Below are positions 1 through 64,000 of a stretch of 64,000 nt of DNA, in pieces. The notes under the pieces are model-generated. The model saw only the letters and a program-made list of their open reading frames with translations. It made no database searches and was not told the origin of the DNA. Every line of letters starts with the position of its first letter. The first letter of the stretch is position 1. This stretch comes from Alphaproteobacteria bacterium (GTDB taxonomy: Bacteria; Pseudomonadota; Alphaproteobacteria; UBA8366; Aestuariispiraceae), in assembly GCA_030065235.1 (NCBI GenBank), contig JASJDC010000005.1, positions 124,001 through 188,000 on the forward strand. The letters are read 5' to 3'. Position numbers and translations under genes: made by a program.

Positions 1-984
1 GAGGCGTTGTTTTCGGACTATCGCGCCTTCCTGCCGGATTTTCTCGCTGCTGTCTTAGAGCGACAGGACCGGGAAGGGCCGAAACCGACCCTGAGCGGTG
101 CGTTCGATGTCGGTCGGCAAGAGGCGCTGTGCCGGGAGTTGGCGGCGGTCGCCGGCTTCGATTTCGACGCCGGTCGGATCGATCAGAGCGCGCATCCTTT
201 CTCGACCGGGTTCCCCGGCGATCAGCGGATCACCGTCCGCTATAACGCGGCGGACCCGACCTTCGCGATCATGGCGGTGCTGCATGAGGCGGGGCACGCG
301 CTGTATGAGCGGAACCTGCCCCCGGATTGGCGGCGGCAGCCGGTTGGCTCGGCGCGCGGCATGGGCCTGCATGAAAGCCAGTCTCTGCTAATCGAAATGC
401 AGGCCTCGCGCTCGCCGGAATTCCTCAGCGCGCTCGCCCCGAAATTGCGCGAGGCGTTCGGCGCTCAAGATGCTTTCACGGACGAGGCGCTGCAGCGGTT
501 GGTTCATTGGGTCCAGCCGGATTTCATCCGGGTCGACGCGGATGAGGTGACCTATCCGGCCCACGTCATTCTGCGCTTCAACCTCGAGCGCGCCTTGCTG
601 CGCGATGATCTGCCGCTGGAAGACCTGCCCGCCGCCTGGAATGACGGGATGACCGAGTTGTTGGGCGTGACGCCGCCCACCGATGCGCTGGGCTGTCTGC
701 AGGACATTCACTGGTATGACGGCGCGATCGGCTATTTCCCGACCTATACGCTGGGCGCGATGGCGGCGGCGCAACTGTTCCAGGCCGCCTGCGCCGCCGA
801 TCCCGAGATCAAGCCGGCCCTGGCGCGGCATGATATGAATGGCTTGCAGGCTTGGCTGACCGAGAATGTGCATGCGCATGGCTCACGGATGAGCAGCGAC
901 GCGGTCCTGGAAGCGGCGACCGGCCGGCCGCTCGACCCAAAGGCCTTCGAGGCGCATCTGACCGAGCGCTATCTCGGCGCTTGA
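1..984 (+). CDS. Carboxypeptidase Taq (M32 family), C-terminal part; gene cut by window start
   Basis: The reading frame is open from base 1, so the N-terminus lies outside the window. M32 enzymes are usually about 500 residues and about 327 are visible. The zinc-binding HEAGH motif is at about visible residue 95. It is followed about 30 residues later by HESQS, the family's second signature with the third metal-ligand region. M32 enzymes are cytosolic metallocarboxypeptidases that trim C-terminal residues from peptides. The downstream gene converges and its stop codon is 15 nt away. The family call is firm; substrate preference cannot be read from the sequence. Confidence 0.9.
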   Translation, partial: EALFSDYRAFLPDFLAAVLERQDREGPKPTLSGAFDVGRQEALCRELAAVAGFDFDAGRIDQSAHPFSTGFPGDQRITVRYNAADPTFAIMAVLHEAGHALYERNLPPDWRRQPVGSARGMGLHESQSLLIEMQASRSPEFLSALAPKLREAFGAQDAFTDEALQRLVHWVQPDFIRVDADEVTYPAHVILRFNLERALLRDDLPLEDLPAAWNDGMTELLGVTPPTDALGCLQDIHWYDGAIGYFPTYTLGAMAAAQLFQAACAADPEIKPALARHDMNGLQAWLTENVHAHGSRMSSDAVLEAATGRPLDPKAFEAHLTERYLGA

Positions 985-999
985 CGGCGCGGCGGGCGG

Positions 1000-1845
1000 C
1001 TACTTGCCGCCGGTCCGATGGGCGTAATCCCAATAAAGCTCCCGCGCTTTGGTATAGGCCGGTCCCGGCTGTAGGTCGCGGTCGTGAAACCGGCTCACAT
1101 GCTGGACCTTGCCGTAATTGCCGGTGTTGAAGATCTCATCGGCGTCCTCCAGGTCCGCGAGGGTCACCCGATCCTCCCGCACCTCATGCCCGTTCTCCCG
1201 CAATAGCTTGATCACGCGTTGTCTTGTGACGCCGTTGAGGAACGAGCCATTGACCGCCGGCGTATGAACGACGCCGTCCTTGGCGTAGAACAGGTTCGAG
1301 GTCGCGAACTCGGCGACATTGCCGACCGCGTCGAGGATGACGGCGTTGTCGAATCCCTTGGCCCGCACCTCATCCAGCGCGCGCCCGGAATTGGGATACA
1401 GGCAGGCGGCCTTGCTGTCGGTCGGGGCCATGTCCGGCGCCGGTCGGCGCTGCGAGGCCAGGGCGGCGGAGAAACCCTTCTCCGGCGGCAGGGGCATTTC
1501 CTCGACCGTCAGAGCGAAACGCGTGCTTTCCGGGTCGGGCGAGATCCAGCCGCGATCGGCCCAGAACATCGGCCGAATATAGAGCGCAGTCCCGGACGGA
1601 AATTTCTCGATCCCCTCCCAGGCGAGCTCCATGATCTCCTCGGCCGTATGGGTCGCGCGCATGCCCATCTTCGCCGCCGAGCGCGTGGCGCGTTGGGCGT
1701 GCAGGTCCAGGTCCGGAGCCACGCCCTCGAACGCGCGGGCGCCGTCAAAGATGAAAGACGACAACCAGACGCCCTGTGAGTTCAGGCTGATCATTGGCGC
1801 GCCCGAGTCGACCCAGGCGCCGTCCAGCCAGGTATGTCCGGCCAT
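1000..1845 (-). CDS. Class IV (branched-chain-like) aminotransferase
   Basis: A 281-residue PLP-dependent fold-type IV aminotransferase. It has the lysine-bearing segment TDSKAACLYPNSGRAL, then GNVAEFATSNLF, which corresponds to the ilvE-type glutamate and Asn region, and then the phosphate-binding NGVTRQ segment. The start is placed at MAGHTWLDG because the longer frame adds about 21 residues of non-family sequence. Many family members are not true IlvE (D-amino acid or beta-substrate variants exist), so the amino donor is not assigned. It is divergent from asnB with about 170 bp between the starts. Confidence 0.85.
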   Translation of the reverse strand: MAGHTWLDGAWVDSGAPMISLNSQGVWLSSFIFDGARAFEGVAPDLDLHAQRATRSAAKMGMRATHTAEEIMELAWEGIEKFPSGTALYIRPMFWADRGWISPDPESTRFALTVEEMPLPPEKGFSAALASQRRPAPDMAPTDSKAACLYPNSGRALDEVRAKGFDNAVILDAVGNVAEFATSNLFYAKDGVVHTPAVNGSFLNGVTRQRVIKLLRENGHEVREDRVTLADLEDADEIFNTGNYGKVQHVSRFHDRDLQPGPAYTKARELYWDYAHRTGGK

Positions 1846-2015
1846 CGCTGCGATCCTTCCGCTTTTGTACTGTTTCCCGACGGTCCCGCCGCGCGCGGAC
1901 GATGTCAAGAAGCGGCGACGGCGCTGTCTTCAATCTGGTCAAAGGCGCCGAATTGGGGCGTATTGCCCCCAATGGCCGGGCGAGGGGAGAGGGCTCGTTC
2001 GGAGGAGCGCCATCC

Positions 2016-3854
2016 ATGTGCGGTATAGCCGGGTTTCTCGGACCGACGCCGCCGCCCGAAGCGGCGGTTGAAACAACACTGTCGGTCATGCGGCAGCGCG
2101 GGCCCGACGGGCTGGGCGTCTTCCGCGACACAATGGGCGGTCAATCGCTTCTGATGATGCATTCGCGGCTTGCGATCATCGATCTCGACACGCGCGCGAA
2201 CCAGCCGCTGATCGACGCCGGCGCCGTCTTGGTCTTCAACGGCGAAATCTACAACTACCTGGAACTGCGCGACGTCCTTCAGGCGAAGGGCCATGTCTTC
2301 CGCACCGAAGGCGACAGCGAGGTCCTGCTGCGCGGCTATCTCGAATGGGGCGAGGCCGTGGTCGACCGGCTGGAAGGCATGTGGGCCTTCGCCCTCTATG
2401 ATCGCCGGCGCGAAAAGCTGGTCCTCAGTCGCGATCCGTTCGGCGAGAAACCCCTTTATCTGCTGCAGCGTCCGGAAGGTCTCTATTTCGGCTCGGAGGT
2501 CAAATTCCTCCGCGCCCTGAGCGGCCACAGGCCGACCGTCGACCACGCCAAGGTACGCCGTTTCCTGATCCACGGTTATCGCGACGTATTCAAGAATAGC
2601 GGATTGTTCCACAGCGATATCGAGCCCTTGCCGCGCGCCTCGATCCTGTCGCTCGCGCCGGACGAGGCTTTGGCGCGCCGGTCCAAACCGCGTCTCTATT
2701 GGCGGCCGCGCTATGCGCCGTTGGATACGATCAGCCGGGAAGATGCGATCGCGGCGGTGCGGGAATGGTTGCTGAAATCCATCGAGATTAGGATGCGGGC
2801 GGACACGCCGATGGCGCTGACCCTGTCTGGCGGCGTGGATTCCAACGTCATCGCCGGCGTTGCGGTGAAGCATTTCGGCCTGCCGATCAGCACCTTTTCG
2901 ATGCTGGAGGATCAGCCGGACTATGACGAGCGCACCCTGATAGACACCGCCGTCGATTGGCTCGGGGCGCCGCATCGCGCCCGGAAGGTTCGGAGCGCCG
3001 GTTTTCTCGAACGGCTGGGCCGGATGACCCATCACTATGAGGCCCCGGTCCTTAGCGTCGGCATGTATCTCGAGGGGTTTCTGGCCGAGGAAGTGGCCGA
3101 CGCGGGCTTCAAGGTCGTGATCAACGGCAACGGGTCGGACGAGATCTTCGCCGGATATTACGATCATACACTGTATTGGCTGGCGGGCCTAATGGGCGCG
3201 CCGGAACTGGCGGACGAGGTCGCAGGCTGGCGCGAGACGGTGGGGCGGTTTGTGCGCAACCCGCTGTTCCAAGACCCCAACCGTTTTGTGGAAACGCCCG
3301 ACGAACGCCGGCATTTGAGTCTGAACGCGCCTGAAATTGCTGATTGGCTGGTCGACCCGACTGTCGCGCCGTTCCGCGAACAAGCCTTTACCGACGACCT
3401 GTTGCGGAACCGTATGCTCAACGAATTGGTGGATGAAACGGTGCCGAGCACGCTGTTCTGCGGCGACAGTAACTGGATGTATCACTCGATCGAGAACCGA
3501 ACCGCTTTCCTTGATCGCGGGCTGGTCGATCTGATGAGCCGCATCCCCAGCCGCCTGCTAATGCGGGATGGTTTCAGCAAGGCGCTGCTGCGCGAGGCGG
3601 CGCGGGGCTTGGTCCCTGACGAAATCCTCTTCGCCCGCCGCAAATATGGCTTCAATGCGCCGATCGGATCGTTGTTGGATCGGATCGATCCGGATGTTCG
3701 GGAGTTCATGCTGATGAAGAATCCGATCTTTGACATCATCCGCCGCGATAGGCTGGAGGCGATCATGCGGCCCGACGCCGCGCTCGACGGGCTGGACAAT
3801 TTCCTATTCTGCGTCGCCTCGGTGAAGCAGTTTTACGACACGCAGGCCGCCTAA
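2016..3854 (+). CDS. asnB: Asparagine synthase, glutamine-hydrolysing
   Basis: The product is 612 residues. It begins MCGIAGF, so Cys2 becomes the N-terminal nucleophile of the class II glutaminase domain after Met removal. The synthetase domain carries the PP-loop SGGVDS at about residue 271. A longer frame begins 222 nt upstream, but the ATG at 2016 is preceded by GGAGGAGC and places Cys exactly at position 2, so it is the real start. The enzyme moves glutamine nitrogen onto aspartate through an aspartyl-AMP intermediate. AsnB-like proteins also serve in exopolysaccharide or peptide loci, but nothing here suggests that. Its stop overlaps the stop of the convergent DUF1289 gene. Confidence 0.92.
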   Translation: MCGIAGFLGPTPPPEAAVETTLSVMRQRGPDGLGVFRDTMGGQSLLMMHSRLAIIDLDTRANQPLIDAGAVLVFNGEIYNYLELRDVLQAKGHVFRTEGDSEVLLRGYLEWGEAVVDRLEGMWAFALYDRRREKLVLSRDPFGEKPLYLLQRPEGLYFGSEVKFLRALSGHRPTVDHAKVRRFLIHGYRDVFKNSGLFHSDIEPLPRASILSLAPDEALARRSKPRLYWRPRYAPLDTISREDAIAAVREWLLKSIEIRMRADTPMALTLSGGVDSNVIAGVAVKHFGLPISTFSMLEDQPDYDERTLIDTAVDWLGAPHRARKVRSAGFLERLGRMTHHYEAPVLSVGMYLEGFLAEEVADAGFKVVINGNGSDEIFAGYYDHTLYWLAGLMGAPELADEVAGWRETVGRFVRNPLFQDPNRFVETPDERRHLSLNAPEIADWLVDPTVAPFREQAFTDDLLRNRMLNELVDETVPSTLFCGDSNWMYHSIENRTAFLDRGLVDLMSRIPSRLLMRDGFSKALLREAARGLVPDEILFARRKYGFNAPIGSLLDRIDPDVREFMLMKNPIFDIIRRDRLEAIMRPDAALDGLDNFLFCVASVKQFYDTQAA

Positions 3855-4195
3855 GGCCGAACCGTCGGGGCAGAGCGCCGGCGGCGGCGCGGTTTCTGAT
3901 CCGCCGCGCTGGTCTGGCCGCGCGCTCGGCGCCGCTCTTTCAACTCATCGAGGATTGCGAGTCTGCGTTCGTTGCTGGCGCCCGGCCATTCGCCAATCTC
4001 TTCGGCGGTGCGCAGGCAGCCGAGGCAAGCGCCGCCGACCGGATCCAGCGTACAGATCGAAACGCAGGGTGAGGGGATGTCCTGCGCCAGGGTTTCCGGC
4101 GGCGATGGGTTTGGCGGTGGTTCGGGCACAAGCGGCCTTCTTTCTCGGATCTGTTCTCGGCGAAGATATTTGGCTGCGTCGCGCGCACGCATCAA
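3851..4195 (-). CDS. DUF1289 family cysteine-rich protein
   Basis: A 114-residue protein with the DUF1289 core: SPCVSICTLD, then CLGCLRTAEEIGEW, then an RRLAILDEL helix. The four cysteines suggest a small metal-binding domain; this is an inference because the family function is unknown. The C-terminus is a basic Arg/Lys tail (PRRRRR). Its stop codon overlaps the asnB stop by 4 nt (CTAA), so the two genes are convergent with no spacer. An adjacent second Met (4192) is an equally possible start. Confidence 0.85.
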   Translation of the reverse strand: MMRARDAAKYLRREQIRERRPLVPEPPPNPSPPETLAQDIPSPCVSICTLDPVGGACLGCLRTAEEIGEWPGASNERRLAILDELKERRRARGQTSAADQKPRRRRRSAPTVRP

Positions 4196-4213
4196 GACCC
4201 CGCGCCCCGCTTC

Positions 4214-4247
4214 ATTGATTCGATAATTCTAGAAATATAGTTGAATT
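4214..4247 (+). promoter_or_regulatory. Candidate ArsR operator/promoter upstream of arsR
   Basis: This AT-rich patch in an otherwise GC-rich region contains a perfect TTCTAGAA core (4227-4234) and imperfect outer arms (GATTCGAT left, GTTGAAT right). ArsR-family repressors normally bind such dyads over their own promoter. A loose TTGATT (4215) and TATAGT (4236) pair could be -35/-10, but the 15-bp spacing is short. The operator role is inferred from position. Confidence 0.45.
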
Positions 4248-4275
4248 CCATAACAAGCGCGCGTAAGGTCGGCTC

Positions 4276-4629
4276 ATGAACGATCTCGACACGATCGCCG
4301 ACCGGTTGGCGGCGCTGGGAAATCCGACCCGCTTGGCTTTATTCCGGCTGTTGATGCGGGCGGGGGATAACGGTCTGCCGGTGGGCAGGCTCCAGGAATC
4401 GCTGAGCATTCCGGCCTCGACCCTGAGCCATCATCTGAAGCTGCTCGAATCGGTCGGGTTGGCGAACAGACGACGCGAAGGCGTCACGCATTTTTGCGGC
4501 GCCGACTACGAGTCTTTGGACGGCGTGATCGGATATCTGGTCGAAGAATGCTGCGCCGATATTCCGTTAGAGCAACATAAGCATCGCTGGCGCCGAAGCA
4601 ACGCGACCGCTGCGTCGGACGCGGCTTAG
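4276..4629 (+). CDS. arsR: ArsR/SmtB-family transcriptional repressor
   Basis: A 117-residue winged-helix protein with the ArsR signature (LAALGNPTRLALFRLL, then SIPASTLSHHLKLLESVGL). A C-terminal Cys pair in EECCAD could bind trivalent arsenic or another soft metal; many ArsR proteins instead place the Cys pair in the recognition helix, and here that helix has none. It is 18 nt upstream of a permease gene of the ArsP/YraQ family, so it probably represses itself and the permease until metal binds. TAAGG lies upstream of the ATG with good spacing. Confidence 0.88.
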   Translation: MNDLDTIADRLAALGNPTRLALFRLLMRAGDNGLPVGRLQESLSIPASTLSHHLKLLESVGLANRRREGVTHFCGADYESLDGVIGYLVEECCADIPLEQHKHRWRRSNATAASDAA

Positions 4630-4647
4630 AGGACAAGGATAAACGAA

Positions 4648-5703
4648 ATGGCGGATATTGGCGCGCAAAGGCCTGGCGGCGGCGTCGGCTCGTTCAAACA
4701 CGGTTTAGCGAAGCTTGACCGGGTGCTGCTGACCGCGGCGGCGATAATGGTGGCGGTTCTGGTTTTTGACGGCGATCGGTTTGAGGACGTGGTTGTCTTC
4801 ACCGGCGAGGCGCTGGTGGAGATCGCGATCTTCATCGTGATTTCGGTCGGTTTGGCCGGCTATCTCAAAGCCAGCGGGGCGGACAATCTGATCGCCAAGG
4901 CCTTTAGCGGCGGGCTTTATCGCGCCACGGTGCTGGCCGCTCTATTCGGCGCGTTGTCGCCGTTCTGCTCTTGCGGCGTCATTCCGCTGATAGCAGCCCT
5001 TTTGGCGTCGGGGGTGCCGCTGGCGCCGGTCATGGCCTTTTGGTTGGCCTCGCCGATCATGGATCCGGAGATGTTCATCCTGACCGCTGCGGTCATCGGG
5101 CCCGAATTCGCGATCATCAAGACGGTCGCCGCCTTAGGCATGGGCCTTCTCGGCGGGTTTACGGTGATCGCGCTGGGCGCCAGCCCTATCCTGCGCGACC
5201 CGTTGATCGGCGCCGCCTCGACTTGCGGCGCGCGGGCGGTCACCAATCCGAAACCGCCGGTCTGGTCCTTTTGGCGTGAGGCGCCGCGTCGGACCGTCTT
5301 CGCCAAAGAAATCCGCGTCGCCGGCCTATTCCTGTTCAAATGGCTGACCCTGGCTTTTGTACTCGAAGCGATCATGGTCACCTATGTGCCAATGCAGGAA
5401 GTCGGGGCGTGGCTCGCCGGTTTGGGCGCTTGGGCGATCCCGGCCGCCGCCATGGTCGGCGTGCCGTCCTATTTGAACGGCTATGCGGCGATCCCGCTGG
5501 CGGACGCCCTGATGGATTATGGTCTCAGCGCGCCGGCGGCGATGACATTTATGGTCGCGGGCGGCGTCACCTGCATTCCTGCCGCCGTCGCGGTAAAGGC
5601 GCTGGTGCGCACCCCGGTCTTCGGGCTCTACATCGCAATCGCTATGGCCGGTTCGCTGGCTGTTGGTTTCCTTTTTGCGGCGCTTTCCGCAATCGCCGGC
5701 TAG
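4648..5703 (+). CDS. arsP: ArsP/YraQ-family permease (DUF318)
   Basis: A 351-residue polytopic membrane protein with the family hallmark FCSCGVIPL in a membrane helix and a second glycine/proline-rich conserved loop (GVPSYLNGYAAIPL) in the C-terminal half, consistent with an internally duplicated transporter. Characterised ArsP proteins export trivalent organoarsenicals; other members have been linked to Cu/Zn efflux. The arsR gene immediately upstream favours an arsenic-type role, but no arsenate reductase, ArsH or ArsM gene is in view. It converges with the LysR gene, sharing a 4-nt CTAG stop overlap. Confidence 0.82.
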   Translation: MADIGAQRPGGGVGSFKHGLAKLDRVLLTAAAIMVAVLVFDGDRFEDVVVFTGEALVEIAIFIVISVGLAGYLKASGADNLIAKAFSGGLYRATVLAALFGALSPFCSCGVIPLIAALLASGVPLAPVMAFWLASPIMDPEMFILTAAVIGPEFAIIKTVAALGMGLLGGFTVIALGASPILRDPLIGAASTCGARAVTNPKPPVWSFWREAPRRTVFAKEIRVAGLFLFKWLTLAFVLEAIMVTYVPMQEVGAWLAGLGAWAIPAAAMVGVPSYLNGYAAIPLADALMDYGLSAPAAMTFMVAGGVTCIPAAVAVKALVRTPVFGLYIAIAMAGSLAVGFLFAALSAIAG

Positions 5704-6617
5704 GGCGGGAGCCCGGCGTCCCAATCCGGCGGGCCGGCGAAGGCCTCGACCAGATGATCGATGAAGGCGCGGACCCGGCGTGAGAGCCGGCGTGTCGGGG
5801 GATAAACGGCGAACAGATCGCTGCCGCGCCACCGATAGTTCGCCAAGGCTTGTTCCAACCGGCCTTCCTTCAGCGCCGCGCCATTGATGAAGGTCGGCTG
5901 ACAGACCACGCCCAGACCCGACAAAGCGGCCTGCCGCAGCATCAGGCCGTTATTGGCCTGGAGCCGGCTTCGCACGCGGACCGACCCGTTCTCCCCGTTC
6001 GGTCCGCGATAAATCCACGCGGTCGGCTCCGCCAGGCCGGAATAGGTCAGGCAGGCGTGATCTCGGAGATCTTCGGGCCGGCTCGGTTTGCCATGCCGCG
6101 CCCAATAATCCGGATGCGCCGCGATCACCGCCCGGATCGGGGCCAGCTTGCGCGCGATCAGGTCGCTGTCATCCAGCCGGCCGATGCGCAGCGCCAGATC
6201 GGTGTTGGTGGCGATCAGATCGACCGTATGGTCCGCCAGATCGAGCTCGAGTGAGACGCGCCGATTGCGCTGGGCGAAGGCGATGATCGGTTCCTGCAGA
6301 TGCAACAGGCCGAACGCCAATGGCGCGGCGATCCGGATCACGCCCGCCAGTTCCTCATGCGCTTCTGTCGCCGCCGCCTCCGCCTCATCCAGATCGGCGA
6401 CGATGCGCAGGCAGCGCTGATAGAAGGCGAGACCCGTCTCCGTCGGCCGGACTGAGCGCGCGCCGCGCACCAAAAGGTCGGCGCCCAGCTTACCCTCCAA
6501 TTCCTTGATCCGGCGGCTCACCGCCGATTTGGCGATGTTCAACTGTTTGGCGGCGGTGCTGACGCCGCCGGTTTCGACGACGCGTAGAAAGGCGCGGATA
6601 TTCCCCAACTCATCCAT
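5700..6617 (-). CDS. LysR-family transcriptional regulator
   Basis: A 305-residue protein. The N-terminal winged HTH is at about residues 1-60 (VVETGGVSTAAKQLNIAKSAVSRRIKELE), followed by a LysR substrate-binding domain. The start at MDELGNIRAF is fixed by the family N-terminus; the frame stays open much further upstream, but that stretch is antisense to the azoreductase gene. It is divergent from the azoreductase gene at 6759 with a 141-bp gap, the usual arrangement for LysR control of a quinone or azo reductase. An electrophile or quinone inducer is an inference. Its stop overlaps the arsP stop. Confidence 0.9.
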   Translation of the reverse strand: MDELGNIRAFLRVVETGGVSTAAKQLNIAKSAVSRRIKELEGKLGADLLVRGARSVRPTETGLAFYQRCLRIVADLDEAEAAATEAHEELAGVIRIAAPLAFGLLHLQEPIIAFAQRNRRVSLELDLADHTVDLIATNTDLALRIGRLDDSDLIARKLAPIRAVIAAHPDYWARHGKPSRPEDLRDHACLTYSGLAEPTAWIYRGPNGENGSVRVRSRLQANNGLMLRQAALSGLGVVCQPTFINGAALKEGRLEQALANYRWRGSDLFAVYPPTRRLSRRVRAFIDHLVEAFAGPPDWDAGLPP

Positions 6618-6758
6618 TGTTCGAGGAATTAGAACGTTAGGGTCAATATACAATACTTCTTTCTTGGCTCGGCGACCACTAGGTCTAGCGCGACAGGACG
6701 GCGCGCCAAATCGGCGCCCGGGTAAACAACAAGAGCGACGAGCGAAAGGAGACGGACA

Positions 6759-7388
6759 ATGACCGCGCAGACAGTGAACGAGAGGGCCTCGGTGTTGCGG
6801 ATTGACGCCAGCATGCGCAAGGACGGCTCGGTGACCCGAAGCCTCGCTGACCGGTTGCTGAAGCGCCTCACGGAAATCGGCGCGGCCGGCGCGGTGCAGC
6901 ATCGGGATCTCGCGGATGGGGCGCCCAAGCCGGTCGACGCCGCCTGGATTGGGGCGAACTTCACCGCCGCCGACGAACGCAGCGCCGACCAACAGGATGT
7001 GCTGGCGGAGTCTGACGCGCTGGTCGAAGAATTGAAACGCGCTGACACGGTGGTCATCACGGTTCCGATCTATAATTTCGGCGTTCCCGCCGCGCTGAAG
7101 GCCTGGGTCGATCAGGTCGCGCGGGCGCGGGTCACGTTCAAATATACCGGAAACGGGCCGGTCGGCCTGCTGGACGGTAAGAAGGCCTATCTGGTCGTCG
7201 CCTCGGGCGGCACGCCGGTGGAGTCGGAAATCGATTTCGCAACCGGCTATATGAAGCACATTCTGGGCTTCATCGGCATCCATGACGTCACGGTGATCGG
7301 CGCGGGTCGGACCATGGCCGATGCGAAGAGCGTGGCCGCCGCGGAGGCCCAGATCGACGCCATCGGCGCGACGGCCCAAGCGGCCTGA
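6759..7388 (+). CDS. azoR: FMN-dependent NADH:quinone/azo reductase (flavodoxin fold)
   Basis: A 209-residue flavodoxin-like reductase of the AzoR family. It has the FMN phosphate-loop region near the N-terminus (RIDASMRKDGSVTRSL), the PIYNFGVPAALKAWVD motif at about residue 105, and ASGGTP in the C-terminal half. These enzymes carry out two-electron reduction of quinones and azo compounds with NAD(P)H, detoxifying electrophiles in the cytosol. AAAGGAGAC lies just upstream of the ATG. The divergent LysR gene is its likely regulator. Whether azo dyes are a relevant substrate cannot be said. Confidence 0.88.
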   Translation: MTAQTVNERASVLRIDASMRKDGSVTRSLADRLLKRLTEIGAAGAVQHRDLADGAPKPVDAAWIGANFTAADERSADQQDVLAESDALVEELKRADTVVITVPIYNFGVPAALKAWVDQVARARVTFKYTGNGPVGLLDGKKAYLVVASGGTPVESEIDFATGYMKHILGFIGIHDVTVIGAGRTMADAKSVAAAEAQIDAIGATAQAA

Positions 7389-7419
7389 CGTCAATCAGCG
7401 ACGCAATTGATGTGGCGGG

Positions 7420-9693
7420 TCAGCCCTTGTTGCGGGCGGCCCGCCATATCTTTTCCGGCGTCAGCGGCATTTCCAGCCCTTTCGGATCGACCAGCCCCAG
7501 CGCATCATAGACCGCGAGGACAAAGGGCGCGAGGCCGGTATTGGTTCCCAACTCGCCAACGCCCTTCACGCCGAGCGGATTGGCTTCAGTCGGTACGCTG
7601 ACGTCGCGCTGCGTGAAGAAAGGCAGGTCGTCGGCGCGCGGCAGGGCGTAATCCATCAAAGACCCGCTCAGCAACTGACCGCTATCCGGGTCATAGACCG
7701 TATGTTCCAGCCACGCCTGACCGATCCCTTGCGCGACCCCGCCATGGATCTGACCATCGGCGATCTTTGGATTCACCTTCACCCCTAGATCGTCGGCGCT
7801 GATATAGGCGGCGATCGTGACACGACCTGTCTCCGGGTCCAACCCAACCTCGCAGACATGCGCCGAATGCGGGATGGTCTGGTGTTGCCCCTCGAAGTCG
7901 GCGCCGCCGACACAGCCGGGCGTGTCATGCTGTTCCAGGTGATCCGCCAATTCCGGCAAGGTGATCTTACGGTCGGTGCCGATGACCGAGAAAGCGCCGT
8001 CGCCATAGTCGATATCGCCGGCGCTCGCCTCTAGAACCTCCGCCGCTTTCTGTTTGCCGTCCTCGATGAGCGCTTGGGTCGCGCGGTCGATCGTTGTTGC
8101 GGCGATCGGCAAAGAAGACGAGCCGCCGGTGCCGCCGCCCGTATGGATCAGGTCGGTGTCGCCCTCGATCACATCGATCCGGTCGATCGGGATTTGCAGG
8201 CGTGTGGCGGCGATCTGGGCCAAGGCGGTTTCATGGCCCTGGCCGCTGGCCTGAACCCCGGTTTTGATCGTGATCCGCCCTTCCGGGGTCAGCGCCATCC
8301 GGCTGCGCTCAGCCGGGAAGCCGCCGGTCGCATGCAGGCCGGGACAGACCGCAATCCCGCGTCTCAACCCTTTCGCCTCCGACGCCGCCCGGCGCGCGGA
8401 AAAGCCCGTCCAGTCCGCCGCCTCCAAGGCGGCGTCCAGCGCGCTTTCGAAATCGCCGCTGTCATAAATCAGCCCGTTGCCATGCCGGTGCGGCATCGCC
8501 GATTCCGGGATCAGGTTGCGGCGCTTGAAGGCGACCCGGTCGAGGCCGAGTTTCGGGCCGACTTCGCGCGCGGCCTTTTCCATCAAGCGCTCGACGAGAT
8601 AGATCGCCTCCGGCTTGCCGGCGCCGCGATAGGCGTCGGTTGGCGCGGTGTTCGTGTAAACGCCTTTCACGCTCAGGGTCATTGCGGGGACATGGTAATT
8701 GTGTCCCAGCACCTTAGCGAAGCCGGGTCCCGTTGTGCCCGGGCCGACGGCCGAGGCGTAAGCGCCCAACGCCCCGCGCGTCTCGGCTTCAAGCGCCAGG
8801 ATGCGCCCCTCCGGATCCAGCGCCAGGCGGGCCGCGCTGACATGGTCGCGGCCGTGGGCGTCGCTGAGATGCGACTCGCCGCGCGTCGAGACCCAGGCGA
8901 CCGGCTGGGCTGTCCGACGCGCGGCGTAGAGGGCGAGCGTCTGTTCCGGATAGGCCATCAGCTTTACCGCGAAACTGCCGCCAACATCCTCCGTCACGAT
9001 GTGAAGTTGCGACGGGTCGAGATCGAGTGTCGGCGCGATCCAATCCTGCAGGATATGCACGCCCTGCGACCCGGTGAGCAGCGTGTAGCGCTCCCGCGTT
9101 GTGTCGTAGCTCGCCAAGTAGGTCCGTGTTTCGATTGGATTGACGATCAGCCGGTTGTTGACGACGCCAGACACGGAAACAGTATAGGCCGCGTGTTCGA
9201 ACGCATGGGCCACCCGCTCCGGATCGCCGAACCGCAACTCAAAGGCGACATCCGTCGACAGGGCGGCGGAGACGCAATGCGGTTGATCCTGATAGTCGAT
9301 ATCGACCAGCTCGGCCGCGTCCAGCGCCTGGGCCAGCGTGTCGGCGATCACCGCGACCACCGGCTCGCCGGCGAAACGCACGCGATCGACCGCCAAGACA
9401 TGCCGGTCCGGCGCGTAGAAAGGCGTTCCGTCGAACGACGTTTGCGGGGTGTGGCACGGCATCGGTTTGACGCCGTCCGCCTTCAGATCGGGGCCCGTCA
9501 GTACCAGACGTACGCCGGGCGCCGATTGAGCGGCGTCAATATCGACCGAGACGATGTCGGCATGCGCGTACGGGCTGCGCACCAGCGCCATCGCCAACGC
9601 CTCGGACGGAATGCGGTCCTCGACGAAGCGGCCATGGCCGGTCAGCAACCTCGCGTCTTCGAGGCGGTGCGGCGAGGTTCCAACGACGGACAT
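7420..9693 (-). CDS. Xanthine dehydrogenase/CO dehydrogenase-family molybdopterin-binding (large) subunit
   Basis: A 757-residue molybdenum hydroxylase large subunit. It has an N-terminal Ald_Xan_dh_C domain (RLEDARLLTGHGRFVEDR) and molybdopterin-binding domains including GQGHETALAQIAA and the catalytic-glutamate region GVKGVGELGT near the C-terminus. The active-site loop reads AYRGAGKPE, resembling form II (AYRGAGR) and not the AYxCSFR loop of form I CO dehydrogenase, with Lys where Arg is usual. Such subunits normally work with a FAD subunit and a 2Fe-2S subunit. Neither is adjacent, so it is an orphan here. The hydroxylated substrate is unknown. Confidence 0.88.
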   Translation of the reverse strand: MSVVGTSPHRLEDARLLTGHGRFVEDRIPSEALAMALVRSPYAHADIVSVDIDAAQSAPGVRLVLTGPDLKADGVKPMPCHTPQTSFDGTPFYAPDRHVLAVDRVRFAGEPVVAVIADTLAQALDAAELVDIDYQDQPHCVSAALSTDVAFELRFGDPERVAHAFEHAAYTVSVSGVVNNRLIVNPIETRTYLASYDTTRERYTLLTGSQGVHILQDWIAPTLDLDPSQLHIVTEDVGGSFAVKLMAYPEQTLALYAARRTAQPVAWVSTRGESHLSDAHGRDHVSAARLALDPEGRILALEAETRGALGAYASAVGPGTTGPGFAKVLGHNYHVPAMTLSVKGVYTNTAPTDAYRGAGKPEAIYLVERLMEKAAREVGPKLGLDRVAFKRRNLIPESAMPHRHGNGLIYDSGDFESALDAALEAADWTGFSARRAASEAKGLRRGIAVCPGLHATGGFPAERSRMALTPEGRITIKTGVQASGQGHETALAQIAATRLQIPIDRIDVIEGDTDLIHTGGGTGGSSSLPIAATTIDRATQALIEDGKQKAAEVLEASAGDIDYGDGAFSVIGTDRKITLPELADHLEQHDTPGCVGGADFEGQHQTIPHSAHVCEVGLDPETGRVTIAAYISADDLGVKVNPKIADGQIHGGVAQGIGQAWLEHTVYDPDSGQLLSGSLMDYALPRADDLPFFTQRDVSVPTEANPLGVKGVGELGTNTGLAPFVLAVYDALGLVDPKGLEMPLTPEKIWRAARNKG

Positions 9694-9846
9694 GGCGACT
9701 CCTGGGCGACGGTCTTGTGGTGATGATGACGCGTATCGATCCAGCCTAGCAAGCCTCGCCCGTTGGCCAAAGCGCCCTTTGCGCGACGCGTCGCGTTTGG
9801 CTATCGACTACGGCCCTCGACGCCACCCTTCGGCTGGAGCCGCACC

Positions 9847-10392
9847 ATGGTTGAACTCTTACGCGACGCCCCGCGCACCCTCGAAACCGCCCGCTTGGTT
9901 GGACGCGCGCCAGGTATCGATGATGCGCCGCTGCTGGCCGGCATTCTAAGCGACCCGGAAGCCGGGCCCTGGCTGTCCCATGACGGCGCGCCGGCCTCCG
10001 CCGAAAAGGTCGCCGAGGTCTTGGGCCGCTTCTTGGCTCGTTGGCGCGAAGACGGGCTGGGGCCCTGGATGTTCTTCGATCGGCAAGGCCATGGCGCCGT
10101 GAGCGATTTTCGGGGCTATGGCGGCTTATGGCGCCGCGCCTTCGACGGCGTGGATGAAGTCGAACTGGTCTATGGCGCGCTCCCCGAGCATTGGGGCCAG
10201 GGGTTCGCCACGGAGATCGGGCAAGCGACGCTTTCCGTCGCCTTCGAGACGCTGCGCCTTCCGAGCGTGATCGCCATCATCCAGCCGCACAACGCCGCCT
10301 CGCGCGCGGTCGCCGCCAAGCTGGGCATGCGGTACGAGAAGGACATTGAAAATGTCGGGCTGCCGCACCGGTTGTATCGCATCGAAAGCTGA
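9847..10392 (+). CDS. GNAT-family N-acetyltransferase (RimJ/RimL-like)
   Basis: A 181-residue GNAT_3-type protein: LETARLVGRAPGIDDAPLL near the N-terminus, the acetyl-CoA loop region ALPEHWGQGFATEIGQA, and NAASRAVAAKLGMRYEKD near the C-terminus. The ATG at 9847 follows CTGGAG (9834-9839); the frame extends 84 nt upstream, but that part resembles no family N-terminus. Relatives acetylate ribosomal protein N-termini or small amines; the acceptor here is unknown. It is divergent from the molybdenum hydroxylase gene. Confidence 0.85.
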   Translation: MVELLRDAPRTLETARLVGRAPGIDDAPLLAGILSDPEAGPWLSHDGAPASAEKVAEVLGRFLARWREDGLGPWMFFDRQGHGAVSDFRGYGGLWRRAFDGVDEVELVYGALPEHWGQGFATEIGQATLSVAFETLRLPSVIAIIQPHNAASRAVAAKLGMRYEKDIENVGLPHRLYRIES

Positions 10393-10428
10393 GTGACGTC
10401 GGGTGCGGCGCGACCAACACTCTCATTC

Positions 10429-10457
10429 TTGACTTTGATTAACGAAACTGTTAAATA
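10429..10457 (+). promoter_or_regulatory. Promoter and dyad operator for the second ArsR gene
   Basis: TTGACT (10429-10434) and TAAATA (10452-10457) are separated by 17 bp, a good sigma70-type promoter. The perfect inverted repeat TTAAC-N6-GTTAA (10439-10454) runs from the spacer into the -10 box, where a bound repressor would block RNA polymerase. The start ATG (10464) is only 7 nt beyond the -10 box, so the transcript would begin at or next to the ATG and be leaderless. Autorepression by the adjacent ArsR protein is inferred. Confidence 0.6.
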
Positions 10458-10463
10458 GCTAGT

Positions 10464-10844
10464 ATGTTAAATAATAATTCAGATCGTCTCTCCGAGATTT
10501 TCGGCGCTTTGGCCGATCCGACGCGCCGGGCCATCCTGGTTCAACTGACCCAGGGACCGACAACCGTCGGGGCCTTGCAGACGCCGACGCCCATGTCCGC
10601 CCCGGCCCTGTCGCGGCATCTGAAAGTCTTGGAGAGGGCCGGTTTGATCAGCCGCGAGGTGGAGGCGCAGTGGCGCCGCTGCCGCTTGCAGGCGGCGGGC
10701 CTGCGCGACGCGGCCGAGTGGATCGCCGAGTATCGCTCGTTCTGGGACGACAAGTTCGACTCCCTGGACGCCTATCTGGAGGAGACCGGTAAAGACAGTC
10801 GCACAAACTCAACGCGAGGAGCGCCCGACAATGACACTGATTAA
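10464..10844 (+). CDS. ArsR-family regulator paired with an SRPBCC protein
   Basis: A 126-residue winged-helix protein with IFGALADPTRRAILVQL and the recognition segment APALSRHLKVLERAGLI. The C-terminal WDDKFDSLDAYLEE region is typical of the SdpR-like, metal-free ArsR subgroup that sits upstream of AHSA1/SRPBCC genes. No Shine-Dalgarno sequence is visible, consistent with a leaderless mRNA. Its 3' end overlaps the start of the SRPBCC gene by 14 nt, so the two are translationally coupled. Confidence 0.88.
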   Translation: MLNNNSDRLSEIFGALADPTRRAILVQLTQGPTTVGALQTPTPMSAPALSRHLKVLERAGLISREVEAQWRRCRLQAAGLRDAAEWIAEYRSFWDDKFDSLDAYLEETGKDSRTNSTRGAPDNDTD

Positions 10845-11298
10845 CCCTGTTCAAGAGTTCGACTTGGTCCTCTCCATCGACCGCACCTTCAAATGCTCTC
10901 GCGCGCGGCTATGGCGCGCCTGGACCAACGCGGCGGAAATCGCCCAATGGTTCGGCCCGGAAGGTTGCACCGCCCCAGGCGCTGTCGCCGATGTTCGGGT
11001 CGGCGGGCGCTATTCCTTCCCGATCATTGGCCAGGACGGTTCGCTGAACACCGTGGTCGGCGAATACACGCATGTCGAAGAACCCGCCCATCTGGCCTTC
11101 ACCTGGTCCTGGATTCGGGAGGACGGACGGCCGGGCTAGCTGATGACCATCACGGTTGATTTCGAGGATTTGGGCGATGAAACCCGGATGCGGATGACGC
11201 AGACAAATTTCGCCGATGCAGAGGCGCGCGATCTGCATAATCAGGGTTGGAGCAGTTCGATGATCTCGCTCGAACGCCACCTGGATCCCATCGCCTAG
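10831..11298 (+). pseudogene. SRPBCC/AHSA1-domain protein interrupted by an in-frame TAG
   Basis: The frame reads a typical AHSA1/START-like protein (VLSIDRTFKCSRARLWRAWT, then EIAQWFGPEG, then VGGRYSFPI). It hits TAG at 11137-11139 after 102 residues. The very next codons in the same frame continue the fold (LMTITVDFEDLGDETRM, ending NQGWSSSMISLERHLD) to a second TAG at 11296-11298. The whole frame is 155 codons plus stops, a normal family length. A single GAG-to-TAG change would explain it. Reinitiation at the ATG at 11143, suppression, or a sequencing error are alternatives. Confidence 0.75.
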
Positions 11299-11384
11299 AG
11301 CCGAACGAGGCAAAGGCGCATTTGCAAGCGCCGCCGCCGCCGCTAGGCTGCCTGAAACGAGACGGTCAGGGAGCAGGCGGCGGC

Positions 11385-12689
11385 ATGGTTTTGGGGTCCT
11401 ATTTCTCGCACAAAGAGGGCGGCGACACCGCCTTCACGGTCGAGGCGCCGAAAATCAAATTCGGCTCCGGCGCGCTGTCGGAGGTCGGCGAGGACGCCCG
11501 CGCCTTGGGCGTGACCCGGATGGCGCTGTTCGTCGATCCGGCGATCGCGACGCTGAAACCGACCGAGCAGGTGATCGGCGCCTTGGTTGAGGCCGGGGTC
11601 GATCACGGTCTGTATACCGACATTTCGATCGAACCGACCGACGCGTCATTCAAGGCGGCGGCGCAATTCGTGCAGGAGGGCGGGTTCGACGGCGTCATCT
11701 CCCTCGGCGGCGGTTCGACCATGGACACGGCGAAGGCCGCCAATCTCTACGCCAGCCATCCCGACGATTTCCTCGCCTATGTCAACGCGCCGATCGGCGC
11801 CGCCAAGCCGGTCCCAGGCCCACTGATGCCGCATATCGCCTGCCCGACGACCTTTGGCACGGCGTCGGAATGCACCGGCATCGCGATTTTCGACTTTGTC
11901 GAGATGCAGGCCAAGACTGGGATCGCGCACGCCCGCTTGCGCCCGGCGCTGGGGGTCCTCGACCCGACGGTGCTGGAGACGCTGCCGCCGATGGTCGTCG
12001 CCGCGAATGGATTCGATGTCTTCTCGCACGCGTTCGAATCGCTGACCGCGCGGCCCTTCAGCCATCGCGATAAGCCGCTCGGCCCTGCCATGCGCCCGCT
12101 TAGCCAGGGCGCCAATCCCTATAGCGACATCGCTTGTCAGGAGGCGATCCGCCTGATCGGCGGCAATCTGGTGCAGGGCGTCGTCGACCCGACGCCGGAG
12201 ACGCGCGAGGCGCTGATGTTCGCCGGCATGCTGGCCGGCATCGGCTTCGGCAACGCCGGCTGCCACATTCCGCATGGCATGTCTTACGCGGTCGCCGGGC
12301 TGGTCCATGATTATCAGGCCGAAGGCTGGCCCGCGCACCATCCGCTGGTGCCGCATGGGATCTCGGTGATCGTCAACGCGCCGTCGGTGTTCCGTTTCAC
12401 CGGCCCGACCTGCCCGGAGCGGCATCTGATGGGCGCGCAGGCGATGGGCGCCGAGACTGATGGGGTGGCGCCGGAGGAAGCAGGCGCGCTGCTGGCCGAC
12501 CGGATCATCGAGATGATGAGAGCGACCGGCGTTCCCAATGGGCTCAGCGGCATCGGCTATTCCGAGGATGATCTGGACCGGCTGGTCGCCAAGGCCGGGC
12601 CGCAACAGCGCTTGCTCGTGAACGCGCCTTGTCCCGTCTCCGAAGACGATCTGCGCGGCCTGTTCCAGGACGCCATGCGCTATTGGTAA
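11385..12689 (+). CDS. Iron-containing alcohol dehydrogenase, hydroxyacid-oxoacid transhydrogenase type (ADHFE1-like)
   Basis: A 434-residue Fe-ADH. The NAD-binding GGGSTMDTAK is at about residue 110. Metal ligands fall in DVFSHAFESLTARPF and in GNAGCHIPHGMSY plus HHPLVPHG. The PLSQGANPYSDI and GIGFGNAGCHIPHGMSY blocks and the LVPHGISVIVNAP stretch match the hydroxyacid-oxoacid transhydrogenase branch better than maleylacetate reductase or butanol dehydrogenase. That enzyme couples oxidation of 4-hydroxybutyrate to reduction of 2-oxoglutarate without free NAD. Start ATG 11385 is chosen because the upstream extension overlaps the SRPBCC gene in another frame. Confidence 0.85.
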   Translation: MVLGSYFSHKEGGDTAFTVEAPKIKFGSGALSEVGEDARALGVTRMALFVDPAIATLKPTEQVIGALVEAGVDHGLYTDISIEPTDASFKAAAQFVQEGGFDGVISLGGGSTMDTAKAANLYASHPDDFLAYVNAPIGAAKPVPGPLMPHIACPTTFGTASECTGIAIFDFVEMQAKTGIAHARLRPALGVLDPTVLETLPPMVVAANGFDVFSHAFESLTARPFSHRDKPLGPAMRPLSQGANPYSDIACQEAIRLIGGNLVQGVVDPTPETREALMFAGMLAGIGFGNAGCHIPHGMSYAVAGLVHDYQAEGWPAHHPLVPHGISVIVNAPSVFRFTGPTCPERHLMGAQAMGAETDGVAPEEAGALLADRIIEMMRATGVPNGLSGIGYSEDDLDRLVAKAGPQQRLLVNAPCPVSEDDLRGLFQDAMRYW

Positions 12690-12748
12690 GGAGGACAGGG
12701 GCGTATTGCCGGTTGACGGCTCAACGCGGCCATCCCCATATCGCTGGC

Positions 12749-13252
12749 ATGATTACGACCGACCCAAATTCCGATTCCGCGCTCGATTTCGACGACGCCG
12801 CGCTCGCGCTCTACACCGAGCGGCTGATGGAATTGAACAAGGCGGCGGCGACGCCCCGCCGGCTGGCGCAGCCGGACGGCTCGGCGCGGCGCCGTAGCCG
12901 TCTCTGCGGCAGCACGGTCACGGTCGATATCGCGCTGACGCCGGAAGGCGAACGCGTCGCCGAGATCGGCTTCGCGGTTCAGGCCTGTTCGCTGGGGACG
13001 GCGGCGATTGCGATCCTGGCGCAAAACGGCGTGGGCGCCGATCTCGACGCGCTGACAAAGATGCGGGATGGGGTGAAGGACTATCTGGCCGGCGCGTCGC
13101 CGCTTGCTGACTTGCCGGACTGGAACGATATCGCGACCCTGGCGCCCGCACGTGACGTCAAACCCCGCCACCGCGCCGTGGAAATCCCGTTCGAAGCGGC
13201 GGTTGAGGCGATGGAGCGCGCCCTGGCGGCGCGCAAGCGCTCACGCACCTAG
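12749..13252 (+). CDS. NifU/IscU-like iron-sulfur scaffold-type protein
   Basis: A 167-residue protein with an IscU-like fold signature: LCGSTVTVDIAL with Cys53, then VQACSLGTAA with Cys80 (C-x26-C). IscU uses three Cys plus Asp/His; here the usual GD after the first Cys is GS, and the His-Cys near the end is replaced by RHR in KPRHRAVEIPFEA. The PFEA end is typical of an alphaproteobacterial NifU-like subfamily of unknown role. It may bind a cluster weakly or not at all. It lies downstream of the transhydrogenase gene on the same strand with a 59-nt gap. Confidence 0.75.
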   Translation: MITTDPNSDSALDFDDAALALYTERLMELNKAAATPRRLAQPDGSARRRSRLCGSTVTVDIALTPEGERVAEIGFAVQACSLGTAAIAILAQNGVGADLDALTKMRDGVKDYLAGASPLADLPDWNDIATLAPARDVKPRHRAVEIPFEAAVEAMERALAARKRSRT

Positions 13253-13339
13253 CGCCAACTCCCCGGCTGGCGGCCGATTGTGATTTCCCAAGACACGGGC
13301 CTTTCCCTACACTGACAAAAAAGTGAATGGGAGGATGTC

Positions 13340-14638
13340 ATGGCTGAAACTCTGATCAAAAACGCGTCGGTTTGGGACGGCCTGTCGGACAGCGCCTATG
13401 CGGCCGATGTCGTGGTCGCGGGCGCCCGCATCAAATCGATCGCGCGGGACGGCGCGCCGGCGGCTGCTAGCGCCGCCGTCGCTGACGCCACGGTGATCGA
13501 TGGCGCCGGCATGACGCTGATGCCGGGCATGGTCGAGGGCCATTGCCATCCCAGCTTCACCGGCGTCGCTGAACCGCCGGAGCTTGGCCGCATCTGCCCC
13601 GAAGAGCATATGCTGCTGACGGCGCAGAACCTGAAATTGCTGCTCAGCCATGGTTTCACGTCTATCTTCGAAGCCGCCTCCGCCAAGCCGATGTTGGGCG
13701 TCACCGCGCGCAACGCGATCGCGCAGGGCCTGATCGCCGGTCCGCGCATGTTGGCCTGCAGCCCGGAAATCACCACGACGGCTGGTCTAGGCGACGAACG
13801 CCAGCGCCATCTGCATCAAGAGAGTTTCGGCCTTGTCGCCGATGGCGCAGACGAGATGCGCCGGGTGGCGCGGGAATGCGTGCGTGACGGGGTGGATACG
13901 CTGAAGATCAACATCTCCGGCGACGAATTCGTCAGCCATGCGCGCGCCGAAATCACCCCCACCGAAGACGAAGAAGTCGCCGCGCTGGTCAAGGTCGCCC
14001 GGACCTTCGGCAAAAATGTCGCCTGTCACGCACGCTCCAGCCAGAGCGTCAAAATGGCGGTCCGGCACGGGATCGAATGCATCTATCACTGCGACTTTGC
14101 GGACGAGGAAGCGTTGGACCTGCTGGAGAGCGTTAAGGATCGGGTGTTTGTCGGTCCGGCCTTCGGTCTTGTGCATAATTGCACGAAAGAGGGCGAGCCC
14201 GCCGGGATCACCCCGGACGTCGCCGAGTCGCTCGGGCTCTACCGCAAATTCGACGCCTGTGTCGCGACCTATCAGGAAATCCGCAAGCGCGGCGTGCCGG
14301 TCGTGGTCGGCGGCGACTATGGGTTCGCCGTCACGCCGATGGGCCAGAACGCCCGCGATATCGAGCATTTCGTGCGCTATTTCGGATTTTCCCCGGTCGA
14401 GGCGCTACGCTGCGCCACCTCGGTCGGCGCCCGGCTGATGGGGATGGAAGACGAGATCGGCCAGGTGAAGGAAGGCTATCTGGCGGACCTTCTGCTGGTG
14501 AAAGGCGATGTGACAAAGGATGTGTCGCTGGTCCAGAGCCAGGACAATCTGGCGATGATCATGAAGGATGGCGTCATCTGGAAGGGACCCGACAGCGGCG
14601 CCGGCCGCCTGGACGAAGGGCTGATCGCCGCCGAGTGA
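13340..14638 (+). CDS. Amidohydrolase (imidazolonepropionase/prolidase-like)
   Basis: A 432-residue metal-dependent hydrolase of the amidohydrolase superfamily. It has HxH in MVEGHCHPS at about residue 70, a candidate carboxylated or ligand Lys in DTLKINISGD, His in ACHARSS and in YHCDFADEE, and the catalytic Asp in VVGGDYGF. The N- and C-terminal beta-sandwich strands (LIKNASVWDG, GYLADLLLVKGD) fit the family. Close relatives are annotated as Xaa-Pro dipeptidases or aryldialkylphosphatase-like enzymes; the substrate is not deducible. GGGAGG precedes the ATG. Confidence 0.85.
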   Translation: MAETLIKNASVWDGLSDSAYAADVVVAGARIKSIARDGAPAAASAAVADATVIDGAGMTLMPGMVEGHCHPSFTGVAEPPELGRICPEEHMLLTAQNLKLLLSHGFTSIFEAASAKPMLGVTARNAIAQGLIAGPRMLACSPEITTTAGLGDERQRHLHQESFGLVADGADEMRRVARECVRDGVDTLKINISGDEFVSHARAEITPTEDEEVAALVKVARTFGKNVACHARSSQSVKMAVRHGIECIYHCDFADEEALDLLESVKDRVFVGPAFGLVHNCTKEGEPAGITPDVAESLGLYRKFDACVATYQEIRKRGVPVVVGGDYGFAVTPMGQNARDIEHFVRYFGFSPVEALRCATSVGARLMGMEDEIGQVKEGYLADLLLVKGDVTKDVSLVQSQDNLAMIMKDGVIWKGPDSGAGRLDEGLIAAE

Positions 14639-14702
14639 TCGGCGGTTGGCTGGAGAGCAAAGGGAGCGCCGGAAACGGATCAGGCTCAGGGGCGCGGCGA
14701 CT

Positions 14703-14776
14703 TGGAGCGGGTGAAGGGAATCGAACCCTCGTATGCAGCTTGGGAAGCTGCCGTTCTACCATTGAACTACACCCGC
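14703..14776 (-). tRNA. tRNA-Gly (anticodon CCC), CCA encoded
   Basis: Read on the minus strand, a full cloverleaf is present: acceptor GCGGGTG pairs with CACCCGC, the D-arm contains GTTCAATGGTAGAAC, and the anticodon stem-loop GCAGC-TTCCCAA-GCTGC gives anticodon CCC. The T-arm contains GGTTCGATTCC. The discriminator base is U and the 3' CCA is encoded (14703-14705). Its 5' end is partly duplicated 1.2 kb away. Confidence 0.95.
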
Positions 14777-14779
14777 GCC
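14752..14779 (-). repeat. 28-bp direct repeat copy 1 (inside and just 5' of tRNA-Gly)
   Basis: It covers the 5' acceptor, D-arm and 3 bp of leader of the tRNA. It matches 15994-16021 at 25 of 28 positions in the same orientation. It forms one boundary of the AT-rich sulfotransferase segment and is therefore a candidate attachment-site scar. Confidence 0.7.
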
Positions 14780-14842
14780 AGCTATGGCCTTGGTATCCTT
14801 AACGCCATACTATTCGAAAACAACCCCTTTGGGCCATCGCGG

Positions 14843-15787
14843 TCACGTTACCATCCCGCGCAAGAGTTCTAACTCTTGTTTCTGCGATTCAAGCCTCGCT
14901 TCGAGGTCGTCAACATAACGGAGCAAAACAGAGTATTCGTTCAGTTTTTGCAGTAGGGCATCATCGACATTCGAAAACGTCGTATTGGCGACATTTGCGG
15001 AATGGTTCTCCCATGCTTTCCGAACGTTCTGAGAGATGCCCATGATCTCCGCGAATTTGTCATCGAATTTCCGTTCCGCCCTATTGTACAGAAGCATATC
15101 CATTTCAAACTTCTCATGTATCGCTTCGCGCGTACGATAGGAGACGAATTCCGCTTTGCGATTGTTGCTCGCATTCTTGACCTGTACGGGCTCAAGAGGC
15201 AGTTCGAAGATGAAGCTTGAAATGAAGTTGAACGGCTCAAGCTTATCAACCGTTCCGATTAGGAATAGCCTATCTATAATCTGTTCAACCGCTTCTTGGT
15301 TGATATCGGCATTGGATTCTACAGCAATACTTAATTGTTTACATAGGAACTGGCACTGCGGATTTGGTTCCGTTTCATCCAACAAATCTTCGAGTGAAAA
15401 CTCTCCTCTTACAGCCTGATCTTGTCTGTACTGGGCCTCCGTCCTCCCACTCAAATCGTCTTCGATAGGTCGAAACTTGATGTGGTTGTACTGGGATATG
15501 AGATACTCTGTAGGATCGCGGACGAGCGTAACCAACTTGAAATCATTGCTCAAAAGGCACGGAATCGCCAGGTCTGCGTCGTGGCCTAAGGCAATCTTGA
15601 CATCTCCCGCCGCCTCTTGAGGGTTTGAAGCAGCTTTCGCCAGAAAGGAGTTCATCAACTGCTTGGGCTTGTCCAACCCAATATACGTGTGCAGAACCTT
15701 GTCCGGGCCCATCAATCGCACATAGTGATGGAGGAGGGCCGTCCCGGCGGATTTGGGGATATGAACAAATAGCGGCTTTGGAGTCAT
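14843..15787 (-). CDS. Sulfotransferase-family protein with C-terminal coiled coil
   Basis: A 314-residue protein. The N-terminal 5'-phosphosulfate-binding loop is FVHIPKSAGTALLHHY (residues 7-22) and the 3'-phosphate-binding region is LVTLVRDPTEYLISQYNH at about residue 90. This pattern fits PAPS-dependent sulfotransferases acting on carbohydrates or related acceptors. The last about 45 residues are heptad-like and coiled-coil forming (LLRYVDDLEARLESQKQELELL). Base and codon usage is much more AT-rich than all neighbours, and no sulfation genes are nearby. It sits between tRNA-Gly and a degenerate copy of that tRNA's 5' end, so it is probably acquired. The acceptor is unknown. Confidence 0.78.
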   Translation of the reverse strand: MTPKPLFVHIPKSAGTALLHHYVRLMGPDKVLHTYIGLDKPKQLMNSFLAKAASNPQEAAGDVKIALGHDADLAIPCLLSNDFKLVTLVRDPTEYLISQYNHIKFRPIEDDLSGRTEAQYRQDQAVRGEFSLEDLLDETEPNPQCQFLCKQLSIAVESNADINQEAVEQIIDRLFLIGTVDKLEPFNFISSFIFELPLEPVQVKNASNNRKAEFVSYRTREAIHEKFEMDMLLYNRAERKFDDKFAEIMGISQNVRKAWENHSANVANTTFSNVDDALLQKLNEYSVLLRYVDDLEARLESQKQELELLRGMVT

Positions 15788-16127
15788 GTCGCCCCCATGT
15801 ACTTGAAGACAATCATACGAACCAAAGTTGGTCTGAAGCCGGCGTGACGATATGGTGTGAGCAAGATCGAGGTGAAGAACGCGGTCGGGCGCCGACTTCC
15901 ATTTCTTGCGCTCGAGCGTCCGCCGACAGAAATACGCGAAATTCTAAGCATAGCGGTTCTTGGCTTCAATTATTGCTATTCAATTATTCGCATCGTTCTA
16001 CCCTTGAACCATACCCGCGCCGCCGCGTGAGACCGCGACGACCTCTACATAGCCAGAGAGGCGCGCATATCCAAGCCCCCCTGCGCACCCCCCTTTGTGC
16101 TTCCATCCAAACGTTCGGACAGGATCT
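15788..16127. other. Gene-free stretch at island edge
   Basis: The first about 200 bp are upstream of the sulfotransferase gene and AT-rich, especially 15940-15993. Composition switches sharply to GC-rich at about 16015-16021, where the tRNA-derived repeat ends. The remaining about 105 bp is the downstream flank of the GNAT gene. A 61-codon minus frame ending at the sulfotransferase start is not convincing. Confidence 0.6.
15994..16021 (-). repeat. 28-bp direct repeat copy 2: degenerate 5' end of tRNA-Gly
   Basis: Read on the minus strand it gives a tRNA-Gly-like 5' end (GCGGGTATGGTTCAAGGGTA) that stops before the anticodon arm and runs into AT-rich sequence. It differs from 14752-14779 at three positions. 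It marks the distal edge of the AT-rich segment, as expected for a displaced tRNA 5' end after insertion, or a decayed tandem tRNA copy. Confidence 0.7.
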
Positions 16128-16625
16128 TCACAAGATCGGCGTCACGGCGCCCCGTACGTCGTCGAGGCGGCCTTCTCGGAGCTCCAGCGCCATGAAACTC
16201 AAGGGCGCCACGGGGCCGGGCAGGTCCATGCGTGCGACCAGATCGACGCGGAAACCCAACGGCGCGTAATAGCCCGGATCGCCGACGATCAGGACGGCGC
16301 CCCAATCCTGGGATTGCGCCTCGGCCAGGCCGCGCCGCACCAGGGCGCGGCCGACCCCCAGCCCGCGCAGGACCGGATCGACCGCCAAAGGCCCGAGCAA
16401 GGGTTCGGTCGCGCCGTCGGGCAGGGCGGCGGGCCAGAAGCGGACCGAGCCGAGCAGGACGCCGTCGCGGTCGCGCGCGACGAAACCCAGACCCGGCAGA
16501 GGCTCGGCGGTCTCGCGAAAGGCGTGAACCGTCCGCCGCTTGCGTCCCGCCCCGAAGGCGCGGTCCATCAACGCTTCAATCCCCTCGGCGTCTTCGGGCG
16601 CTTGCCGCTGTAGGATAAACTCCAT
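16128..16625 (-). CDS. GNAT-family N-acetyltransferase (YhbS-like)
   Basis: A 165-residue GNAT protein. The acetyl-CoA motif A region reads LGPLAVDPVLRGLGVGRALVRRGL, followed by GDPGYYAPLGFRVDL, the usual YhbS-type continuation. Start MEFILQRQ is chosen at 16625, with GAAGAGAA upstream; a longer frame exists without family similarity. The acceptor substrate is unknown. It lies just outside the tRNA-flanked AT-rich segment and has normal local composition. Confidence 0.85.
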   Translation of the reverse strand: MEFILQRQAPEDAEGIEALMDRAFGAGRKRRTVHAFRETAEPLPGLGFVARDRDGVLLGSVRFWPAALPDGATEPLLGPLAVDPVLRGLGVGRALVRRGLAEAQSQDWGAVLIVGDPGYYAPLGFRVDLVARMDLPGPVAPLSFMALELREGRLDDVRGAVTPIL

Positions 16626-16923
16626 GCGTTTCTCTTCTAGGGGCTGATCGGGGACAAGGCCGCTGGGCTCGAAAGGCGCTAACGAAACCGACCCGCGCCT
16701 GCGCGACAAGGGACTCAACGCGCTTAATGGCCCTAATTCGGGTCAGACTCACGAATTTGTTGTTGTTCAGCACCGAGTCCAGCGTGTCTATGGTATTCTG
16801 AACGAAGGACCTCGCCGCCTCGGGCGACGGGGGCGTCGATGCTGCATCGACTTGCCTCATGCATGTCTTGGCGAAAAGGCGGCGGCTGCGGCGACCTAAT
16901 CGTATCTCACCGGGAGTGATGAA

Positions 16924-18186
16924 ATGCTCGGACCCCTATCTGCGAACTTCGCCGGATTGATGGCGCGCGTGAAGGGCGCGCTGGCGGCCTCTGTGCTGAT
17001 CGGCGGCTTGGCCGCCTGCGGGGCCGTTGTTTCCAGCGCTTCGGCCCAATCGGCGGACGCCCGCTGGGAAGCGGTCGTCGAAAAAGCCCGGGGGCAGGAG
17101 GTGTTCTGGAACGCCTGGGGCGGGGCGGAGGTCTATAACGACTATATCGCCTGGGTGGGCGAGCAGGTTCAGGCGCGCTACGGCGTCTCGATCACCCATG
17201 TGAAGCTCGGCGATACGGCCGAAGCGGTGCGCAAGGTCCTGGCGGAACGGTCGGCGGGCCGATCCACCGACGGCAGCGTCGATCTTATCTGGATCAACGG
17301 CGAGAACTTCAAAACCATGAAGGACAACGCCCTGCTCTACGGGCCCTTCGCCGACCGCCTGCCGAATTTCGCCCTGATCGACACTGAGGCGAATCCGACG
17401 ACGGTCAGCGATTTCACGGTGCCGACCGACGGTTTGGAATCGCCTTGGGGCATGGCCAAACTGGTCTTCATCCATGATCAGGCGACCCTGCCCGAACCGC
17501 CGCGATCGGTCGCCGCGATCCTGGACTACGCCAACGCCAATCCCGGCCGGATCACCTACCCCGCGCCGCCGGACTTCACCGGCAGCACCTTCCTGAAGCA
17601 GGTCCTGTACGAAACCGCCGCCGATCCGGCGGCGCTGCAGAGGCCCGCCGGCGAGAATTTCGACGCGGTGACCAAGCCGCTCTGGGACTATCTCGACGCG
17701 ATCAACGGTTCTCTATGGCGCGGCGGGGCGGATTATCCCAAGAACAGCGCCGCTTTGCGCCAGTTGCTCGATGACGGCGAGATCGATTTGGCCTTCAGTT
17801 TCAATATCGGCGAGGCCTCCTCCGCGATCGCCCAAGGACAATTGCCAGAGACGGCGCGCACCTACGTGCTGGACGGCGGCACGATCGGAAATACGCATTT
17901 CGTGGCGATCCCCTTCAACGCCGCCAACCGCGAAGGCGCCATGGTTGTCGCGAATTTCCTGCTGACGCCGGAGGCGCAAGCGCGAAAGGCGACGCCGTCG
18001 ATCTGGGGCGAGGCGACGGTCTTGTCGATCGACCGGTTGGATGCGGCTGGGCGCGCTTTCTTTGACGCCATTCCGAGCGATCCGGCGTCTCTCACGCCCG
18101 AAGAACTGGGCGCGACGCTGCCGGAACCGCATCCGAGTTGGATGACGCGAATAGAGGAAGGCTGGCTGCAACGTTACGGCAGCTAG
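16924..18186 (+). CDS. ynjB: YnjB-type ABC transporter substrate-binding lipoprotein
   Basis: A 420-residue periplasmic binding protein. The signal sequence includes a LAAC lipobox at about residues 30-33 and also a possible ASAQ cleavage site. WEAVVEKARGQEVFWNAWGG and the motif GSVDLIWINGENF match the COG4134/YnjB family. It precedes a double-length permease and an ATPase, so it supplies the ligand-binding part of one importer. The substrate of YnjBCD systems is not established; no TPP-riboswitch consensus is visible upstream that would support thiamine. GGGAG lies upstream of the ATG. Confidence 0.85.
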   Translation: MLGPLSANFAGLMARVKGALAASVLIGGLAACGAVVSSASAQSADARWEAVVEKARGQEVFWNAWGGAEVYNDYIAWVGEQVQARYGVSITHVKLGDTAEAVRKVLAERSAGRSTDGSVDLIWINGENFKTMKDNALLYGPFADRLPNFALIDTEANPTTVSDFTVPTDGLESPWGMAKLVFIHDQATLPEPPRSVAAILDYANANPGRITYPAPPDFTGSTFLKQVLYETAADPAALQRPAGENFDAVTKPLWDYLDAINGSLWRGGADYPKNSAALRQLLDDGEIDLAFSFNIGEASSAIAQGQLPETARTYVLDGGTIGNTHFVAIPFNAANREGAMVVANFLLTPEAQARKATPSIWGEATVLSIDRLDAAGRAFFDAIPSDPASLTPEELGATLPEPHPSWMTRIEEGWLQRYGS

Positions 18187-19937
18187 CGCGCGACGGCCCC
18201 GTCTTGGCTTTCGCGACGTCGCAAGGTGCGGCCAAAAACGCGCGCCGACTGGATTTGTTGCGAGCGGCGCCGATTTTGGCGTTGTGCGTCTTCTTGGGGC
18301 CGGTCGTCGCCGGATTGGCGGGCTCGATCCTGCCGTCGTTCGGGTATTTCCCGGCGCTCGGCGGCGAGGCGTTTTCGCTGGCGCCCTGGCGCGCCCTCGC
18401 GGCCTATCCGGGGCTCGGCGCCGCCGCCTGGTTTTCCTTCTGGACCGGGCTCGCTGCAACGCTGCTCTCCTTGGCCGCCGCCCTCATCTTTACGGCCGCC
18501 TGGCGCGGCACGGTCTGGTTCAAGGCCTTTCAGCGTTTGGTGTCGCCGCTGCTCTCGGTGCCGCATTCGGCGGTAGCGTTGGGCATGGTCTTCCTGTTGG
18601 CGCCCAGCGGCTGGGCGATGCGCGCGGTCTCGCCCAGCCTGACCGGGTTCGAGCGGCCGCCGGATTTGGCGACCGCGCCCGATCCATTCGGCATCGTCTA
18701 TGTCGCCTGTCTGGTCGTGAAGGAGACGCCGTTCCTGTTTTTGATGATCCTGGCGGCGCTGAATCAGATCCCCGACAGCCCTCTTTCGGCTAGCGCGCGC
18801 ACCATGGGATATCGCCGGACAATCGCTTGGTTAAAAGCGGTCGCGCCGCTGGTCTTACGGCAGATCCGGCTGCCGGTCCTGGCGGTGCTGGCCTATTCGG
18901 TTTCGGTCGTGGATGTGGCGCTGATCCTGACGCCGGTGACGCGCCCGACGCTTGGCGTACTAGTGCTGCGCTGGTTCAACGACCCGGATCTGGCGACCCA
19001 GTTCGTCGCGGCCGCCGGGGCGTGCCTGCAGATCGGCGTGGTGTTGGCGGCCGGTCTGGTCTGGAAACTCGGCGAACTCGGCGCCGGACGGCTGTTCCGG
19101 CGCTGGATCGCCAGCGGCGATCGGTCGCGCGGTGAGAACGGGCTGCGTGTCGGCGGCTTTGCCCTGGCGTCGCTGGTCGGTGTTCTGGGCGGCTTCGGCT
19201 TGGTTGTCGCGGCGCTCTGGTCGGTGGCGCAGCGTTGGCGTTTTCCGGATGTGCTGCCCAGCGCCTGGTCGCTGCGCTTCTGGGATCGACATGCAGAGGC
19301 GCTGCTTCAGGCGGCGGGCGTCACCCTGACAGTGGCGGCGGTGGCGGCGGCGCTGTCTGTGCTGCTGGCCTTGGCCTGTCTCGAGAATGAGAAGCGGCGC
19401 GGCTTGAAGCCGGGGAATGGGGCGCTCTGGCTGCTTTACACGCCGCTTCTGACCCCGCAGATCGCCTTTCTGTTCGGCGCGCAGGTTCTGTTGGTCACGA
19501 TCGGCTTGGACGGCGCGTGGGTCGCTGTTATCTGGTTCCACATGCTGTTTGTCGGTCCCTATGTCTTCCTCTCGCTTTCGGGCCCGTACCGGAAACTCGA
19601 CCCGCGCTATCGCGCCGCCGCCGTAACCCTGGGCGCGACCGAGACGCAGGCCTTCTTCCGGGTGGTGCTGCCGGTCCTGCTGAGGCCGGTTCTGGTGGCG
19701 GCCGCGGTTGGGGTCGCGGTCAGCGTCGGCCAGTATTTGCCGACTGTCTTCGCGGGGGCCGGCCGTTTCGAGACGCTGACGACAGAGGCGGTGGCGCTGT
19801 CGGCGGGCGGCGACCGTCGACTGGTGGCGATGCTCGCTTTATCGCAGTCCGTGTTGCCTTTTCTGGGCTTTCTCGCGGCGATCATGATCCCGGCTTGGCT
19901 CTATCGCGACCGCCGCGAATTGTCGGGATTTCGGTGA
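18138..19937 (+). CDS. ynjC: YnjC-type ABC transporter permease (two fused permease halves)
   Basis: A 599-residue inner-membrane protein. It holds two binding-protein-dependent permease domains, each ending in an EAA-like loop: SASARTMGYRRTIAWLKAVAPL in the first half and RYRAAAVTLGATETQAFFRVVLP in the second. The two halves are about 300 residues each, as in E. coli YnjC. It overlaps ynjB by 49 nt if the ATG at 18138 is used; a TTG at 18204 downstream of the ynjB stop is an alternative start with poor RBS support. It overlaps the ATPase gene by 4 nt. Confidence 0.85.
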   Translation: MDDANRGRLAATLRQLARDGPVLAFATSQGAAKNARRLDLLRAAPILALCVFLGPVVAGLAGSILPSFGYFPALGGEAFSLAPWRALAAYPGLGAAAWFSFWTGLAATLLSLAAALIFTAAWRGTVWFKAFQRLVSPLLSVPHSAVALGMVFLLAPSGWAMRAVSPSLTGFERPPDLATAPDPFGIVYVACLVVKETPFLFLMILAALNQIPDSPLSASARTMGYRRTIAWLKAVAPLVLRQIRLPVLAVLAYSVSVVDVALILTPVTRPTLGVLVLRWFNDPDLATQFVAAAGACLQIGVVLAAGLVWKLGELGAGRLFRRWIASGDRSRGENGLRVGGFALASLVGVLGGFGLVVAALWSVAQRWRFPDVLPSAWSLRFWDRHAEALLQAAGVTLTVAAVAAALSVLLALACLENEKRRGLKPGNGALWLLYTPLLTPQIAFLFGAQVLLVTIGLDGAWVAVIWFHMLFVGPYVFLSLSGPYRKLDPRYRAAAVTLGATETQAFFRVVLPVLLRPVLVAAAVGVAVSVGQYLPTVFAGAGRFETLTTEAVALSAGGDRRLVAMLALSQSVLPFLGFLAAIMIPAWLYRDRRELSGFR

Positions 19938-20644
19938 GTGCGGTGAGCGCGGCTGTGGATGATCCGGAAACCGGACGGGGGCCGGAACCCTGCTCCGAGC
20001 TTAGGAGCGCCGGACTGGCCTTGCGGTCGGTCTCGGCCTCGATCGGCGGCCGGGACCTGTTCATCAATCTCAATCTCAGCGTCGGGCCGGGCGAGATCGC
20101 CACCGTGATGGGCCCAAGCGGCGCCGGCAAATCCGCGCTCTTGAGCCATATTTGCGGCGTCGGCGATCCCGATTTCAGCTTCGGCGGTTCGGTCGCCCTG
20201 AATGGCCATGATGTCGGCGCGCTTCCGGCTTCGCAGCGCCGCATCGGCGTTCTGTTCCAAGACGCCTTGCTGTTTCCTCATCTATCGGTCGGCGAGAATA
20301 TCGCCTTCGGCCTACCGACCGGGCTTGGCCGAGACGAGCGGAACGCCCGGATCGCCGCCGCCTTGGCCGACGCCGGGCTGACCGGCATGGGCGGGCGCGA
20401 CCCGGCGACCTTGTCCGGCGGACAGAAGGCGCGCGCGGCCCTGATGCGGACGCTTCTGGCCGAGCCCAAGGCGGTCCTGCTGGATGAGCCCTTCTCGAAG
20501 CTGGATGCGGCGCTGCGCGACAAGTTTCGGCGTTTCGTCTTCGATCACGTGCGGGAGCGGGCGCTGCCGACCCTGCTGGTCACGCACGATCCTGCCGACG
20601 CCGCCGCCGCGGCGGGGCCGGTGGTCGAGCTGGCGCCGCCTTGA
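19934..20644 (+). CDS. ynjD: YnjD-type ABC transporter ATP-binding protein
   Basis: A 236-residue ATPase. Walker A is GPSGAGKSAL, the Q-loop is VLFQDALLFPHL, the signature is LSGGQKARAAL, Walker B is AVLLDEPF and the H-loop is LVTHD. A GTG start at 19934 overlaps the permease stop in GTGA, giving tight translational coupling; longer in-frame extension upstream runs through the permease gene and is not real. It energises the YnjB/YnjC importer. Confidence 0.88.
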   Translation: MSAVSAAVDDPETGRGPEPCSELRSAGLALRSVSASIGGRDLFINLNLSVGPGEIATVMGPSGAGKSALLSHICGVGDPDFSFGGSVALNGHDVGALPASQRRIGVLFQDALLFPHLSVGENIAFGLPTGLGRDERNARIAAALADAGLTGMGGRDPATLSGGQKARAALMRTLLAEPKAVLLDEPFSKLDAALRDKFRRFVFDHVRERALPTLLVTHDPADAAAAAGPVVELAPP

Positions 20645-20815
20645 AACCAGCCGTGAAATCCGCCATGACCCTCGCCGATTTGACCCGGTTTCGGGCGGCG
20701 GCGCCCAGCGTTCGGACTGGACTCGCACGCCTGTCCGACCAATACTCGAGGCGAAATCGGGTGTGAGAGCCTTGCTCTGCGCCGGTTCACGCCCAACGGG
20801 GGCGGGAGTGGGACC

Positions 20816-21208
20816 ATGTATGAACAGACGACTGACGGCGTCAAAGTCACGGTGAAACCGATCTACCTGGAGGATCAATCCTCCCCGGGGGACGATCACT
20901 ATGTCTGGGCCTATCACGTGGTCATCGAGAATCAGAGCGCCGACCAGGTCCAGCTGATCAACCGCTATTGGCGCATCACGGACGCTCTGGGGCGGGTCGA
21001 GGAAGTGCGTGGCCCCGGCGTCGTCGGCGAACAGCCGGTTCTGAAGCCAGGCGAGGCTTTCGAATATACGAGCGGCGCGCCCCTGACCACGCCGTCCGGC
21101 ATCATGGTCGGATCCTATGAGATGGAGTATCGCGACGGCCGGCGCCAGGACATCCCAATTCCCGCTTTCTCGCTCGACAGTCCGCATCAGCCCATCATGC
21201 GGCATTGA
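20816..21208 (+). CDS. apaG: ApaG domain protein
   Basis: A 130-residue ApaG: DGVKVTVKPIYLEDQSSP near the start, the beta-sandwich core WAYHVVIENQSADQVQLINRYWRITD, then GVVGEQPVLKPGEAFEYTSGAPLTTPSGIMVGSYE, interrupted only by short loops. ApaG adopts a fibronectin-III-like fold and is associated with Co2+ resistance and Mg2+ efflux in enterobacteria; its biochemical role is unresolved. GGGAG is upstream of the ATG. It stands alone between the ABC operon and trkH. Confidence 0.93.
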   Translation: MYEQTTDGVKVTVKPIYLEDQSSPGDDHYVWAYHVVIENQSADQVQLINRYWRITDALGRVEEVRGPGVVGEQPVLKPGEAFEYTSGAPLTTPSGIMVGSYEMEYRDGRRQDIPIPAFSLDSPHQPIMRH

Positions 21209-21234
21209 GGCCCGCGCCCAGCCCCCGGCGCGCG

Positions 21235-21265
21235 CGGCCCGGAGCGTTGGGCCGGGTCCGTTTCC
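21235..21265 (+). terminator. Weak rho-independent terminator candidate after apaG
   Basis: A 6-bp GC stem CGGCCC/GGGCCG (21235-21240 and 21249-21254) with an 8-nt loop, followed by GGTCCGTTTCCC. The T-tract is short and offset, so this may be only a pause site between apaG and trkH. Confidence 0.3.
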
Positions 21266-21294
21266 CGCTTCCCATCGATAGTTAGGGCGACGCT

Positions 21295-22743
21295 TTGATC
21301 GACTTCCGGCCTATTCTGTTCGTTCTGGGCGTGATGCTGACGACCCTGGCGATCGCGATGATCGTGCCGGCCCTGGCCGATCTGGCGGTCGACAACGACG
21401 ATTGGGAAGTGTTCGCCTTCTCTTCCGCCCTAACGCTGTTCGTCGGCGTGATGTTGATCCTGACCTGCCGGGCCAAGGCCGGGAACCTGTCGGTGCGCCA
21501 GGCCTTCGTGCTGACGACGCTTGTCTGGACGGCGCTGCCGGCCTTCGCCGCCGTGCCTTTCGCCTTCGCCAATCTCGAGCTCAGCTATACCGACGCCTTT
21601 TTCGAATCCATGTCGGGTCTGACGACCACGGGCTCCACGGTGCTGGTCAGCATCGACAGCGCGCCGCCGGGCATTCTGCTCTGGCGGTCCCTGCTGCAAT
21701 GGCTGGGCGGCGTGGGGATCGTCATGATGGCGGTCTCCGTTCTGCCGTTGTTGCAGGTCGGCGGCATGCAGCTGTTCCGAATGGAATTCGCCGAGCGGAT
21801 GGAAAAGGCCTTGCCGCGCGCGGCCCAGATCGCCGCCTGGATCGGCGGTATCTACGCGGCGCTGACGATGCTCTGCGGGGTGTTGTATTTCGCGCTGGGC
21901 ATGCCGGGCTTCGATGCGGTCAACCACGCCATGACAACGGTCGCCACCGGCGGCTATTCAACCAAGAACGCCTCGATCGGATTCTACGACAATGCCTGGA
22001 TCGACGCGGTGGCGACGGTCTTTATGGCGTTGGGCTCGCTGCCCTTCCTGCTTTATTTTCAGGCGTTGCGCGGCAATCTGCGCGACCTTTTCGCCGATTC
22101 CCAAGTCCAAGCCTTCTTCGCGATCCTGTTGACCGCGACGGCCGCGATCATCCTGTATCTGATCCTTGAGCGGGAATGGGGCGTCCTAAACGCCATCCGC
22201 TACGCCGCCTTCAACGTGACCTCGATCATGACCGGCACCGGCTATGCGACCGACGATTTCGGCCTTTGGGGCGCCTTCGCCCTGCCGGTTTTCTTCGTTC
22301 TGATGTTCATCGGCGGCTGCGCCGGTTCGACCACCTGCGGCGTCAAGGTGTTCCGGGTTCAAGTCTTGTTCGCCACCGCGCGGGTCCAGTTCCGCCGACT
22401 GCTGCAGCCGCACGGCGTGTTCGTCGCCTACTATAACGGCAAGCCGGTATCCGACGATGTCGCGGCGTCTGTCATGAGCTTCTTCTTCCTGTTCGCGGTG
22501 CTGTTCGCCATTCTGGCGATCGGGCTCGGCGCAGTCGGCCTCGACTTCATCTCCGCAACCAGCGGGGCCGCCACCGCCATCGCCAATGTCGGGCCCGGGT
22601 TAGGGCCGGTCATCGGGCCGAGCGGCACTTTCGCCACTCTGCCGGATGCGGCGAAATGGATGCTGAGCATCGGCATGTTGATCGGCCGGCTTGAAATCTT
22701 CACGGTTCTGGTGCTGTTGTCGCCACGCTTCTGGCGCGCCTAG
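21295..22743 (+). CDS. trkH: Trk-type potassium uptake transmembrane subunit
   Basis: A 482-residue membrane protein with the four pore-loop filters of the TrkH/KtrB family: SGLTTTGSTVL, TTVATGGYST, SIMTGTGYATDD and IANVGPGLGP. K+ passes these P-loops. Gating normally needs the cytosolic NAD-binding TrkA, which is not in this window. The start is a TTG at 21295 with AGGGCG upstream and a hydrophobic first helix directly after it. It is followed by argE with no obvious functional link. Confidence 0.92.
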   Translation: MIDFRPILFVLGVMLTTLAIAMIVPALADLAVDNDDWEVFAFSSALTLFVGVMLILTCRAKAGNLSVRQAFVLTTLVWTALPAFAAVPFAFANLELSYTDAFFESMSGLTTTGSTVLVSIDSAPPGILLWRSLLQWLGGVGIVMMAVSVLPLLQVGGMQLFRMEFAERMEKALPRAAQIAAWIGGIYAALTMLCGVLYFALGMPGFDAVNHAMTTVATGGYSTKNASIGFYDNAWIDAVATVFMALGSLPFLLYFQALRGNLRDLFADSQVQAFFAILLTATAAIILYLILEREWGVLNAIRYAAFNVTSIMTGTGYATDDFGLWGAFALPVFFVLMFIGGCAGSTTCGVKVFRVQVLFATARVQFRRLLQPHGVFVAYYNGKPVSDDVAASVMSFFFLFAVLFAILAIGLGAVGLDFISATSGAATAIANVGPGLGPVIGPSGTFATLPDAAKWMLSIGMLIGRLEIFTVLVLLSPRFWRA

Positions 22744-22770
22744 GCGCGCGCCTTGTCAAAGGGAAAGCCC

Positions 22771-23931
22771 ATGCCTTCCGTCTATACGCCGATCGAGATG
22801 CTCGAAAAACTGGTCGCCTTCGATACGACCTCCGCCTTTTCCAACATGGCGCTGATCGACTTCGTACGCGACTATCTCGCTGAGCATGGAGTCGCGGCGC
22901 GGGTGCTGCCGAATCATGACGGCTCCAAAGCGAACCTGTTCGCGACCATCGGGCCCGAGCGCCCGGGCGGGGTTGCGCTGTCGGGCCATACCGACGTCGT
23001 GCCGGTCGAGGGCCAGCCCTGGGACACCGACCCGTTCGAGATGGTCGAGAGGGACGGCAAGCTTTATGGGCGCGGCACGGCGGATATGAAGGCTTTCTCC
23101 GCGACCGGCTTGGCCTTGGTTCCGGAACTGGTCAAGCGAACCCTCAGCCGACCGATCCACTTCGCGCTGTCCTATGACGAGGAGGTGGGCTGCAAGGGCG
23201 CGCCGGAGATGATCGCGCAGCTTGGCGCAACATTGCCGAAGCCAAGCCTGGTCATCGTCGGCGAGCCGACCCTGATGAAGGTGGTTTCCGCGCATAAAGG
23301 CATGCTTTTTTTCCGGGTCGATGTCACCGGCAAGGAGGCGCATTCCAGCTTGCCGCATCATGGCGTCAGCGCGGTGATGACCGGCGCGCGCCTGATCTCG
23401 AAACTACAGGAGATGAACGATCGGTTGCGCGATGCGGCGAACCCGGACAACGGCTTCGACCCGCCCCATACGACGATCCATGTCGGTCAGGCCCAGGGCG
23501 GGACGGCTCCGAACATCATTTCTCGCAAGTTCGAATTCGTCTGCGACATCCGCAACCTGCCGGAAGACGATCCGCTTGCCCTGCTGGCGGAATTCGAGAG
23601 CTGGGCTCGGGCCGAGGTCGAGCCGGCGATGAAAGCGGTCGATCCGGCGGCGGGGATCGCGATCACGGTCGAGCATCACGTGTCCGGTTTACGCCAGGTG
23701 CTGGATTCAGAGGCGGAATCCTTCGTCCGGGCGATCACCGGCGATAATGGCGTACATTTCGTCAGTTACGGCACCGAGGCCGGGCAGTTCCAGGACGCCG
23801 GCGGCGCGGTCGTGGTCTGCGGCCCCGGCTCCATCGAGCAGGCCCATCAACCCAACGAGTTCATCGCCATCGACCAGGTCCATCAATGCGAGGCCTTCTT
23901 GCGGAAGGTCTTCGATCGATGCGCGGCTTAG
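22771..23931 (+). CDS. argE: Acetylornithine deacetylase (M20 family)
   Basis: A 386-residue M20 metallohydrolase. The first His ligand is in SGHTDVVPVEG, the bridging Asp in YGRGTADMKAF, the catalytic Glu pair in YDEEVGCKGA, and GEPTLMKVVSAHKG opens the dimerisation domain. These motifs match ArgE, which releases acetate from N-acetylornithine in arginine synthesis; DapE is less likely given SYGTEAGQF near the end. ATG 22771 follows AAAGGGAAA; a TTG 18 nt earlier is in frame but overlaps that ribosome-binding site. Its stop overlaps the stop of the convergent GNAT gene. Confidence 0.88.
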   Translation: MPSVYTPIEMLEKLVAFDTTSAFSNMALIDFVRDYLAEHGVAARVLPNHDGSKANLFATIGPERPGGVALSGHTDVVPVEGQPWDTDPFEMVERDGKLYGRGTADMKAFSATGLALVPELVKRTLSRPIHFALSYDEEVGCKGAPEMIAQLGATLPKPSLVIVGEPTLMKVVSAHKGMLFFRVDVTGKEAHSSLPHHGVSAVMTGARLISKLQEMNDRLRDAANPDNGFDPPHTTIHVGQAQGGTAPNIISRKFEFVCDIRNLPEDDPLALLAEFESWARAEVEPAMKAVDPAAGIAITVEHHVSGLRQVLDSEAESFVRAITGDNGVHFVSYGTEAGQFQDAGGAVVVCGPGSIEQAHQPNEFIAIDQVHQCEAFLRKVFDRCAA

Positions 23932-24410
23932 GTTAGGTCGAGGTCCAGCTCGAGACTGTAGTCTGTGAACCCGATCGACCTATAGAGACCAATCGCCCTC
24001 TGATTGTCGGAAACGGCGGCGATTTTCACGCGCGGAACGCCCTTGTGTTTGAACCGCGCCAACGCTTCTTCGATCAAGGTGCGGCCGACGCCCTGGCCCC
24101 GATAGTCGGCATCGACCACAAGGTCCGTGATGCGGCCGTTTCGTCGCCATTCGGGCAGCAGATAGAAGCCTTCGGCTTCTTCCGTCACCGCCATCAGCCA
24201 GCCGATGCAGCGCCCGTCGAACTCCGCCGTCAGATGAAAGCCATTGCGTTCATCCAGCTTTTCGATCAACGCGTCGACATGTCGCCGGGCGGCCGACATT
24301 GAGACATCGCGGTCGTGCTGGAACTGCGCTTCCGTGCTGTTCAGGGCCTGTATCAGCCGGTCCAGCGTGGGCCTATCGGCGGCTACAGTGTCCCGTATAA
24401 CCGGCTTCAT
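23928..24410 (-). CDS. GNAT-family N-acetyltransferase
   Basis: A 160-residue protein with the full GNAT core: LTAEFDGRCIGWLMAV, then motif A ITDLVVDADYRGQGVGRTLIEEA, then SDNQRAIGLYRSIGF. Its start overlaps the upstream methyltransferase stop by 4 nt (ATGA on the minus strand), so the two form an operon. Co-transcription suggests related work on one small molecule or peptide, but neither substrate can be named. Its stop overlaps that of argE. Confidence 0.88.
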   Translation of the reverse strand: MKPVIRDTVAADRPTLDRLIQALNSTEAQFQHDRDVSMSAARRHVDALIEKLDERNGFHLTAEFDGRCIGWLMAVTEEAEGFYLLPEWRRNGRITDLVVDADYRGQGVGRTLIEEALARFKHKGVPRVKIAAVSDNQRAIGLYRSIGFTDYSLELDLDLT

Positions 24411-25531
24411 CCCGGTTTCCGCATCGCCATAACGCGGCTGAAGAAGGCGCGCTCCACGAGATCGACGGCAAAGCCCGCCGTTTCGAAAAGCGCCGCCGGA
24501 TCGCTATCGACGAAGCTTTGATAGTAGGGCTCGTGGAAGGCGACGGGGAACTTGTCGAGCAAACCGTCATAGGCCGGGCGGTCGCCTTTGACGATCGTAT
24601 CGATGACCAGGAACAGGCCGCCCGGCTTGAGGACTCGGAACGCCTCGGCGGCGGCTTCAGCACGGACCTTTGGCGGCAGTTCGTGATAGAGATAGATGCA
24701 TGTCGCGGCGTCGACGCTGGCGTCCGCCAGCGGGACGTCTTCGGCCGCGCCTTCTAAGAAGGTGACGGCTGCGTCTTTCGGAAGGTCCCGCGCCGCCTTG
24801 TCCAGATAGGGGCGTGACAGGTCCAGGCCGATCGCCTCGACGGTCGGGTGATTGCGGATGATCTCGCTAAGGAAACGGCCGGAGCCGCAGGCGATATCGA
24901 CGACCCGGGCCGGGCCCGATCCCGACTCGCGGGCGTCCAGAAAGCGCTTCAACGCCGGCAAGCCTTGGCGGCGCATCGCGTCGGCCCCGCCAGTGAACAG
25001 CACCTCGACCTGATGGTCATACACGGCGGCGGACTCGTCGCTGAGCCAGCCGTCATTCTGGAAATGAAAATTCTGCAGATAATAGCGCGGATAGGCGCCT
25101 TTCGCCTCGGTCTGGTTCACATCGCTGTGCCCATTTCGGCGGCGGCGTTGCACCACGCCGGGCAGATGCGAGAAAAACCGGGCCGCCTCGCGCATCTGTT
25201 TCAGCGGACTGCCGGTCATGTCGGCCGGCGGCCGGTACAGCCCGTCACGGATATTGCGCCAGTCCTGACGATACAGCGCTGTCAGATCGGCCAGGATCGG
25301 ACCCCAGCCGACCATCGCCTCGTCCTGCTTGGCGGGGCCGCGCGCCCGGACCGTCGGGATGGGGGGCGTCAGCCGCTGCGCCGCGATATATTGCCCGGCG
25401 TACCAGGCCGTGCGCGCCGTTTGGCTGAGCGCGTAAGCCGGGCCTAACGCGGCGTTCCGGGCGCGGTTCCGAGAAGTCGCGCGGCCGGTTGAAAACCGCT
25501 TTCGCGCACGTTCGGCGATTTGTCGCAACAT
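24407..25531 (-). CDS. Class I SAM-dependent methyltransferase with long N-terminal extension
   Basis: A 374-residue protein. The SAM-binding domain is in the C-terminal half: motif I VVDIACGSGRFLSEI at about residue 213, the acidic end of beta-2 in AIGLDLSRPYLDKA, and VLKPGGLFLVID. The first about 200 residues are basic and contain the conserved-looking PRYYLQNFHFQNDGWLSDESA segment, seen in a family of ubiE-like methyltransferases. The target is unknown. It is translationally coupled to the downstream GNAT gene. Confidence 0.82.
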   Translation of the reverse strand: MLRQIAERARKRFSTGRATSRNRARNAALGPAYALSQTARTAWYAGQYIAAQRLTPPIPTVRARGPAKQDEAMVGWGPILADLTALYRQDWRNIRDGLYRPPADMTGSPLKQMREAARFFSHLPGVVQRRRRNGHSDVNQTEAKGAYPRYYLQNFHFQNDGWLSDESAAVYDHQVEVLFTGGADAMRRQGLPALKRFLDARESGSGPARVVDIACGSGRFLSEIIRNHPTVEAIGLDLSRPYLDKAARDLPKDAAVTFLEGAAEDVPLADASVDAATCIYLYHELPPKVRAEAAAEAFRVLKPGGLFLVIDTIVKGDRPAYDGLLDKFPVAFHEPYYQSFVDSDPAALFETAGFAVDLVERAFFSRVMAMRKPG

Positions 25532-25657
25532 GGATTGATCCTACAGCGTGATGCGAATGAAGTTGATACGTATTATACGGCGCTTACGCGGCGACGCGAC
25601 CCGCCCAGCCGGCCGGCGCGCGCTTTCGTCGCGGCGTGCAACGACGGAGGGTGCAGC

Positions 25658-26158
25658 ATGACCACAACCCCAACGGCTGATCAGCCGACGCCGGAATCGG
25701 TCTGGGACTATCCGCGCCCGCCTTTGCTGGTCGAGGACGCAAGGACGATCCGGGTCATCGCCGGCGCGGCCGATCTGGTCAACGCGCCCCATTCCCTTGT
25801 CATTAAGGAGACCTCGCACCCGCCGACCTACTATATTTCGGAGGCGTTTGTCGCCCTCGACCGTCTGGAGAAGAGCGCCAGCCGTTCGATCTGCGAGTTT
25901 AAGGGCGAGGCCGTCTATTGGCGGCTGAGAGGTGACACGGCTTCAGGTCGCGGGGCCGATATCGGTTGGAGCTACCCGGCGCCTTGGGGGGCCTTTAAAG
26001 CGTTGCGCGGCCATTTCGCCTTCTATGCCGGTCGCGTTGACGCCTGTTTCGTCGGCGACGAGCAGGTGCAGGCCCAGGAAGGCGATTTCTATGGCGGCTG
26101 GATCACACGCGATGTGGTCGGGCCGTTCAAGGGCGGGCCGGGCACGCGCGGCTGGTAG
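25658..26158 (+). CDS. DUF427 domain protein
   Basis: A 166-residue DUF427 protein: ESVWDYPRPPLL, then TYYISEAFVALDRLEKS, then CEFKGEAVYWRL and the GHFAFYAGRVDACFVGDE end typical of this beta-rich family. Function is unestablished. ATG 25658 is preceded by ACGGAGGG; the frame continues 138 nt further upstream without family sequence. It converges with pdxJ, with a 23-nt gap. Confidence 0.88.
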   Translation: MTTTPTADQPTPESVWDYPRPPLLVEDARTIRVIAGAADLVNAPHSLVIKETSHPPTYYISEAFVALDRLEKSASRSICEFKGEAVYWRLRGDTASGRGADIGWSYPAPWGAFKALRGHFAFYAGRVDACFVGDEQVQAQEGDFYGGWITRDVVGPFKGGPGTRGW

Positions 26159-26181
26159 GACTCCGCCGCCGCGCCGATCGC

Positions 26182-26937
26182 TTAGGCCGCGCTTCTGGCG
26201 TCCCGCTCATCGGAGAGCGCTGTCAAAAAGTCGCCGACAGCCGTGGACAGGCCCTTCCAGAGAGCGTCGGCGATGACCGCGTGGCCGATCGAGACCTCAT
26301 CCAGCCGCGGCATGGCGCTGCGGAAGGCCGGCAGATTTGCGACTGTCAGATCATGGCCCGCATTGACGCCCAGTCCCGCTTGCACCGCCGCCTCGGCAGC
26401 GTCGCGATACTGTTTCAACACCGCCGCTTCGTTGGGCGTGCCAAAGGCTTCCGCCCAAGGGCCGGTATAAAGCTCGATCCGATCCGCACCGACGGCGGCG
26501 ACCGCCGTCATCGCTGCCGGCTCCGGGTTCATGAACAGGGATACCCGGCAGCCCCATTCCTGCAATTCCTCGATGATCGGCAACAGCCGCGTCGCCGAGG
26601 CGGCCACGTCCCAGCCATTATCCGAGGTCGCCGCATCCGGCGAATCCGGGACCAGGGTCGCCTGATCCGGGCGCGTCGCATGGCACAGGGCCATGTAATC
26701 GTCGAACGGATTGCCCTCGATGTTAAACTCGACGCCCGGATGCGCTTTGACCACCGCAGCCGTATCAAAAACGTCGTGACGCCGAATGTGACGCTCATCG
26801 GGACGCGGATGCACGGTGATCCCGTGCGCGCCGGCGGCGATCGCCGTCTCGGCGGCTTGGGTGACGCTGGGATAGCCGACATCCCGCTGGTTTCGCAGCA
26901 GGGCGACTTTGTTCAAGTTGATGCTCAATTTGGTCAT
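26182..26937 (-). CDS. pdxJ: Pyridoxine 5'-phosphate synthase
   Basis: A 251-residue TIM-barrel enzyme. It starts MTKLSINLNKVALLRNQR, with active-site loops ITVHPRPDERHIR, FNIEGNPF and ELYTGPWAEAF. It condenses 1-deoxyxylulose 5-phosphate with 3-amino-2-oxopropyl phosphate to pyridoxine 5'-phosphate, in the DXP-dependent vitamin B6 route. A longer frame adds 9 residues, but the family N-terminus is as given. No other pdx gene is in view, which is normal for pdxJ outside the acpS-linked arrangement. Confidence 0.95.
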   Translation of the reverse strand: MTKLSINLNKVALLRNQRDVGYPSVTQAAETAIAAGAHGITVHPRPDERHIRRHDVFDTAAVVKAHPGVEFNIEGNPFDDYMALCHATRPDQATLVPDSPDAATSDNGWDVAASATRLLPIIEELQEWGCRVSLFMNPEPAAMTAVAAVGADRIELYTGPWAEAFGTPNEAAVLKQYRDAAEAAVQAGLGVNAGHDLTVANLPAFRSAMPRLDEVSIGHAVIADALWKGLSTAVGDFLTALSDERDARSAA

Positions 26938-27086
26938 AGCGCAGTCCTGTTCGGCGGATCCCACGATGGGTCGTCACTGCACGCTATGTGAGCCTGGAAT
27001 TGGATTTATAAAAGTGCCAATAATCGAGAAAATGCTGGGGCCAATCGGTCTGACCCGTCTGGCGGACGGCGAACCGACCGCGCGCG

Positions 27087-27278
27087 TCAGGTAAGAATGT
27101 TCACTGCGCTGCCGCGTCCAGACGGGTTTACCGGCTGGGTTCCGGTGGTTTGGGCGATCAGATCGACGATGGCGCGTTCAGCCTCAACTGCTTGTTTCAC
27201 GGCGGCGAGCGAGGCCGTTTGCCGGTTTTGCAGGACTTGCGACGCAAGCGCGACGCCTTCAATGCTGGCCATAGCCAT
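27087..27278 (-). CDS. Small YjfB-like putative motility protein
   Basis: A 63-residue protein. It has a helical N-terminal half (IEGVALASQVLQNRQTASLA, then AVKQAVEAERAIVDLI) and a polar tail ending VNPSGRGSAVNILT. This layout (Q-rich helix, helix with AxxQAxxxxxxLLxL-like spacing, GSxVN tail) resembles YjfB/PF14070 proteins, annotated as putative motility proteins. No flagellar genes are in the window. The start could also be the second Met (27272). It is transcribed separately from the upstream cyclophilin gene, which has its own terminator. Confidence 0.5.
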   Translation of the reverse strand: MAMASIEGVALASQVLQNRQTASLAAVKQAVEAERAIVDLIAQTTGTQPVNPSGRGSAVNILT

Positions 27279-27357
27279 TGACTTTCTGTCTCAACGACGC
27301 TGCGCGCGTCTCACGGCGTGAGCTTCTCTCACGTCGAAATATTAGCAGGCTTGCGTG

Positions 27358-27387
27358 AAAAAGGCGAGTCCCCCTTGGAAACCCGCC
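27358..27387 (-). terminator. Rho-independent terminator of the cyclophilin gene
   Basis: On the minus strand a 10-bp stem (GGCGGGTTTC with GGGACTCGCC, including three G-U pairs) and 5-nt loop are followed by five T residues (27358-27362). It lies 31 nt after the cyclophilin stop. Confidence 0.75.
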
Positions 27388-27418
27388 CTTGTCGTTTTGG
27401 AGTCTCTGCAGCGCGGCG

Positions 27419-28000
27419 CTAATCGGCGTCGGCGGCCACAGTCATTTTGACGATCCGGTCGGGATCATCGACAGCGCCCGAGCGCGGCGCGCCTTTCTTG
27501 ATCTGATCGACAAAGTCCATGCCGTCGACGACTTGGCCCCACACAGTATATTGGCCGTCCAGCCAGTCCGACTTCTCGAATACGATAAAGAATTGGCTGT
27601 CGGCGCTGTTCGGGCTTTGCGAGCGGGCCATGGACACGGTGCCCCGGACATGCGGCTCCAGGCTGAATTCGGCGTCCAGATTCTGGCCGGACCCGCCCGT
27701 GCCGGTGCCGGTCGGGTCGCCGGTCTGGGCCATGAACCCATCAATCACCCGGTGAAAGACGATCCCGTCATAGAAGCCCTGGCGCGTCAGTTCCTTGATC
27801 CGCGCGACGTGGTTCGGCGCCAAGTCCGGGCGGAGTTCGATCACGACCCGGCCATATTCGAGGTCGAGATAAATCGTGTTCTCCGGATCAAGCGATTGCG
27901 CCGACCCCGAACCGGCGGACAGCAGCAATCCGGCGCTCAAGGACGCGCTGGCCAGCAGCCTAGACAGGAAGGAATATCGACGGGATCGAGATTGTTTCAT
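27419..28000 (-). CDS. Periplasmic peptidyl-prolyl cis-trans isomerase (cyclophilin type)
   Basis: A 193-residue protein. It has an N-terminal signal peptide (basic start, hydrophobic core LLASASLSAGLLLSAG, cleavage near GSAQS). The cyclophilin domain has GFYDGIVFHRVIDGFMAQTGDP with the catalytic Arg, GTVSMARSQSPNSADSQFFI, and LDGQYTVWGQVVDGMDFVD. It catalyses X-Pro isomerisation of exported proteins. It is a single-gene transcript ending at the hairpin at 27358-27387. Confidence 0.93.
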   Translation of the reverse strand: MKQSRSRRYSFLSRLLASASLSAGLLLSAGSGSAQSLDPENTIYLDLEYGRVVIELRPDLAPNHVARIKELTRQGFYDGIVFHRVIDGFMAQTGDPTGTGTGGSGQNLDAEFSLEPHVRGTVSMARSQSPNSADSQFFIVFEKSDWLDGQYTVWGQVVDGMDFVDQIKKGAPRSGAVDDPDRIVKMTVAADAD

Positions 28001-28193
28001 AGGGCGTTGTCTCCGAAGCGGCCGAGAGGCCGGAATGGGTCATGCGGCGCACCATAATCATGGGAGCGCGCGCGTCAAACGGAGCAGCCAACAAGAAATA
28101 AGAATATACTTATATGTATGATTCTGTTACCAGAAATATGTGAAGAGGAACCCAAGGCGCAAAGCGTTCATCGTCCCGCTGGAGTAAATCACT

Positions 28194-28757
28194 ATGGTCC
28201 TTAATTATATAGAGCGTGAATGGCCGGTTGGCCTCGCCTCCCTGTGCGACGCGCCAGCCGTCGAGCGAGAGTTGGACGATTTCCCCGATGGTCACCCGAC
28301 AAGAGCATTCGCCGGTTATTGGGCGCGATTATCGGCTGCGGCGCCCGGCGACGCCGCACCGAAGCGAAGCGCGATTGATCCGTGCGATATTCCTGGATTG
28401 CTCAAATGGCTGATGATTTTCGATCGCGAGGATATCCCAGACGGGACGGTGCGATACCGGCTGCGCCTTCAGGGCGCCGCCGCAGCGCAACTGACCAAAG
28501 GCGACCAGACGGGTCGGTATCTGGACCAGTTCACCCCCGAAAACTGTTATCAAAGCCGTTTCCACATTCTCGAATCGACGGTTCGAATCAAGAGCCCGCA
28601 CTCGGCCGAAATCATCGTTCAGCCGGAAACAGCCGACTCCGATTTCGCGATCAGCATCAACGCCGCATTTTTTCCCTTCGCCCGGGAAGACGGCGAAGCG
28701 GGCCATGTCATCGTGGTCGCCGCGCCGCACGATGAGTGTATGCGCCGAGCCCTTTAG
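28194..28757 (+). CDS. PAS_5-type domain protein
   Basis: A 187-residue cytosolic protein typical of alphaproteobacterial PAS_5 (PF07310-like) proteins: FAGYWARL at the start, IDPCDIPGLLKWLMIFD, then VRYRLRLQGAAAAQLTKGDQ and TGRYLDQF. No output domain is present. Role unknown; a small-ligand sensor or cyclic-di-GMP-linked adaptor is only a guess. The upstream gap is AT-rich, and CTGGAG precedes the ATG. Confidence 0.78.
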   Translation: MVLNYIEREWPVGLASLCDAPAVERELDDFPDGHPTRAFAGYWARLSAAAPGDAAPKRSAIDPCDIPGLLKWLMIFDREDIPDGTVRYRLRLQGAAAAQLTKGDQTGRYLDQFTPENCYQSRFHILESTVRIKSPHSAEIIVQPETADSDFAISINAAFFPFAREDGEAGHVIVVAAPHDECMRRAL

Positions 28758-28794
28758 CGCGTCTGGCCTTCGCGATTGCTCCCAATCGGGCCGG

Positions 28795-29451
28795 ATGGTC
28801 GGTCCGACGCGCCGACAACCGAACCGGTTCGCCACTGTAAGGCGTGCGGCTTTGACCTTTGCGGCGGCCATTCTGGCCTATGCTGCGCTTCTGTGGACAG
28901 ACACGCCGCTCAAGGCGGCCCCAGCGCTCTATCGCGGCGTGGATGCGGATGACGGCAGCGCGTTGTCCGGGTTTCGCATCGATTCGAGAGGCGGCGGCGG
29001 CTTCCTTTTTTTTGTCTGCGATACAGACAAGACCACGCCGCAGATTTTGTTCGCGCATGGCCAGGCCTTGGGTAAGCCGGCCGATCCGATTCGGTTCATC
29101 TACGCCATTGACGACGGGCCGCGCCGGGCCAATTGGATGCTGGTCCGGCAGGGCGTACGCAGCGCCGCATTTTTCGTGCGCTACCCGGACGAGTATTTCG
29201 CCCGGTTTGGTGAGCAACCGCCGTCTTTTGTCGCAGGAGAAAACGCGGTGAACCCGTCCTATTTGGCTTGGGACCGAAGTGTTTATCTGCAGTTGGTCGC
29301 GGATTTCGCGGCCGGTGAAGAGGCTTTGGTCGATATCGTAGACGCGACCGAGACACGCTACCGATATCGTTTCGCGTTGAACGGCGTCGCTGAGGCCTTG
29401 GAGGCGTTGAGCGCCTGTTATCAGACGCCGTCGCCTGCGCCGGGGACCTAG
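28795..29451 (+). CDS. Secreted or membrane-anchored hypothetical protein
   Basis: A 218-residue protein from ATG 28795, with a basic N-terminus then a hydrophobic segment (ALTFAAAILAYAALLW), which is a signal peptide or anchor. The rest is a soluble domain of mixed strands with no family I recognise; conserved-looking bits are FLFFVCDTDKTTPQILF and YLAWDRSVYLQLV. The frame remains open to 28705, overlapping the PAS gene, so the start is uncertain. The next gene starts 4 nt after its stop, suggesting an operon with the FG-GAP protein. Confidence 0.6.
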   Translation: MVGPTRRQPNRFATVRRAALTFAAAILAYAALLWTDTPLKAAPALYRGVDADDGSALSGFRIDSRGGGGFLFFVCDTDKTTPQILFAHGQALGKPADPIRFIYAIDDGPRRANWMLVRQGVRSAAFFVRYPDEYFARFGEQPPSFVAGENAVNPSYLAWDRSVYLQLVADFAAGEEALVDIVDATETRYRYRFALNGVAEALEALSACYQTPSPAPGT

Positions 29452-29454
29452 ATA

Positions 29455-30387
29455 TTGACGGTGACGATGGTCGCACGCGCCCGCGCTTTTGCGCTTGGAC
29501 TGGCGGCGTCGGCGCTGGTGTGCTCTGCGTCTCCGCCGTCCGCCGGTGCGGATCCCGTACGCATTGGCGGGCTGGACACCCACGGCCCCTTGTTCAAGAG
29601 CTCGCTACCGGCAGGGCTCACGCCCGATAGTTTGATTCCCCAAGGGCGGGTGGCCTCCGGCATGGGATTGCATGCCTGGTTCGCAAACGGGACAGGCCGG
29701 TACCAGCATGCGGTCCTCGGCGACAGCACGGAGGCGGAGACCCTGGTCGTAGACCGCGCCGGCGCGCGCTTTTCCGTGACGCTGCCGGAACACGCGGTCT
29801 TCGAAGACCTGGAGCCGCGCATCGTCGATATCGACCGGGACGGCCAGCCGGAAATACTCGCTATCAAGGCCTATCTTGCGGCAGGGGCGACGGTCGCGCT
29901 GTATGGCCTGCGTCAGGATGCGTTGATTCCCTTGGCGGAGGCGGCGCCGATCGGCCGCCCCAATCGTTGGTTGAATCCGATTGGGGTCGCCGATTTTGAC
30001 GGCGATGGGACGAACGAGATCGCCGTCATTCGGACGCCGCATATTGGCGGCGTCGTGATTCACTATCGCTGGGAAAGCACGCGATTGATCGAAGAACGTC
30101 GGATCCAGGGCTATTCTAACCATCGCATTGGGGCCACCGCGCTCGGCCTCTCAGCGATTGTCGATTGGGACCGGGACGGCGTCCCCGATCATCTGATCCC
30201 GCGTCAGGACCGCTCGGTTCTAGCTGTGCTCTCCGCGCGTGGCGGCGCCTTTCGCGAACTGGCCCATTTCAACCATGAGGCCGAGATCGTTTCAGACATC
30301 AAACCAACAAATCCGAAAAGCTCTGACCCGGATTCTTTTGTTTATATGCTGCAAAACACCGAGATTTGGCGCCTATCACGGCCTTAA
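29455..30387 (+). CDS. Secreted FG-GAP/VCBS repeat protein
   Basis: A 310-residue protein. It has a signal peptide (FALGLAASALVCSA with cleavage near SAGADP) and three FG-GAP/VCBS-like calcium-binding loops: DIDRDGQPEI, DFDGDGTNEI and DWDRDGVPDH. These repeats usually form a beta-propeller in periplasmic or surface proteins. TTG 29455 is preferred because GGGGA lies about 8 nt upstream; GTG 29461 and ATG 29467 are alternatives. Coupled with the upstream unknown secreted protein; function unknown. Confidence 0.75.
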   Translation: MTVTMVARARAFALGLAASALVCSASPPSAGADPVRIGGLDTHGPLFKSSLPAGLTPDSLIPQGRVASGMGLHAWFANGTGRYQHAVLGDSTEAETLVVDRAGARFSVTLPEHAVFEDLEPRIVDIDRDGQPEILAIKAYLAAGATVALYGLRQDALIPLAEAAPIGRPNRWLNPIGVADFDGDGTNEIAVIRTPHIGGVVIHYRWESTRLIEERRIQGYSNHRIGATALGLSAIVDWDRDGVPDHLIPRQDRSVLAVLSARGGAFRELAHFNHEAEIVSDIKPTNPKSSDPDSFVYMLQNTEIWRLSRP

Positions 30388-30493
30388 TTGACTCAAGCGA
30401 CGCATGACATCGGGCTAGTGTCGCCGCCGCGGACGGCGATATTGTTCGCCGCCAGAAAAACCTGACCACGAAGGACGCCACGCGCGGCGCAGC

Positions 30494-31630
30494 ATGAGCA
30501 ACGATCGGATCGCGCTCCCGGCCTCGGGCAAGATGAAAGACTTCTTCGACAAGTCGGCCGTCGAGGACATCGCCGCGCGCCTGTCGAACACGTGGCCTGA
30601 ATTTCCGAAACCCGCCTTCTTGCGCGCGGTGCTCCCGGAACTTGATGCATTGGAATATGCGGCGCGGTTGCGCCTCATCAGCAACCGGATCGCGTCGGCG
30701 CTCCCTGACGACTTTCCAACCGCTCTGTCCATCCTGCGCGCCGCCTTGGGCCCCGAACCCGAAACGGAGTTCGGAGAGTTCCGGCATTTGCCGTTCTTGG
30801 AAGTGGTGGCGCTGCGCGGCTTAGACCATCGCGCGCTGTCGGTGACGGCGCTGTTAGACATGACGCGCTGGTTTTCCGCCGAGTTTTCGATCCGGCCGTT
30901 CCTCGATCGCTGGCCAGTGGAGACATTGGCCCAACTACACGCGGCGAAAGACCATCCCAGCCCGAAGGTGCGGCGGCTCCTGTCGGAAGGGACGCGGCCG
31001 AAATTGCCCTGGGGCATGCGCCTCAAAGGCTTTGTCGCCGATCCGACTCCGCTGCTGCCGATCCTGGCCGACCTGCGAAATGACCCCGACGCAGCGGTCC
31101 GGCGCTCGGTCGCCAACAGTCTGAACGACATCGCCAAGGATCATGCGGCGCTCGTCATCGAGACGCTCTCCGCCTGGCGGCGGGCGGGGACGTCGGAGGA
31201 TCTGGAGCGGCTGATCCGCCATGCCCTGCGCCATCTGGTGAAGGCGGGCGATCCGGACGCTTTGCGACTGCTGGGCTTCAAACCCGACGCCAAATTGCGC
31301 ATCGAGCGGTTTGCGCTCGACCAGGACAGCGTGGCGATCGGCGGCGCGCTGAGTTTCGCCTTCACGATCCTCTCCGAGGACCCAGAGCCGGTCTCGCTGG
31401 CGATCGACTACGCCGTGCATTTCCGCAAAGCCAACGGCAAGACCGCGCCCAAGGTCTTCAAGCTCGCCGTGGCGGACCTGGCGCCCGGTCAGTCCCGGAG
31501 CTTTGAGAAGCGGCAGAATTTCAAGCCGGTGACCACGCGTGTGCTCTATCCCGGCCGACACGCCATCGAAATCCTCGCCAACGGCGCCAGTCTGGCGACG
31601 GCCGAATTCGAGTTGACGGAGATTGAATAA
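30494..31630 (+). CDS. AlkC-like DNA alkylation repair protein
   Basis: A 378-residue HEAT-like-repeat protein. The N-terminal segment IALPASGKMKDFFDKSAVEDIAARL and the paired helices PSPKVRRLLSEGTRPKLPWG and DPDAAVRRSVANSLNDIAKDH are typical of AlkC-type alkylpurine glycosylases. The C-terminal about 100 residues form a beta-sandwich-like domain (VSLAIDYAVHFRKANGK), as in AlkC members. AlkC/AlkD excise N3- and N7-alkylated purines. The toxin-antitoxin promoter lies within its last codons. Confidence 0.82.
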   Translation: MSNDRIALPASGKMKDFFDKSAVEDIAARLSNTWPEFPKPAFLRAVLPELDALEYAARLRLISNRIASALPDDFPTALSILRAALGPEPETEFGEFRHLPFLEVVALRGLDHRALSVTALLDMTRWFSAEFSIRPFLDRWPVETLAQLHAAKDHPSPKVRRLLSEGTRPKLPWGMRLKGFVADPTPLLPILADLRNDPDAAVRRSVANSLNDIAKDHAALVIETLSAWRRAGTSEDLERLIRHALRHLVKAGDPDALRLLGFKPDAKLRIERFALDQDSVAIGGALSFAFTILSEDPEPVSLAIDYAVHFRKANGKTAPKVFKLAVADLAPGQSRSFEKRQNFKPVTTRVLYPGRHAIEILANGASLATAEFELTEIE

Positions 31631-31632
31631 TA

Positions 31633-31648
31633 GTAACGAAAATGTTAC
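31633..31648 (+). promoter_or_regulatory. Inverted-repeat operator of the toxin-antitoxin pair
   Basis: GTAAC-N6-GTTAC is a perfect dyad located 3 nt after the alkC-like stop and 8 nt before the toxin ATG. Type II antitoxins normally bind such dyads at their own promoter. Its position also overlaps the expected ribosome-binding zone. Confidence 0.55.
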
Positions 31649-31656
31649 CTTAGGCA

Positions 31657-31983
31657 ATGTTCGAGGTTGTTGTTTATGAGACGGAAGAAGGCGATGCGCC
31701 ATTTGAGGATTGGTTCAACGCGCTCAACACGCACGCCGCTTTAAAAGTCACAACAGCGATCGCCAGGATCGAGACGGGGAATCTGGGAGACGTGAAGCCC
31801 GTCGGAGAGGGCGTGTCTGAACGCCGGATACCCTTTGGACCTGGCTATCGGCTCTACTTCGGTCAAGACGGCAAGAGGCTTGTGGTCCTTCTGATAGGCG
31901 GCGCCAAGAAACGACAATCGACGGATATAAAACAGGCCCAGGAATTCTGGGCGGACTATAAGCGTAGAAAGAAAAGAGGCTGA
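31657..31983 (+). CDS. RelE/HigB-family toxin (Gp49-like)
   Basis: A 108-residue protein of the phage-derived Gp49/HigB-like RelE group: PFEDWFNALNTHAALKVTTAI, GVSERRIPFGPGYRLYFGQDG and LVVLLIGGAKKRQSTDIKQA. These toxins cleave mRNA, often on the ribosome. The gene precedes its antitoxin by 2 nt, the HigBA gene order. It is chromosomal, with no phage genes near it. Confidence 0.88.
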   Translation: MFEVVVYETEEGDAPFEDWFNALNTHAALKVTTAIARIETGNLGDVKPVGEGVSERRIPFGPGYRLYFGQDGKRLVVLLIGGAKKRQSTDIKQAQEFWADYKRRKKRG

Positions 31984-31985
31984 CA

Positions 31986-32309
31986 ATGCCACTCACGCGG
32001 AAATTCAGAGAGACGGTCAAGGCGCGCGCCGAGCGTGACCCCGAGTTCCGCGTCGGGCTCTTCCGCGAAGCGGTCGAAGCGCTTCTTAGTGACGATCTGG
32101 AGACCGGCAAGATTCTCCTGCGCGACTATGTCAACGCGACGGTTGGGTTTGAGACCCTGGCGGCCGAGCTCAACAAGAGTCCCAAGAGCCTCATGCGGAT
32201 GCTGTCGGACAAAGGAAACCCGCGCGCGGATAATCTTCTCGGCATGGTCGGGCACCTCAAAAAGAGGGAAGGGATCGTGGTCCGTATCGCAGAGGGCGGC
32301 GGCGCTTGA
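31986..32309 (+). CDS. HigA-like antitoxin (addiction module antidote protein)
   Basis: A 107-residue protein with a helix-turn-helix in the second half (FETLAAELNKSPKSLMRMLSDKG, then NPRADNLLGMVGHLKKREGI). The N-terminal segment FREAVEALLSDDLETGKILLRDYVNATVG is characteristic of putative addiction-module antidote proteins. It should neutralise the toxin and repress the operon through the dyad at 31633-31648. Confidence 0.87.
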   Translation: MPLTRKFRETVKARAERDPEFRVGLFREAVEALLSDDLETGKILLRDYVNATVGFETLAAELNKSPKSLMRMLSDKGNPRADNLLGMVGHLKKREGIVVRIAEGGGA

Positions 32310-32346
32310 GCAAGCGCTGGAGACGGTGTTCGGATCGGTTGGCCGC

Positions 32347-32907
32347 CTACCCCCATTCCTCCGCCGCGCGTACGAGGTTGCGCCAGAGATAGTCGGCGAA
32401 GGACCAGCGGACTTGCAGTCGGTAGGTTGGCGCACCGTCGGTCTGGTATAGGTGGATGACGGCCTTGATATAGACCGATCCGGCGCAGCGTCCGGGTCCG
32501 AAAGTGCGCGGATGCAAGTCCAGCGGACAGCCTTTGGCCAGAACGTCGCGGGCGCGCGGGCCGCCGACTTGTATCACGGTATAGGTGTCGCTGACATCGA
32601 CCACGGCGGCGTGAATACCGTCGAGCGCGGTTTGCAGTGCGTCTTTGAGATCTGTCTGCGCGTTCTCTTCCGTATGGATCAGCCATTCATTCGGCCCGAT
32701 CCAGCAGATCGTCCGGCCGTCCGCGAATACGCTCGTGTTCGGCGCGGTCGGCGGCGCGACGCCCAAGATCGATTCCGCGGCCGCCATGAAGGCTTCGGAA
32801 GACGGTTCGCCGCGCAGGGTGAGTTTGCCGAGGAAGGGCAGTTCCTCGATCCGCGTCTGAACGCCTTGGAAGGACGGCCGGTCGCCGAGCGGGCTTGATT
32901 TCAGCAT
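32347..32907 (-). CDS. soxG: Sarcosine oxidase gamma subunit
   Basis: A 186-residue protein from ATG 32907 (196 from ATG 32937, which would overlap soxA by 23 nt). It starts SSPLGDRPSF and contains CWIGPNEWLI and AVVDVSDTYTVIQVGGPRARDVLAKGCPLDLHP, the conserved SoxG blocks. It forms part of the heterotetramer with SoxA, B and D and is related to the folate-binding aminomethyltransferase fold. It is the last gene of soxBDAG. Confidence 0.9.
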   Translation of the reverse strand: MLKSSPLGDRPSFQGVQTRIEELPFLGKLTLRGEPSSEAFMAAAESILGVAPPTAPNTSVFADGRTICWIGPNEWLIHTEENAQTDLKDALQTALDGIHAAVVDVSDTYTVIQVGGPRARDVLAKGCPLDLHPRTFGPGRCAGSVYIKAVIHLYQTDGAPTYRLQVRWSFADYLWRNLVRAAEEWG

Positions 32908-32914
32908 GACGCCA

Positions 32915-35900
32915 TCAGCCACGGGACCGCTCCCCATCCTTGTCGAAAAAGACCGGCTCGGTGATGGTGACGGTTTCGACCCGTCCCGACATCAGCGGGA
33001 CCTGGAACTGCCGCCCCATCAAGTTACGGCCATCCTTCACCAGCCCCAGCGCGATCGAGCGTCCGACATTGGGGCTCATATAGCTGCTGCTGACATGCCC
33101 GATCATCGGCATCGGCGGCGCCGGGTTCACCGCGCTGACGAGATGCGCGCCTTCCGGCAGGACGAAAGTCGGGTCCTCGGTCAACAATCCGACCAGTTGC
33201 TTACGACCTTCCCGCGCGGTGTCGGGCCGGGCGAAGCTGCGCTTGCCTATGAAATCCTCTTTCTTCTTCGAGACGATCCAATCCATGCCCATATCGCGCG
33301 GCGTGACGGACCCGTCGGTGTCCTGGCCGACAATGATGAAGCCCTTTTCGGCGCGCAGCACATGCATGCTTTCCGTGCCGTAGGGCGTGATGGCGTAGGG
33401 CGCGCCGGCCGCCATGAGCGCCTCCCACAGCGCACGGCCATAGCGCGCAGGAACGTTGATTTCATAGGAAAGATCGCCGGTGAAGCTGACACGGAAGACC
33501 CGCGCCGGGATTCCCGCGACCACGCCTTCCCGCATGGTCATGAAGGAAAAGGAATCCGAATCCAGCGCCATTTCCGGCGCGACCGCTAGCAGCACGTCCC
33601 GCGCCTTGGGCCCGGACAAGGTGGCGACAGCCCATTGCTCGGTGACCGACGTGCAATAGACCTCCCAGTCCGGGTATTCCGTCTGCAGCCATTCTTCCAG
33701 CCAGTTCAAGACACGCGCCGCGCCGCCGGTGGTCGTGTTCATGTGATAGTGGTTGACGCCGAGGCAGGTCGTCACCCCGTCATCGAAGATCATGCCATGC
33801 TCGTTCAGCATCAATCCGTAGCGGATGCGGCCCGGTTTCAGACTGCTGAACAGGTTCGTATAGACCAGGTCGAGCAGGCGGCCTGAATCCTTGCCTTGAA
33901 TATCGATCTTGCCGAGGGTCGAGGCGTCCATGATCCCGACCGTCTCGCGCACCTGACGGCATTCGCGCTGGACCGCCGCATGCATGTCCTCGCCGTCTCG
34001 CGGGAAATAGCGTGGGCGTTTCCAGTCGCCGACATCTTCGAACACCGCGCCGTTGGCCAGATGCCAGGGATGCATCGGCGTACCGCGTTCCGGCTCGAAC
34101 AGGTCCTTCACCGCCTGGCCCGACATGGCGCCGAATCCGGCGGGCGTGTAGGGCGGCCGGAAGGTCGTGGTCCCGACTGACGGGATGTCGGCGGCGCGGA
34201 TTTCGGACAGTATCGCCAGCGCGTTGATGTTTGAGGTCTTGCCCTGATCGGTCCCCATGCCGGTCGTGGTGTAGCGTTTCAGATGCTCGACCGAGAGATA
34301 GCCTTCGCGCGCCGCCAGATGCACATCCGCCGCCGTCACGTCGTTCTGGTGGTCGAGAAAGTGCTTGCGCTTGCCCTGACCCAGCGGGTGGACCGTGGGC
34401 ACGGTCCAGATCTGTCGCGGCGGCGAGTCGAGCAGTGCAGGCGCGTCGGGCGACTCCGGCGTTTCCACCGTAAAGCCTGCGTCGCGCGCCGCCGCCGCCC
34501 CCGCTTCGAACCCTTCCCGCAAACACTCGGCCAGCATCATCGCGCCGTTGCCCGACCCGGCGCATCGGGCCTTTTGCGGCGTCTTGTCTGGGACGAAGCT
34601 CGCCAGCGTTTCGTCATAGCGCAGCGTGCCGCGCGATTGGCTGAATAGATGAACGGTCGGGTTCCAGCCGCCGGACATGGCGATCAGATCGGCGGATACT
34701 TGAAGCGGGGGACCGGCGAGCCCTTTTTCGTCTTCCGTCAGTTTGGCGATGTCGACGCCATGGATCGCCTTGGTTCCGCTGACGCCGACAACGCCACAGC
34801 CCAGATGCGTCTCGACGCCCAGCGCCGCCATCTCAGCCAGCAACGGTCCGGGCGGCTGCTCGCGCGCGTCGACCAGATGCACCCGTGCGCCGGCCCGCGC
34901 CGCCAATCGGGCGGTCGCATAGGCGGAATCATTGTTGGTGAAGACGACGATCTCGCGTCCCGGCAAAACGCCATAGCGCTGAATATAGGCGGCGACGGCG
35001 GAGGCCAGCATCACGCCCGGCCGATCATTCTCGGCGAAGACCAGGGGCCGTTCGATCGCGCCTTGCGCCAGCACGGTCTGCTTGGCGCGGATTTTCCAGA
35101 AGCGCTGGCGCGGCGTGTTCGGCGGGGCGGCGTCGGGGTCGAGATGGTCGGTGACGCGTTCGACCGCGGTCAGGAAATTATGGTCGTAATAGCCGGTGAC
35201 CGTGGTGCGGGACAGGATCGTGACCTCAGGCAGGGCGCGCAGCTCTTCCAGCGCCGCTCCAACCCAAGCGAGCGCGGGCGCCCCATCGATCTCCGCTTCG
35301 GCGTCTGATAGAAGAGAGCCGCCAAACTCATTCTGCTCGTCGGCTAAGATCACGCGCGCGCCGCTGCGCCCAGCCGCCAAGGCCGCCGCCAACCCGGCCG
35401 GACCGCCGCCGGCGATCAGCACGTCGCAATGGGCATGATGCTGGGCGTAGCGGTCCGGGTCCGGCTCTGTCGGCGCTTGGCCCAGACCGGCCGCCTTGCG
35501 GATGAAGCGCTCATAGGTCAGCCAGAGCGAGGCCGGCCACATGAAGGTCTTATAGTAGAAACCGGCGGGCAGATAGCGCGACAGGACCGAGTTCACAGCC
35601 CCGATATCGAACCCTACCGACGGCCAGCAGTTCTGGCTGCGCGCCGTGAGCCCCTCGAAAATCTCGATCTGCGTGGCCCGGATGTTCGGCTCTGTGCGCG
35701 CGCCTTCGCCGAGTTGGACCAGGGCGTTGGGCTCTTCCGAACCGGCGGTCATGATACCGCGCGGCCGATGATACTTAAAGCTGCGGCCGATCAGATGGAC
35801 GTCGTTGGCCAACAGCGCCGAGGCCAGCGTGTCGCCTTTGAAGCCCTGATAGCTCTCGCCGTTGAACTTGAACCGCACCGACTTGGACCGGTCGATGCGG

Positions 35901-35938
35901 CCGCCCTCGGCCAGACGAGCGCTGCGCGCCATGGTCAC
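32915..35938 (-). CDS. soxA: Sarcosine oxidase alpha subunit
   Basis: A 1007-residue subunit. The N-terminal Fer2-like fold (GFKGDTLASALLANDVHLIG) lacks cluster cysteines. A Rossmann dinucleotide site follows (LIAGGGPAGLAAALAAGRSG at about residue 174), then a linker and a C-terminal GcvT-like aminomethyltransferase domain (KAHFR-type region RDVLLAVAPEM; LSYEINVPARYGRALWEAL). The tetramer oxidises sarcosine to glycine and H2O2 and passes the one-carbon unit to tetrahydrofolate. It overlaps soxD by 4 nt (ATGA). Confidence 0.95.
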   Translation of the reverse strand: MTMARSARLAEGGRIDRSKSVRFKFNGESYQGFKGDTLASALLANDVHLIGRSFKYHRPRGIMTAGSEEPNALVQLGEGARTEPNIRATQIEIFEGLTARSQNCWPSVGFDIGAVNSVLSRYLPAGFYYKTFMWPASLWLTYERFIRKAAGLGQAPTEPDPDRYAQHHAHCDVLIAGGGPAGLAAALAAGRSGARVILADEQNEFGGSLLSDAEAEIDGAPALAWVGAALEELRALPEVTILSRTTVTGYYDHNFLTAVERVTDHLDPDAAPPNTPRQRFWKIRAKQTVLAQGAIERPLVFAENDRPGVMLASAVAAYIQRYGVLPGREIVVFTNNDSAYATARLAARAGARVHLVDAREQPPGPLLAEMAALGVETHLGCGVVGVSGTKAIHGVDIAKLTEDEKGLAGPPLQVSADLIAMSGGWNPTVHLFSQSRGTLRYDETLASFVPDKTPQKARCAGSGNGAMMLAECLREGFEAGAAAARDAGFTVETPESPDAPALLDSPPRQIWTVPTVHPLGQGKRKHFLDHQNDVTAADVHLAAREGYLSVEHLKRYTTTGMGTDQGKTSNINALAILSEIRAADIPSVGTTTFRPPYTPAGFGAMSGQAVKDLFEPERGTPMHPWHLANGAVFEDVGDWKRPRYFPRDGEDMHAAVQRECRQVRETVGIMDASTLGKIDIQGKDSGRLLDLVYTNLFSSLKPGRIRYGLMLNEHGMIFDDGVTTCLGVNHYHMNTTTGGAARVLNWLEEWLQTEYPDWEVYCTSVTEQWAVATLSGPKARDVLLAVAPEMALDSDSFSFMTMREGVVAGIPARVFRVSFTGDLSYEINVPARYGRALWEALMAAGAPYAITPYGTESMHVLRAEKGFIIVGQDTDGSVTPRDMGMDWIVSKKKEDFIGKRSFARPDTAREGRKQLVGLLTEDPTFVLPEGAHLVSAVNPAPPMPMIGHVSSSYMSPNVGRSIALGLVKDGRNLMGRQFQVPLMSGRVETVTITEPVFFDKDGERSRG

Positions 35939-36234
35939 GCGTCTCCCTGATCGTCGGTCGGGATCTCAGGAATCGGGTCGGTCGGCGCGTAGGTGGCGAT
36001 GAACGCGTCGGTGACCGTATTGCGGATGGCGTTGAACCAACGTCGGCAGCCCGCATCGTGGGTCCAGCGTTCGAAATGTACGCCTTTCGGGTTTTTGCGA
36101 AAGAAGATGTAATCGCCCCATTCCGCATCGCTGATCTCGTGCGGCTTTTCCGGCCGCGCGATATGCGCCTCTCCGTGGCAGTGGAACTCCACCGCATCAC
36201 GCGGACCGCACCAGGGGCATGTGATCTGCAGCAT
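35935..36234 (-). CDS. soxD: Sarcosine oxidase delta subunit
   Basis: A 99-residue zinc-binding subunit. It starts MLQITCPWCGPRDAVEFHCHGE, with the Cys pair for Zn, and contains DYIFFRKNPKGVHFERWTHDAGCRRWFNAIRNT, split by short loops. The start is fixed by the family N-terminus; the open frame continues through soxB antisense to any use. It couples to soxA through an ATGA overlap. Confidence 0.95.
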   Translation of the reverse strand: MLQITCPWCGPRDAVEFHCHGEAHIARPEKPHEISDAEWGDYIFFRKNPKGVHFERWTHDAGCRRWFNAIRNTVTDAFIATYAPTDPIPEIPTDDQGDA

Positions 36235-36251
36235 AGGCGTGACTCTCCGAC

Positions 36252-37493
36252 CTAATGCGCCACGGCGGCGGCTGCGCCTTCGTCGATCAGCGCGCCGGTA
36301 TGGAACCGGTCGATCGAGAAGGGCGCGGCGATCGGGTGCATCTCGCCATTGGCGATGGAATGGGCGAAGACATGGCCCGATCCGGGCGTGCATTTGAAGC
36401 CGCCGGTACCCCAGCCGCAATTGAAGAACAGATTCTCGACGGGCGTCTTTGACAGGATGGGCGAGCGGTCGACGGTGACATCGACGATGCCGCCCCATTG
36501 CCGCAGCATGCGCAGGCGCGAGACGAAGGGGAACAGCTCCACCAGCGGCCCCATGATATGCTCTAGCACATCGAAGCCGCCGCGTTGCGCGTAAGAGATG
36601 TAGGCGTCCGATCCGGCGCCGACCACCAACTCGCCCTTGTCGGACTGGCTGAGATAGACATGCACGGCGTTCGACATGATCACCGTGTCGATGCAGGGTT
36701 TCACGGGCTCGCTGACCAGCGCCTGCAAGGGCACGCTTTCCAGCGGCATGCGGAAGCCGGCTATCTCGGCCAGCACGCTGGAATGGCCCGCGGCGACGAC
36801 GCCGACCTTCTTGGCGGCGATTCTGCCGCGCGTGGTCTCGACGCCTTTGACGACGCCGTTCTGGATGTCGAATCCGGTGACGGCGCAATTCTGAATAATG
36901 TCGACGCCCATCTCGTCGGCCTTGCGCGCATAGCCCCAGGCGACCGCGTCATGCCGAGCGGTGCCGCCGCGCCGCTGCAACAAAGCGCCGAGCACTGGAT
37001 AACGTCCATTGACATTCATCAACGGAACCATCTCACGCACCTGATCGACATCGAGGAATTCGCTGTCGATCCCATTCAGCCAAATCGCATGACCGCGCCG
37101 TCCGATTTCCTGCAGATCATGGACCGTGTGGGCGAGATGCAGCAGGCCGCGCTGCGAGAACATGACGTTGAAATTCAGGTCCTGAGACAGCCCTTCCCAG
37201 AGTTTGACCGAGTGCTCGTAGATCGCCGCCGATTCGTCCCACAGATAGTTTGACCGGACGATGGTGGTGTTGCGGCCGGTATTGCCGCCGCCGAGCCAGC
37301 CTTTCTCCAGCACCGCGACGCTGCGGACGCCGCATTCCTTGGCGAGATAATAGGCGGTCGCGAGCCCATGCCCGCCGCCGCCGACGATGATCGCCTCATA
37401 TTCCGGTTTCGGCTCTGGGCTGCGCCAGGCGCGGGTCCAGTCCTGGTGATACGTCCGGGCGTTTCTCGCTAGGCTGAAGATGTTGTATTTCAT
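36252..37493 (-). CDS. soxB: Sarcosine oxidase beta subunit
   Basis: A 413-residue flavoprotein of the DAO family. The FAD-binding glycine motif is [18 protein letters not shown] at about residue 34, then [21 protein letters not shown] and the C-terminal [16 protein letters not shown] block. This subunit carries the sarcosine-oxidising site with FAD and covalent FMN. Start [11 protein letters not shown] (37493) matches family members. It is the promoter-proximal gene of soxBDAG; the upstream region is shared with the divergent GlxA-type regulator. Confidence 0.95.
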
Positions 37494-37824
37494 CCGAGAA
37501 AACGTCCTCAATGACCCCGCCCGTGGGGCCGCCGCGCCGCCTCATCACCCATGCATGCTAGGCCTGTTTGCGAGACGGCGCAGGGTCATGCAAGTCGCCA
37601 TTTGCCGCGTTCAAGGGCGAAGCGCCTTCGGTCCTGGCGACAAAAAAGCCCAGACCGACGACATTCCCGAAGACTCCGTCAAGAACCATCCATGAAACCG
37701 CCCTATTTCGCGGCTTCCGGTCGCTTGACAGGCGGGACGCCACGCCGCAATGGAAACCGGTCGGCGACGCAAGTCAGAAGCGCGCGCAAGCGGTCGAGCC
37801 GGCCTTGTCAGGGAGTTGAACGCT
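37494..37824. promoter_or_regulatory. Divergent promoter region between soxB and the GlxA-type regulator
   Basis: 331 bp without a convincing gene. A TTGACA (37725-37730) could be a -35 box for the regulator, but I see no good -10 after it. AGGGAG just before 37825 is the ribosome-binding site. GbdR-like regulators bind half-sites upstream of sox operons; I cannot identify a specific copy here. Confidence 0.5.
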
Positions 37825-38880
37825 ATGTCGCGGAGCGAAGCGGCGGAGCCCATGTTCAAGCGCGGCGCCAGCGGCGCGCCGATCAAGCTGAGCCTGTTCT
37901 TGGTCCCGAATTTCTCGATGATGGCCTTTACCGGCGTCGTCGAGCCGATGCGCCTGGCGAACTGGCTGTCGGGCGAGAGCCTGTTCGAGTGGGAAACGGT
38001 CAGCCGCGACGGCGAGCCGGTGATCGCATCCAACGGTATATCGATCTCGGCCGACCGCGCCATGGCCGATCTCGGCCGGCCGAGCAATGTGGTCGTCTGT
38101 TCCGGTATTGACGCGCATCTCTATCACGACGCGCCGACCTTCGGCTGGCTGAGGCGTTGGGCGCGGGAAGGCGCGCATATCGGCGCGATTTGCACCGGCG
38201 CGCATGTGCTGGCTCGGGCCGGCCTGTTGAGCGGCTATCGCTGCACCATCCATTGGCACAGTCTGGACAGTTTCGCCGAGGAATTCCCCAATTTGGACGT
38301 GCGCGCCGAACTGTTCGAAGTGGATCGCGACCGGTTCACCTGCGCCGGCGGCGTCGCCGGGCTCGACATGATGCTATCTGAGATCATCCGCATTGCAGGG
38401 CCCGATCTGGCCGCCTCGGTCTCAGAGCAATTCATGCATGAGCGCATCCGCGAGGGGCATGACGATCAGAAGCTGCCGCTCCAGGCGCGGTTGCGGATCT
38501 CGCATCCCAAGCTGATCCGCGCCATCTCGGAAATGGAGAAGAACACGGAAGAGGCCCTAACCCGCGACGAGATCGCCGGCGCGGTCGGCCTGTCGCGGCG
38601 GCAGCTTGAAAGGCTGTTCCGGCGTTATCTGAACACCAGCCCCGCGCGCTACTACCTGCGCATTCGGCTGAACAGGGCGCGCACGCTGCTGACCCAGACA
38701 ACGATGCCGGTCACCGAAGTGGCTTTCGCCAGCGGCTTCACGTCGGCCTCGCATTTCTCCAAATGTTATCGCGATATGTTTGGTCGCACGCCGCGGGCGG
38801 AACGGCGCGGCGCCGGCGGTTTGTTGGAAGGCGCGCCGGAGGCCTTTGACGACGCGGGCCTGGAGGCGGCGGAACTTTAG
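37825..38880 (+). CDS. GlxA/GbdR-type AraC-family regulator with DJ-1-like domain
   Basis: A 351-residue protein. The N-terminal class I glutamine-amidotransferase-like (DJ-1/PfpI) domain has LSLFLVPNFSMMAFTGVVEPMR and the nucleophile-elbow-like GAICTGAHVLARAGLL. The C-terminal AraC double HTH has AGAVGLSRRQLERLFRRYL-type sequence and VTEVAFASGFTSASHFSKCYRD. GbdR and SouR, which activate betaine and sarcosine catabolism, have this architecture. Divergence from soxBDAG strongly suggests it controls that operon. Start 37825 follows AGGGAG. Confidence 0.87.
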   Translation: MSRSEAAEPMFKRGASGAPIKLSLFLVPNFSMMAFTGVVEPMRLANWLSGESLFEWETVSRDGEPVIASNGISISADRAMADLGRPSNVVVCSGIDAHLYHDAPTFGWLRRWAREGAHIGAICTGAHVLARAGLLSGYRCTIHWHSLDSFAEEFPNLDVRAELFEVDRDRFTCAGGVAGLDMMLSEIIRIAGPDLAASVSEQFMHERIREGHDDQKLPLQARLRISHPKLIRAISEMEKNTEEALTRDEIAGAVGLSRRQLERLFRRYLNTSPARYYLRIRLNRARTLLTQTTMPVTEVAFASGFTSASHFSKCYRDMFGRTPRAERRGAGGLLEGAPEAFDDAGLEAAEL

Positions 38881-38948
38881 GCGTCGCTTTGCGGAACGCT
38901 ATCGGCGTCGCCGCAAGAAGCTTAAGCATACAGGTGAGGAGATAGGCG

Positions 38949-40448
38949 ATGACCAAAGAATACACACATTGGGTCGGCGGCGCGCCCGTTGCGGGCGCCA
39001 GCGGCCGCTTCGGCGATGTCTTCAACCCGGCGACCGGCGAGGTGTCCGCGCGCCTCCCCTACGCGTCGAAGGCGGAGGTGGACACGGCGGTCGCACGCGC
39101 TGTTGAGGGCGCCAAACTCTGGGCTGAAACGGCGGTTCCGAAACGCGCGTCGACGCTCTTCGCCTTCCGCGAGCTTTTGGTCAGCCGCAAGGACGAACTG
39201 GCGCGCATCCTCGGTCAAGAGCACGGCAAGACGATCGCCGACGCGCTTGGCGAGATACAGCGCGGCGTCGACGTGATCGAATTCGCCTGTGGCGCGCCGC
39301 ATCTGATGAAAGGCGAGTTCAGCCACAATATCGGCGGCAATATCGATCTCTATTCGGTGCGCGAGCCGATCGGCGTGGTCGCCGGAATAACTCCGTTCAA
39401 CTTCCCGGTGATGATACCGCTCTGGATGGGCGCGATGGCGGTGGCCTGCGGCAACGCCTTCATCAACAAGCCCTCCGAACGCGATCCGGGCGCGCCGATG
39501 ATGCTGGCGGAGATGTGGAAGGAAGCCGGTCTGCCTGACGGCGTCTGGAATGTGGTGCATGGCGATAAGGAGGTGGTCGACGCCCTTCTGACGCATGAAG
39601 ACGTGCCGGCGATTACCTTCGTCGGCTCCACCCCGGTCGGCGAATATGTCTATCAGACCGGAGCCGCGCACAATAAGCGGGTTCAGGCCTTCTGCGGCGC
39701 CAAGAACCATATGGTGATCCTGCCCGACGCCGATATGGAGCAGGCGGTCGACGCGCTTGTCGGCGCCGGCTATGGCTCGGCCGGCGAGCGCTGCATGGCG
39801 ATTTCGGTCGCCGTCCCGGTTGGCCGTGGGACGGCCGACGCCTTGCTCGAGAAATTGGCGCCGCGCGTCGAGGGTTTGAAGATCGGGCCCTATGACGACC
39901 CGCAGGCGGACATCAACCCGCTGATCACCGCCCAGGCCCAACAGCGCGTCGAGAGCCTGATCGCGCGCGGCGTTGAGGAGGGCGCGGATCTGCTGGTCGA
40001 TGGCCGCGGCGCCCGCATGCAAGGCTATGAGAACGGATTTTTCGTCGGCGGCACATTGTTCGGCGAGGTGACGACCGAGATGGATATCTACCGCACCGAG
40101 ATCTTCGGACCCGTCCTGTCGGTGATGGCGCCGGCCAGCTACGAACAGGCGGTGGAGATGGTCAACGCCCATGAATATGGCAACGGCGTCGCCGTCTTCA
40201 CACGCGATGGCGACACGGCGCGGCATTTCTCCAATGCGGTCGATGTCGGCATGATCGGCGTCAATGTACCGATCCCGGTGCCCATGGCCTTCCATAATTT
40301 CGGCGGTTCGAAACGCTCGAAATTCGGCGACACGCAGATGCACGGGCCCGAGTCAGTCCGCTTCTTCACCAAGATGAAGACGATCTCGTCGCGCTGGCCG
40401 AGCGGCACGAAGGGCGGCGCTCAACTGGCCTTTCCCACCAACGATTAG
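38949..40448 (+). CDS. mmsA: CoA-acylating methylmalonate-semialdehyde dehydrogenase
   Basis: A 499-residue ALDH. It has GVVAGITPFNFPVMIPLWM (cofactor/substrate channel), NKPSERDPGAP (Lys for NAD), VGSTPVGEYVY, and the catalytic Cys in SAGERCMAIS; the usual catalytic Glu position is replaced, as in MmsA, by Asn in FCGAKNHMVI. It converts methylmalonate or malonate semialdehyde plus CoA to propionyl- or acetyl-CoA in valine, thymine, beta-alanine or inositol catabolism. It lies 68 nt after the GlxA-type gene; AGGAG precedes the ATG. Its stop overlaps the cyclase stop. Confidence 0.93.
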   Translation: MTKEYTHWVGGAPVAGASGRFGDVFNPATGEVSARLPYASKAEVDTAVARAVEGAKLWAETAVPKRASTLFAFRELLVSRKDELARILGQEHGKTIADALGEIQRGVDVIEFACGAPHLMKGEFSHNIGGNIDLYSVREPIGVVAGITPFNFPVMIPLWMGAMAVACGNAFINKPSERDPGAPMMLAEMWKEAGLPDGVWNVVHGDKEVVDALLTHEDVPAITFVGSTPVGEYVYQTGAAHNKRVQAFCGAKNHMVILPDADMEQAVDALVGAGYGSAGERCMAISVAVPVGRGTADALLEKLAPRVEGLKIGPYDDPQADINPLITAQAQQRVESLIARGVEEGADLLVDGRGARMQGYENGFFVGGTLFGEVTTEMDIYRTEIFGPVLSVMAPASYEQAVEMVNAHEYGNGVAVFTRDGDTARHFSNAVDVGMIGVNVPIPVPMAFHNFGGSKRSKFGDTQMHGPESVRFFTKMKTISSRWPSGTKGGAQLAFPTND

Positions 40449-41890
40449 GCCTCGGCCGGGGTCTGGTTTGGGGCTTCGGTCGGGTCTCGAGCGGGCGGTA
40501 TGGCGGCCTCTTTCTGGAGCTTGAAGACGCGGACCGGGCGGCTGCGGCCGCGAACCGCCGTCTTGCCGATTGAGGTGAGCGCCCATTGGCCGCCCAATCG
40601 GTCGGCGGTATCGGCGCTGATCAGCAGACGCGTCTTGTGTTCCTTGCAGAGATCCTCCAACCGAGCGGCCAAATTGACCGCATCGCCATGCACCGTATAG
40701 GCGCGCCGCCGTTTGCCGCCGACCGGTCCGGCGGCGACGTCGCCTGTGGCGAGGCCGATCCGCACCGCGAGACGCTCGCCGAGAAACTCGACATTTTTCA
40801 GCATCGACAGGATTTCGAGCGCGCAGCGCAGCGCGGCGCTGGCATGGTCGGGATTGGGTCGCGGCGTGTTGAAGGCGGCCAGCAACGCGTCGCCGTTCAG
40901 GTTCAGGACCGAGCCGCGATTGGCCTCGATGATCGCTGAGGCTTCGTCGAAGAACCGGCTGAGGATTTCGATCAGCTCCTCTGTCGAGCGGTTCTCGGTC
41001 ATCCGAGTGAAGCCTTCGATATCGAGATACAGCATGGTCGCCTCGACCCGATCGTTGGCGTGCGGCGCGCCGTCCCCGCCGTCGCGGGCTTGGCCGACCA
41101 CCTGGGTCGGGACATATTCGCCGAACGCGCCGGCGATCCGGGCGCTTTCCATATCGGCGCTGACCCGCCGACGGACCAGCCGCCGCGCTCGCCAGGTGGC
41201 GAAGGCCAAAAGGCTGGCCACCAGGATCACGCCCAAGGCTTCGGCGATCCGGTTCGGCACGGAGATGAAGTCTGGCGCCAGCACATAGGCGCTGAATTCG
41301 GAGGCCGATAGGCCCGGCGGGATGCCCAACGATGTCCGCGGATCGGGTTGACCGGCGAGGATCAGAAGCGTGAGGGACAACCAGGCCAAACAACCGCCGA
41401 GGCCCGTCGTCAGGACGAGACGCGGCGATAATGTCAGGCCTGCTGCGCCGACCAGCATGTAGAAGACTTCCGGGCCGTACAGCCGGAAGACCAAGGCGCG
41501 CGGCGTCTCCGGATCCTCTCCTAGCGGGGCTGCGTAGACCGCGAGCGCGGCGGCGGCGATGTCGAGCATGAAGAAGGCGTATTTGAACCACAGCTTCTCC
41601 CGGCGCGACCCAGCTATCCTGTAGTAGTAAACGCCGATGCCGATGAAGAGCGCGATTAGAGCGCCCCAGAAATAGCGGGAAAGCCCGTCGCCATAGAGCG
41701 CCAAAAAAACAGCGATCGGCGCCAGCACAAGCGAACGGCCGACGATCGCGATACGAAGACCGCTGGCCTCCGCCCGCCTGAGGGCGCGCTCCGAGGACGG
41801 GGTCGGTTTTGAACCTTTTCTGCGCCGCCGCACAATCACACCTAATGCGTCGATGGTTTGGCGGCGGACAGAGCCCGACGCCGCCTGCAT
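40445..41890 (-). CDS. Membrane class III adenylate/guanylate cyclase
   Basis: A 481-residue protein. The N-terminal half has about six hydrophobic helices (for example APIAVFLALYG, FWGALIALFIGIGVYYY, FFMLDIAAAALAVYA). The C-terminal cyclase domain has metal Asp residues in LYLDIEGFTRM and NGDALLAAF and the transition-state Asn/Arg in GDAVNLAARLE. Three residues before the second GD, where adenylate cyclases commonly have the purine-selecting Lys, it has Asn (NLNGD), so nucleotide preference is unclear. It makes cAMP or cGMP from NTP. Convergent 4-nt overlap with mmsA. Confidence 0.87.
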   Translation of the reverse strand: MQAASGSVRRQTIDALGVIVRRRRKGSKPTPSSERALRRAEASGLRIAIVGRSLVLAPIAVFLALYGDGLSRYFWGALIALFIGIGVYYYRIAGSRREKLWFKYAFFMLDIAAAALAVYAAPLGEDPETPRALVFRLYGPEVFYMLVGAAGLTLSPRLVLTTGLGGCLAWLSLTLLILAGQPDPRTSLGIPPGLSASEFSAYVLAPDFISVPNRIAEALGVILVASLLAFATWRARRLVRRRVSADMESARIAGAFGEYVPTQVVGQARDGGDGAPHANDRVEATMLYLDIEGFTRMTENRSTEELIEILSRFFDEASAIIEANRGSVLNLNGDALLAAFNTPRPNPDHASAALRCALEILSMLKNVEFLGERLAVRIGLATGDVAAGPVGGKRRRAYTVHGDAVNLAARLEDLCKEHKTRLLISADTADRLGGQWALTSIGKTAVRGRSRPVRVFKLQKEAAIPPARDPTEAPNQTPAEA

Positions 41891-41946
41891 CTGATACGAC
41901 GAATGGACGCAATTAGGCTAGGCGCGATTGGGCATATGCGATTGGG

Positions 41947-43410
41947 TTAGGCGTGATCGGCGCGGACGGGCGCTCTCGCGATCGCGATCAGGCCGGGCGC
42001 ATCGGGTCGGTTCTCAAGGGTGACGTCGCCGCCATGGGCGCGCAGGATCGAACGCGCAATCGCCAGCCCTAGGCCGACGCCGCCGGTTTCGCGGCTGCGC
42101 GATCCTTCGACGCGGACAAAAGGCTCGAACAGCCGTTCCAGGTCTTCGTCCGGCAGGCCCGGGCCGTCATCCTCGATTTTGATGAGGATCGCCGCATCGT
42201 CTCGGTCCAGGCTCACACGCGCGCCGCCGCCATAGCGGACCGCATTATCAATCAGGTTGCGTAAGGCTCGTTTCAAGGCCGTCGGCCGGATGGATGCGCT
42301 GAAAGCCGAGCCTTCTTTCGCCTGACTAAAGGCGACCGGCGCACCTGACTCGTTCGCCTCGGCGCATAGGTGGGCGACCAGGGCCGCCAGATCGGTCTCT
42401 TGTGTTTCTTCCTGCTGCGCGTCGGCGCGGATGAAAGCCAGCGCTTCCTCCGCCATGGTTTGAAGCTCGTCCAGGGTGGCGATGATCTTTTCCTTGGCCT
42501 CCTCATCCTCCAGCAGTTCCGCGCGGAGCCGCAGTGTGGTGATCGGCGTGCGCAGATCGTGCGAAATCGCCGCCAGCATCTGCATCCGGTCGCGCAGGAA
42601 CCGATCCAGCCGCTGCTGCATCCCGTTGAACGCGCCGATCAATTGCTGAGTCTCAATCGGTCCGCGCGGCGTCATCGGCTCCAACCTTTCACCGCGGCCC
42701 AGGGCGTCGGCGCGGGCCGCCAACTCGCGGATCGGCTTGGTGGTCCGGCGCAGGACGAGAATCACAATGGCGATCACAGCCAAACCGGAGGCGAAGAGCG
42801 AGACCAGGGCCGGACCGCCCCAAGGCTGATCTGTCGGCGTCAGTCGGGTTGCAGCCGCCAACCAGCCCTGGTCGTCCGGCAGGCGGATCGACGCGACCAT
42901 GCCCGGACCCAGCGCGCGGCCCTGCCAACTGAGCCGACGGATCCAACTGACCGTATCGTCGTAATCCGGCCGCTCCCAGAAATCCTCGTCGAACAGACGG
43001 GCCAGCGGCGGGCGCTCGTCCCGCGTTCCTTCAGACCGCTCGCGATAGGCGATGCGCACGGCGCGCAGCGGAATGCCGATTTCATTGGCGAGGGCGGCGC
43101 GGACCATCCGGATCAGGCGCGTGCGGGGCTCGCGATCCGGCAGCGTCGGACGCCGCGAGACCCGGAATTGCAGACTCGGGCTCGAAGCCGCGTCCAGAAC
43201 GGCGCGATGCAGTTCGGGCGGCGTCTGTTGCAACAGGGCGTGCACGGCGACGATCCGCTCGACCGCCGCCTCACGCGCGGCGGCCCGCAGCGCCAGCCGC
43301 CGTTCGTCGCTGAGGATGGCCAGACTGATCGCGTGCGAGCCCGCCAGGGCCAACAGCAAGAGCGCGATCAAGCGCCCGGCGAGACTGCGCGGATAGGGGC
43401 GAAAGCGCAT
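41947..43410 (-). CDS. Two-component sensor histidine kinase (EnvZ-like)
   Basis: A 487-residue kinase. It has two membrane helices (LIALLLLALAGSHAISLAIL near the N-terminus, and one ending in IAIVILVLRRT at about residue 210) bounding a periplasmic domain of about 150 residues. HAMP, dimerisation box AAISHDLRTPITTLRL (His at about residue 284), N-box LIDNAVRYGG, DDGPGL and GGVGLGLAIA follow. It starts 2 nt after the response regulator stop. EnvZ-like periplasmic domain; stimulus unknown, but the divergent EF-hand gene suggests a cation or envelope signal. Confidence 0.92.
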   Translation of the reverse strand: MRFRPYPRSLAGRLIALLLLALAGSHAISLAILSDERRLALRAAAREAAVERIVAVHALLQQTPPELHRAVLDAASSPSLQFRVSRRPTLPDREPRTRLIRMVRAALANEIGIPLRAVRIAYRERSEGTRDERPPLARLFDEDFWERPDYDDTVSWIRRLSWQGRALGPGMVASIRLPDDQGWLAAATRLTPTDQPWGGPALVSLFASGLAVIAIVILVLRRTTKPIRELAARADALGRGERLEPMTPRGPIETQQLIGAFNGMQQRLDRFLRDRMQMLAAISHDLRTPITTLRLRAELLEDEEAKEKIIATLDELQTMAEEALAFIRADAQQEETQETDLAALVAHLCAEANESGAPVAFSQAKEGSAFSASIRPTALKRALRNLIDNAVRYGGGARVSLDRDDAAILIKIEDDGPGLPDEDLERLFEPFVRVEGSRSRETGGVGLGLAIARSILRAHGGDVTLENRPDAPGLIAIARAPVRADHA

Positions 43411-43412
43411 GG

Positions 43413-44159
43413 CTAGGTTTCGCTTCCCGCCGGATCCATCGCGGCCGGCGCCAGGACATAGCCGCCGCCCCAAACGGTCTTGATCAGGCTTGGGTTCTTC
43501 GGGTCCGCCTCGATCTTCTTGCGCAGGCGGCTGACAAGATTGTCGATGCTGCGATCGAACGGCGCCGCGTCGCGGCCCCGCGTCAGGTCGAGCAACCGGT
43601 CGCGGTCCAGCACGACGCCTGGATGCGCCAGGAAGACCGACAGCAGCTTGTACTCGCCGGTGCTCAGCGCGGCCGGCGCGCCATCCGGTCCGATCAATTC
43701 CCGGCGATCCGGATAAAAGACCCAATCGCCCAGCCGGACCGCCATGTCCGGCGCCGGCTCTTTGCCGGGCGGCAGGCTACGGGCGCGGCGCAGCACCGCC
43801 TTTATCCGGGCCAGAAGCTCGCGCGGGTTGAACGGCTTGGTGACGTAATCGTCGGCCCCAAGTTCGAGACCGACAATTCTGTCAGTCTCTTCCGCCATCG
43901 CGGTCAGCATGATCACCAGCAGATCCGTCGCCTCTGACAAATGCCGACAGAGCGACAGCCCGTCTTCGCCCGGCATCATCACATCCAGCACCACCAAATC
44001 GAAGGCGTGATCGACCAGCAACTTGCGCGCCGCCGCCGCATTGGCGGCGACGGTGGCGCGCATCCCGTTTTTCACCAGGTATTTCGCGAGCAGATTACGG
44101 ATATCCGGGTGATCGTCGACGATCAGGATGTGCGGCGCGCTGTCCGATGCGTGGCTCAT
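43413..44159 (-). CDS. OmpR-family response regulator
   Basis: A 248-residue regulator. The receiver has acidic DD at 15-16, phospho-acceptor Asp59 (VVLDVMMPG), Thr in VIMLTAM and Lys in YVTKPF. The C-terminal winged helix has LSTGEYKLLSVFLAHPGVVLDR and RSIDNLVSRLRKKIE. Co-transcribed with the downstream kinase. Likely binds the TTTGCGAC repeats upstream, controlling itself and the divergent EF-hand gene. Start 44159 fits family length; a 5-residue longer version exists. Confidence 0.93.
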   Translation of the reverse strand: MSHASDSAPHILIVDDHPDIRNLLAKYLVKNGMRATVAANAAAARKLLVDHAFDLVVLDVMMPGEDGLSLCRHLSEATDLLVIMLTAMAEETDRIVGLELGADDYVTKPFNPRELLARIKAVLRRARSLPPGKEPAPDMAVRLGDWVFYPDRRELIGPDGAPAALSTGEYKLLSVFLAHPGVVLDRDRLLDLTRGRDAAPFDRSIDNLVSRLRKKIEADPKNPSLIKTVWGGGYVLAPAAMDPAGSET

Positions 44160-44228
44160 GGCGCGACGATACACAAAGTGCGCCGCGCCGCCTGCGGAAA
44201 AATGTAACCAATTGTATCAGGCCGATCC

Positions 44229-44286
44229 TTTGCGACCTTTTGCGACTCTTTCCCACTCGTGATGACAAATCTTTGCGACAGGTCGC
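44229..44286 (+). promoter_or_regulatory. Direct-repeat operator (TTTGCGAC) between response regulator and EF-hand genes
   Basis: TTTGCGAC occurs at 44229-44236 and 44239-44246, exactly 10 bp apart, followed in register by a degenerate TTTCCCAC at 44249-44256. A fourth copy is at 44272-44279 and is part of the dyad GCGAC-AG-GTCGC (44275-44286). OmpR-type regulators bind tandem repeats with 10-11 bp periodicity, so this is the probable binding region. Confidence 0.6.
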
Positions 44287-44346
44287 GTGTTGAATGCGTC
44301 TCATCGCCGGGATCGGTCCGGCGTCCGAAACGGACAGGAGACACAG

Positions 44347-44916
44347 ATGACTGAAGACCAGACCCCGAATGACGCGAACACGCCCCAGACTCCGAAAGAT
44401 GGGCCCAAGAAACGCCGCGGCTGGAACCGGCCCCGGAATTGGGCGATCGGCGGCGGCGCGCTGGCGCTGATCACCGTCGGCGCTCTGGCGGCGGGCGGCG
44501 CCGCCTATGCCGACAAGTTCCACAAACATTGGGCTGGACCGGCGGCGGAGCGCGCCTTGCAGACGATACAGATCGACGACGCGGATGGCGACGGCGCGGT
44601 CACCAAGGACGAGATGCGCCAGGGCGTAATGGCCTCCATCGCCGCCAATGACGCGGATGGCGACGGCGCCCTGTCGCTCGAGGAGTTCGAGGGCGTCTGG
44701 CTGCAGCGGTCGCGCCCAGCCATGGAAATGGCCTTCGAAAAGCTCGACGTGAATGCGGACGGCTCGGTGTCGGAGGCGGAGGCCCTGACCCTGCAATTGT
44801 TCCTGGCCGAGCGTCTCGACCGAAACGATGACGGGGTCTTATCAGAGGAAGACATCCGCAAAGCGCGCCATCGCAAGCATCATTGGCGCGACGGTGACGA
44901 CGACGACGATAGCTGA
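44347..44916 (+). CDS. Membrane-anchored four-EF-hand protein
   Basis: A 189-residue protein. A cytosolic basic N-terminus is followed by one hydrophobic helix at about residues 33-55 (IGGGALALITVGALAAGGAA), then four canonical EF-hand loops: DADGDGAVTKDE, DADGDGALSLEE, DVNADGSVSEAE and DRNDDGVLSEED. The tail is His/Asp-rich (KHHWRDGDDDDD). The domain is predicted periplasmic and should bind Ca2+. Divergent from the two-component genes and probably their target. GGACAGGAG precedes the ATG. Confidence 0.85.
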   Translation: MTEDQTPNDANTPQTPKDGPKKRRGWNRPRNWAIGGGALALITVGALAAGGAAYADKFHKHWAGPAAERALQTIQIDDADGDGAVTKDEMRQGVMASIAANDADGDGALSLEEFEGVWLQRSRPAMEMAFEKLDVNADGSVSEAEALTLQLFLAERLDRNDDGVLSEEDIRKARHRKHHWRDGDDDDDS

Positions 44917-44949
44917 CGCCGACCGGCGTCGCCGGTTTAACCGCATCAC

Positions 44950-44974
44950 AGGGGCCGCGCCGGGCGCGGCCCCT
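44950..44974 (+). terminator. Hairpin after the EF-hand gene
   Basis: An 11-bp GC-rich perfect stem (AGGGGCCGCGC with GCGCGGCCCCT) with a 3-nt CGG loop, 34 nt after the stop. It is followed by TACTTCT, not a clean T-run, so termination may be partial. Confidence 0.55.
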
Positions 44975-44981
44975 ACTTCTA

Positions 44982-45021
44982 TGCTTGGCGCATCTGTGCT
45001 TGGCGCATCTGTGCTTGGCGC
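44982..45021 (+). repeat. 15-bp tandem repeat, about 2.7 copies
   Basis: The unit TGCTTGGCGCATCTG is present twice in full (44982-44996, 44997-45011), followed by a partial copy TGCTTGGCGC (45012-45021). It lies in the intergenic space between the EF-hand gene and the methyltransferase gene and is likely variable between strains. Confidence 0.85.
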
Positions 45022-45072
45022 CGGGCGAAAAAGGACTAAAAGGGCGGCTCTTTCTCAAACGGTTAGAGCGCT

Positions 45073-45993
45073 ATGAGACAGATCATCCTTAAGGACGGCG
45101 GCACCGGTCAGGAATTGATGGCGCGGTCGAGCGGCGAGCCGCACCCGCTTTGGTCGGCCAAGGTGTTGCTGGACGAGCCCGATATCGTGCGCGACGTTCA
45201 CCGTGAGTTTGTCGAAGCGGGCGCGCGGGTCTTGACCCTCAACAGCTACGCCGCCACGCCCGAGCGGTTGGAGAGGGACGGTTCGATCGATTGGTTCGAG
45301 CCGCTGCAACGGGCGGCGATCGATCTGGCCCAAGAGGCGCGCGAGCAGGCGCACTGCGATTGGGCCTTCGACGTGAAGATCGCGGGCTGCCTCCCGCCGC
45401 TTTACGCCAGCTACAAGCCCCACCTAACGCCGGAATTCGAGGAATGCGTCGAACGCTACGCCGCCATCGCCGCGATCCAGGCGCCGCATGTCGATCTGAT
45501 GCTTTGCGAAACGATGTCGTCGATCAATGAAGGGTTGGCGGCAGGGCAAGCAGCCAAAGCTTGGGGCAAACCGGTCTGGATCGCCTTCACTCTGTCCGAT
45601 ACCACGCTTGGCGTACTGCGCTCGGGCGAGTCCCTTTCCGATGCGTTGGAGGCCGTGGCCGAGATCGAGCCGGACGCGGTCCTGGTGAATTGCTCGCAGC
45701 CCGAATCCATCGGCGCCGCGATGCCGGCGCTCACCACCTCCGGTCAAGCGTTCGAGATCGGAGCCTACGCCAACGCCTTCTCGTCGATCGACGGGCTGGA
45801 TGCGGGCGGTACGGTGGCCAGCCTACAGGCGCGCCGCGATCTTGGACCGCGCCGCTACGCCGATCACGCTTTGGGCTGGGTTGACGCCGGTTGCGGCATT
45901 GTCGGCGGCTGCTGTGAAATCGGCCCGCGCCATCTGGCGGCGCTGCATCGCACCCTTTTGGAGGCGGGCTACGAAGCGGCCGCGCCGCTCTAA
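45073..45993 (+). CDS. Homocysteine S-methyltransferase family protein
   Basis: A 306-residue TIM-barrel methyltransferase of the MmuM/BHMT group. It starts with the ILKDGGTGQEL motif, and the zinc Cys ligands are in LVNCSQPE and GGCCEIGP. It transfers a methyl group from S-methylmethionine or a betaine-type donor to homocysteine. The sox operon 8 kb away makes a betaine-derived donor attractive, but this is not proven. LLDEPDIVRDVHREFVEAGA fits the family's second conserved block. Confidence 0.85.
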   Translation: MRQIILKDGGTGQELMARSSGEPHPLWSAKVLLDEPDIVRDVHREFVEAGARVLTLNSYAATPERLERDGSIDWFEPLQRAAIDLAQEAREQAHCDWAFDVKIAGCLPPLYASYKPHLTPEFEECVERYAAIAAIQAPHVDLMLCETMSSINEGLAAGQAAKAWGKPVWIAFTLSDTTLGVLRSGESLSDALEAVAEIEPDAVLVNCSQPESIGAAMPALTTSGQAFEIGAYANAFSSIDGLDAGGTVASLQARRDLGPRRYADHALGWVDAGCGIVGGCCEIGPRHLAALHRTLLEAGYEAAAPL

Positions 45994-46008
45994 CCGCACA
46001 ACCGCGCC

Positions 46009-46044
46009 AAAAAGGAAACGCCCCGCCGAAAGAGGCGAGGCGTT
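46009..46044 (-). terminator. Rho-independent terminator on the minus strand, after the 41-codon ORF
   Basis: On the minus strand an 11-bp stem (AACGCCTCGCC with GGCGGGGCGTT, one G-U pair) with a 6-nt loop is followed by CC and five T residues (46009-46013). It lies 37 nt after the stop of the small ORF. It may also stop readthrough from the plus-strand methyltransferase gene. Confidence 0.75.
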
Positions 46045-46081
46045 CCCGATGTCTCACATCCGCGCTCTACAGCGCGTCGCC

Positions 46082-46207
46082 TTAGCGCGCCGACAGGATC
46101 CGGCTGCTCAGTTTCAAGGCGGTCTTCGCCAGGACCTCGCTGACGGTCGCCGCGGACGGGACCATGGATTGGGCGAGAATCAAGGTTGGGTTGTTGGTTT
46201 TCAGCAT
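46082..46207 (-). CDS. Small 41-residue protein, unrecognised
   Basis: An ATG at 46207 opens a 41-codon frame ending in TAA at 46082-46084. GAGGG lies 7 nt upstream of the ATG (46215-46219), a good ribosome-binding site, and a clean intrinsic terminator follows, so this looks like a real single-gene transcription unit. The peptide starts MLKTNNPTLILAQSM, contains an amphipathic SEVLAKTALKLSSRIL helix, and is basic overall. I recognise no family. A 16-codon frame (46218-46268) ends on top of the ribosome-binding site and might be a leader. Confidence 0.6.
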   Translation of the reverse strand: MLKTNNPTLILAQSMVPSAATVSEVLAKTALKLSSRILSAR

Positions 46208-46544
46208 CGCTCTACCCTCACAAAAAGTTGGTTTCATGGGGCGGGCGTCGCTCCAGTCGGTTACCCATGGTTCCCTGTGTCAGGGGTCGCCCAATGGTTG
46301 GCGCGGTGGCTGGTTAGACGGTATCCGCTCGTTTCACAGGACGGCAAATATGCCTGAACGAAATGCCGCGCCAGAGCATTTTTCGCATTCCCACAATGCA
46401 AAAAATGCATAGCTCGCCCAATGGTTAACAAATTGAAATAAATGGGCTTTTCTGGGATCGCCCCGTGTCGTTCTAGGGCATATTCAGCGTCGTATTTTCG
46501 ACACTATGTCAGAAATGCGGCTCCATTTTGGCGGCCGTCTGGCG
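46208..46544. other. Gene-free region upstream of the small ORF, with repeats
   Basis: 337 bp between the small ORF and GDPD. It holds a 13-bp direct repeat TCGCCCAATGGTT (46287-46299 and 46414-46426) and an AT-rich 33-bp inverted repeat (46376-46408). I see no convincing coding frame. Because the small ORF reads leftwards, this region should contain its promoter and control sites. Confidence 0.6.
46376..46408. repeat. AT-rich 33-bp inverted repeat
   Basis: GCATTTTTCGCATT (46376-46389) and AATGCAAAAAATGC (46395-46408) are complementary at 13 of 14 positions around a 5-nt CCCAC loop. It is not followed by a T-run on either strand, so it is not a standard terminator. Its A/T content stands out in this GC-rich region. 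A protein-binding site or structured leader is possible. Confidence 0.7.
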
Positions 46545-47300
46545 TCACCGCGGCGGCAAAAATCTTTCTGGAAAATCGGTGAAGATCGATGACACGCCCC
46601 AGTCGAAAAGGCGCTCGGCGACGGCCGGGTCATTGACGGTGAAGCAGCGCAGCGGGATCGAGCGCTCGACAATCGCGCGCGCGGTCGGCTCATCCAGGCT
46701 GTAGGCCAGGCAATGAACGGCGTCGAGCGACAACCGCTCGACACTCTCAGCCCAGTTTTTCGGCACGTGACGCCAGATCATCGCCTTTGCGGTCTTGGCC
46801 GGCAGGAACTCGGCCGCCGCCGCCAGGGCCGCCTGTGAGAAGCTGGAGACGACCGGCAGGGGCAGATGCGCCGGCCAGTAATCGGCGATTTCGTGCGCGA
46901 TGGCGCGCCCGGTTTCCGCCTCTAATCCGGCGCAGGGTTTGAATTCAATATTCGCCTGCATGCCCAGCTCATCCAATAGAACCATCACATTTCGCAAGAG
47001 CTGGATCGTCTCACCGGCGAATTCCGACGCGAACCAGGCGCCGACATCGAGATGCAGCAGATCGGCCGCTTGCCAGTCGCGAATACGGCCTTCCAGCCTG
47101 GCGGTGCGGCGCAGGGTTTCATCGTGATGCACTACGATCCGGCCGTCGCCGGAGAGTTTGCAGTCGAACTCGACCGCGGCGGCGCCCAAGGCGTGCGCAC
47201 GCCGGAAGGCGGCCAGCGTATTTTCCGGGGCCGAGCCGCTGGCCCCGCGATGGGCGACAATACGGGGCAGGGGGCCGGGCGCAGGGGCTGAGGTGGTCAT
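46545..47300 (-). CDS. Glycerophosphodiester phosphodiesterase
   Basis: A 251-residue GDPD. It has the catalytic HRGASGSAPENTLAAF segment with the first His/Arg and Glu-Asn, VEFDCKLSGDGRIVVHHDETL with metal ligands and the second His, and NIEFKP. It splits glycerophosphodiesters to glycerol 3-phosphate and an alcohol such as choline. There is no signal peptide, so it is probably cytosolic (UgpQ-like). It is 19 nt downstream of the sugar dehydrogenase gene, suggesting co-transcription. The choline product could feed betaine-sarcosine catabolism, which is speculative. Confidence 0.92.
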   Translation of the reverse strand: MTTSAPAPGPLPRIVAHRGASGSAPENTLAAFRRAHALGAAAVEFDCKLSGDGRIVVHHDETLRRTARLEGRIRDWQAADLLHLDVGAWFASEFAGETIQLLRNVMVLLDELGMQANIEFKPCAGLEAETGRAIAHEIADYWPAHLPLPVVSSFSQAALAAAAEFLPAKTAKAMIWRHVPKNWAESVERLSLDAVHCLAYSLDEPTARAIVERSIPLRCFTVNDPAVAERLFDWGVSSIFTDFPERFLPPR

Positions 47301-47319
47301 CGCGCGCCCGCCTCGCCGC

Positions 47320-48480
47320 CTAGCGCGCCGGGCTGAGGCGGAACAGCGCGCCTGGATCCGCGTCGGTCAGGATATAAAGCGCGCCGTCCGGCCCCGTCTC
47401 GACATCGCGCACCCGACCGACCTTGCCTTCCAGCATCGCCTCCTCGGCGACCACACCCGTTTCCGTGACTTCGAGTCGGACGAGCATGCGCGAGCGCAGC
47501 GCCGTCACGAAAAAGTCGCCCGTCCATCCCGAAAAGGCGGTTCCGGTATAAAAGGTTGCGCCGGAAGGCGCGATCGACGGATCCCAATAATGGATCGGCT
47601 GCTCCAGCCCTTCTTTGGCCTGACCCTCGCCAATCTTGAAGCCGGAATAGTGCCGGCCGTAGGAGATGATCGGCCAACCGTAGTTCTTGCCCGCTTCCGG
47701 TATGTTGACCTCGTCGCCGCCGCGCGCGCCATGCTCGACGGTCCAGAGCGCGCCGGTCGTGGGGTGGATATCGGCCCCCTGGGCGTTTCGATGGCCCAGC
47801 GACCAGGTTTCCGGTCGATAGCCCGGCGTGTTGACGAAGGGATTGTCAGCCGGGACCGACCCGTCCGAATTGATGCGGACAACCTGACCCCGATGGATTG
47901 TGAAATCCTGCACCCGGTCGCGCTCGCCCCGGTCGCCGAGCGTCACGAATAGGGTTCCGTCCGGCGCAAAGACCAGACGCGACCCGAAATGCCGGCCCCC
48001 GCTCGATTTTGGGACCATGCGGAAGATCACCTCGACAGTGTCCAGCCGGGTTCCTTCAGCCGAGAGCGCCGCGCGCGCGACCGTGGTGCCGGCGCCGCCG
48101 TCCCCGGGCTCGGAGTATGAAATATAGACCAGCCGGTTCTCAGCGAAATCGGGGTCGAGCGTCACATCCAGCAGTCCGCCTTGGCCGGAGGCCACGACCC
48201 GCGGGACATTCTCGATCGGGGCTGATCGTTCGCCGCTTTTCACATTGACGATCCGCATCTGTCCGGATCGCTCGGTCACCAGCAGCGTCCCGTCCGGCAG
48301 GAACGCCATGCCCCACGGATGATCGAAGCCCCGGCTGATCCGCGTCAACTCGACCGCATGTTTGTCGGTTTGAACGATCTCCTGCGCCGCGATGGGCGCC
48401 GGCGTCAAGGCCAGCGCGGCTGCGACCAGGCCGGCGACCGCCAGCGGCTGAGGCCAGAAGGACGAGAGGGTTCGGCGCAT
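47320..48480 (-). CDS. PQQ-type aldose sugar dehydrogenase (YliI-like), periplasmic
   Basis: A 386-residue protein. The signal peptide has VAGLVAAALALTPAPIAAQ. The six-bladed propeller domain of soluble glucose/sorbosone dehydrogenases has GFDHPWGMAFLPDGTLLVTER, GQGGLLDVTLDPDFAENR, SLGHRNAQGADIHP, TVEHGARGGDEVN and KNYGWPIISYG. Family members use PQQ to oxidise aldoses in the periplasm. No pqq biosynthesis genes are in view. It heads a two-gene unit with GDPD. Confidence 0.9.
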   Translation of the reverse strand: MRRTLSSFWPQPLAVAGLVAAALALTPAPIAAQEIVQTDKHAVELTRISRGFDHPWGMAFLPDGTLLVTERSGQMRIVNVKSGERSAPIENVPRVVASGQGGLLDVTLDPDFAENRLVYISYSEPGDGGAGTTVARAALSAEGTRLDTVEVIFRMVPKSSGGRHFGSRLVFAPDGTLFVTLGDRGERDRVQDFTIHRGQVVRINSDGSVPADNPFVNTPGYRPETWSLGHRNAQGADIHPTTGALWTVEHGARGGDEVNIPEAGKNYGWPIISYGRHYSGFKIGEGQAKEGLEQPIHYWDPSIAPSGATFYTGTAFSGWTGDFFVTALRSRMLVRLEVTETGVVAEEAMLEGKVGRVRDVETGPDGALYILTDADPGALFRLSPAR

Positions 48481-48528
48481 GTCTTCCTCCAGGACGGGGC
48501 TCCCGTCATTGCGATGGACCGGTCGGCG

Positions 48529-49494
48529 CTACATCACGTCCAGACGGAACGCCATCATCATGATATAGATCGCATAGGCTGCGAGCAGCAGGCCCGCCTC
48601 CCAACGTGTGACTTTGTGATCGCGCCGCAGAATGACAAGCAGTGCGGCGGTCGCGCCCAGCATCACCCACATGTCGATGGTGCGTATGTCCGCCGCCACC
48701 GACAGCGGTTTGATCATCGCCGTGACGCCGATGATCATCAGAATGTTGAACAGGCACGAGCCCAGCACGTTGCCAATCGCGACATCGACGTGATTGCGCA
48801 TCGCGGCGACCACGGTCGCGGCAAGCTCGGGCAGTGAGGTTCCAATGGCGATCAGCGTCAGGCCGATAACCGTCTCCGGCACGCCGAATTCGCGCGCGAT
48901 GTCGACCGCGCCCTGCACCAGCAGATGGGCGCCGCCGACCAGACCGATCAGACCGATCAGGATATAGACGACAATCAAGAGCGGTGCGTTGGGCGCGCCC
49001 TCGGTCTCCTCCGCCTCGCGCTCGTGCAGGTTGGCGGAGGCCATGTCCATGCGGTCCATCCGATAGGACCAGCCCATATAGAGGATCAGCGCGCCGAACA
49101 TGAGCGCGCCGTGCCAGGCCTCAATCACGCCGCGCCAACTGAGGACGACCAGAAGGATCGTCGCCGCCATGGTGGCCGTCGCGTCGCGCCGAACCACGCC
49201 GGCGCTGCAGGTCAGCACCGTGATCGCGGCGCCGACGCCAAGGATCAGCAGAATGTTCGCGATGTTGCTGCCGACCACGTTGCCGACTGCGATATCCGGC
49301 GTGCCCGCCAACGAGGCCTGGATCGAGACCATCAGTTCCGGGGCCGAGGTGCCGAACCCGACCACGGTCAGACCGATGATCGCGGTCGAAACCCCAAGGC
49401 GCATGGCCAAGCCGACCGCGCCGCGCAGGGCCAGTTCGCCGCCGACCGAGAGCGCGACAAGCCCCGCGGCCACTAAACCCAAACTAAGAAGCAC
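48529..49494 (-). CDS. Ca2+/Na+ antiporter (YrbG family)
   Basis: A 321-residue exchanger with two inverted alpha-repeats: GLTVVGFGTSAPELMVSIQA plus NVVGSNIANILLILG, and LTLIAIGTSLPELAATVVAA plus NVLGSCLFNIL. About ten helices are predicted, with a charged central loop (HEREAEETEG). It exchanges cytosolic Ca2+ for Na+ or H+. A GTG start at 49494 follows GGGGA at proper spacing. Two EF-hand proteins in the same window make calcium handling a recurring theme. Confidence 0.9.
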   Translation of the reverse strand: MLLSLGLVAAGLVALSVGGELALRGAVGLAMRLGVSTAIIGLTVVGFGTSAPELMVSIQASLAGTPDIAVGNVVGSNIANILLILGVGAAITVLTCSAGVVRRDATATMAATILLVVLSWRGVIEAWHGALMFGALILYMGWSYRMDRMDMASANLHEREAEETEGAPNAPLLIVVYILIGLIGLVGGAHLLVQGAVDIAREFGVPETVIGLTLIAIGTSLPELAATVVAAMRNHVDVAIGNVLGSCLFNILMIIGVTAMIKPLSVAADIRTIDMWVMLGATAALLVILRRDHKVTRWEAGLLLAAYAIYIMMMAFRLDVM

Positions 49495-49810
49495 CTACGT
49501 TCCCCGCATTGGAAATCGCCTGTCGCCGCCGCGCGTCCCGTCGGAAGGCGTCCCCTCGCGCGCTTCGACCCGTTCGTCTTGGGCCGAGACACGCGCAAGA
49601 CACGATAGTAGCGGCCTGTAGGTGGGGCTGGCTCTGGCGCGAGACAATAGCCGTTTCCCGCCTGACCGCAATGCGATCCAATCCTTGGACCTGTCATCCT
49701 GCAGCGTCCGCCCGATCCGGCATGCTCAGGCGGGCGGCGCTGACCGAGCTTTGGTCACCGCGTCAAAGTCGTTATAGTACGGAGTTCTGAAGAAGCTGAG
49801 GACGCTCTGA
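49495..49810. promoter_or_regulatory. Intergenic region with promoter of the redoxin gene
   Basis: 316 bp between divergent genes. TTGGTC (49751-49756) and TATAGT (49773-49778) with a 16-bp spacer form a plausible sigma70-type promoter for the redoxin, which has GAGGA upstream of its ATG. The rest holds no convincing gene. Confidence 0.5.
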
Positions 49811-50368
49811 ATGCCCGCCGCCACGCCTCCCATCTGTGATTTCGGCTGGAAAGCCGCGCCCTTCAATCTGCGCGCCACTGACGGAAGGCGCTACGATCTG
49901 GACGCGGTGCGCGGCGAGGCCGGGACCGTCATCGCCTTCATCTGTAACCACTGCCCTTTTGTCATCGCGACGATCGACCGGTTCGTCGAGGACGCGCGGG
50001 CGCTGCAGGCCCACGGCGTCAGCGTCGCGGCCATCTGTTCGAACGACGCCGTCGCCTATCCGGCGGATGGGTTCGACAAGATGGCCGAATTCGCCGCCGC
50101 CCATCGATTTCCCTTTCCCTATCTGCATGACGCGGATCAGTCGGTCGCACGCGCCTATGGCGCGGTCTGCACGCCGGATTGGTTCGGGTTCAACGCCCAG
50201 GACGGCCTGCAATATCGCGGCCGGCTGGATGAAGGCCGGTTAGAGCCGCCGCCGCAGGACGCGGTCAGAGAGCTCTTCGAGGCGATGCGCACGGTCGCGG
50301 AGACCGGCGCCGGCCCGCGCGATCAGACCGCCAGCATCGGCTGTTCGATCAAATGGAAAGCGGCTTAG
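49811..50368 (+). CDS. Thioredoxin-fold redoxin family protein (CxxC)
   Basis: A 185-residue AhpC/TSA-Redoxin-fold protein. It has the active-site CNHCPFV at about residues 45-51, within AFICNHCPFVIATIDRF, and VARAYGAVCTPDWFGFNAQDGLQYRGRLDE, split by loops, with the cis-Pro region CTPDWF. This CNHCP subgroup is annotated as thioredoxin-family or peroxiredoxin-like protein with no defined partner. There is no signal peptide, so it is cytosolic. Confidence 0.85.
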   Translation: MPAATPPICDFGWKAAPFNLRATDGRRYDLDAVRGEAGTVIAFICNHCPFVIATIDRFVEDARALQAHGVSVAAICSNDAVAYPADGFDKMAEFAAAHRFPFPYLHDADQSVARAYGAVCTPDWFGFNAQDGLQYRGRLDEGRLEPPPQDAVRELFEAMRTVAETGAGPRDQTASIGCSIKWKAA

Positions 50369-50447
50369 TCGGTCGTCCGCCGCGCCAGTGCTGAGGGCCC
50401 GCACATTTTTACAAGCCTCGCCGCCTGAAAGCCGCTACCGTCCCTCC

Positions 50448-51344
50448 ATGGCGGTGTCTCAACAACAGGCGATCGATTCGGAGCTGCTGGCGCGGTCCAA
50501 AGGCGCGGGCGACCGGGCGCGGATCTGGCGGCGGCCGGATTATGGCGACCTGGAATGCCTGCATGCGCGTTTCCATCGGCATACCTACAGCCCGCACGTT
50601 CATGAGACCTTCACCTTCGGCGCTATTGTCCGCGGCGCCGAACTGTTCCGCGCCTATGGGGCCGCTCATGTCGCGACGCCGGGCAAGCTGACGGTGTTGA
50701 ACCCGGACGTGCTGCACGACGGCGCGCCGGGCGATCGGGGCTATGAGTATCGCATGATCTATCCGTCGGCGGATTTGATGCGCGAGATTCTGGCGGAGTT
50801 GCGCGGGGCCGAAGCCGGGGCGGCCTGGGCCGGTGATCCGCTGCCCTATTTCCGAGAACCGCTCTATGACGATGCCGAACTGGCTGGCCGGTATGAGGCG
50901 CTGCATCGCCTATTCGATCGCGACGCCGACCGGTTGCAGCGCGACAGCGGCCTGGTTCAGATACTCTCGACCTTCATCGCCCGTTATTCAGATGCGCCGG
51001 TCGTGATCCGCGAGGTCGGGCGCGAGATGGGACTGGTTGCACGGATTCGCGCGCGGCTGGGGGACGGATTGGGCGAGAATCTCGGCCTGGCCGATCTGGC
51101 GCAGGACGAGGGTGTGAGCCGGTTTCATCTTTTGCGCGCTTTCAAGAAAGAGCTCGGCATGACGCCGAACGCCTACCGCACCAGCTTGCGGGTCAACCGC
51201 GCACGCGGCCTTTTGGCCCAGGGAGAGGGATTGGCCGCGACGGCCGCGGCATGCGGCTTTTTCGACCAAAGCCATTTCAACAAGTCTTTCAAATCGGTGG
51301 TCGGCGTTACGCCCGGCCAATATCGCGCCGCTTTCGCCGCCTGA
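50448..51344 (+). CDS. AraC-family regulator with N-terminal cupin sensor
   Basis: A 298-residue protein. The N-terminal AraC_binding cupin has HRHTYSPHVHETFTFGAIVRG and KLTVLNPDVLHDG. The C-terminal double HTH has LADLAQDEGVSRFHLLRAFKKELG and AATAAACGFFDQSHFNKSFKSVVG. ATG 50448 lacks a clear ribosome-binding site; a GTG 60 nt earlier is an alternative. Regulators of this type often control a LysE-type exporter or a metabolic gene nearby, but no such target is evident. Confidence 0.88.
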   Translation: MAVSQQQAIDSELLARSKGAGDRARIWRRPDYGDLECLHARFHRHTYSPHVHETFTFGAIVRGAELFRAYGAAHVATPGKLTVLNPDVLHDGAPGDRGYEYRMIYPSADLMREILAELRGAEAGAAWAGDPLPYFREPLYDDAELAGRYEALHRLFDRDADRLQRDSGLVQILSTFIARYSDAPVVIREVGREMGLVARIRARLGDGLGENLGLADLAQDEGVSRFHLLRAFKKELGMTPNAYRTSLRVNRARGLLAQGEGLAATAAACGFFDQSHFNKSFKSVVGVTPGQYRAAFAA

Positions 51345-51363
51345 GACCCTCTCGCGCCCGTCT

Positions 51364-52956
51364 TCACAAGAGGATGAAATACGGGAAGGTGACGCCCAGC
51401 GCCCAGGCCAGGCAGAGCCCAAGCCCCAATCCGGCGGCGGTGGGCGTACGCGCGGCCAGGGCGACGGACCGGCCCATCCAGCCATAGGCGATGAAGAACA
51501 GCACGATCACCGGGAAGGAGATGGCCAGGAAGAAGAGCTTGCCGGGATTGAGCGCAACAGCGGCGCCGAGGGATGCGAAAAAGACCAGCCTCAGGGTCAG
51601 GCGGCGCCAGAGCGGCGCGCGGCCGCCCTCTGTCAGGACCGCATCCGCCAGCATCAGCGGGACGGCGCCCAAGGCCAGGACGGCGATGATCGGCGCGCGC
51701 TCCGGCGTCGTTATGAAACTGCCGCCATAGCGGTCCAGGGCGACGCCGAACACGCCCAGCCCATAGGCGACCAGCAGCAGGGCGGGGAGAACAGGCGCCG
51801 GTCCGATCAGATCACGCCAACCCGACGCGCCGCTGAACCGTTTAGCCAGGATCAGCGCGAACACGCCCTGGATCGCCAAATGGAGCAGCAGGTAGTCGGC
51901 GACCAGAACCGGCAACAGGCGCATTCCCAGCAGATCGTTTAATCCATAGGTCAGCCCGCCGGCGAGCGCGACGGCGCCGAGCGCCGAGATCAGCATCACT
52001 GCTGTGAACCCCCCCGCTTTCAAACGCAGGGGCGAGAATCGGGCCGGCCCTGTCGCACTGGGCAGCGCGGCGGCGAGCAGCGTCGCGAGAGGTCCGGCCA
52101 GCAGTACGATCCCGGTCAAGAGAAGCACGATCCAAGGGCCGGTCGCCTGCACCGCTCCGAGCGGCGACGCGCGCGCGAAGGTTGCGTCCAGCCAGGCGAC
52201 CGTCTCCGCCAGCGCCGTCGGGCTGTAAAGAATGCCGACATGTTCGACGGAGGGCGCGATCACCGCGCGCCGTCCGAGGCCGTTCGCTGGATCGCGCACG
52301 GTCTGGCCCATTTCCGCCGTCGGATCGATCTGGCGCAGATAGCGCAGCGCGTGCGGATGCAGCCGCGGCTCCCAGGCCCCGTTGAGGATTAACAGATTGT
52401 CCGGCCCGGTCGCCGTGATCGCGTCTGAATAGACGGCGACGCCCACGACCGCCTTGACGCTGGGTGCGCGCAACGCCGCGCGGGCCAGAATATCGGTCGC
52501 CATGGAATGGCCGAGCAATGCGATTCCGGTCCCGGCGTCATCCATCTTAAGCGCCAGCGCGATCACCTGTTCCGTCTCCGCCAGCAGCCGTTGCGTGGCG
52601 CCGGCGACTTCGTCCAACGCGCCGGAAAGCGGGGTCCGGTTCCGTCCATGGCCTAGAAAGTCGAAGCTCAGGACCCGGTAACCGGCGCGCGCTAAGGTCA
52701 GGGCGTAGGCGTCCATCAATTGCCGTGATCCGGCGAACCCGTGGGCGATGACAACAATTGGAGCTGTTTCGGCCGTTGCGTCGGCTTGCTGATAGAGCCA
52801 GATCGGCGGTCCGTCGGTCGAGGCCAGCCGCTCGATGCTCAACCCGGCGCGAGACGATTCGAGACGCCACAGACCAAGGGCGATCATCGCCAGCGCGAGC
52901 GCGGCGACAAGCGCCGTCGCAAAGCCCGGTCGTGTCTCTCGTATCCGGCCGCTCAT
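51364..52956 (-). CDS. Alpha/beta hydrolase fused to a multi-span membrane domain
   Basis: A 530-residue protein. One helix at about residues 12-30 anchors an alpha/beta-hydrolase domain: VVIAHGFAGSRQLMDAYAL for the oxyanion region, LSFDFLGHGRN, the nucleophile elbow ALLGHSMATDI, and a candidate His in APSVEHVGILYSP. From about residue 270 there are roughly eight to nine membrane helices (for example WIVLLLTGIVLLAGPL, LPVLVADYLLLHLAIQGVFAL). The hydrolase is probably periplasmic. I do not recognise the combined architecture; a lipid or peptidoglycan-precursor substrate would fit a membrane location but is a guess. Confidence 0.8.
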   Translation of the reverse strand: MSGRIRETRPGFATALVAALALAMIALGLWRLESSRAGLSIERLASTDGPPIWLYQQADATAETAPIVVIAHGFAGSRQLMDAYALTLARAGYRVLSFDFLGHGRNRTPLSGALDEVAGATQRLLAETEQVIALALKMDDAGTGIALLGHSMATDILARAALRAPSVKAVVGVAVYSDAITATGPDNLLILNGAWEPRLHPHALRYLRQIDPTAEMGQTVRDPANGLGRRAVIAPSVEHVGILYSPTALAETVAWLDATFARASPLGAVQATGPWIVLLLTGIVLLAGPLATLLAAALPSATGPARFSPLRLKAGGFTAVMLISALGAVALAGGLTYGLNDLLGMRLLPVLVADYLLLHLAIQGVFALILAKRFSGASGWRDLIGPAPVLPALLLVAYGLGVFGVALDRYGGSFITTPERAPIIAVLALGAVPLMLADAVLTEGGRAPLWRRLTLRLVFFASLGAAVALNPGKLFFLAISFPVIVLFFIAYGWMGRSVALAARTPTAAGLGLGLCLAWALGVTFPYFILL

Positions 52957-53047
52957 GCCCTCTGATGCGCCCGGCGGCCTTCGCGGTCAATGATGCAGTG
53001 ACGGGGCGCCCCTCGCACCGACCTGGCGCATCGGCTAGGCTGGCGTC

Positions 53048-53674
53048 ATGGAAAAGCTGGAGAAACCCGACATCCTGACCGTCGCCACTGGGGCCGAGTT
53101 CGACCGTTGGCATTGGTCCAAGCCGGAACTGGTCGCGCTGGCCAAGGCGCGCGGGGTCCCCGCCTTTGGCGGCAAGGGCGACCTTCGCACGCGGTTGCTG
53201 CAGGCGCTGCGCGCCGAGCCGCCGCCGCTGATCCGGGAGGACCGCCGCGCCGCCGCGGCCGGCTCTGGCGCTTCCGGCAGGCGATTCAATTGGGCGAAGG
53301 CGCGGCTGACTGGCAAGACGGTGATCACTGAGGACATCTCCTTCGGCCCCAATTTGCGCGGCTTCCTCAAGCGGGAGCTTGGTCCCGGCTTCATCTGTCA
53401 CGGCGATTTCATGGAATGGTGCCGGTCGAACCCGGGCCAGACCCTGGAAGACGCGCTTGAGGCCTGGCGCCTGTTAGAGGCGCGCCGCAATAGCCCGAGT
53501 TTTCGCGCGCCGATCGCCGAACAGAATATGTACAACCAATATCTGCGCGACTTCTACGACGCCAATCCCGGCGCCCCCGTCGCTCAAGCCCGGGCCGCTT
53601 GGATGGCGAAGAAACAGCGCCCGGCGGCCGGCGGGGTCGTCCGCTACGAGGTCGGCGATCTCGACCTCGTCTAG
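53048..53674 (+). CDS. SAP and DUF6434 domain protein
   Basis: A 208-residue protein. The N-terminal SAP-like helix pair is WSKPELVALAKARGVPAFGG, then KGDLRTRLLQALRA (residues 22-58). The middle DUF6434-like domain has VITEDISFGPNLRGFLKREL and FICHGDFMEWCRSNPGQTLEDALEAW, split by short loops. SAP motifs usually bind nucleic acid; the role of these short bacterial proteins is unknown. It stands alone. Confidence 0.8.
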   Translation: MEKLEKPDILTVATGAEFDRWHWSKPELVALAKARGVPAFGGKGDLRTRLLQALRAEPPPLIREDRRAAAAGSGASGRRFNWAKARLTGKTVITEDISFGPNLRGFLKRELGPGFICHGDFMEWCRSNPGQTLEDALEAWRLLEARRNSPSFRAPIAEQNMYNQYLRDFYDANPGAPVAQARAAWMAKKQRPAAGGVVRYEVGDLDLV

Positions 53675-53759
53675 GCTGGGTCAAAAGCGCGCCGGTTGCG
53701 TCGCGTCGCCGCTCTGAGCTAGTGTTTTGGGACAAGTTAGCTCCGACAAAGCGGGGAAC

Positions 53760-54167
53760 ATGATGAAGACGCTATTCTTGAAGCTGGCGATCGCCGCGGG
53801 GCTGGTCATTTCGACTGCTTCCGTCTCCGCGCAGGCCCAAGAAGTGGAACTGGACGAGATCCTGTTACGGGAAGCGTTCGACGCGGCGGACTCGACAGGG
53901 GACGGGACGATCGACGAGGCCGAATTCGCCGCCGACGTTATCGCCGCCTTTGTCGTCGTCGATCGCAATGGCAACGGCGCGGTCTCGATCGTCGAGTTGA
54001 AGGCGGTCGGGGTCGAGGAGCCCGGGCTGATCGACATCAACAATGACGGGACGTTCTCGTTGCTTGAGATCATGAATTTCAAGATCGTCGAGTTTGAGAA
54101 TGTCGACCTTAACGGCGATGGCGTCCTGACATTCGATGAGATCAAGAAATATGAAAGCCAGCGCTGA
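53760..54167 (+). CDS. Periplasmic four-EF-hand protein
   Basis: A 135-residue protein. It has a signal peptide (LFLKLAIAAGLVISTASVSAQAQ) and four EF-hand-like loops: DSTGDGTIDEAE, DRNGNGAVSIVE, DINNDGTFSLLE and DLNGDGVLTFDE. It should bind Ca2+ in the periplasm. GCGGGGA is upstream; the neighbouring second ATG at 53763 is an equally good start. It is 34 nt upstream of the glycine-zipper gene in the same orientation, so they may be co-transcribed. Confidence 0.85.
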   Translation: MMKTLFLKLAIAAGLVISTASVSAQAQEVELDEILLREAFDAADSTGDGTIDEAEFAADVIAAFVVVDRNGNGAVSIVELKAVGVEEPGLIDINNDGTFSLLEIMNFKIVEFENVDLNGDGVLTFDEIKKYESQR

Positions 54168-54201
54168 ACGCATGCGACGGTCGGACAGGAGGATGAGTCC
54201 A

Positions 54202-54642
54202 ATGAGTAAGGATATCATAGGCCGGTTGGTGCGTCCGAAAGCACTGGCGACGGCGGCGGGGGCGGCGGCCTTGTCGGTTAGTTTGCTGGCTGCTTCGGCG
54301 CCGTCCAATCCGGCCGAGGCGCAGAATTGCGACCAGATCCTGGGCACCGTGGGCGGCGCAGTGATCGGCGGCGCCACCGGCTCGCTCTTTGGCAGCGGCC
54401 GCGGCCGTCGCGCCTCCACCATCGGCGGCGCCGTTGTGGGCGGCGCCCTGGGCTCACGGCGCGATCAGCAAGCGCGCGCGCGCTGTCTCGAAGAACGCGA
54501 AGCTCAAAGAGACCGGGAAATGCAACGCCAGTTGGACTTTGAACGCCAGCGTATGCTGCAGGAAGAAGAGGTTCGCCGCGAAATCGAGGAGCAACGGCTC
54601 TACGAGGAATGGCGCCGCGAACGGATGAGAGAGGGACAGTAA
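54202..54642 (+). CDS. Exported glycine-zipper protein with charged C-terminal helix
   Basis: A 146-residue protein. It has a signal peptide (ALATAAGAAALSVSLLAASAP), then a glycine-zipper hairpin (LGTVGGAVIGGATGSLFG, then STIGGAVVGGALGS), then a long Arg/Glu-rich helix (RQLDFERQRMLQEEEVRREI). Glycine-zipper 2TM proteins associate with the outer membrane or periplasm. AGGAGG lies about 9 nt upstream of ATG 54202; ATG 54193 is too close to it. Confidence 0.8.
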   Translation: MSKDIIGRLVRPKALATAAGAAALSVSLLAASAPSNPAEAQNCDQILGTVGGAVIGGATGSLFGSGRGRRASTIGGAVVGGALGSRRDQQARARCLEEREAQRDREMQRQLDFERQRMLQEEEVRREIEEQRLYEEWRRERMREGQ

Positions 54643-54667
54643 AGGGCGCTATTTCCGTCGCAAGTCA

Positions 54668-57600
54668 TTACTCCGCTGCGAGTTTCCCGCCCTCGACAAC
54701 GCCATAACCCCCGCCGGCCGGGGTTTGCAGAACGCTGACATCGCCGGCTTTGATCGGGCGGATGTCGGCGGAGGCCAGAGGTTCGACCGTTCCATCTGCG
54801 CGCTCGATCCAGGTTTTGCCGACTTCGCCATCTTCGCCGCCGGCGGCGCCGTAAGGGGGCACGATGCGATGGTTGGAGACAATGGTCAGGTCCATGTCTT
54901 CGAGGAAGCGGATACGGCGGGTGACGCCGTCTCCGCCTCTATGCGCGCCCTTGCCGCCGGAGCCTTGGCGGATTTCGAAAGCCTCGAGGATCACCGGATA
55001 GCGGAATTCGAGGATTTCCGGATCGGTCAGGCGTGAATTGGTCATATGGGTATGGACCGCGTCGGTCCCGTCGAAATCGGGCCCGGCGCCGGAACCGCCG
55101 CAGACCGTCTCGTAATACTGATAGGTTTGGTTTCCGAAGATGAAATTGTTCATCGTCCCCTGCGCCGCCGCCATGACGCCGAGCGCGCCATAGAGCGTAT
55201 CTGTGACGACCTGGCTGGTCTCGACATTGCCCGCCAGCACGGCGCTAGGATATTGCGCGCGCAGCAGACAGTCTTCGGGCAGGCGGATTTCGATTGGCTT
55301 CAGGCAGCCCTCATTCATCGGGATATTGTCGTCGACCAGCGTGCGGAAGACATAGAGCACGGCGGCGCGGGTCACCGCCGCCGGCGCGTTGAAGTTGTTC
55401 TGCATCGCGCCCGTCGTGCCGCTGAAATCCAGAATCGCCGAGCGCTCTTCCCGATTGACGCTGATCGAGACCGCGACCTGGCCGCCATTATCCATCGGAT
55501 AGGTAAAGGCGCCGTCCTTAAGCGCGCCGATTACCCGGCGCACGCTTTCCTCCGCATTGTCTTGGACATGGCCCATATAGGCTTCGACGACCGGCCAGGT
55601 GAAATGCTCGATCATCTTGTTGAGTTCCTGGATGCCCTTCTCGTTCGCCGCCTGTTGGGCGATCAGGTCAGCGATGTTTTTCTCGGGAACCCGCGCCGGA
55701 TAGCGGCCGCCGGTCAGGACGGTCTGGATCACCTCATGCTGGAACTCGCCTTGATCAACCAGTTTCACATTGTCGATCAGGACCCCTTCTTCTTCGATCG
55801 TCACCGCGTCGGGCGGGGCGGAGCCCGGCGTGCGGCCGCCGATATCCTCGTGATGGCCGCGGCTGGCGACGAAAAATCGGATGGTTTCGCCGGCCTCGTC
55901 AAAGACCGGGGTGACGACGGTGATGTCGGGCAGGTGCGTGCCGCCATTATACGGGTTGTTCAGCACGTAAGAGTCGCCGGGCTTGATCGTCGACTTCCCG
56001 TCTGCATCGACATTGCCGCGCAGGACGGCGCGGATGCTCTCGCCCATCGAGCCGAGATGCACCGGCATATGCGGGGCGTTGGCGATCAGCGATCCTTCGG
56101 CGGTGAAGATCGCGCAGGAGAAATCCAGCCGTTCTTTGATGTTGACCGAATAAGAGGTGTTCTGCAGCCGGAAGCCCATCTGTTCGGCGATCGACATGAA
56201 CAGGTTGTTGAAGACCTCCAGCATGACCGGGTCGCTGTCGGCGCCGATCGGCGCGGCCCGCTCCAAGGGGACGACGCGCTGCAAGACCAGATCGCCGATT
56301 TCCGTCAGACTCGCGCGCCAGCCGGGTTCCAGCACAACGGTGCCGGTCGTCTCGCGGATGATCGCCGGCCCGTCGATCTCAGCGCCTGTCGACAGCGCGT
56401 CGCGGTCATAGACCGGCGCCTGGCGCAGCGCGCCCGCCATATAGGCCTCGACCATGGCCAGCGCCGCCGGCGTTGCTTCGACCGTCGCCGAGTGGTCTGA
56501 GGCGGCGCCCGCGACTTTGGGTTGCGCCCCGATGGCTTCCACCGCGACCGCCTCGATAATCAGCGGCTTGTCGCGCATTAGGAAGCCGAAGCGGGCGCGA
56601 TAGGCGGTCTCGAAATCGGCGACCATGGTCTCGGTGTCGCCGAAATCCACTTCGATCGGGTTGTCGCCGCCCTTATAACGCAGATGCGCCTTGCGTCGGA
56701 CGGTGATCCGCTCGTCCGGCGTGTCCTGGGCCTGAATTTCCGCCGCCGCTTCCGCCCCGATCTCATCCAGCACCGTTGCGGCGTGGGTCAGGGCGGCGTC
56801 ATTGAAATCGCGCTCGACGGCGCGCTGGCGCAGGGCGCGGACATCCGCCAGTCCCATGCCATAGGCGGACAATACGCCGGAGAAGGGATGCAGCAGGACC
56901 GAGGTCATGCCCAGCGTGTCGGCGATCAGGCAGGCATGCTGGCCGCCGGCGCCGCCGAAACTGACCAGCGTATAGTCGGTCACGTCATAGCCGCGCTGAA
57001 CCGAGATTTTTTTGATCGCGTTGGCCATATTGCCGACGGCGATCCGCAGGAACCCGTCGGCGACCGCCATCGGGTCGCGGTCGTCGCCGGTCGCTTGTTT
57101 GATCTCGGCCGCCAGCGCCGTGAATTTCTCGATCACCGGCGCCCGGTCCAGCGGCTGGTCCTGCTTCGAGCCGAAAACCGGCGGAAAGAAGTCGGGCTGT
57201 AGCTTGCCCAGCATGACATTGCAGTCGGTCACGGTCAGCGGCCCGCCGCGGCGATAGGCGGCCGGGCCGGGATTGGCGCCGGCGCTCTCCGGCCCGACCC
57301 GGTAGCGCGACCCGTCGAAATGACAGATCGAGCCGCCGCCCGCCGCCACCGTGTGGATCAGCATCATCGGGGCCCGCATCCGCACCCCGGCGACCTGAGT
57401 CTCAAAAGCGCGTTCATACTCGCCGTTGAAATGCGCGACATCGGTCGAGGTGCCGCCCATGTCGAAGGTGATGATCTTGTCGAAGCCAGCGGTCTTCGAA
57501 GTCTGAACGGCGCCGACAATGCCGCCGGCTGGGCCCGACAGGATGGCGTCCTTGCCCTGGAACAGATGGGCGTCGGTCAGCCCGCCGTTCGATTGCATGA

Positions 57601-58339
57601 ATTGCAGCCGAACGTCGCCCAGCTCATCCGCCACCTGCTCGACATAGCGGCGCAAGATCGGCGAGAGATAGGCGTCGACCACGGTGGTGTCGCCGCGCCC
57701 GACCAGCTTCATCAAGGGGCTGGTCCGGTGGCTGGTCGAGACTTGCGTGAAGCCAACCTCTTCGGCCAAGGCGGCGACCCGCTCTTCATGCGCGGCGAAC
57801 TCATAGCCATGCATGCAGACGATGGCGACGGCGCGAATGCCTGCGTCGAAGGCGGCCTGCAGCTTGGCGCGCGTGTCGGCCTCGTCCAGCGGCGTCAGGA
57901 CCGCGCCATGCGCATCCACCCGCTCAGTGATTTCCTCGACCCGCTCATAGAGCAGTTCGGGCAAGACGATATGCCGGTCGAACAGATTGGGCCGCGCCTG
58001 ATAGCCGATGCGTAGGGCGTCGCGGAAGCCTTTCGTGATCATCAAGAGGGTCCGGTCGCCCTTGCGCTCCAGAAGCGCGTTGGTCGCGACCGTGGTGCCC
58101 ATTTTCACCGCGTCGATCGCTTCCGCCGGGATCGGTTGCGTCTGACCCAGCCCCATCACATCGCGTACGCCCTGAACCGCGGCGTCCTTATAAGCTTCTG
58201 GATTTTCGGACAGCAGTTTATGGGTGATCAAGCCGCCATCCGGCCGGCGGGCGACGATGTCAGTGAAGGTGCCGCCCCGATCGACCCAGAACTGCCAGCC
58301 GGTGTTACTGTGCGCAGCGTCGTCCTTCGTCGCACTCAT
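54668..58339 (-). CDS. 5-oxoprolinase / hydantoinase A-B fusion
   Basis: A 1223-residue protein. HyuA-type ATPase domains form the first about 690 residues ([46 protein letters not shown]). A HyuB domain forms the rest ([41 protein letters not shown] split by a loop, [11 protein letters not shown]). The single-chain fusion resembles eukaryotic-type 5-oxoprolinase (OPLAH), which opens pyroglutamate to glutamate with ATP; separate hyuA and hyuB are the common bacterial form. N-methylhydantoinase is the alternative, and would connect with creatinine-sarcosine breakdown. Confidence 0.9.
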
Positions 58340-58396
58340 CTGTCTCTCTCTTTCCCCCGCGGTTGCGTCCGGCCGCTTCCGAATCCGGTTCGCCCC

Positions 58397-58819
58397 TCAG
58401 AGCCCTAGTTTCTGGGCCAAGTCTACATCCCAATAGGCGGCCTCGATCTTATGCCCGTCCAGATCGCGGACAAAGGCGCCGTAATAGGGCGCGCCATATT
58501 GCGGCCTTGGTCCCGGCGGGCCGTCATCCGTCGCGCCGGCGGCCAAAGCGGCCGCATGGAAGGCGTCGACTTCCTGCGTCGAGCGCGCGAAAAAGGCGGT
58601 GTGCGACCCGTTCCCGACCGTCGCCGGTTGGCCATCCAGCGGCGGGTTGATCCAGAATTCGGGATAGACCCGGCCATAGGCGGCGGTCGTATCGAAGGTC
58701 ATTAGGCGACGGCAGCCGACCGCGGCGAGCACGGCATCATAGAAGGCGCGCGCGGCGTCGAAATCGCGCACGCCCAGAGACACATGTGACAGAATGCTGG
58801 GATTCTCTATTTCTGACAT
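58397..58819 (-). CDS. VOC-family (glyoxalase-like) protein
   Basis: A 140-residue protein with a vicinal-oxygen-chelate fold: LSHVSLGVRDFDAARAFYDAVLAAVG, then GNGSHTAFFARSTQEVDAFHAAAL and YYGAFVRDLDGHKIEAAYW, split by loops. These proteins bind a divalent metal and include glyoxalases, dioxygenases and resistance proteins. Start 58819 follows CGAGG. No specific substrate can be named. Confidence 0.88.
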   Translation of the reverse strand: MSEIENPSILSHVSLGVRDFDAARAFYDAVLAAVGCRRLMTFDTTAAYGRVYPEFWINPPLDGQPATVGNGSHTAFFARSTQEVDAFHAAALAAGATDDGPPGPRPQYGAPYYGAFVRDLDGHKIEAAYWDVDLAQKLGL

Positions 58820-58900
58820 GGCTGGCCTCGTGATCATGTGGACAGCGAGTTCTAACCGCGCGCGCGTCGGGCGCAAGAGAAGAATGACGGCGTCGGCGGG

Positions 58901-59218
58901 TTAGAGACCGATCAGGCGGAGCCCGACCACGGACGCCACCCCTACCGCGATCGCCGCCAGCGTCGGCAAGCGCAGCGCCGCCAGCACGGTCAGCGCGCCG
59001 GCGATGGCTTCGGCCGGGCCTTCCAGAAGGATCAGCGGCGTCACGATGGCCGTCAGGATGGCGGCGGGCATGGCTTCCAGCGCGGCCTTCAACCGCCCGT
59101 GAAAGGCGATGCGGCGCGCCAGTGCGTAGCCGCTCAGCCGAGTCGCCAGCGTCACAGCCGCCATGCCCAGGATCACGGCGGTCGTGACCCCGCCCAACGT
59201 GAAAATATCTTGCGTCAT
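58901..59218 (-). CDS. azlD: AzlD-family branched-chain amino acid exporter subunit
   Basis: A 105-residue membrane protein with about four helices: VTTAVILGMAAVTLATRLSGY, AMPAAILTAIVTPLIL, AEAIAGALTVLAALRLP and AAIAVGVASVVGLRLIGL. Its length and position after azlC are standard for AzlD. The start overlaps the azlC stop by 4 nt (ATGA). Together they export branched-chain amino acids or analogues. Confidence 0.88.
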   Translation of the reverse strand: MTQDIFTLGGVTTAVILGMAAVTLATRLSGYALARRIAFHGRLKAALEAMPAAILTAIVTPLILLEGPAEAIAGALTVLAALRLPTLAAIAVGVASVVGLRLIGL

Positions 59219-59973
59219 GCCGGCTCCGGCCCGCTTTCCGGCTTCCATAAGGCGGCTCCGGTCGCGGCGCCGGCCAGTCCGGCGGAGAAGATGTACCAAG
59301 GTCCTTCGACCAGGCTGTGAACCGCCAGCGCGACACCCAGGCTGACCGCGATGACGATGCTCTGGCGGCCGAGCGCGTCCGGTATGGCGCGCCAGAATCC
59401 GAGGATCAGCGTCAAGAAAGCGGCCGGAAACACGAAATCAAATCCGTACTGGGCCGGGTCGCCGATCCAGGCCCCGCTGACCGCGCCGAGCCCGGTGAAG
59501 AGCCACCATTGCAGATAGAAGGGGATGATCATGCCCATCACATAGGGCGTGGTCAGACCCGGCCCGGCCGACCGGCGCAGCGCGATGGCCCAGGTCTCGT
59601 CAGTGTGGATGGCGACGAAGAACAGACGCTTGCGACGCGGCAAGCGTGCGACATGAGGCGCCAGCGCCGCCCCCATCAGCACATGACGCAGATTCACCAA
59701 GGCGGTCGCGGCGATGATGCTGAGGCCGCCCGTCGCCAAGGTCAGCGGTTCGGCCCATTGCTCGAGCGCGATGAACTGCGCGCCGCCGGCATAGACCGTG
59801 GCGCTCATCAACACCGCCTCGGTCGGCGTCAGGCCGCGATCGACCGCCAGCGAGCCGATCAGGATCGCAAACGGAGCCGCGCCGCCCAGCAGCGGCAAGA
59901 TGTCGAGAAAGCCGCGCCAGGCTTCGGCGCGCGCCGATTGTTCGAGAGCGGGGTGGGTCTGTCGGGTGTTCAT
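59215..59973 (-). CDS. azlC: AzlC-family branched-chain amino acid exporter subunit
   Basis: A 252-residue membrane protein with AzlC signatures: GFLDILPLLGGAAPFAILIG, VYAGGAQFIALEQWAEP, ALVNLRHVLMGAALAPHV, and FVAIHTDETWAIALRR. It is the large subunit of AzlCD (YgaZH-like), an inner-membrane exporter of valine-type amino acids. The family often sits with an Lrp or Xre regulator; none is seen here. Confidence 0.9.
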   Translation of the reverse strand: MNTRQTHPALEQSARAEAWRGFLDILPLLGGAAPFAILIGSLAVDRGLTPTEAVLMSATVYAGGAQFIALEQWAEPLTLATGGLSIIAATALVNLRHVLMGAALAPHVARLPRRKRLFFVAIHTDETWAIALRRSAGPGLTTPYVMGMIIPFYLQWWLFTGLGAVSGAWIGDPAQYGFDFVFPAAFLTLILGFWRAIPDALGRQSIVIAVSLGVALAVHSLVEGPWYIFSAGLAGAATGAALWKPESGPEPA

Positions 59974-60030
59974 GATGGCTGCCTAACCGGCGTCGCGGCG
60001 TCGGTCTTGGAGATTTGTGCGCCTGATGGG

Positions 60031-61479
60031 CTAGGAGGCCGGCGGGCCGGAGTCGGTCGGGGCCGCGGTTGGGTTCATGTCTTGCAGCAGCCGTCCATGC
60101 CGGCGGGTTTCCGCCACCACATCCGCGAAGGTGACGAGGCCTTTACCTTCCAGAAGCGGGATCAGCCGGACAAGCGCCTCGGCGGTGGCCTCCGCGTCGC
60201 CGAGGGCCGTGTGCCGGCGCTCCGATGCGATCTTGATGGCGAGCCGCTCACAGAGCGCGTCGAGCGAATGTTGCTCGGTAACGCCGAAGACGACGGCGGA
60301 GAGCAGGACCGTGTCGAGAACCGGATGCGCCCAACGAAGGCCGGTCGCCGCCTCCTCCCGCTTCAGGAAGGCGAGATCGAACGGCGCGTTATGCGCCACC
60401 AGAACCGCGCCGCCGGCGAAATGATGGAACTCCTGGCAGATGGTTCCGAAGTCCGGCGCGCCGGCGACATCGGCGTCCGAGATGCCATGAACCCGCGTCG
60501 AGGCGGGCGGGATTGGACGGTCCGGATCGACATAGCTGTCCAAAATCTCGCCGGCGACGATCCGGCCCTTCAGCACGCGCACGGCGCCGAGTTGGATGAC
60601 GTCGTCCGTCTCCGGCGATAGTCCGGTCGTCTCCGTGTCGAAGGCGACGAAACAAAGGTCGCGGATCGGCGTCGCGTCGATCTCGGGGGTCGCGGCGGCG
60701 TCCAACAGGCTGAAATCATAGACCAGAGGCCGTTGTTCTTCGGGGGCTAGAGCGACTGCCTCCGACCGAAAGACCAGCATATAATCGCCCGCGCCGAGCG
60801 GCTTCAGCGTAACGTCATAGCTGTCTGTATCGTTGACGGCGGTCAGCGTCGTCTCTACTTCCGCCTCCGCTTCACGCAGCGCCGCGATGGCGGCGTCGAG
60901 GGCGTCCTTGACGAAATAGTCGGTCAGCGGCGCCTTAAGCCGGGCGCAGCCGATTCTGCCCAGTAGCGCCGCGGCCTGTCCGTCATACAGAACGATCTCG
61001 TTGCGCCGGTTGGCGAGGAGCGTGGCGACGGGAATCTCGGTCAGAAGCGCGGTAAGCCGCTCGGTCTCGGATTTCAGCCGCTCGGTCTCGTCCGCAACCT
61101 GGGCTGCGACATCGAGCACGCCGGATTCCAGCGTCGTCGCCACGGCGCGGGCGGCCGGGGCGAGGTCGCCGAGATATTTCGCCGTCTCGGGATCGAGTGT
61201 CAGATCGACGCCGCTATGGGCGCGCAGGCGCAGGCTGGCGGCGAGCCGGTCGATCGGTTTGGCGACATTCTCGTCGAACAGCAGCCAGATCGCGACCAAC
61301 AGGCCTGTATTCATAAAGGCGAAGGCGATCAGCGCCGTCACGAACGGGCCCAGCGGCAAGCCGGGCTCGGCCCGAGACCAGCCGAACCAGAGCGCCGCGC
61401 CCGCGATGACCGCCGCGCCAGCCGCCAGGAACGCAAAGAACAGGAAGATGCGCAGGCGTAGGCTTAGGCGGGTGAACAT
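60031..61479 (-). CDS. Membrane-anchored DnaQ-like 3'-5' exonuclease with sensor-like N-terminus
   Basis: A 482-residue protein. There are two membrane helices (IFLFFAFLAAGAAVIAGAAL; FVTALIAFAFMNTGLLVAIW), then a HAMP-like and coiled segment, and a PAS-like part (LLTEIPVATLLANRRNEIVLYD). A DEDDh exonuclease follows: FVAFDTETTGLSPETDDVIQ, AHNAPFDLAFL, and RRHTALGDAEATAEAL. It could act on DNA or RNA at the membrane. Start 61479 with GGGGAC upstream, 1 nt from the preceding gene. It belongs to the operon with the DUF294 protein and the symporter. Confidence 0.85.
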   Translation of the reverse strand: MFTRLSLRLRIFLFFAFLAAGAAVIAGAALWFGWSRAEPGLPLGPFVTALIAFAFMNTGLLVAIWLLFDENVAKPIDRLAASLRLRAHSGVDLTLDPETAKYLGDLAPAARAVATTLESGVLDVAAQVADETERLKSETERLTALLTEIPVATLLANRRNEIVLYDGQAAALLGRIGCARLKAPLTDYFVKDALDAAIAALREAEAEVETTLTAVNDTDSYDVTLKPLGAGDYMLVFRSEAVALAPEEQRPLVYDFSLLDAAATPEIDATPIRDLCFVAFDTETTGLSPETDDVIQLGAVRVLKGRIVAGEILDSYVDPDRPIPPASTRVHGISDADVAGAPDFGTICQEFHHFAGGAVLVAHNAPFDLAFLKREEAATGLRWAHPVLDTVLLSAVVFGVTEQHSLDALCERLAIKIASERRHTALGDAEATAEALVRLIPLLEGKGLVTFADVVAETRRHGRLLQDMNPTAAPTDSGPPAS

Positions 61480-61480
61480 C

Positions 61481-62002
61481 TCAGGTCCCCCGGCAGACAA
61501 GGGCGATGATCGGGTCGCCCTCCGGCACGCGCCGCCAATCGGCGTCTACGATACGGCCGTCCGATGCGAATTCGGCCCCGTCGATCAGCAGCGCCGAGCG
61601 GCGCGCGGGGCAGTCATACAGCATCGGCGCCTGCTTCACCGTCGACCAGCGGCCGAAGAAATACAGCTCGACCAGACGCTGATCGGGCAGCGCCGGGTTC
61701 CGCCGCATCGTTCCCGTATCGACCGCGACAAAGCGCTTGGTGAAGGGAACAGCCTGGGTCCAAGGACGGAACCAGCTTTTCTCCTCAACCGTGCTGGCGA
61801 TCTCGAGACCCTGGGGCAGGGTTGCTGTGGTGCGGTCGTACCAGGTGTATTCGTTGGATATGGTCGTCGCCAGCATCCCCAGGCCCGCCGCCACCGGCGT
61901 CACGAACCGCGGCAGGCGGCGCCCGGTCAGCACATTCAGGAGCATCGCGATCCCCGCGCATGCAAACCCCGCGACGATAGTGGCGATCAGCTCGAAGAAC
62001 AT
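61481..62002 (-). CDS. Small membrane protein of the DUF294/exonuclease operon
   Basis: A 173-residue protein. There are two N-terminal helices (FFELIATIVAGFACAGIAMLLN; FVTPVAAGLGMLATTI) and then a soluble domain of about 110 residues with WYDRTTATLPQGLEIAST and VELYFFGRWSTVKQAPMLYDCPA. I know no function. It starts 4 nt after the DUF294 gene stop and ends 1 nt before the exonuclease start, so it is embedded in the operon and probably works with these neighbours. Confidence 0.75.
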   Translation of the reverse strand: MFFELIATIVAGFACAGIAMLLNVLTGRRLPRFVTPVAAGLGMLATTISNEYTWYDRTTATLPQGLEIASTVEEKSWFRPWTQAVPFTKRFVAVDTGTMRRNPALPDQRLVELYFFGRWSTVKQAPMLYDCPARRSALLIDGAEFASDGRIVDADWRRVPEGDPIIALVCRGT

Positions 62003-62006
62003 GCGC

Positions 62007-63827
62007 CTATCCCAACGTGCCTTTCCCTGATCCTGCCGCCGATTGCATCGTCTTGACCACCACAAAAGCGTCACGCAGGTGACTGCGCTCGAAATCAGAG
62101 AGTTTCGAGGGATGGACGAAATTATCGGGCTTTTCGCCGGCGGCGATCTGCCCCGCCTGATGCTCGAGCCTTGTATCCGCGATCAGATCATAGGCGGCGA
62201 TCAGGTCTGCGCCGCCTTCGCGCGACACTGCGCCGGCGGCGATCGCCGCCTCGAGCCGCGCCCGCGTGTTTACCGGCGCGAGCCGTCCTTGCAGCGTGTA
62301 GATTCGACCCAGGTCGACGATGGGCACGACGCCGTTCAGCTTCAGGTCGACCCGGTTGCGATATTCGCCCGATCGCACCCGCGCCAAGCCGCCGAGCAGT
62401 CCGAGCGGCGGTTGGTGCTTCAGCGAGTTCGAGATCATATGGGCGACGAAGATCGAGTTCCGCGACGCTTTTTCCAGCGTGTCCGATTGCAGATCCGAAA
62501 AAAGGCTGACATCGCCGCCGATAGGGCGGAGGTCGAACATCACCGAGGCCAGCATCTGCGCCTCCGGGTTCGGTTGCGCGATCCAGCCCGCGAAATAGTC
62601 GCGCCAGACCCGTAGCGGCTGACGCCAGCGCGGGTTGGTCGCCATCATGTCGCCGGGGCAGTAATAGTAGCCGCAGACATCCAGCCCGTCTGAAACAAAC
62701 CGCGCCAATTCCTCGAAATAGGCGTCGTCGGCCTTTGTCGCGTCATCGGACAGGATCAGGCAATTGTCCTGGTCCGAAACGCCCGTCTGTTCCTGCCGGC
62801 CCTGCGAGCCGCAGGCCAGCCAGAGATAGGGAACGGGGGGCGCGCCCAGCTTCTCTTCGGCGAGCGCGAGCAGCCGCCGCGTCGCGGTGTCGGCGATGTC
62901 GGTGACCAGACGCGTGACGACGTCGTGCCGGTTCCCGGCGCCGACCAACTGCGCCAGCAGCCGCGGGATCTCGGCGGTGGTGCGCGCCATCTGCTCGGCG
63001 CTGTCGGCGCGGGACAGGCGGCGCACCAGATCGCCGGACGACATCGCCTGCGCGCGGGTAAGGTCGGTCTGGGTCACGATGCCCAGGAGCGCGCCGTCCT
63101 GGACGATGGGCACATGGCCTACACTGCGCTCCATCATCAGATGCAGAACGTCGGTGCCGAGCGCGTCCGGCCCCAGCGACAGCGGATCGCTTGTCATGAT
63201 GTCCGAGACCGGGGCCGAAGGGTCGCCACCCTGGGTCGCCACCCAACCGTTAATGTCCTGCACCGTGACGATGCCGCACAAGCCGGTCGCGTCGCTGATG
63301 CAGACCGATGAGATATCCGCGTCATACATCCGCCGCGCCGCCGCCTGGATCGACGTCTCGGGCGTGCAGGTGACCGGGTCCGGCGTCATGAGCTTGCCGA
63401 CGGGGAAGGTCGCCAGGTTCTTGCGATCTGTCGCGCCCTGCGCGCCGCGCTCGAAAAAGCGGGCGACGGCGGGGTGCTGTTCGATCAAGGCGAAGAGCGT
63501 TCGCCCGGGCAGCAGAATCAAACTGGACGGCGCCACGGCGAGGGCGGTGCGGCCCGCGACGCCGCTCGCCAATAGAGCGCGTTCGCCAAAGGAATTGCGG
63601 GGTCCGAGCAGCGAAATCTGATCCCCGCTCGGTTCGAGAATTTCGACCTCGCCGGACACCACGATATAAAGGTCGGTCAGCGGATCGCCGACTGAAAAAA
63701 TCGTCTCGCCCGCTTCGATATCTTTGGCTGTGCAGGTCTCGGACAGACGCGCCAAATCGCCCTCTTCCAGACTGTCATACGGGTGCAGTGAGGCGAGAAA
63801 CTGCGACAGCGGCGCCGGAAGGGTCAT
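62007..63827 (-). CDS. cNMP-binding/CBS/DUF294 putative nucleotidyltransferase
   Basis: A 606-residue protein. The cyclic-nucleotide-binding-like domain (IFSVGDPLTDLYIVVSGEVEI, FGERALLASG) spans about residues 15-125. Two CBS motifs follow (VGKLMTPDPVTCTPETSIQAA; VSDIMTSDPLSLGPDALGTD, split). A DUF294 GlnD-like nucleotidyltransferase has ACGSQGRQEQTGVSDQDN, then a DUF294_C helical domain. It may transfer a nucleotide to a protein or small molecule under adenylate control, for example of the adjacent symporter; this is inferred from operon position. Confidence 0.88.
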   Translation of the reverse strand: MTLPAPLSQFLASLHPYDSLEEGDLARLSETCTAKDIEAGETIFSVGDPLTDLYIVVSGEVEILEPSGDQISLLGPRNSFGERALLASGVAGRTALAVAPSSLILLPGRTLFALIEQHPAVARFFERGAQGATDRKNLATFPVGKLMTPDPVTCTPETSIQAAARRMYDADISSVCISDATGLCGIVTVQDINGWVATQGGDPSAPVSDIMTSDPLSLGPDALGTDVLHLMMERSVGHVPIVQDGALLGIVTQTDLTRAQAMSSGDLVRRLSRADSAEQMARTTAEIPRLLAQLVGAGNRHDVVTRLVTDIADTATRRLLALAEEKLGAPPVPYLWLACGSQGRQEQTGVSDQDNCLILSDDATKADDAYFEELARFVSDGLDVCGYYYCPGDMMATNPRWRQPLRVWRDYFAGWIAQPNPEAQMLASVMFDLRPIGGDVSLFSDLQSDTLEKASRNSIFVAHMISNSLKHQPPLGLLGGLARVRSGEYRNRVDLKLNGVVPIVDLGRIYTLQGRLAPVNTRARLEAAIAAGAVSREGGADLIAAYDLIADTRLEHQAGQIAAGEKPDNFVHPSKLSDFERSHLRDAFVVVKTMQSAAGSGKGTLG

Positions 63828-63840
63828 GTGTGAAGCTCTC

Positions 63841-63880
63841 AGAAAAGGCGGTCCCGCCCGCGGCGACGCGGACGGGACCG
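63841..63880 (-). terminator. Hairpin between symporter and DUF294 genes
   Basis: On the minus strand a 13-bp stem with one mismatch (CGGTCCCGTCCGC with GCGGGCGGGACCG) and 6-nt loop is followed by CCTTTTCT. It looks like an intrinsic terminator, yet lies only 22 nt before the DUF294 start, so it may attenuate readthrough into the operon. Confidence 0.6.
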
Positions 63881-63908
63881 TTTCAGATACGCGCTACGCG
63901 CGCGGCGA

Positions 63909-64000
63909 TCAGTGACCGCTGACGGCCGCGCCGGCCCCTTTCGGGACGCGAACGCTGGCCACCAGGTCTTTGATCTCCTGTGGGGTCTCCTTGGTCATGC
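63909..64000 (-). CDS. C-terminal end of a sodium:solute (acetate-type) symporter; continues beyond window
   Basis: About 30 codons are visible, ending HGS-rich: TKETPQEIKDLVASVRVPKG, then a Gly/Ala tail and TGA. This matches the short cytosolic tail (PSxEVQxLVxxLRxPxG) that ends VC_2705-type cation:acetate symporters. Such symporters are often followed by DUF294 and DnaQ-like genes, as here. The membrane part is outside the window, so the call is moderate. Confidence 0.6.
   Translation of the reverse strand, partial: MTKETPQEIKDLVASVRVPKGAGAAVSGH

Follow-up and report, generated by a model that had tools for sequence, protein, structure and literature searches.

A conserved composite operator predicted between the genes of an OmpR-type two-component system and an exported EF-hand protein in Alphaproteobacteria

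EF-hand proteins are common in bacteria and, to our knowledge, few of them have a known regulator. In the 64,000-nucleotide stretch of alphaproteobacterial DNA analysed here (the window), the gene of an exported EF-hand protein lies divergent from the genes of a response regulator and a sensor histidine kinase (Table 1), which raises the question of whether the short repeats between them tie the EF-hand gene to the two-component system. An initial annotation of the window had proposed that they do, in a calcium- or envelope-responsive circuit with an OmpR-family regulator and an EnvZ-like sensor. Our analysis upholds the three gene calls and leads us to a probable answer, namely that the intergenic region holds a bidirectional operator of a dedicated OmpR-type system, which would autoregulate and would activate the EF-hand gene, the product of the latter being a probable cation-binding, CpxP-like accessory. 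The operator, its geometry and its link to the regulator and EF-hand genes are strongly supported by comparison among relatives. Binding by the regulator, autoregulation and activation of the EF-hand gene we infer from the same comparison, activation being likely; that the EF-hand protein feeds back on the sensor, and that the circuit answers to Ca2+, to another cation or to envelope stress, is conjecture.

Table 1 Features of the locus in the window.
Feature	Position	Strand	Basis or remark
Sensor histidine kinase, 487 aa: TM, hypervariable-loop periplasmic domain, HAMP, HisKA, HATPase	41947..43410	-	
OmpR-type response regulator, 248 aa, receiver and winged helix	43413..44159	-	PF00072, PF00486
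Predicted composite operator (L1-L2, 13-bp spacer, inverted R1-R2)	44200..44253	no strand	profile R1 and weight matrices
Half-site L1 TGTAACCA	44203..44210	+	core GTAAC 44204-44208
Half-site L2 TGTATCAG	44213..44220	+	core GTATC 44214-44218
Half-site R1 TTTGCGAC	44229..44236	+	core GCGAC 44232-44236
Half-site R2 TTTGCGAC	44239..44246	+	core GCGAC 44242-44246
Degenerate copy TTTCCCAC	44249..44256	+	present, not conserved
TGACA; -35-like or weak half-site	44263..44267	+	by-eye alignment with TGACA/GGCAT of relatives
R3 TTTGCGAC, +43 from R1	44272..44279	+	half-site recurring in relatives
Exported (secreted or anchored) EF-hand protein, 189 aa	44347..44916	+	loops at residues 78, 102, 134, 158; third loop (residue 134) identified by eye

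The repeats that first drew attention to this region are real, with exact copies of TTTGCGAC at 44229, 44239 and 44272. A tandem pair on the other strand, TGTAACCA-AT-TGTATCAG (44203–44220), had been overlooked. Both tandem pairs together constitute a composite element: two half-sites with a 10-bp spacing, 13 bp of spacer, and an inverted pair of half-sites with the same 10-bp spacing, giving the consensus GTMNC-N5-GTMNC-N13-GNKAC-N5-GNKAC. The repeats seen at first are half of this conserved, predicted operator. Its string TGTAAC-N4-TGTATC may resemble the E. coli RstA box. The window operator scores 31.6 bits on the better strand under profile R1, which finds it on both strands, and 37.2 and 40.3 bits under leave-one-out weight matrices. 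A degenerate copy at 44249, also described by the initial annotation, is present and was rejected as a fourth repeat, being without conservation in relatives. The GCGAC-AG-GTCGC dyad (44275–44286) is present as well; the dyad is not conserved, although the half-site at 44272 recurs, and it was rejected as an operator or terminator, no terminator-like site being found in 44100–44400. A search of the 4.18-Mb genome for further tandem repeats, which the initial annotation had proposed, gives a single exact occurrence of TTTGCGACNNTTTGCGAC, and with up to two mismatches seven matches versus two for a reversed control pattern. Profile R1 likewise gives one operator place in this genome at E ≤ 1, the one in the window, 150 of 860 first-look candidates having been scored; on this ground a genome-wide regulon in this organism was rejected.

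The comparison draws on 88 loci. A regulator scan of 84,980 species, each represented by a single genome, gave at least 577 confirmed relatives, the best 80 of which were kept (L009–L088); seven loci from the window's own family (L089–L095) and the window locus were added. Of these 88, 35 were accepted as having an EF-hand gene that is adjacent and divergent. A script had flagged 34 such loci, of which four were dropped (L042 and L049 for spurious-looking frames, L046 and L055 with the EF-hand gene second on the divergent strand), leaving 30; L090 brought the set to 31, and L022, L041, L056 and L087 were added by eye, with Pfam confirming all of these four except L087. The 53 other loci include L046 and L055, the co-directional loci L057, L058 and L072, and L052, which has 40 bases available upstream and is scored as a miss in this group and as "no" in the regulator tree. 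Profile R1 was built on 26 of the 31 loci (L009, L037, L039, L043 and L060 were left out), and the weight matrix for the flank test was trained on the 27 loci that scored above 20 in the first leave-one-out matrix. All loci are related by descent and were picked by similarity of the regulator.

If the repeats connect the regulator with the EF-hand gene, they should, as the initial annotation reasoned, be conserved in orthologous divergent pairs. The leave-one-out matrix (threshold 15 bits) finds the operator upstream of the regulator, at a distance of at most 520 bases, in 31 of the 35 EF-hand loci and in 24 of the 53 others, a test that is not fully independent for close pairs because near relatives stay in the training set. 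The same matrix and threshold give one match in 637 kb of flanking sequence. The EF-hand loci without an operator at 15 bits are L009, L037, L039 and L087, of which L037 scores 18.0 bits under profile R1. The loci with both the divergent pair and the operator include culturable laboratory organisms, such as Leisingera (L065) and Ruegeria (L086). Since 24 loci without an adjacent divergent EF-hand gene carry it, the operator is primarily the regulator's and only secondarily that of the EF-hand gene. Across 91 sources totalling 752 kb, profile R1 gives 137 matches at E ≤ 1, nearly all close upstream of the regulator; those farther from it are one at L025 2620–2674 and short partial ones in L057, L058 and L072, ahead of the co-directional EF-hand genes there, and the scan includes two loci, L106 and L107, originally fetched by the operator pattern itself.

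The geometry of the operator recurs along with its half-sites. In 30 of the 31 intergenic regions (one was removed as redundant), the half-site 5-mer GT[AC][AGT]C and its complement, chosen after the sequences were inspected, form 40 same-strand pairs at 10 bp, where shuffling gives a mean of 0.2 (maximum 2 of 300), and 37 inverted pairs at 28 bp, where it gives a mean of 0.1 (maximum 3); additional peaks stand at 38 and 18. Most of the intergenic regions show, at a fixed distance, another tandem pair on the opposite strand. Across 27 loci the four half-sites carry 1.17–1.39 bits per column and the gaps inside the pairs 0.40–0.57, compared with 0.17 for the central spacer, 0.19 for the left flank and 0.11 for the right flank. 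Such conservation of half-sites amid a near-background spacer and flanks speaks against shared ancestry alone. The spacing first ascribed to the OmpR family is thereby borne out in relatives, where the 10-bp tandem pairs are conserved as for a predicted OmpR-family site, and because the tandems are conserved with this spacing in orthologous pairs, the comparative evidence also upholds the link between the regulator and the EF-hand gene. In the regulator tree (87 rows, L087 omitted; a quick method, with 30 of 82 inner branches open) the EF-hand partner changes 12 times and the operator 11 times, both being scattered over several parts. Within the window's own family the divergent pair occurs in 4 of 14 genomes. 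In two of its genomes, G001 and G002, the regulator and operator-like sites (21.2 and 40.7 bits, respectively) occur with a different small exported protein; profile R1 finds a site in G002 and none in G001.

On the side that faces the EF-hand gene, a half-site lies at +42 or +43 from R1 in 18 of 28 loci, the window's copy being R3, and many relatives have, by eye, a TGACA/GGCAT element ~31 bp downstream of R1. A scan of 44100–44400 for sigma-70-type promoters only found none, and no -10 consensus was established downstream of R1. Promoter positions in the intergenic region are guesses.

Loci with other gene arrangements provide natural tests of the link between the operator and the EF-hand gene. 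The lone match in the flank control precedes the second of two paralogous EF-hand genes that stand in tandem in L025 (Cohaesibacter, 1828–3591), which suggests that each EF-hand copy has its own operator. In the sphingomonad loci L057, L058 and L072 the EF-hand, regulator and kinase genes are all co-directional. Here the EF-hand gene is preceded by an R-type tandem pair and, by eye, by a half-site at +42, and a search of 1,300 bases for an L-type tandem pair found none; the ~+31 element reads GGCAT in L072 and has a loose match in L057 and L058. As these co-directional loci keep the R-type pair alone, the L and R pairs would seem to act on one promoter each. One extra R-type match occurs in L057, inside the EF-hand gene, and L031 and L036 have one R-type pair each at places where no EF-hand gene was recognised. 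A protein-free search with a strict operator pattern, to which the window operator itself does not conform, matched two of 385 genomes (L106 and L107), and the reversed pattern gave no match in the rows of these two. The L107 operator lies between an EF-hand gene and a regulator of the same type; a cytochrome b561-like gene follows downstream of the EF-hand gene (by eye). The L106 operator (1497–1549) is flanked by a cytochrome b561 gene and an HlyD-type gene; none of the ORFs listed within 1.5 kb on either side was recognised as a regulator. This operator suggests further targets in some species.

The regulator is of the OmpR/PhoB type, as its domains score above gathering (PF00072, 106 bits; PF00486, 77.9 bits). 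OmpR itself has tandem half-sites about 10 bp apart, and the tandem half-sites of the conserved predicted operator, 10 bp apart, fit the spacing of 10–11 bp that characterises targets of this type. The OmpR equivalog NF007005 reaches 259.4 bits, below its cut-off of 331. The sensor had been called EnvZ-like, which holds for its HAMP and kinase parts and not for its sensor domain: the EnvZ equivalog NF007004 scores 194.9 bits versus a cut-off of 415 and covers residues 210–484 only. Structure searches with the kinase model, which cover residues 253–485 almost alone, place CpxA at ranks 2–13 after a WalK model (Foldseek) or tied with several other kinases (VIA-align). Across the loci the sensors share a common kinase core and have a periplasmic domain with a hypervariable loop that, by eye, is Asp/His-rich in L018, L019 and L041, Asp-rich in L107 and Met/His-rich in Rhodobacteraceae-type loci. 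In the latter (L043, L048, L051, L054, L056, L060, L061, L063, L065, L067, L068, L078, L079, L086 and L088) the Met/His-rich character extends, again by eye, to the N-terminal part of the EF-hand protein. Met/His-rich composition is often seen in copper-binding proteins. The L107 sensor kinase (2305–3045) has long Asp runs in its periplasmic domain, and the EF-hand protein encoded beside it has an Asp run near its end. The gene directly downstream of the window's kinase gene (40445–41890, minus strand) has an adenylate/guanylate cyclase catalytic domain.

The EF-hand gene had been credited with four perfect EF loops on the outside of the membrane. Four loops are present, and the fourth (158–169) ends in Asp, not Glu, which makes "perfect" slightly too strong. 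Export is judged by eye: the hydrophobic stretch of the window protein is followed by ...AAYA-D, and its relatives mostly begin with an ordinary-looking signal peptide. A soluble periplasmic form is therefore no less likely than anchoring in the membrane. The loop starts follow a 24/32/24 spacing in the window protein, L009 and L019; in most other relatives the loops found fit 24, 32 or 56, with some loops degenerate or missing, and most relatives share the consensus R..MVD.FQ.LD. The structure model is confident over the EF region (about 88–97, residues 71–170) and poor before residue 61.

Only EF-hand families match the window protein in Pfam at E ≤ 0.001, with no match to LTXXQ (PF07813), and a sequence-profile search of solved structures gives generic EF-hand matches only, among the matches listed (60 of 214). 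Foldseek likewise returns generic EF-hand structures only (best E 0.022), and VIA-align reaches a best Z of 4.3 (rmsd 6.5, 81 aligned), with LanM (8fns) among the tied rows. The XopAW score (NF041410, 45.4 bits versus a cut-off of 120, best stretch residues 99–145) is generic EF-hand similarity. A lanmodulin identity was rejected, as NF053806 gives 25.9 bits versus a cut-off of 135 and the Pro at loop position 2 is absent from the window loops, which start DA, DA, DV and DR; among relatives this Pro occurs once, in one loop of L009. The lanmodulin gap of 12–13 residues between loops is found within the pairs, whose starts are 24 apart, with 32 between pairs. This spacing is not diagnostic for lanmodulin, because a second small exported EF-hand protein in the window (53760–54167, plus strand, 135 aa) also has its first two loops 24 residues apart. 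The own-genome search with profile R1 finds no operator beside that second gene.

Other proteins occupy the divergent place at some loci. Small exported His/Gly-rich proteins replace the EF-hand gene in L030, L062, L091 and L092 and share a similar C-terminal part (by eye); Pfam gives no match for those of L030, L062 and L091. In L046 and L055 (Methylobacterium) the divergent strand encodes first a small Gly/His-rich protein and then the EF-hand protein. In L084 the same divergent place is taken by an LTXXQ gene of the Spy/CpxP type, which, together with the place and export of the EF-hand product, suggests a CpxP-like accessory.

In the circuit that we propose, phosphorylated regulator dimers would bind the two 10-bp-spaced tandem pairs of opposite orientation. 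One pair would face the regulator–kinase promoter and provide autoregulation, while the other, together with the downstream half-site, would face the EF-hand promoter and provide activation. The exported EF-hand protein would act in the periplasm, where it would most likely bind cations and modulate the sensor as an accessory, by analogy with the action of CpxP on CpxA. A wider version would see here an Alphaproteobacteria-wide, self-contained periplasmic cation circuit in which the EF-hand protein serves the sensor as a metal-gated co-receptor, like a CpxP dependent on Ca2+ or another cation, the same regulator sets the amount of that protein through the bidirectional operator, and Asp- or Met/His-rich sensor loops tune the system to other metals in some lineages; we regard this extension as speculative and rather doubtful.

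The operator could instead be purely autoregulatory, with the EF-hand gene a neighbour that shares the region and is no functional partner. This would account for the operators at loci of other arrangement (24 of 53) and for a divergent gene that varies between LTXXQ, rhodanese, outer membrane efflux and small His-rich proteins. It fits poorly with the second EF-hand gene of L025 and its own operator, with the R-type pair upstream of the co-directional EF-hand gene in three sphingomonad loci, with the EF-ward half-site in 18 of 28 loci and with the occurrence of the EF-hand partner in several parts of the regulator tree, and we consider it quite unlikely. Nor does it seem likely that the regulator represses the EF-hand gene until the signal relieves repression: the R pair, ~30–45 bp upstream of R3, has an activator-like position and the sigma-70-type scan of 44100–44400 found no promoter of that type that would act unaided, whereas R3 is near or even inside the likely promoter, as repression would have it, and some OmpR-family regulators do repress.

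That the repeats are a non-regulatory product of chance or structure, such as a local duplication, a terminator or a transposon end, is already contradicted by the half-site spacing counts and the leave-one-out matrix, and is extremely improbable. Single copies of TTTGCGAC are indeed only mildly enriched in the window (6 versus 2.8 expected, with at least 6 in 5 of 100 shuffles), yet the geometry recurs in many genera around an unconserved central spacer, is matched once in the flanks, and lies in a region where no terminator-like site was found. With a bidirectional operator of a dedicated system as the preferred reading, the defined operator, the dedicated regulator and the named genera make the role of the whole exported EF-hand group directly testable, and the operator can be recognised across distant genera by its geometry (10, 28 and 42–43 bp) despite the unconserved intervening sequence.

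Among the literature matches listed, the titles and abstract starts contain no EF-hand gene under an adjacent OmpR-type system in Alphaproteobacteria, and searches by motif strings give unrelated papers only, among the matches listed. Two-component systems of SHP operons, with a periplasmic Orf1, a cytochrome b and SK1/SK2/SK3 sensors (PMC2909971), were considered because the operators in L106 and L107 adjoin cytochrome b561 genes; no link was shown. That text contains neither "EF-hand" nor "calcium". In CaBP-SigV of the alphaproteobacterium Caulobacter a periplasmic EF-hand protein is under an adjacent regulator (PMC13171946), though SigV is an ECF sigma factor and the window regulator a two-component one. 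With lanmodulin, in which 12 residues separate the EF loops (PMC11845868), the window protein shares four EF loops and 24 residues from loop to loop within pairs. The window system resembles OmpR-EnvZ in its OmpR-family regulator, related kinase core and ~10-bp tandem half-sites, and differs from it in falling below both equivalog cut-offs, in its unmatched sensor domain and in having one local operator in its own genome. CarRS of Vibrio is a cation-linked two-component system. In Pseudomonas, BqsS/CarS of the CarSR/BqsSR system senses Fe2+. The control by Ca2+ or another divalent cation conjectured here would be akin to both in theme.

The locus is also like CpxRA-CpxP and ZraSR-ZraP of enterobacteria, where the gene of a periplasmic protein stands beside two-component genes and is a target of their regulator: zraP and zraSR are direct ZraR targets (PMC7657598), and CpxP overproduction inhibits CpxA (PMC6737893). 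As cpxP is divergent from cpxRA, so the gene of the exported protein (export judged by eye) is divergent from the two-component genes of the window and shares the predicted operator with them, and CpxA is among the closest structures to the window's kinase core. Unlike CpxP, ZraP and Spy, the putative accessory of the window is an EF-hand protein without an LTXXQ match. This EF-hand version appears undescribed in the literature listed; the system as such is of a known kind, in which a periplasmic accessory protein is encoded divergently from an OmpR-family system.
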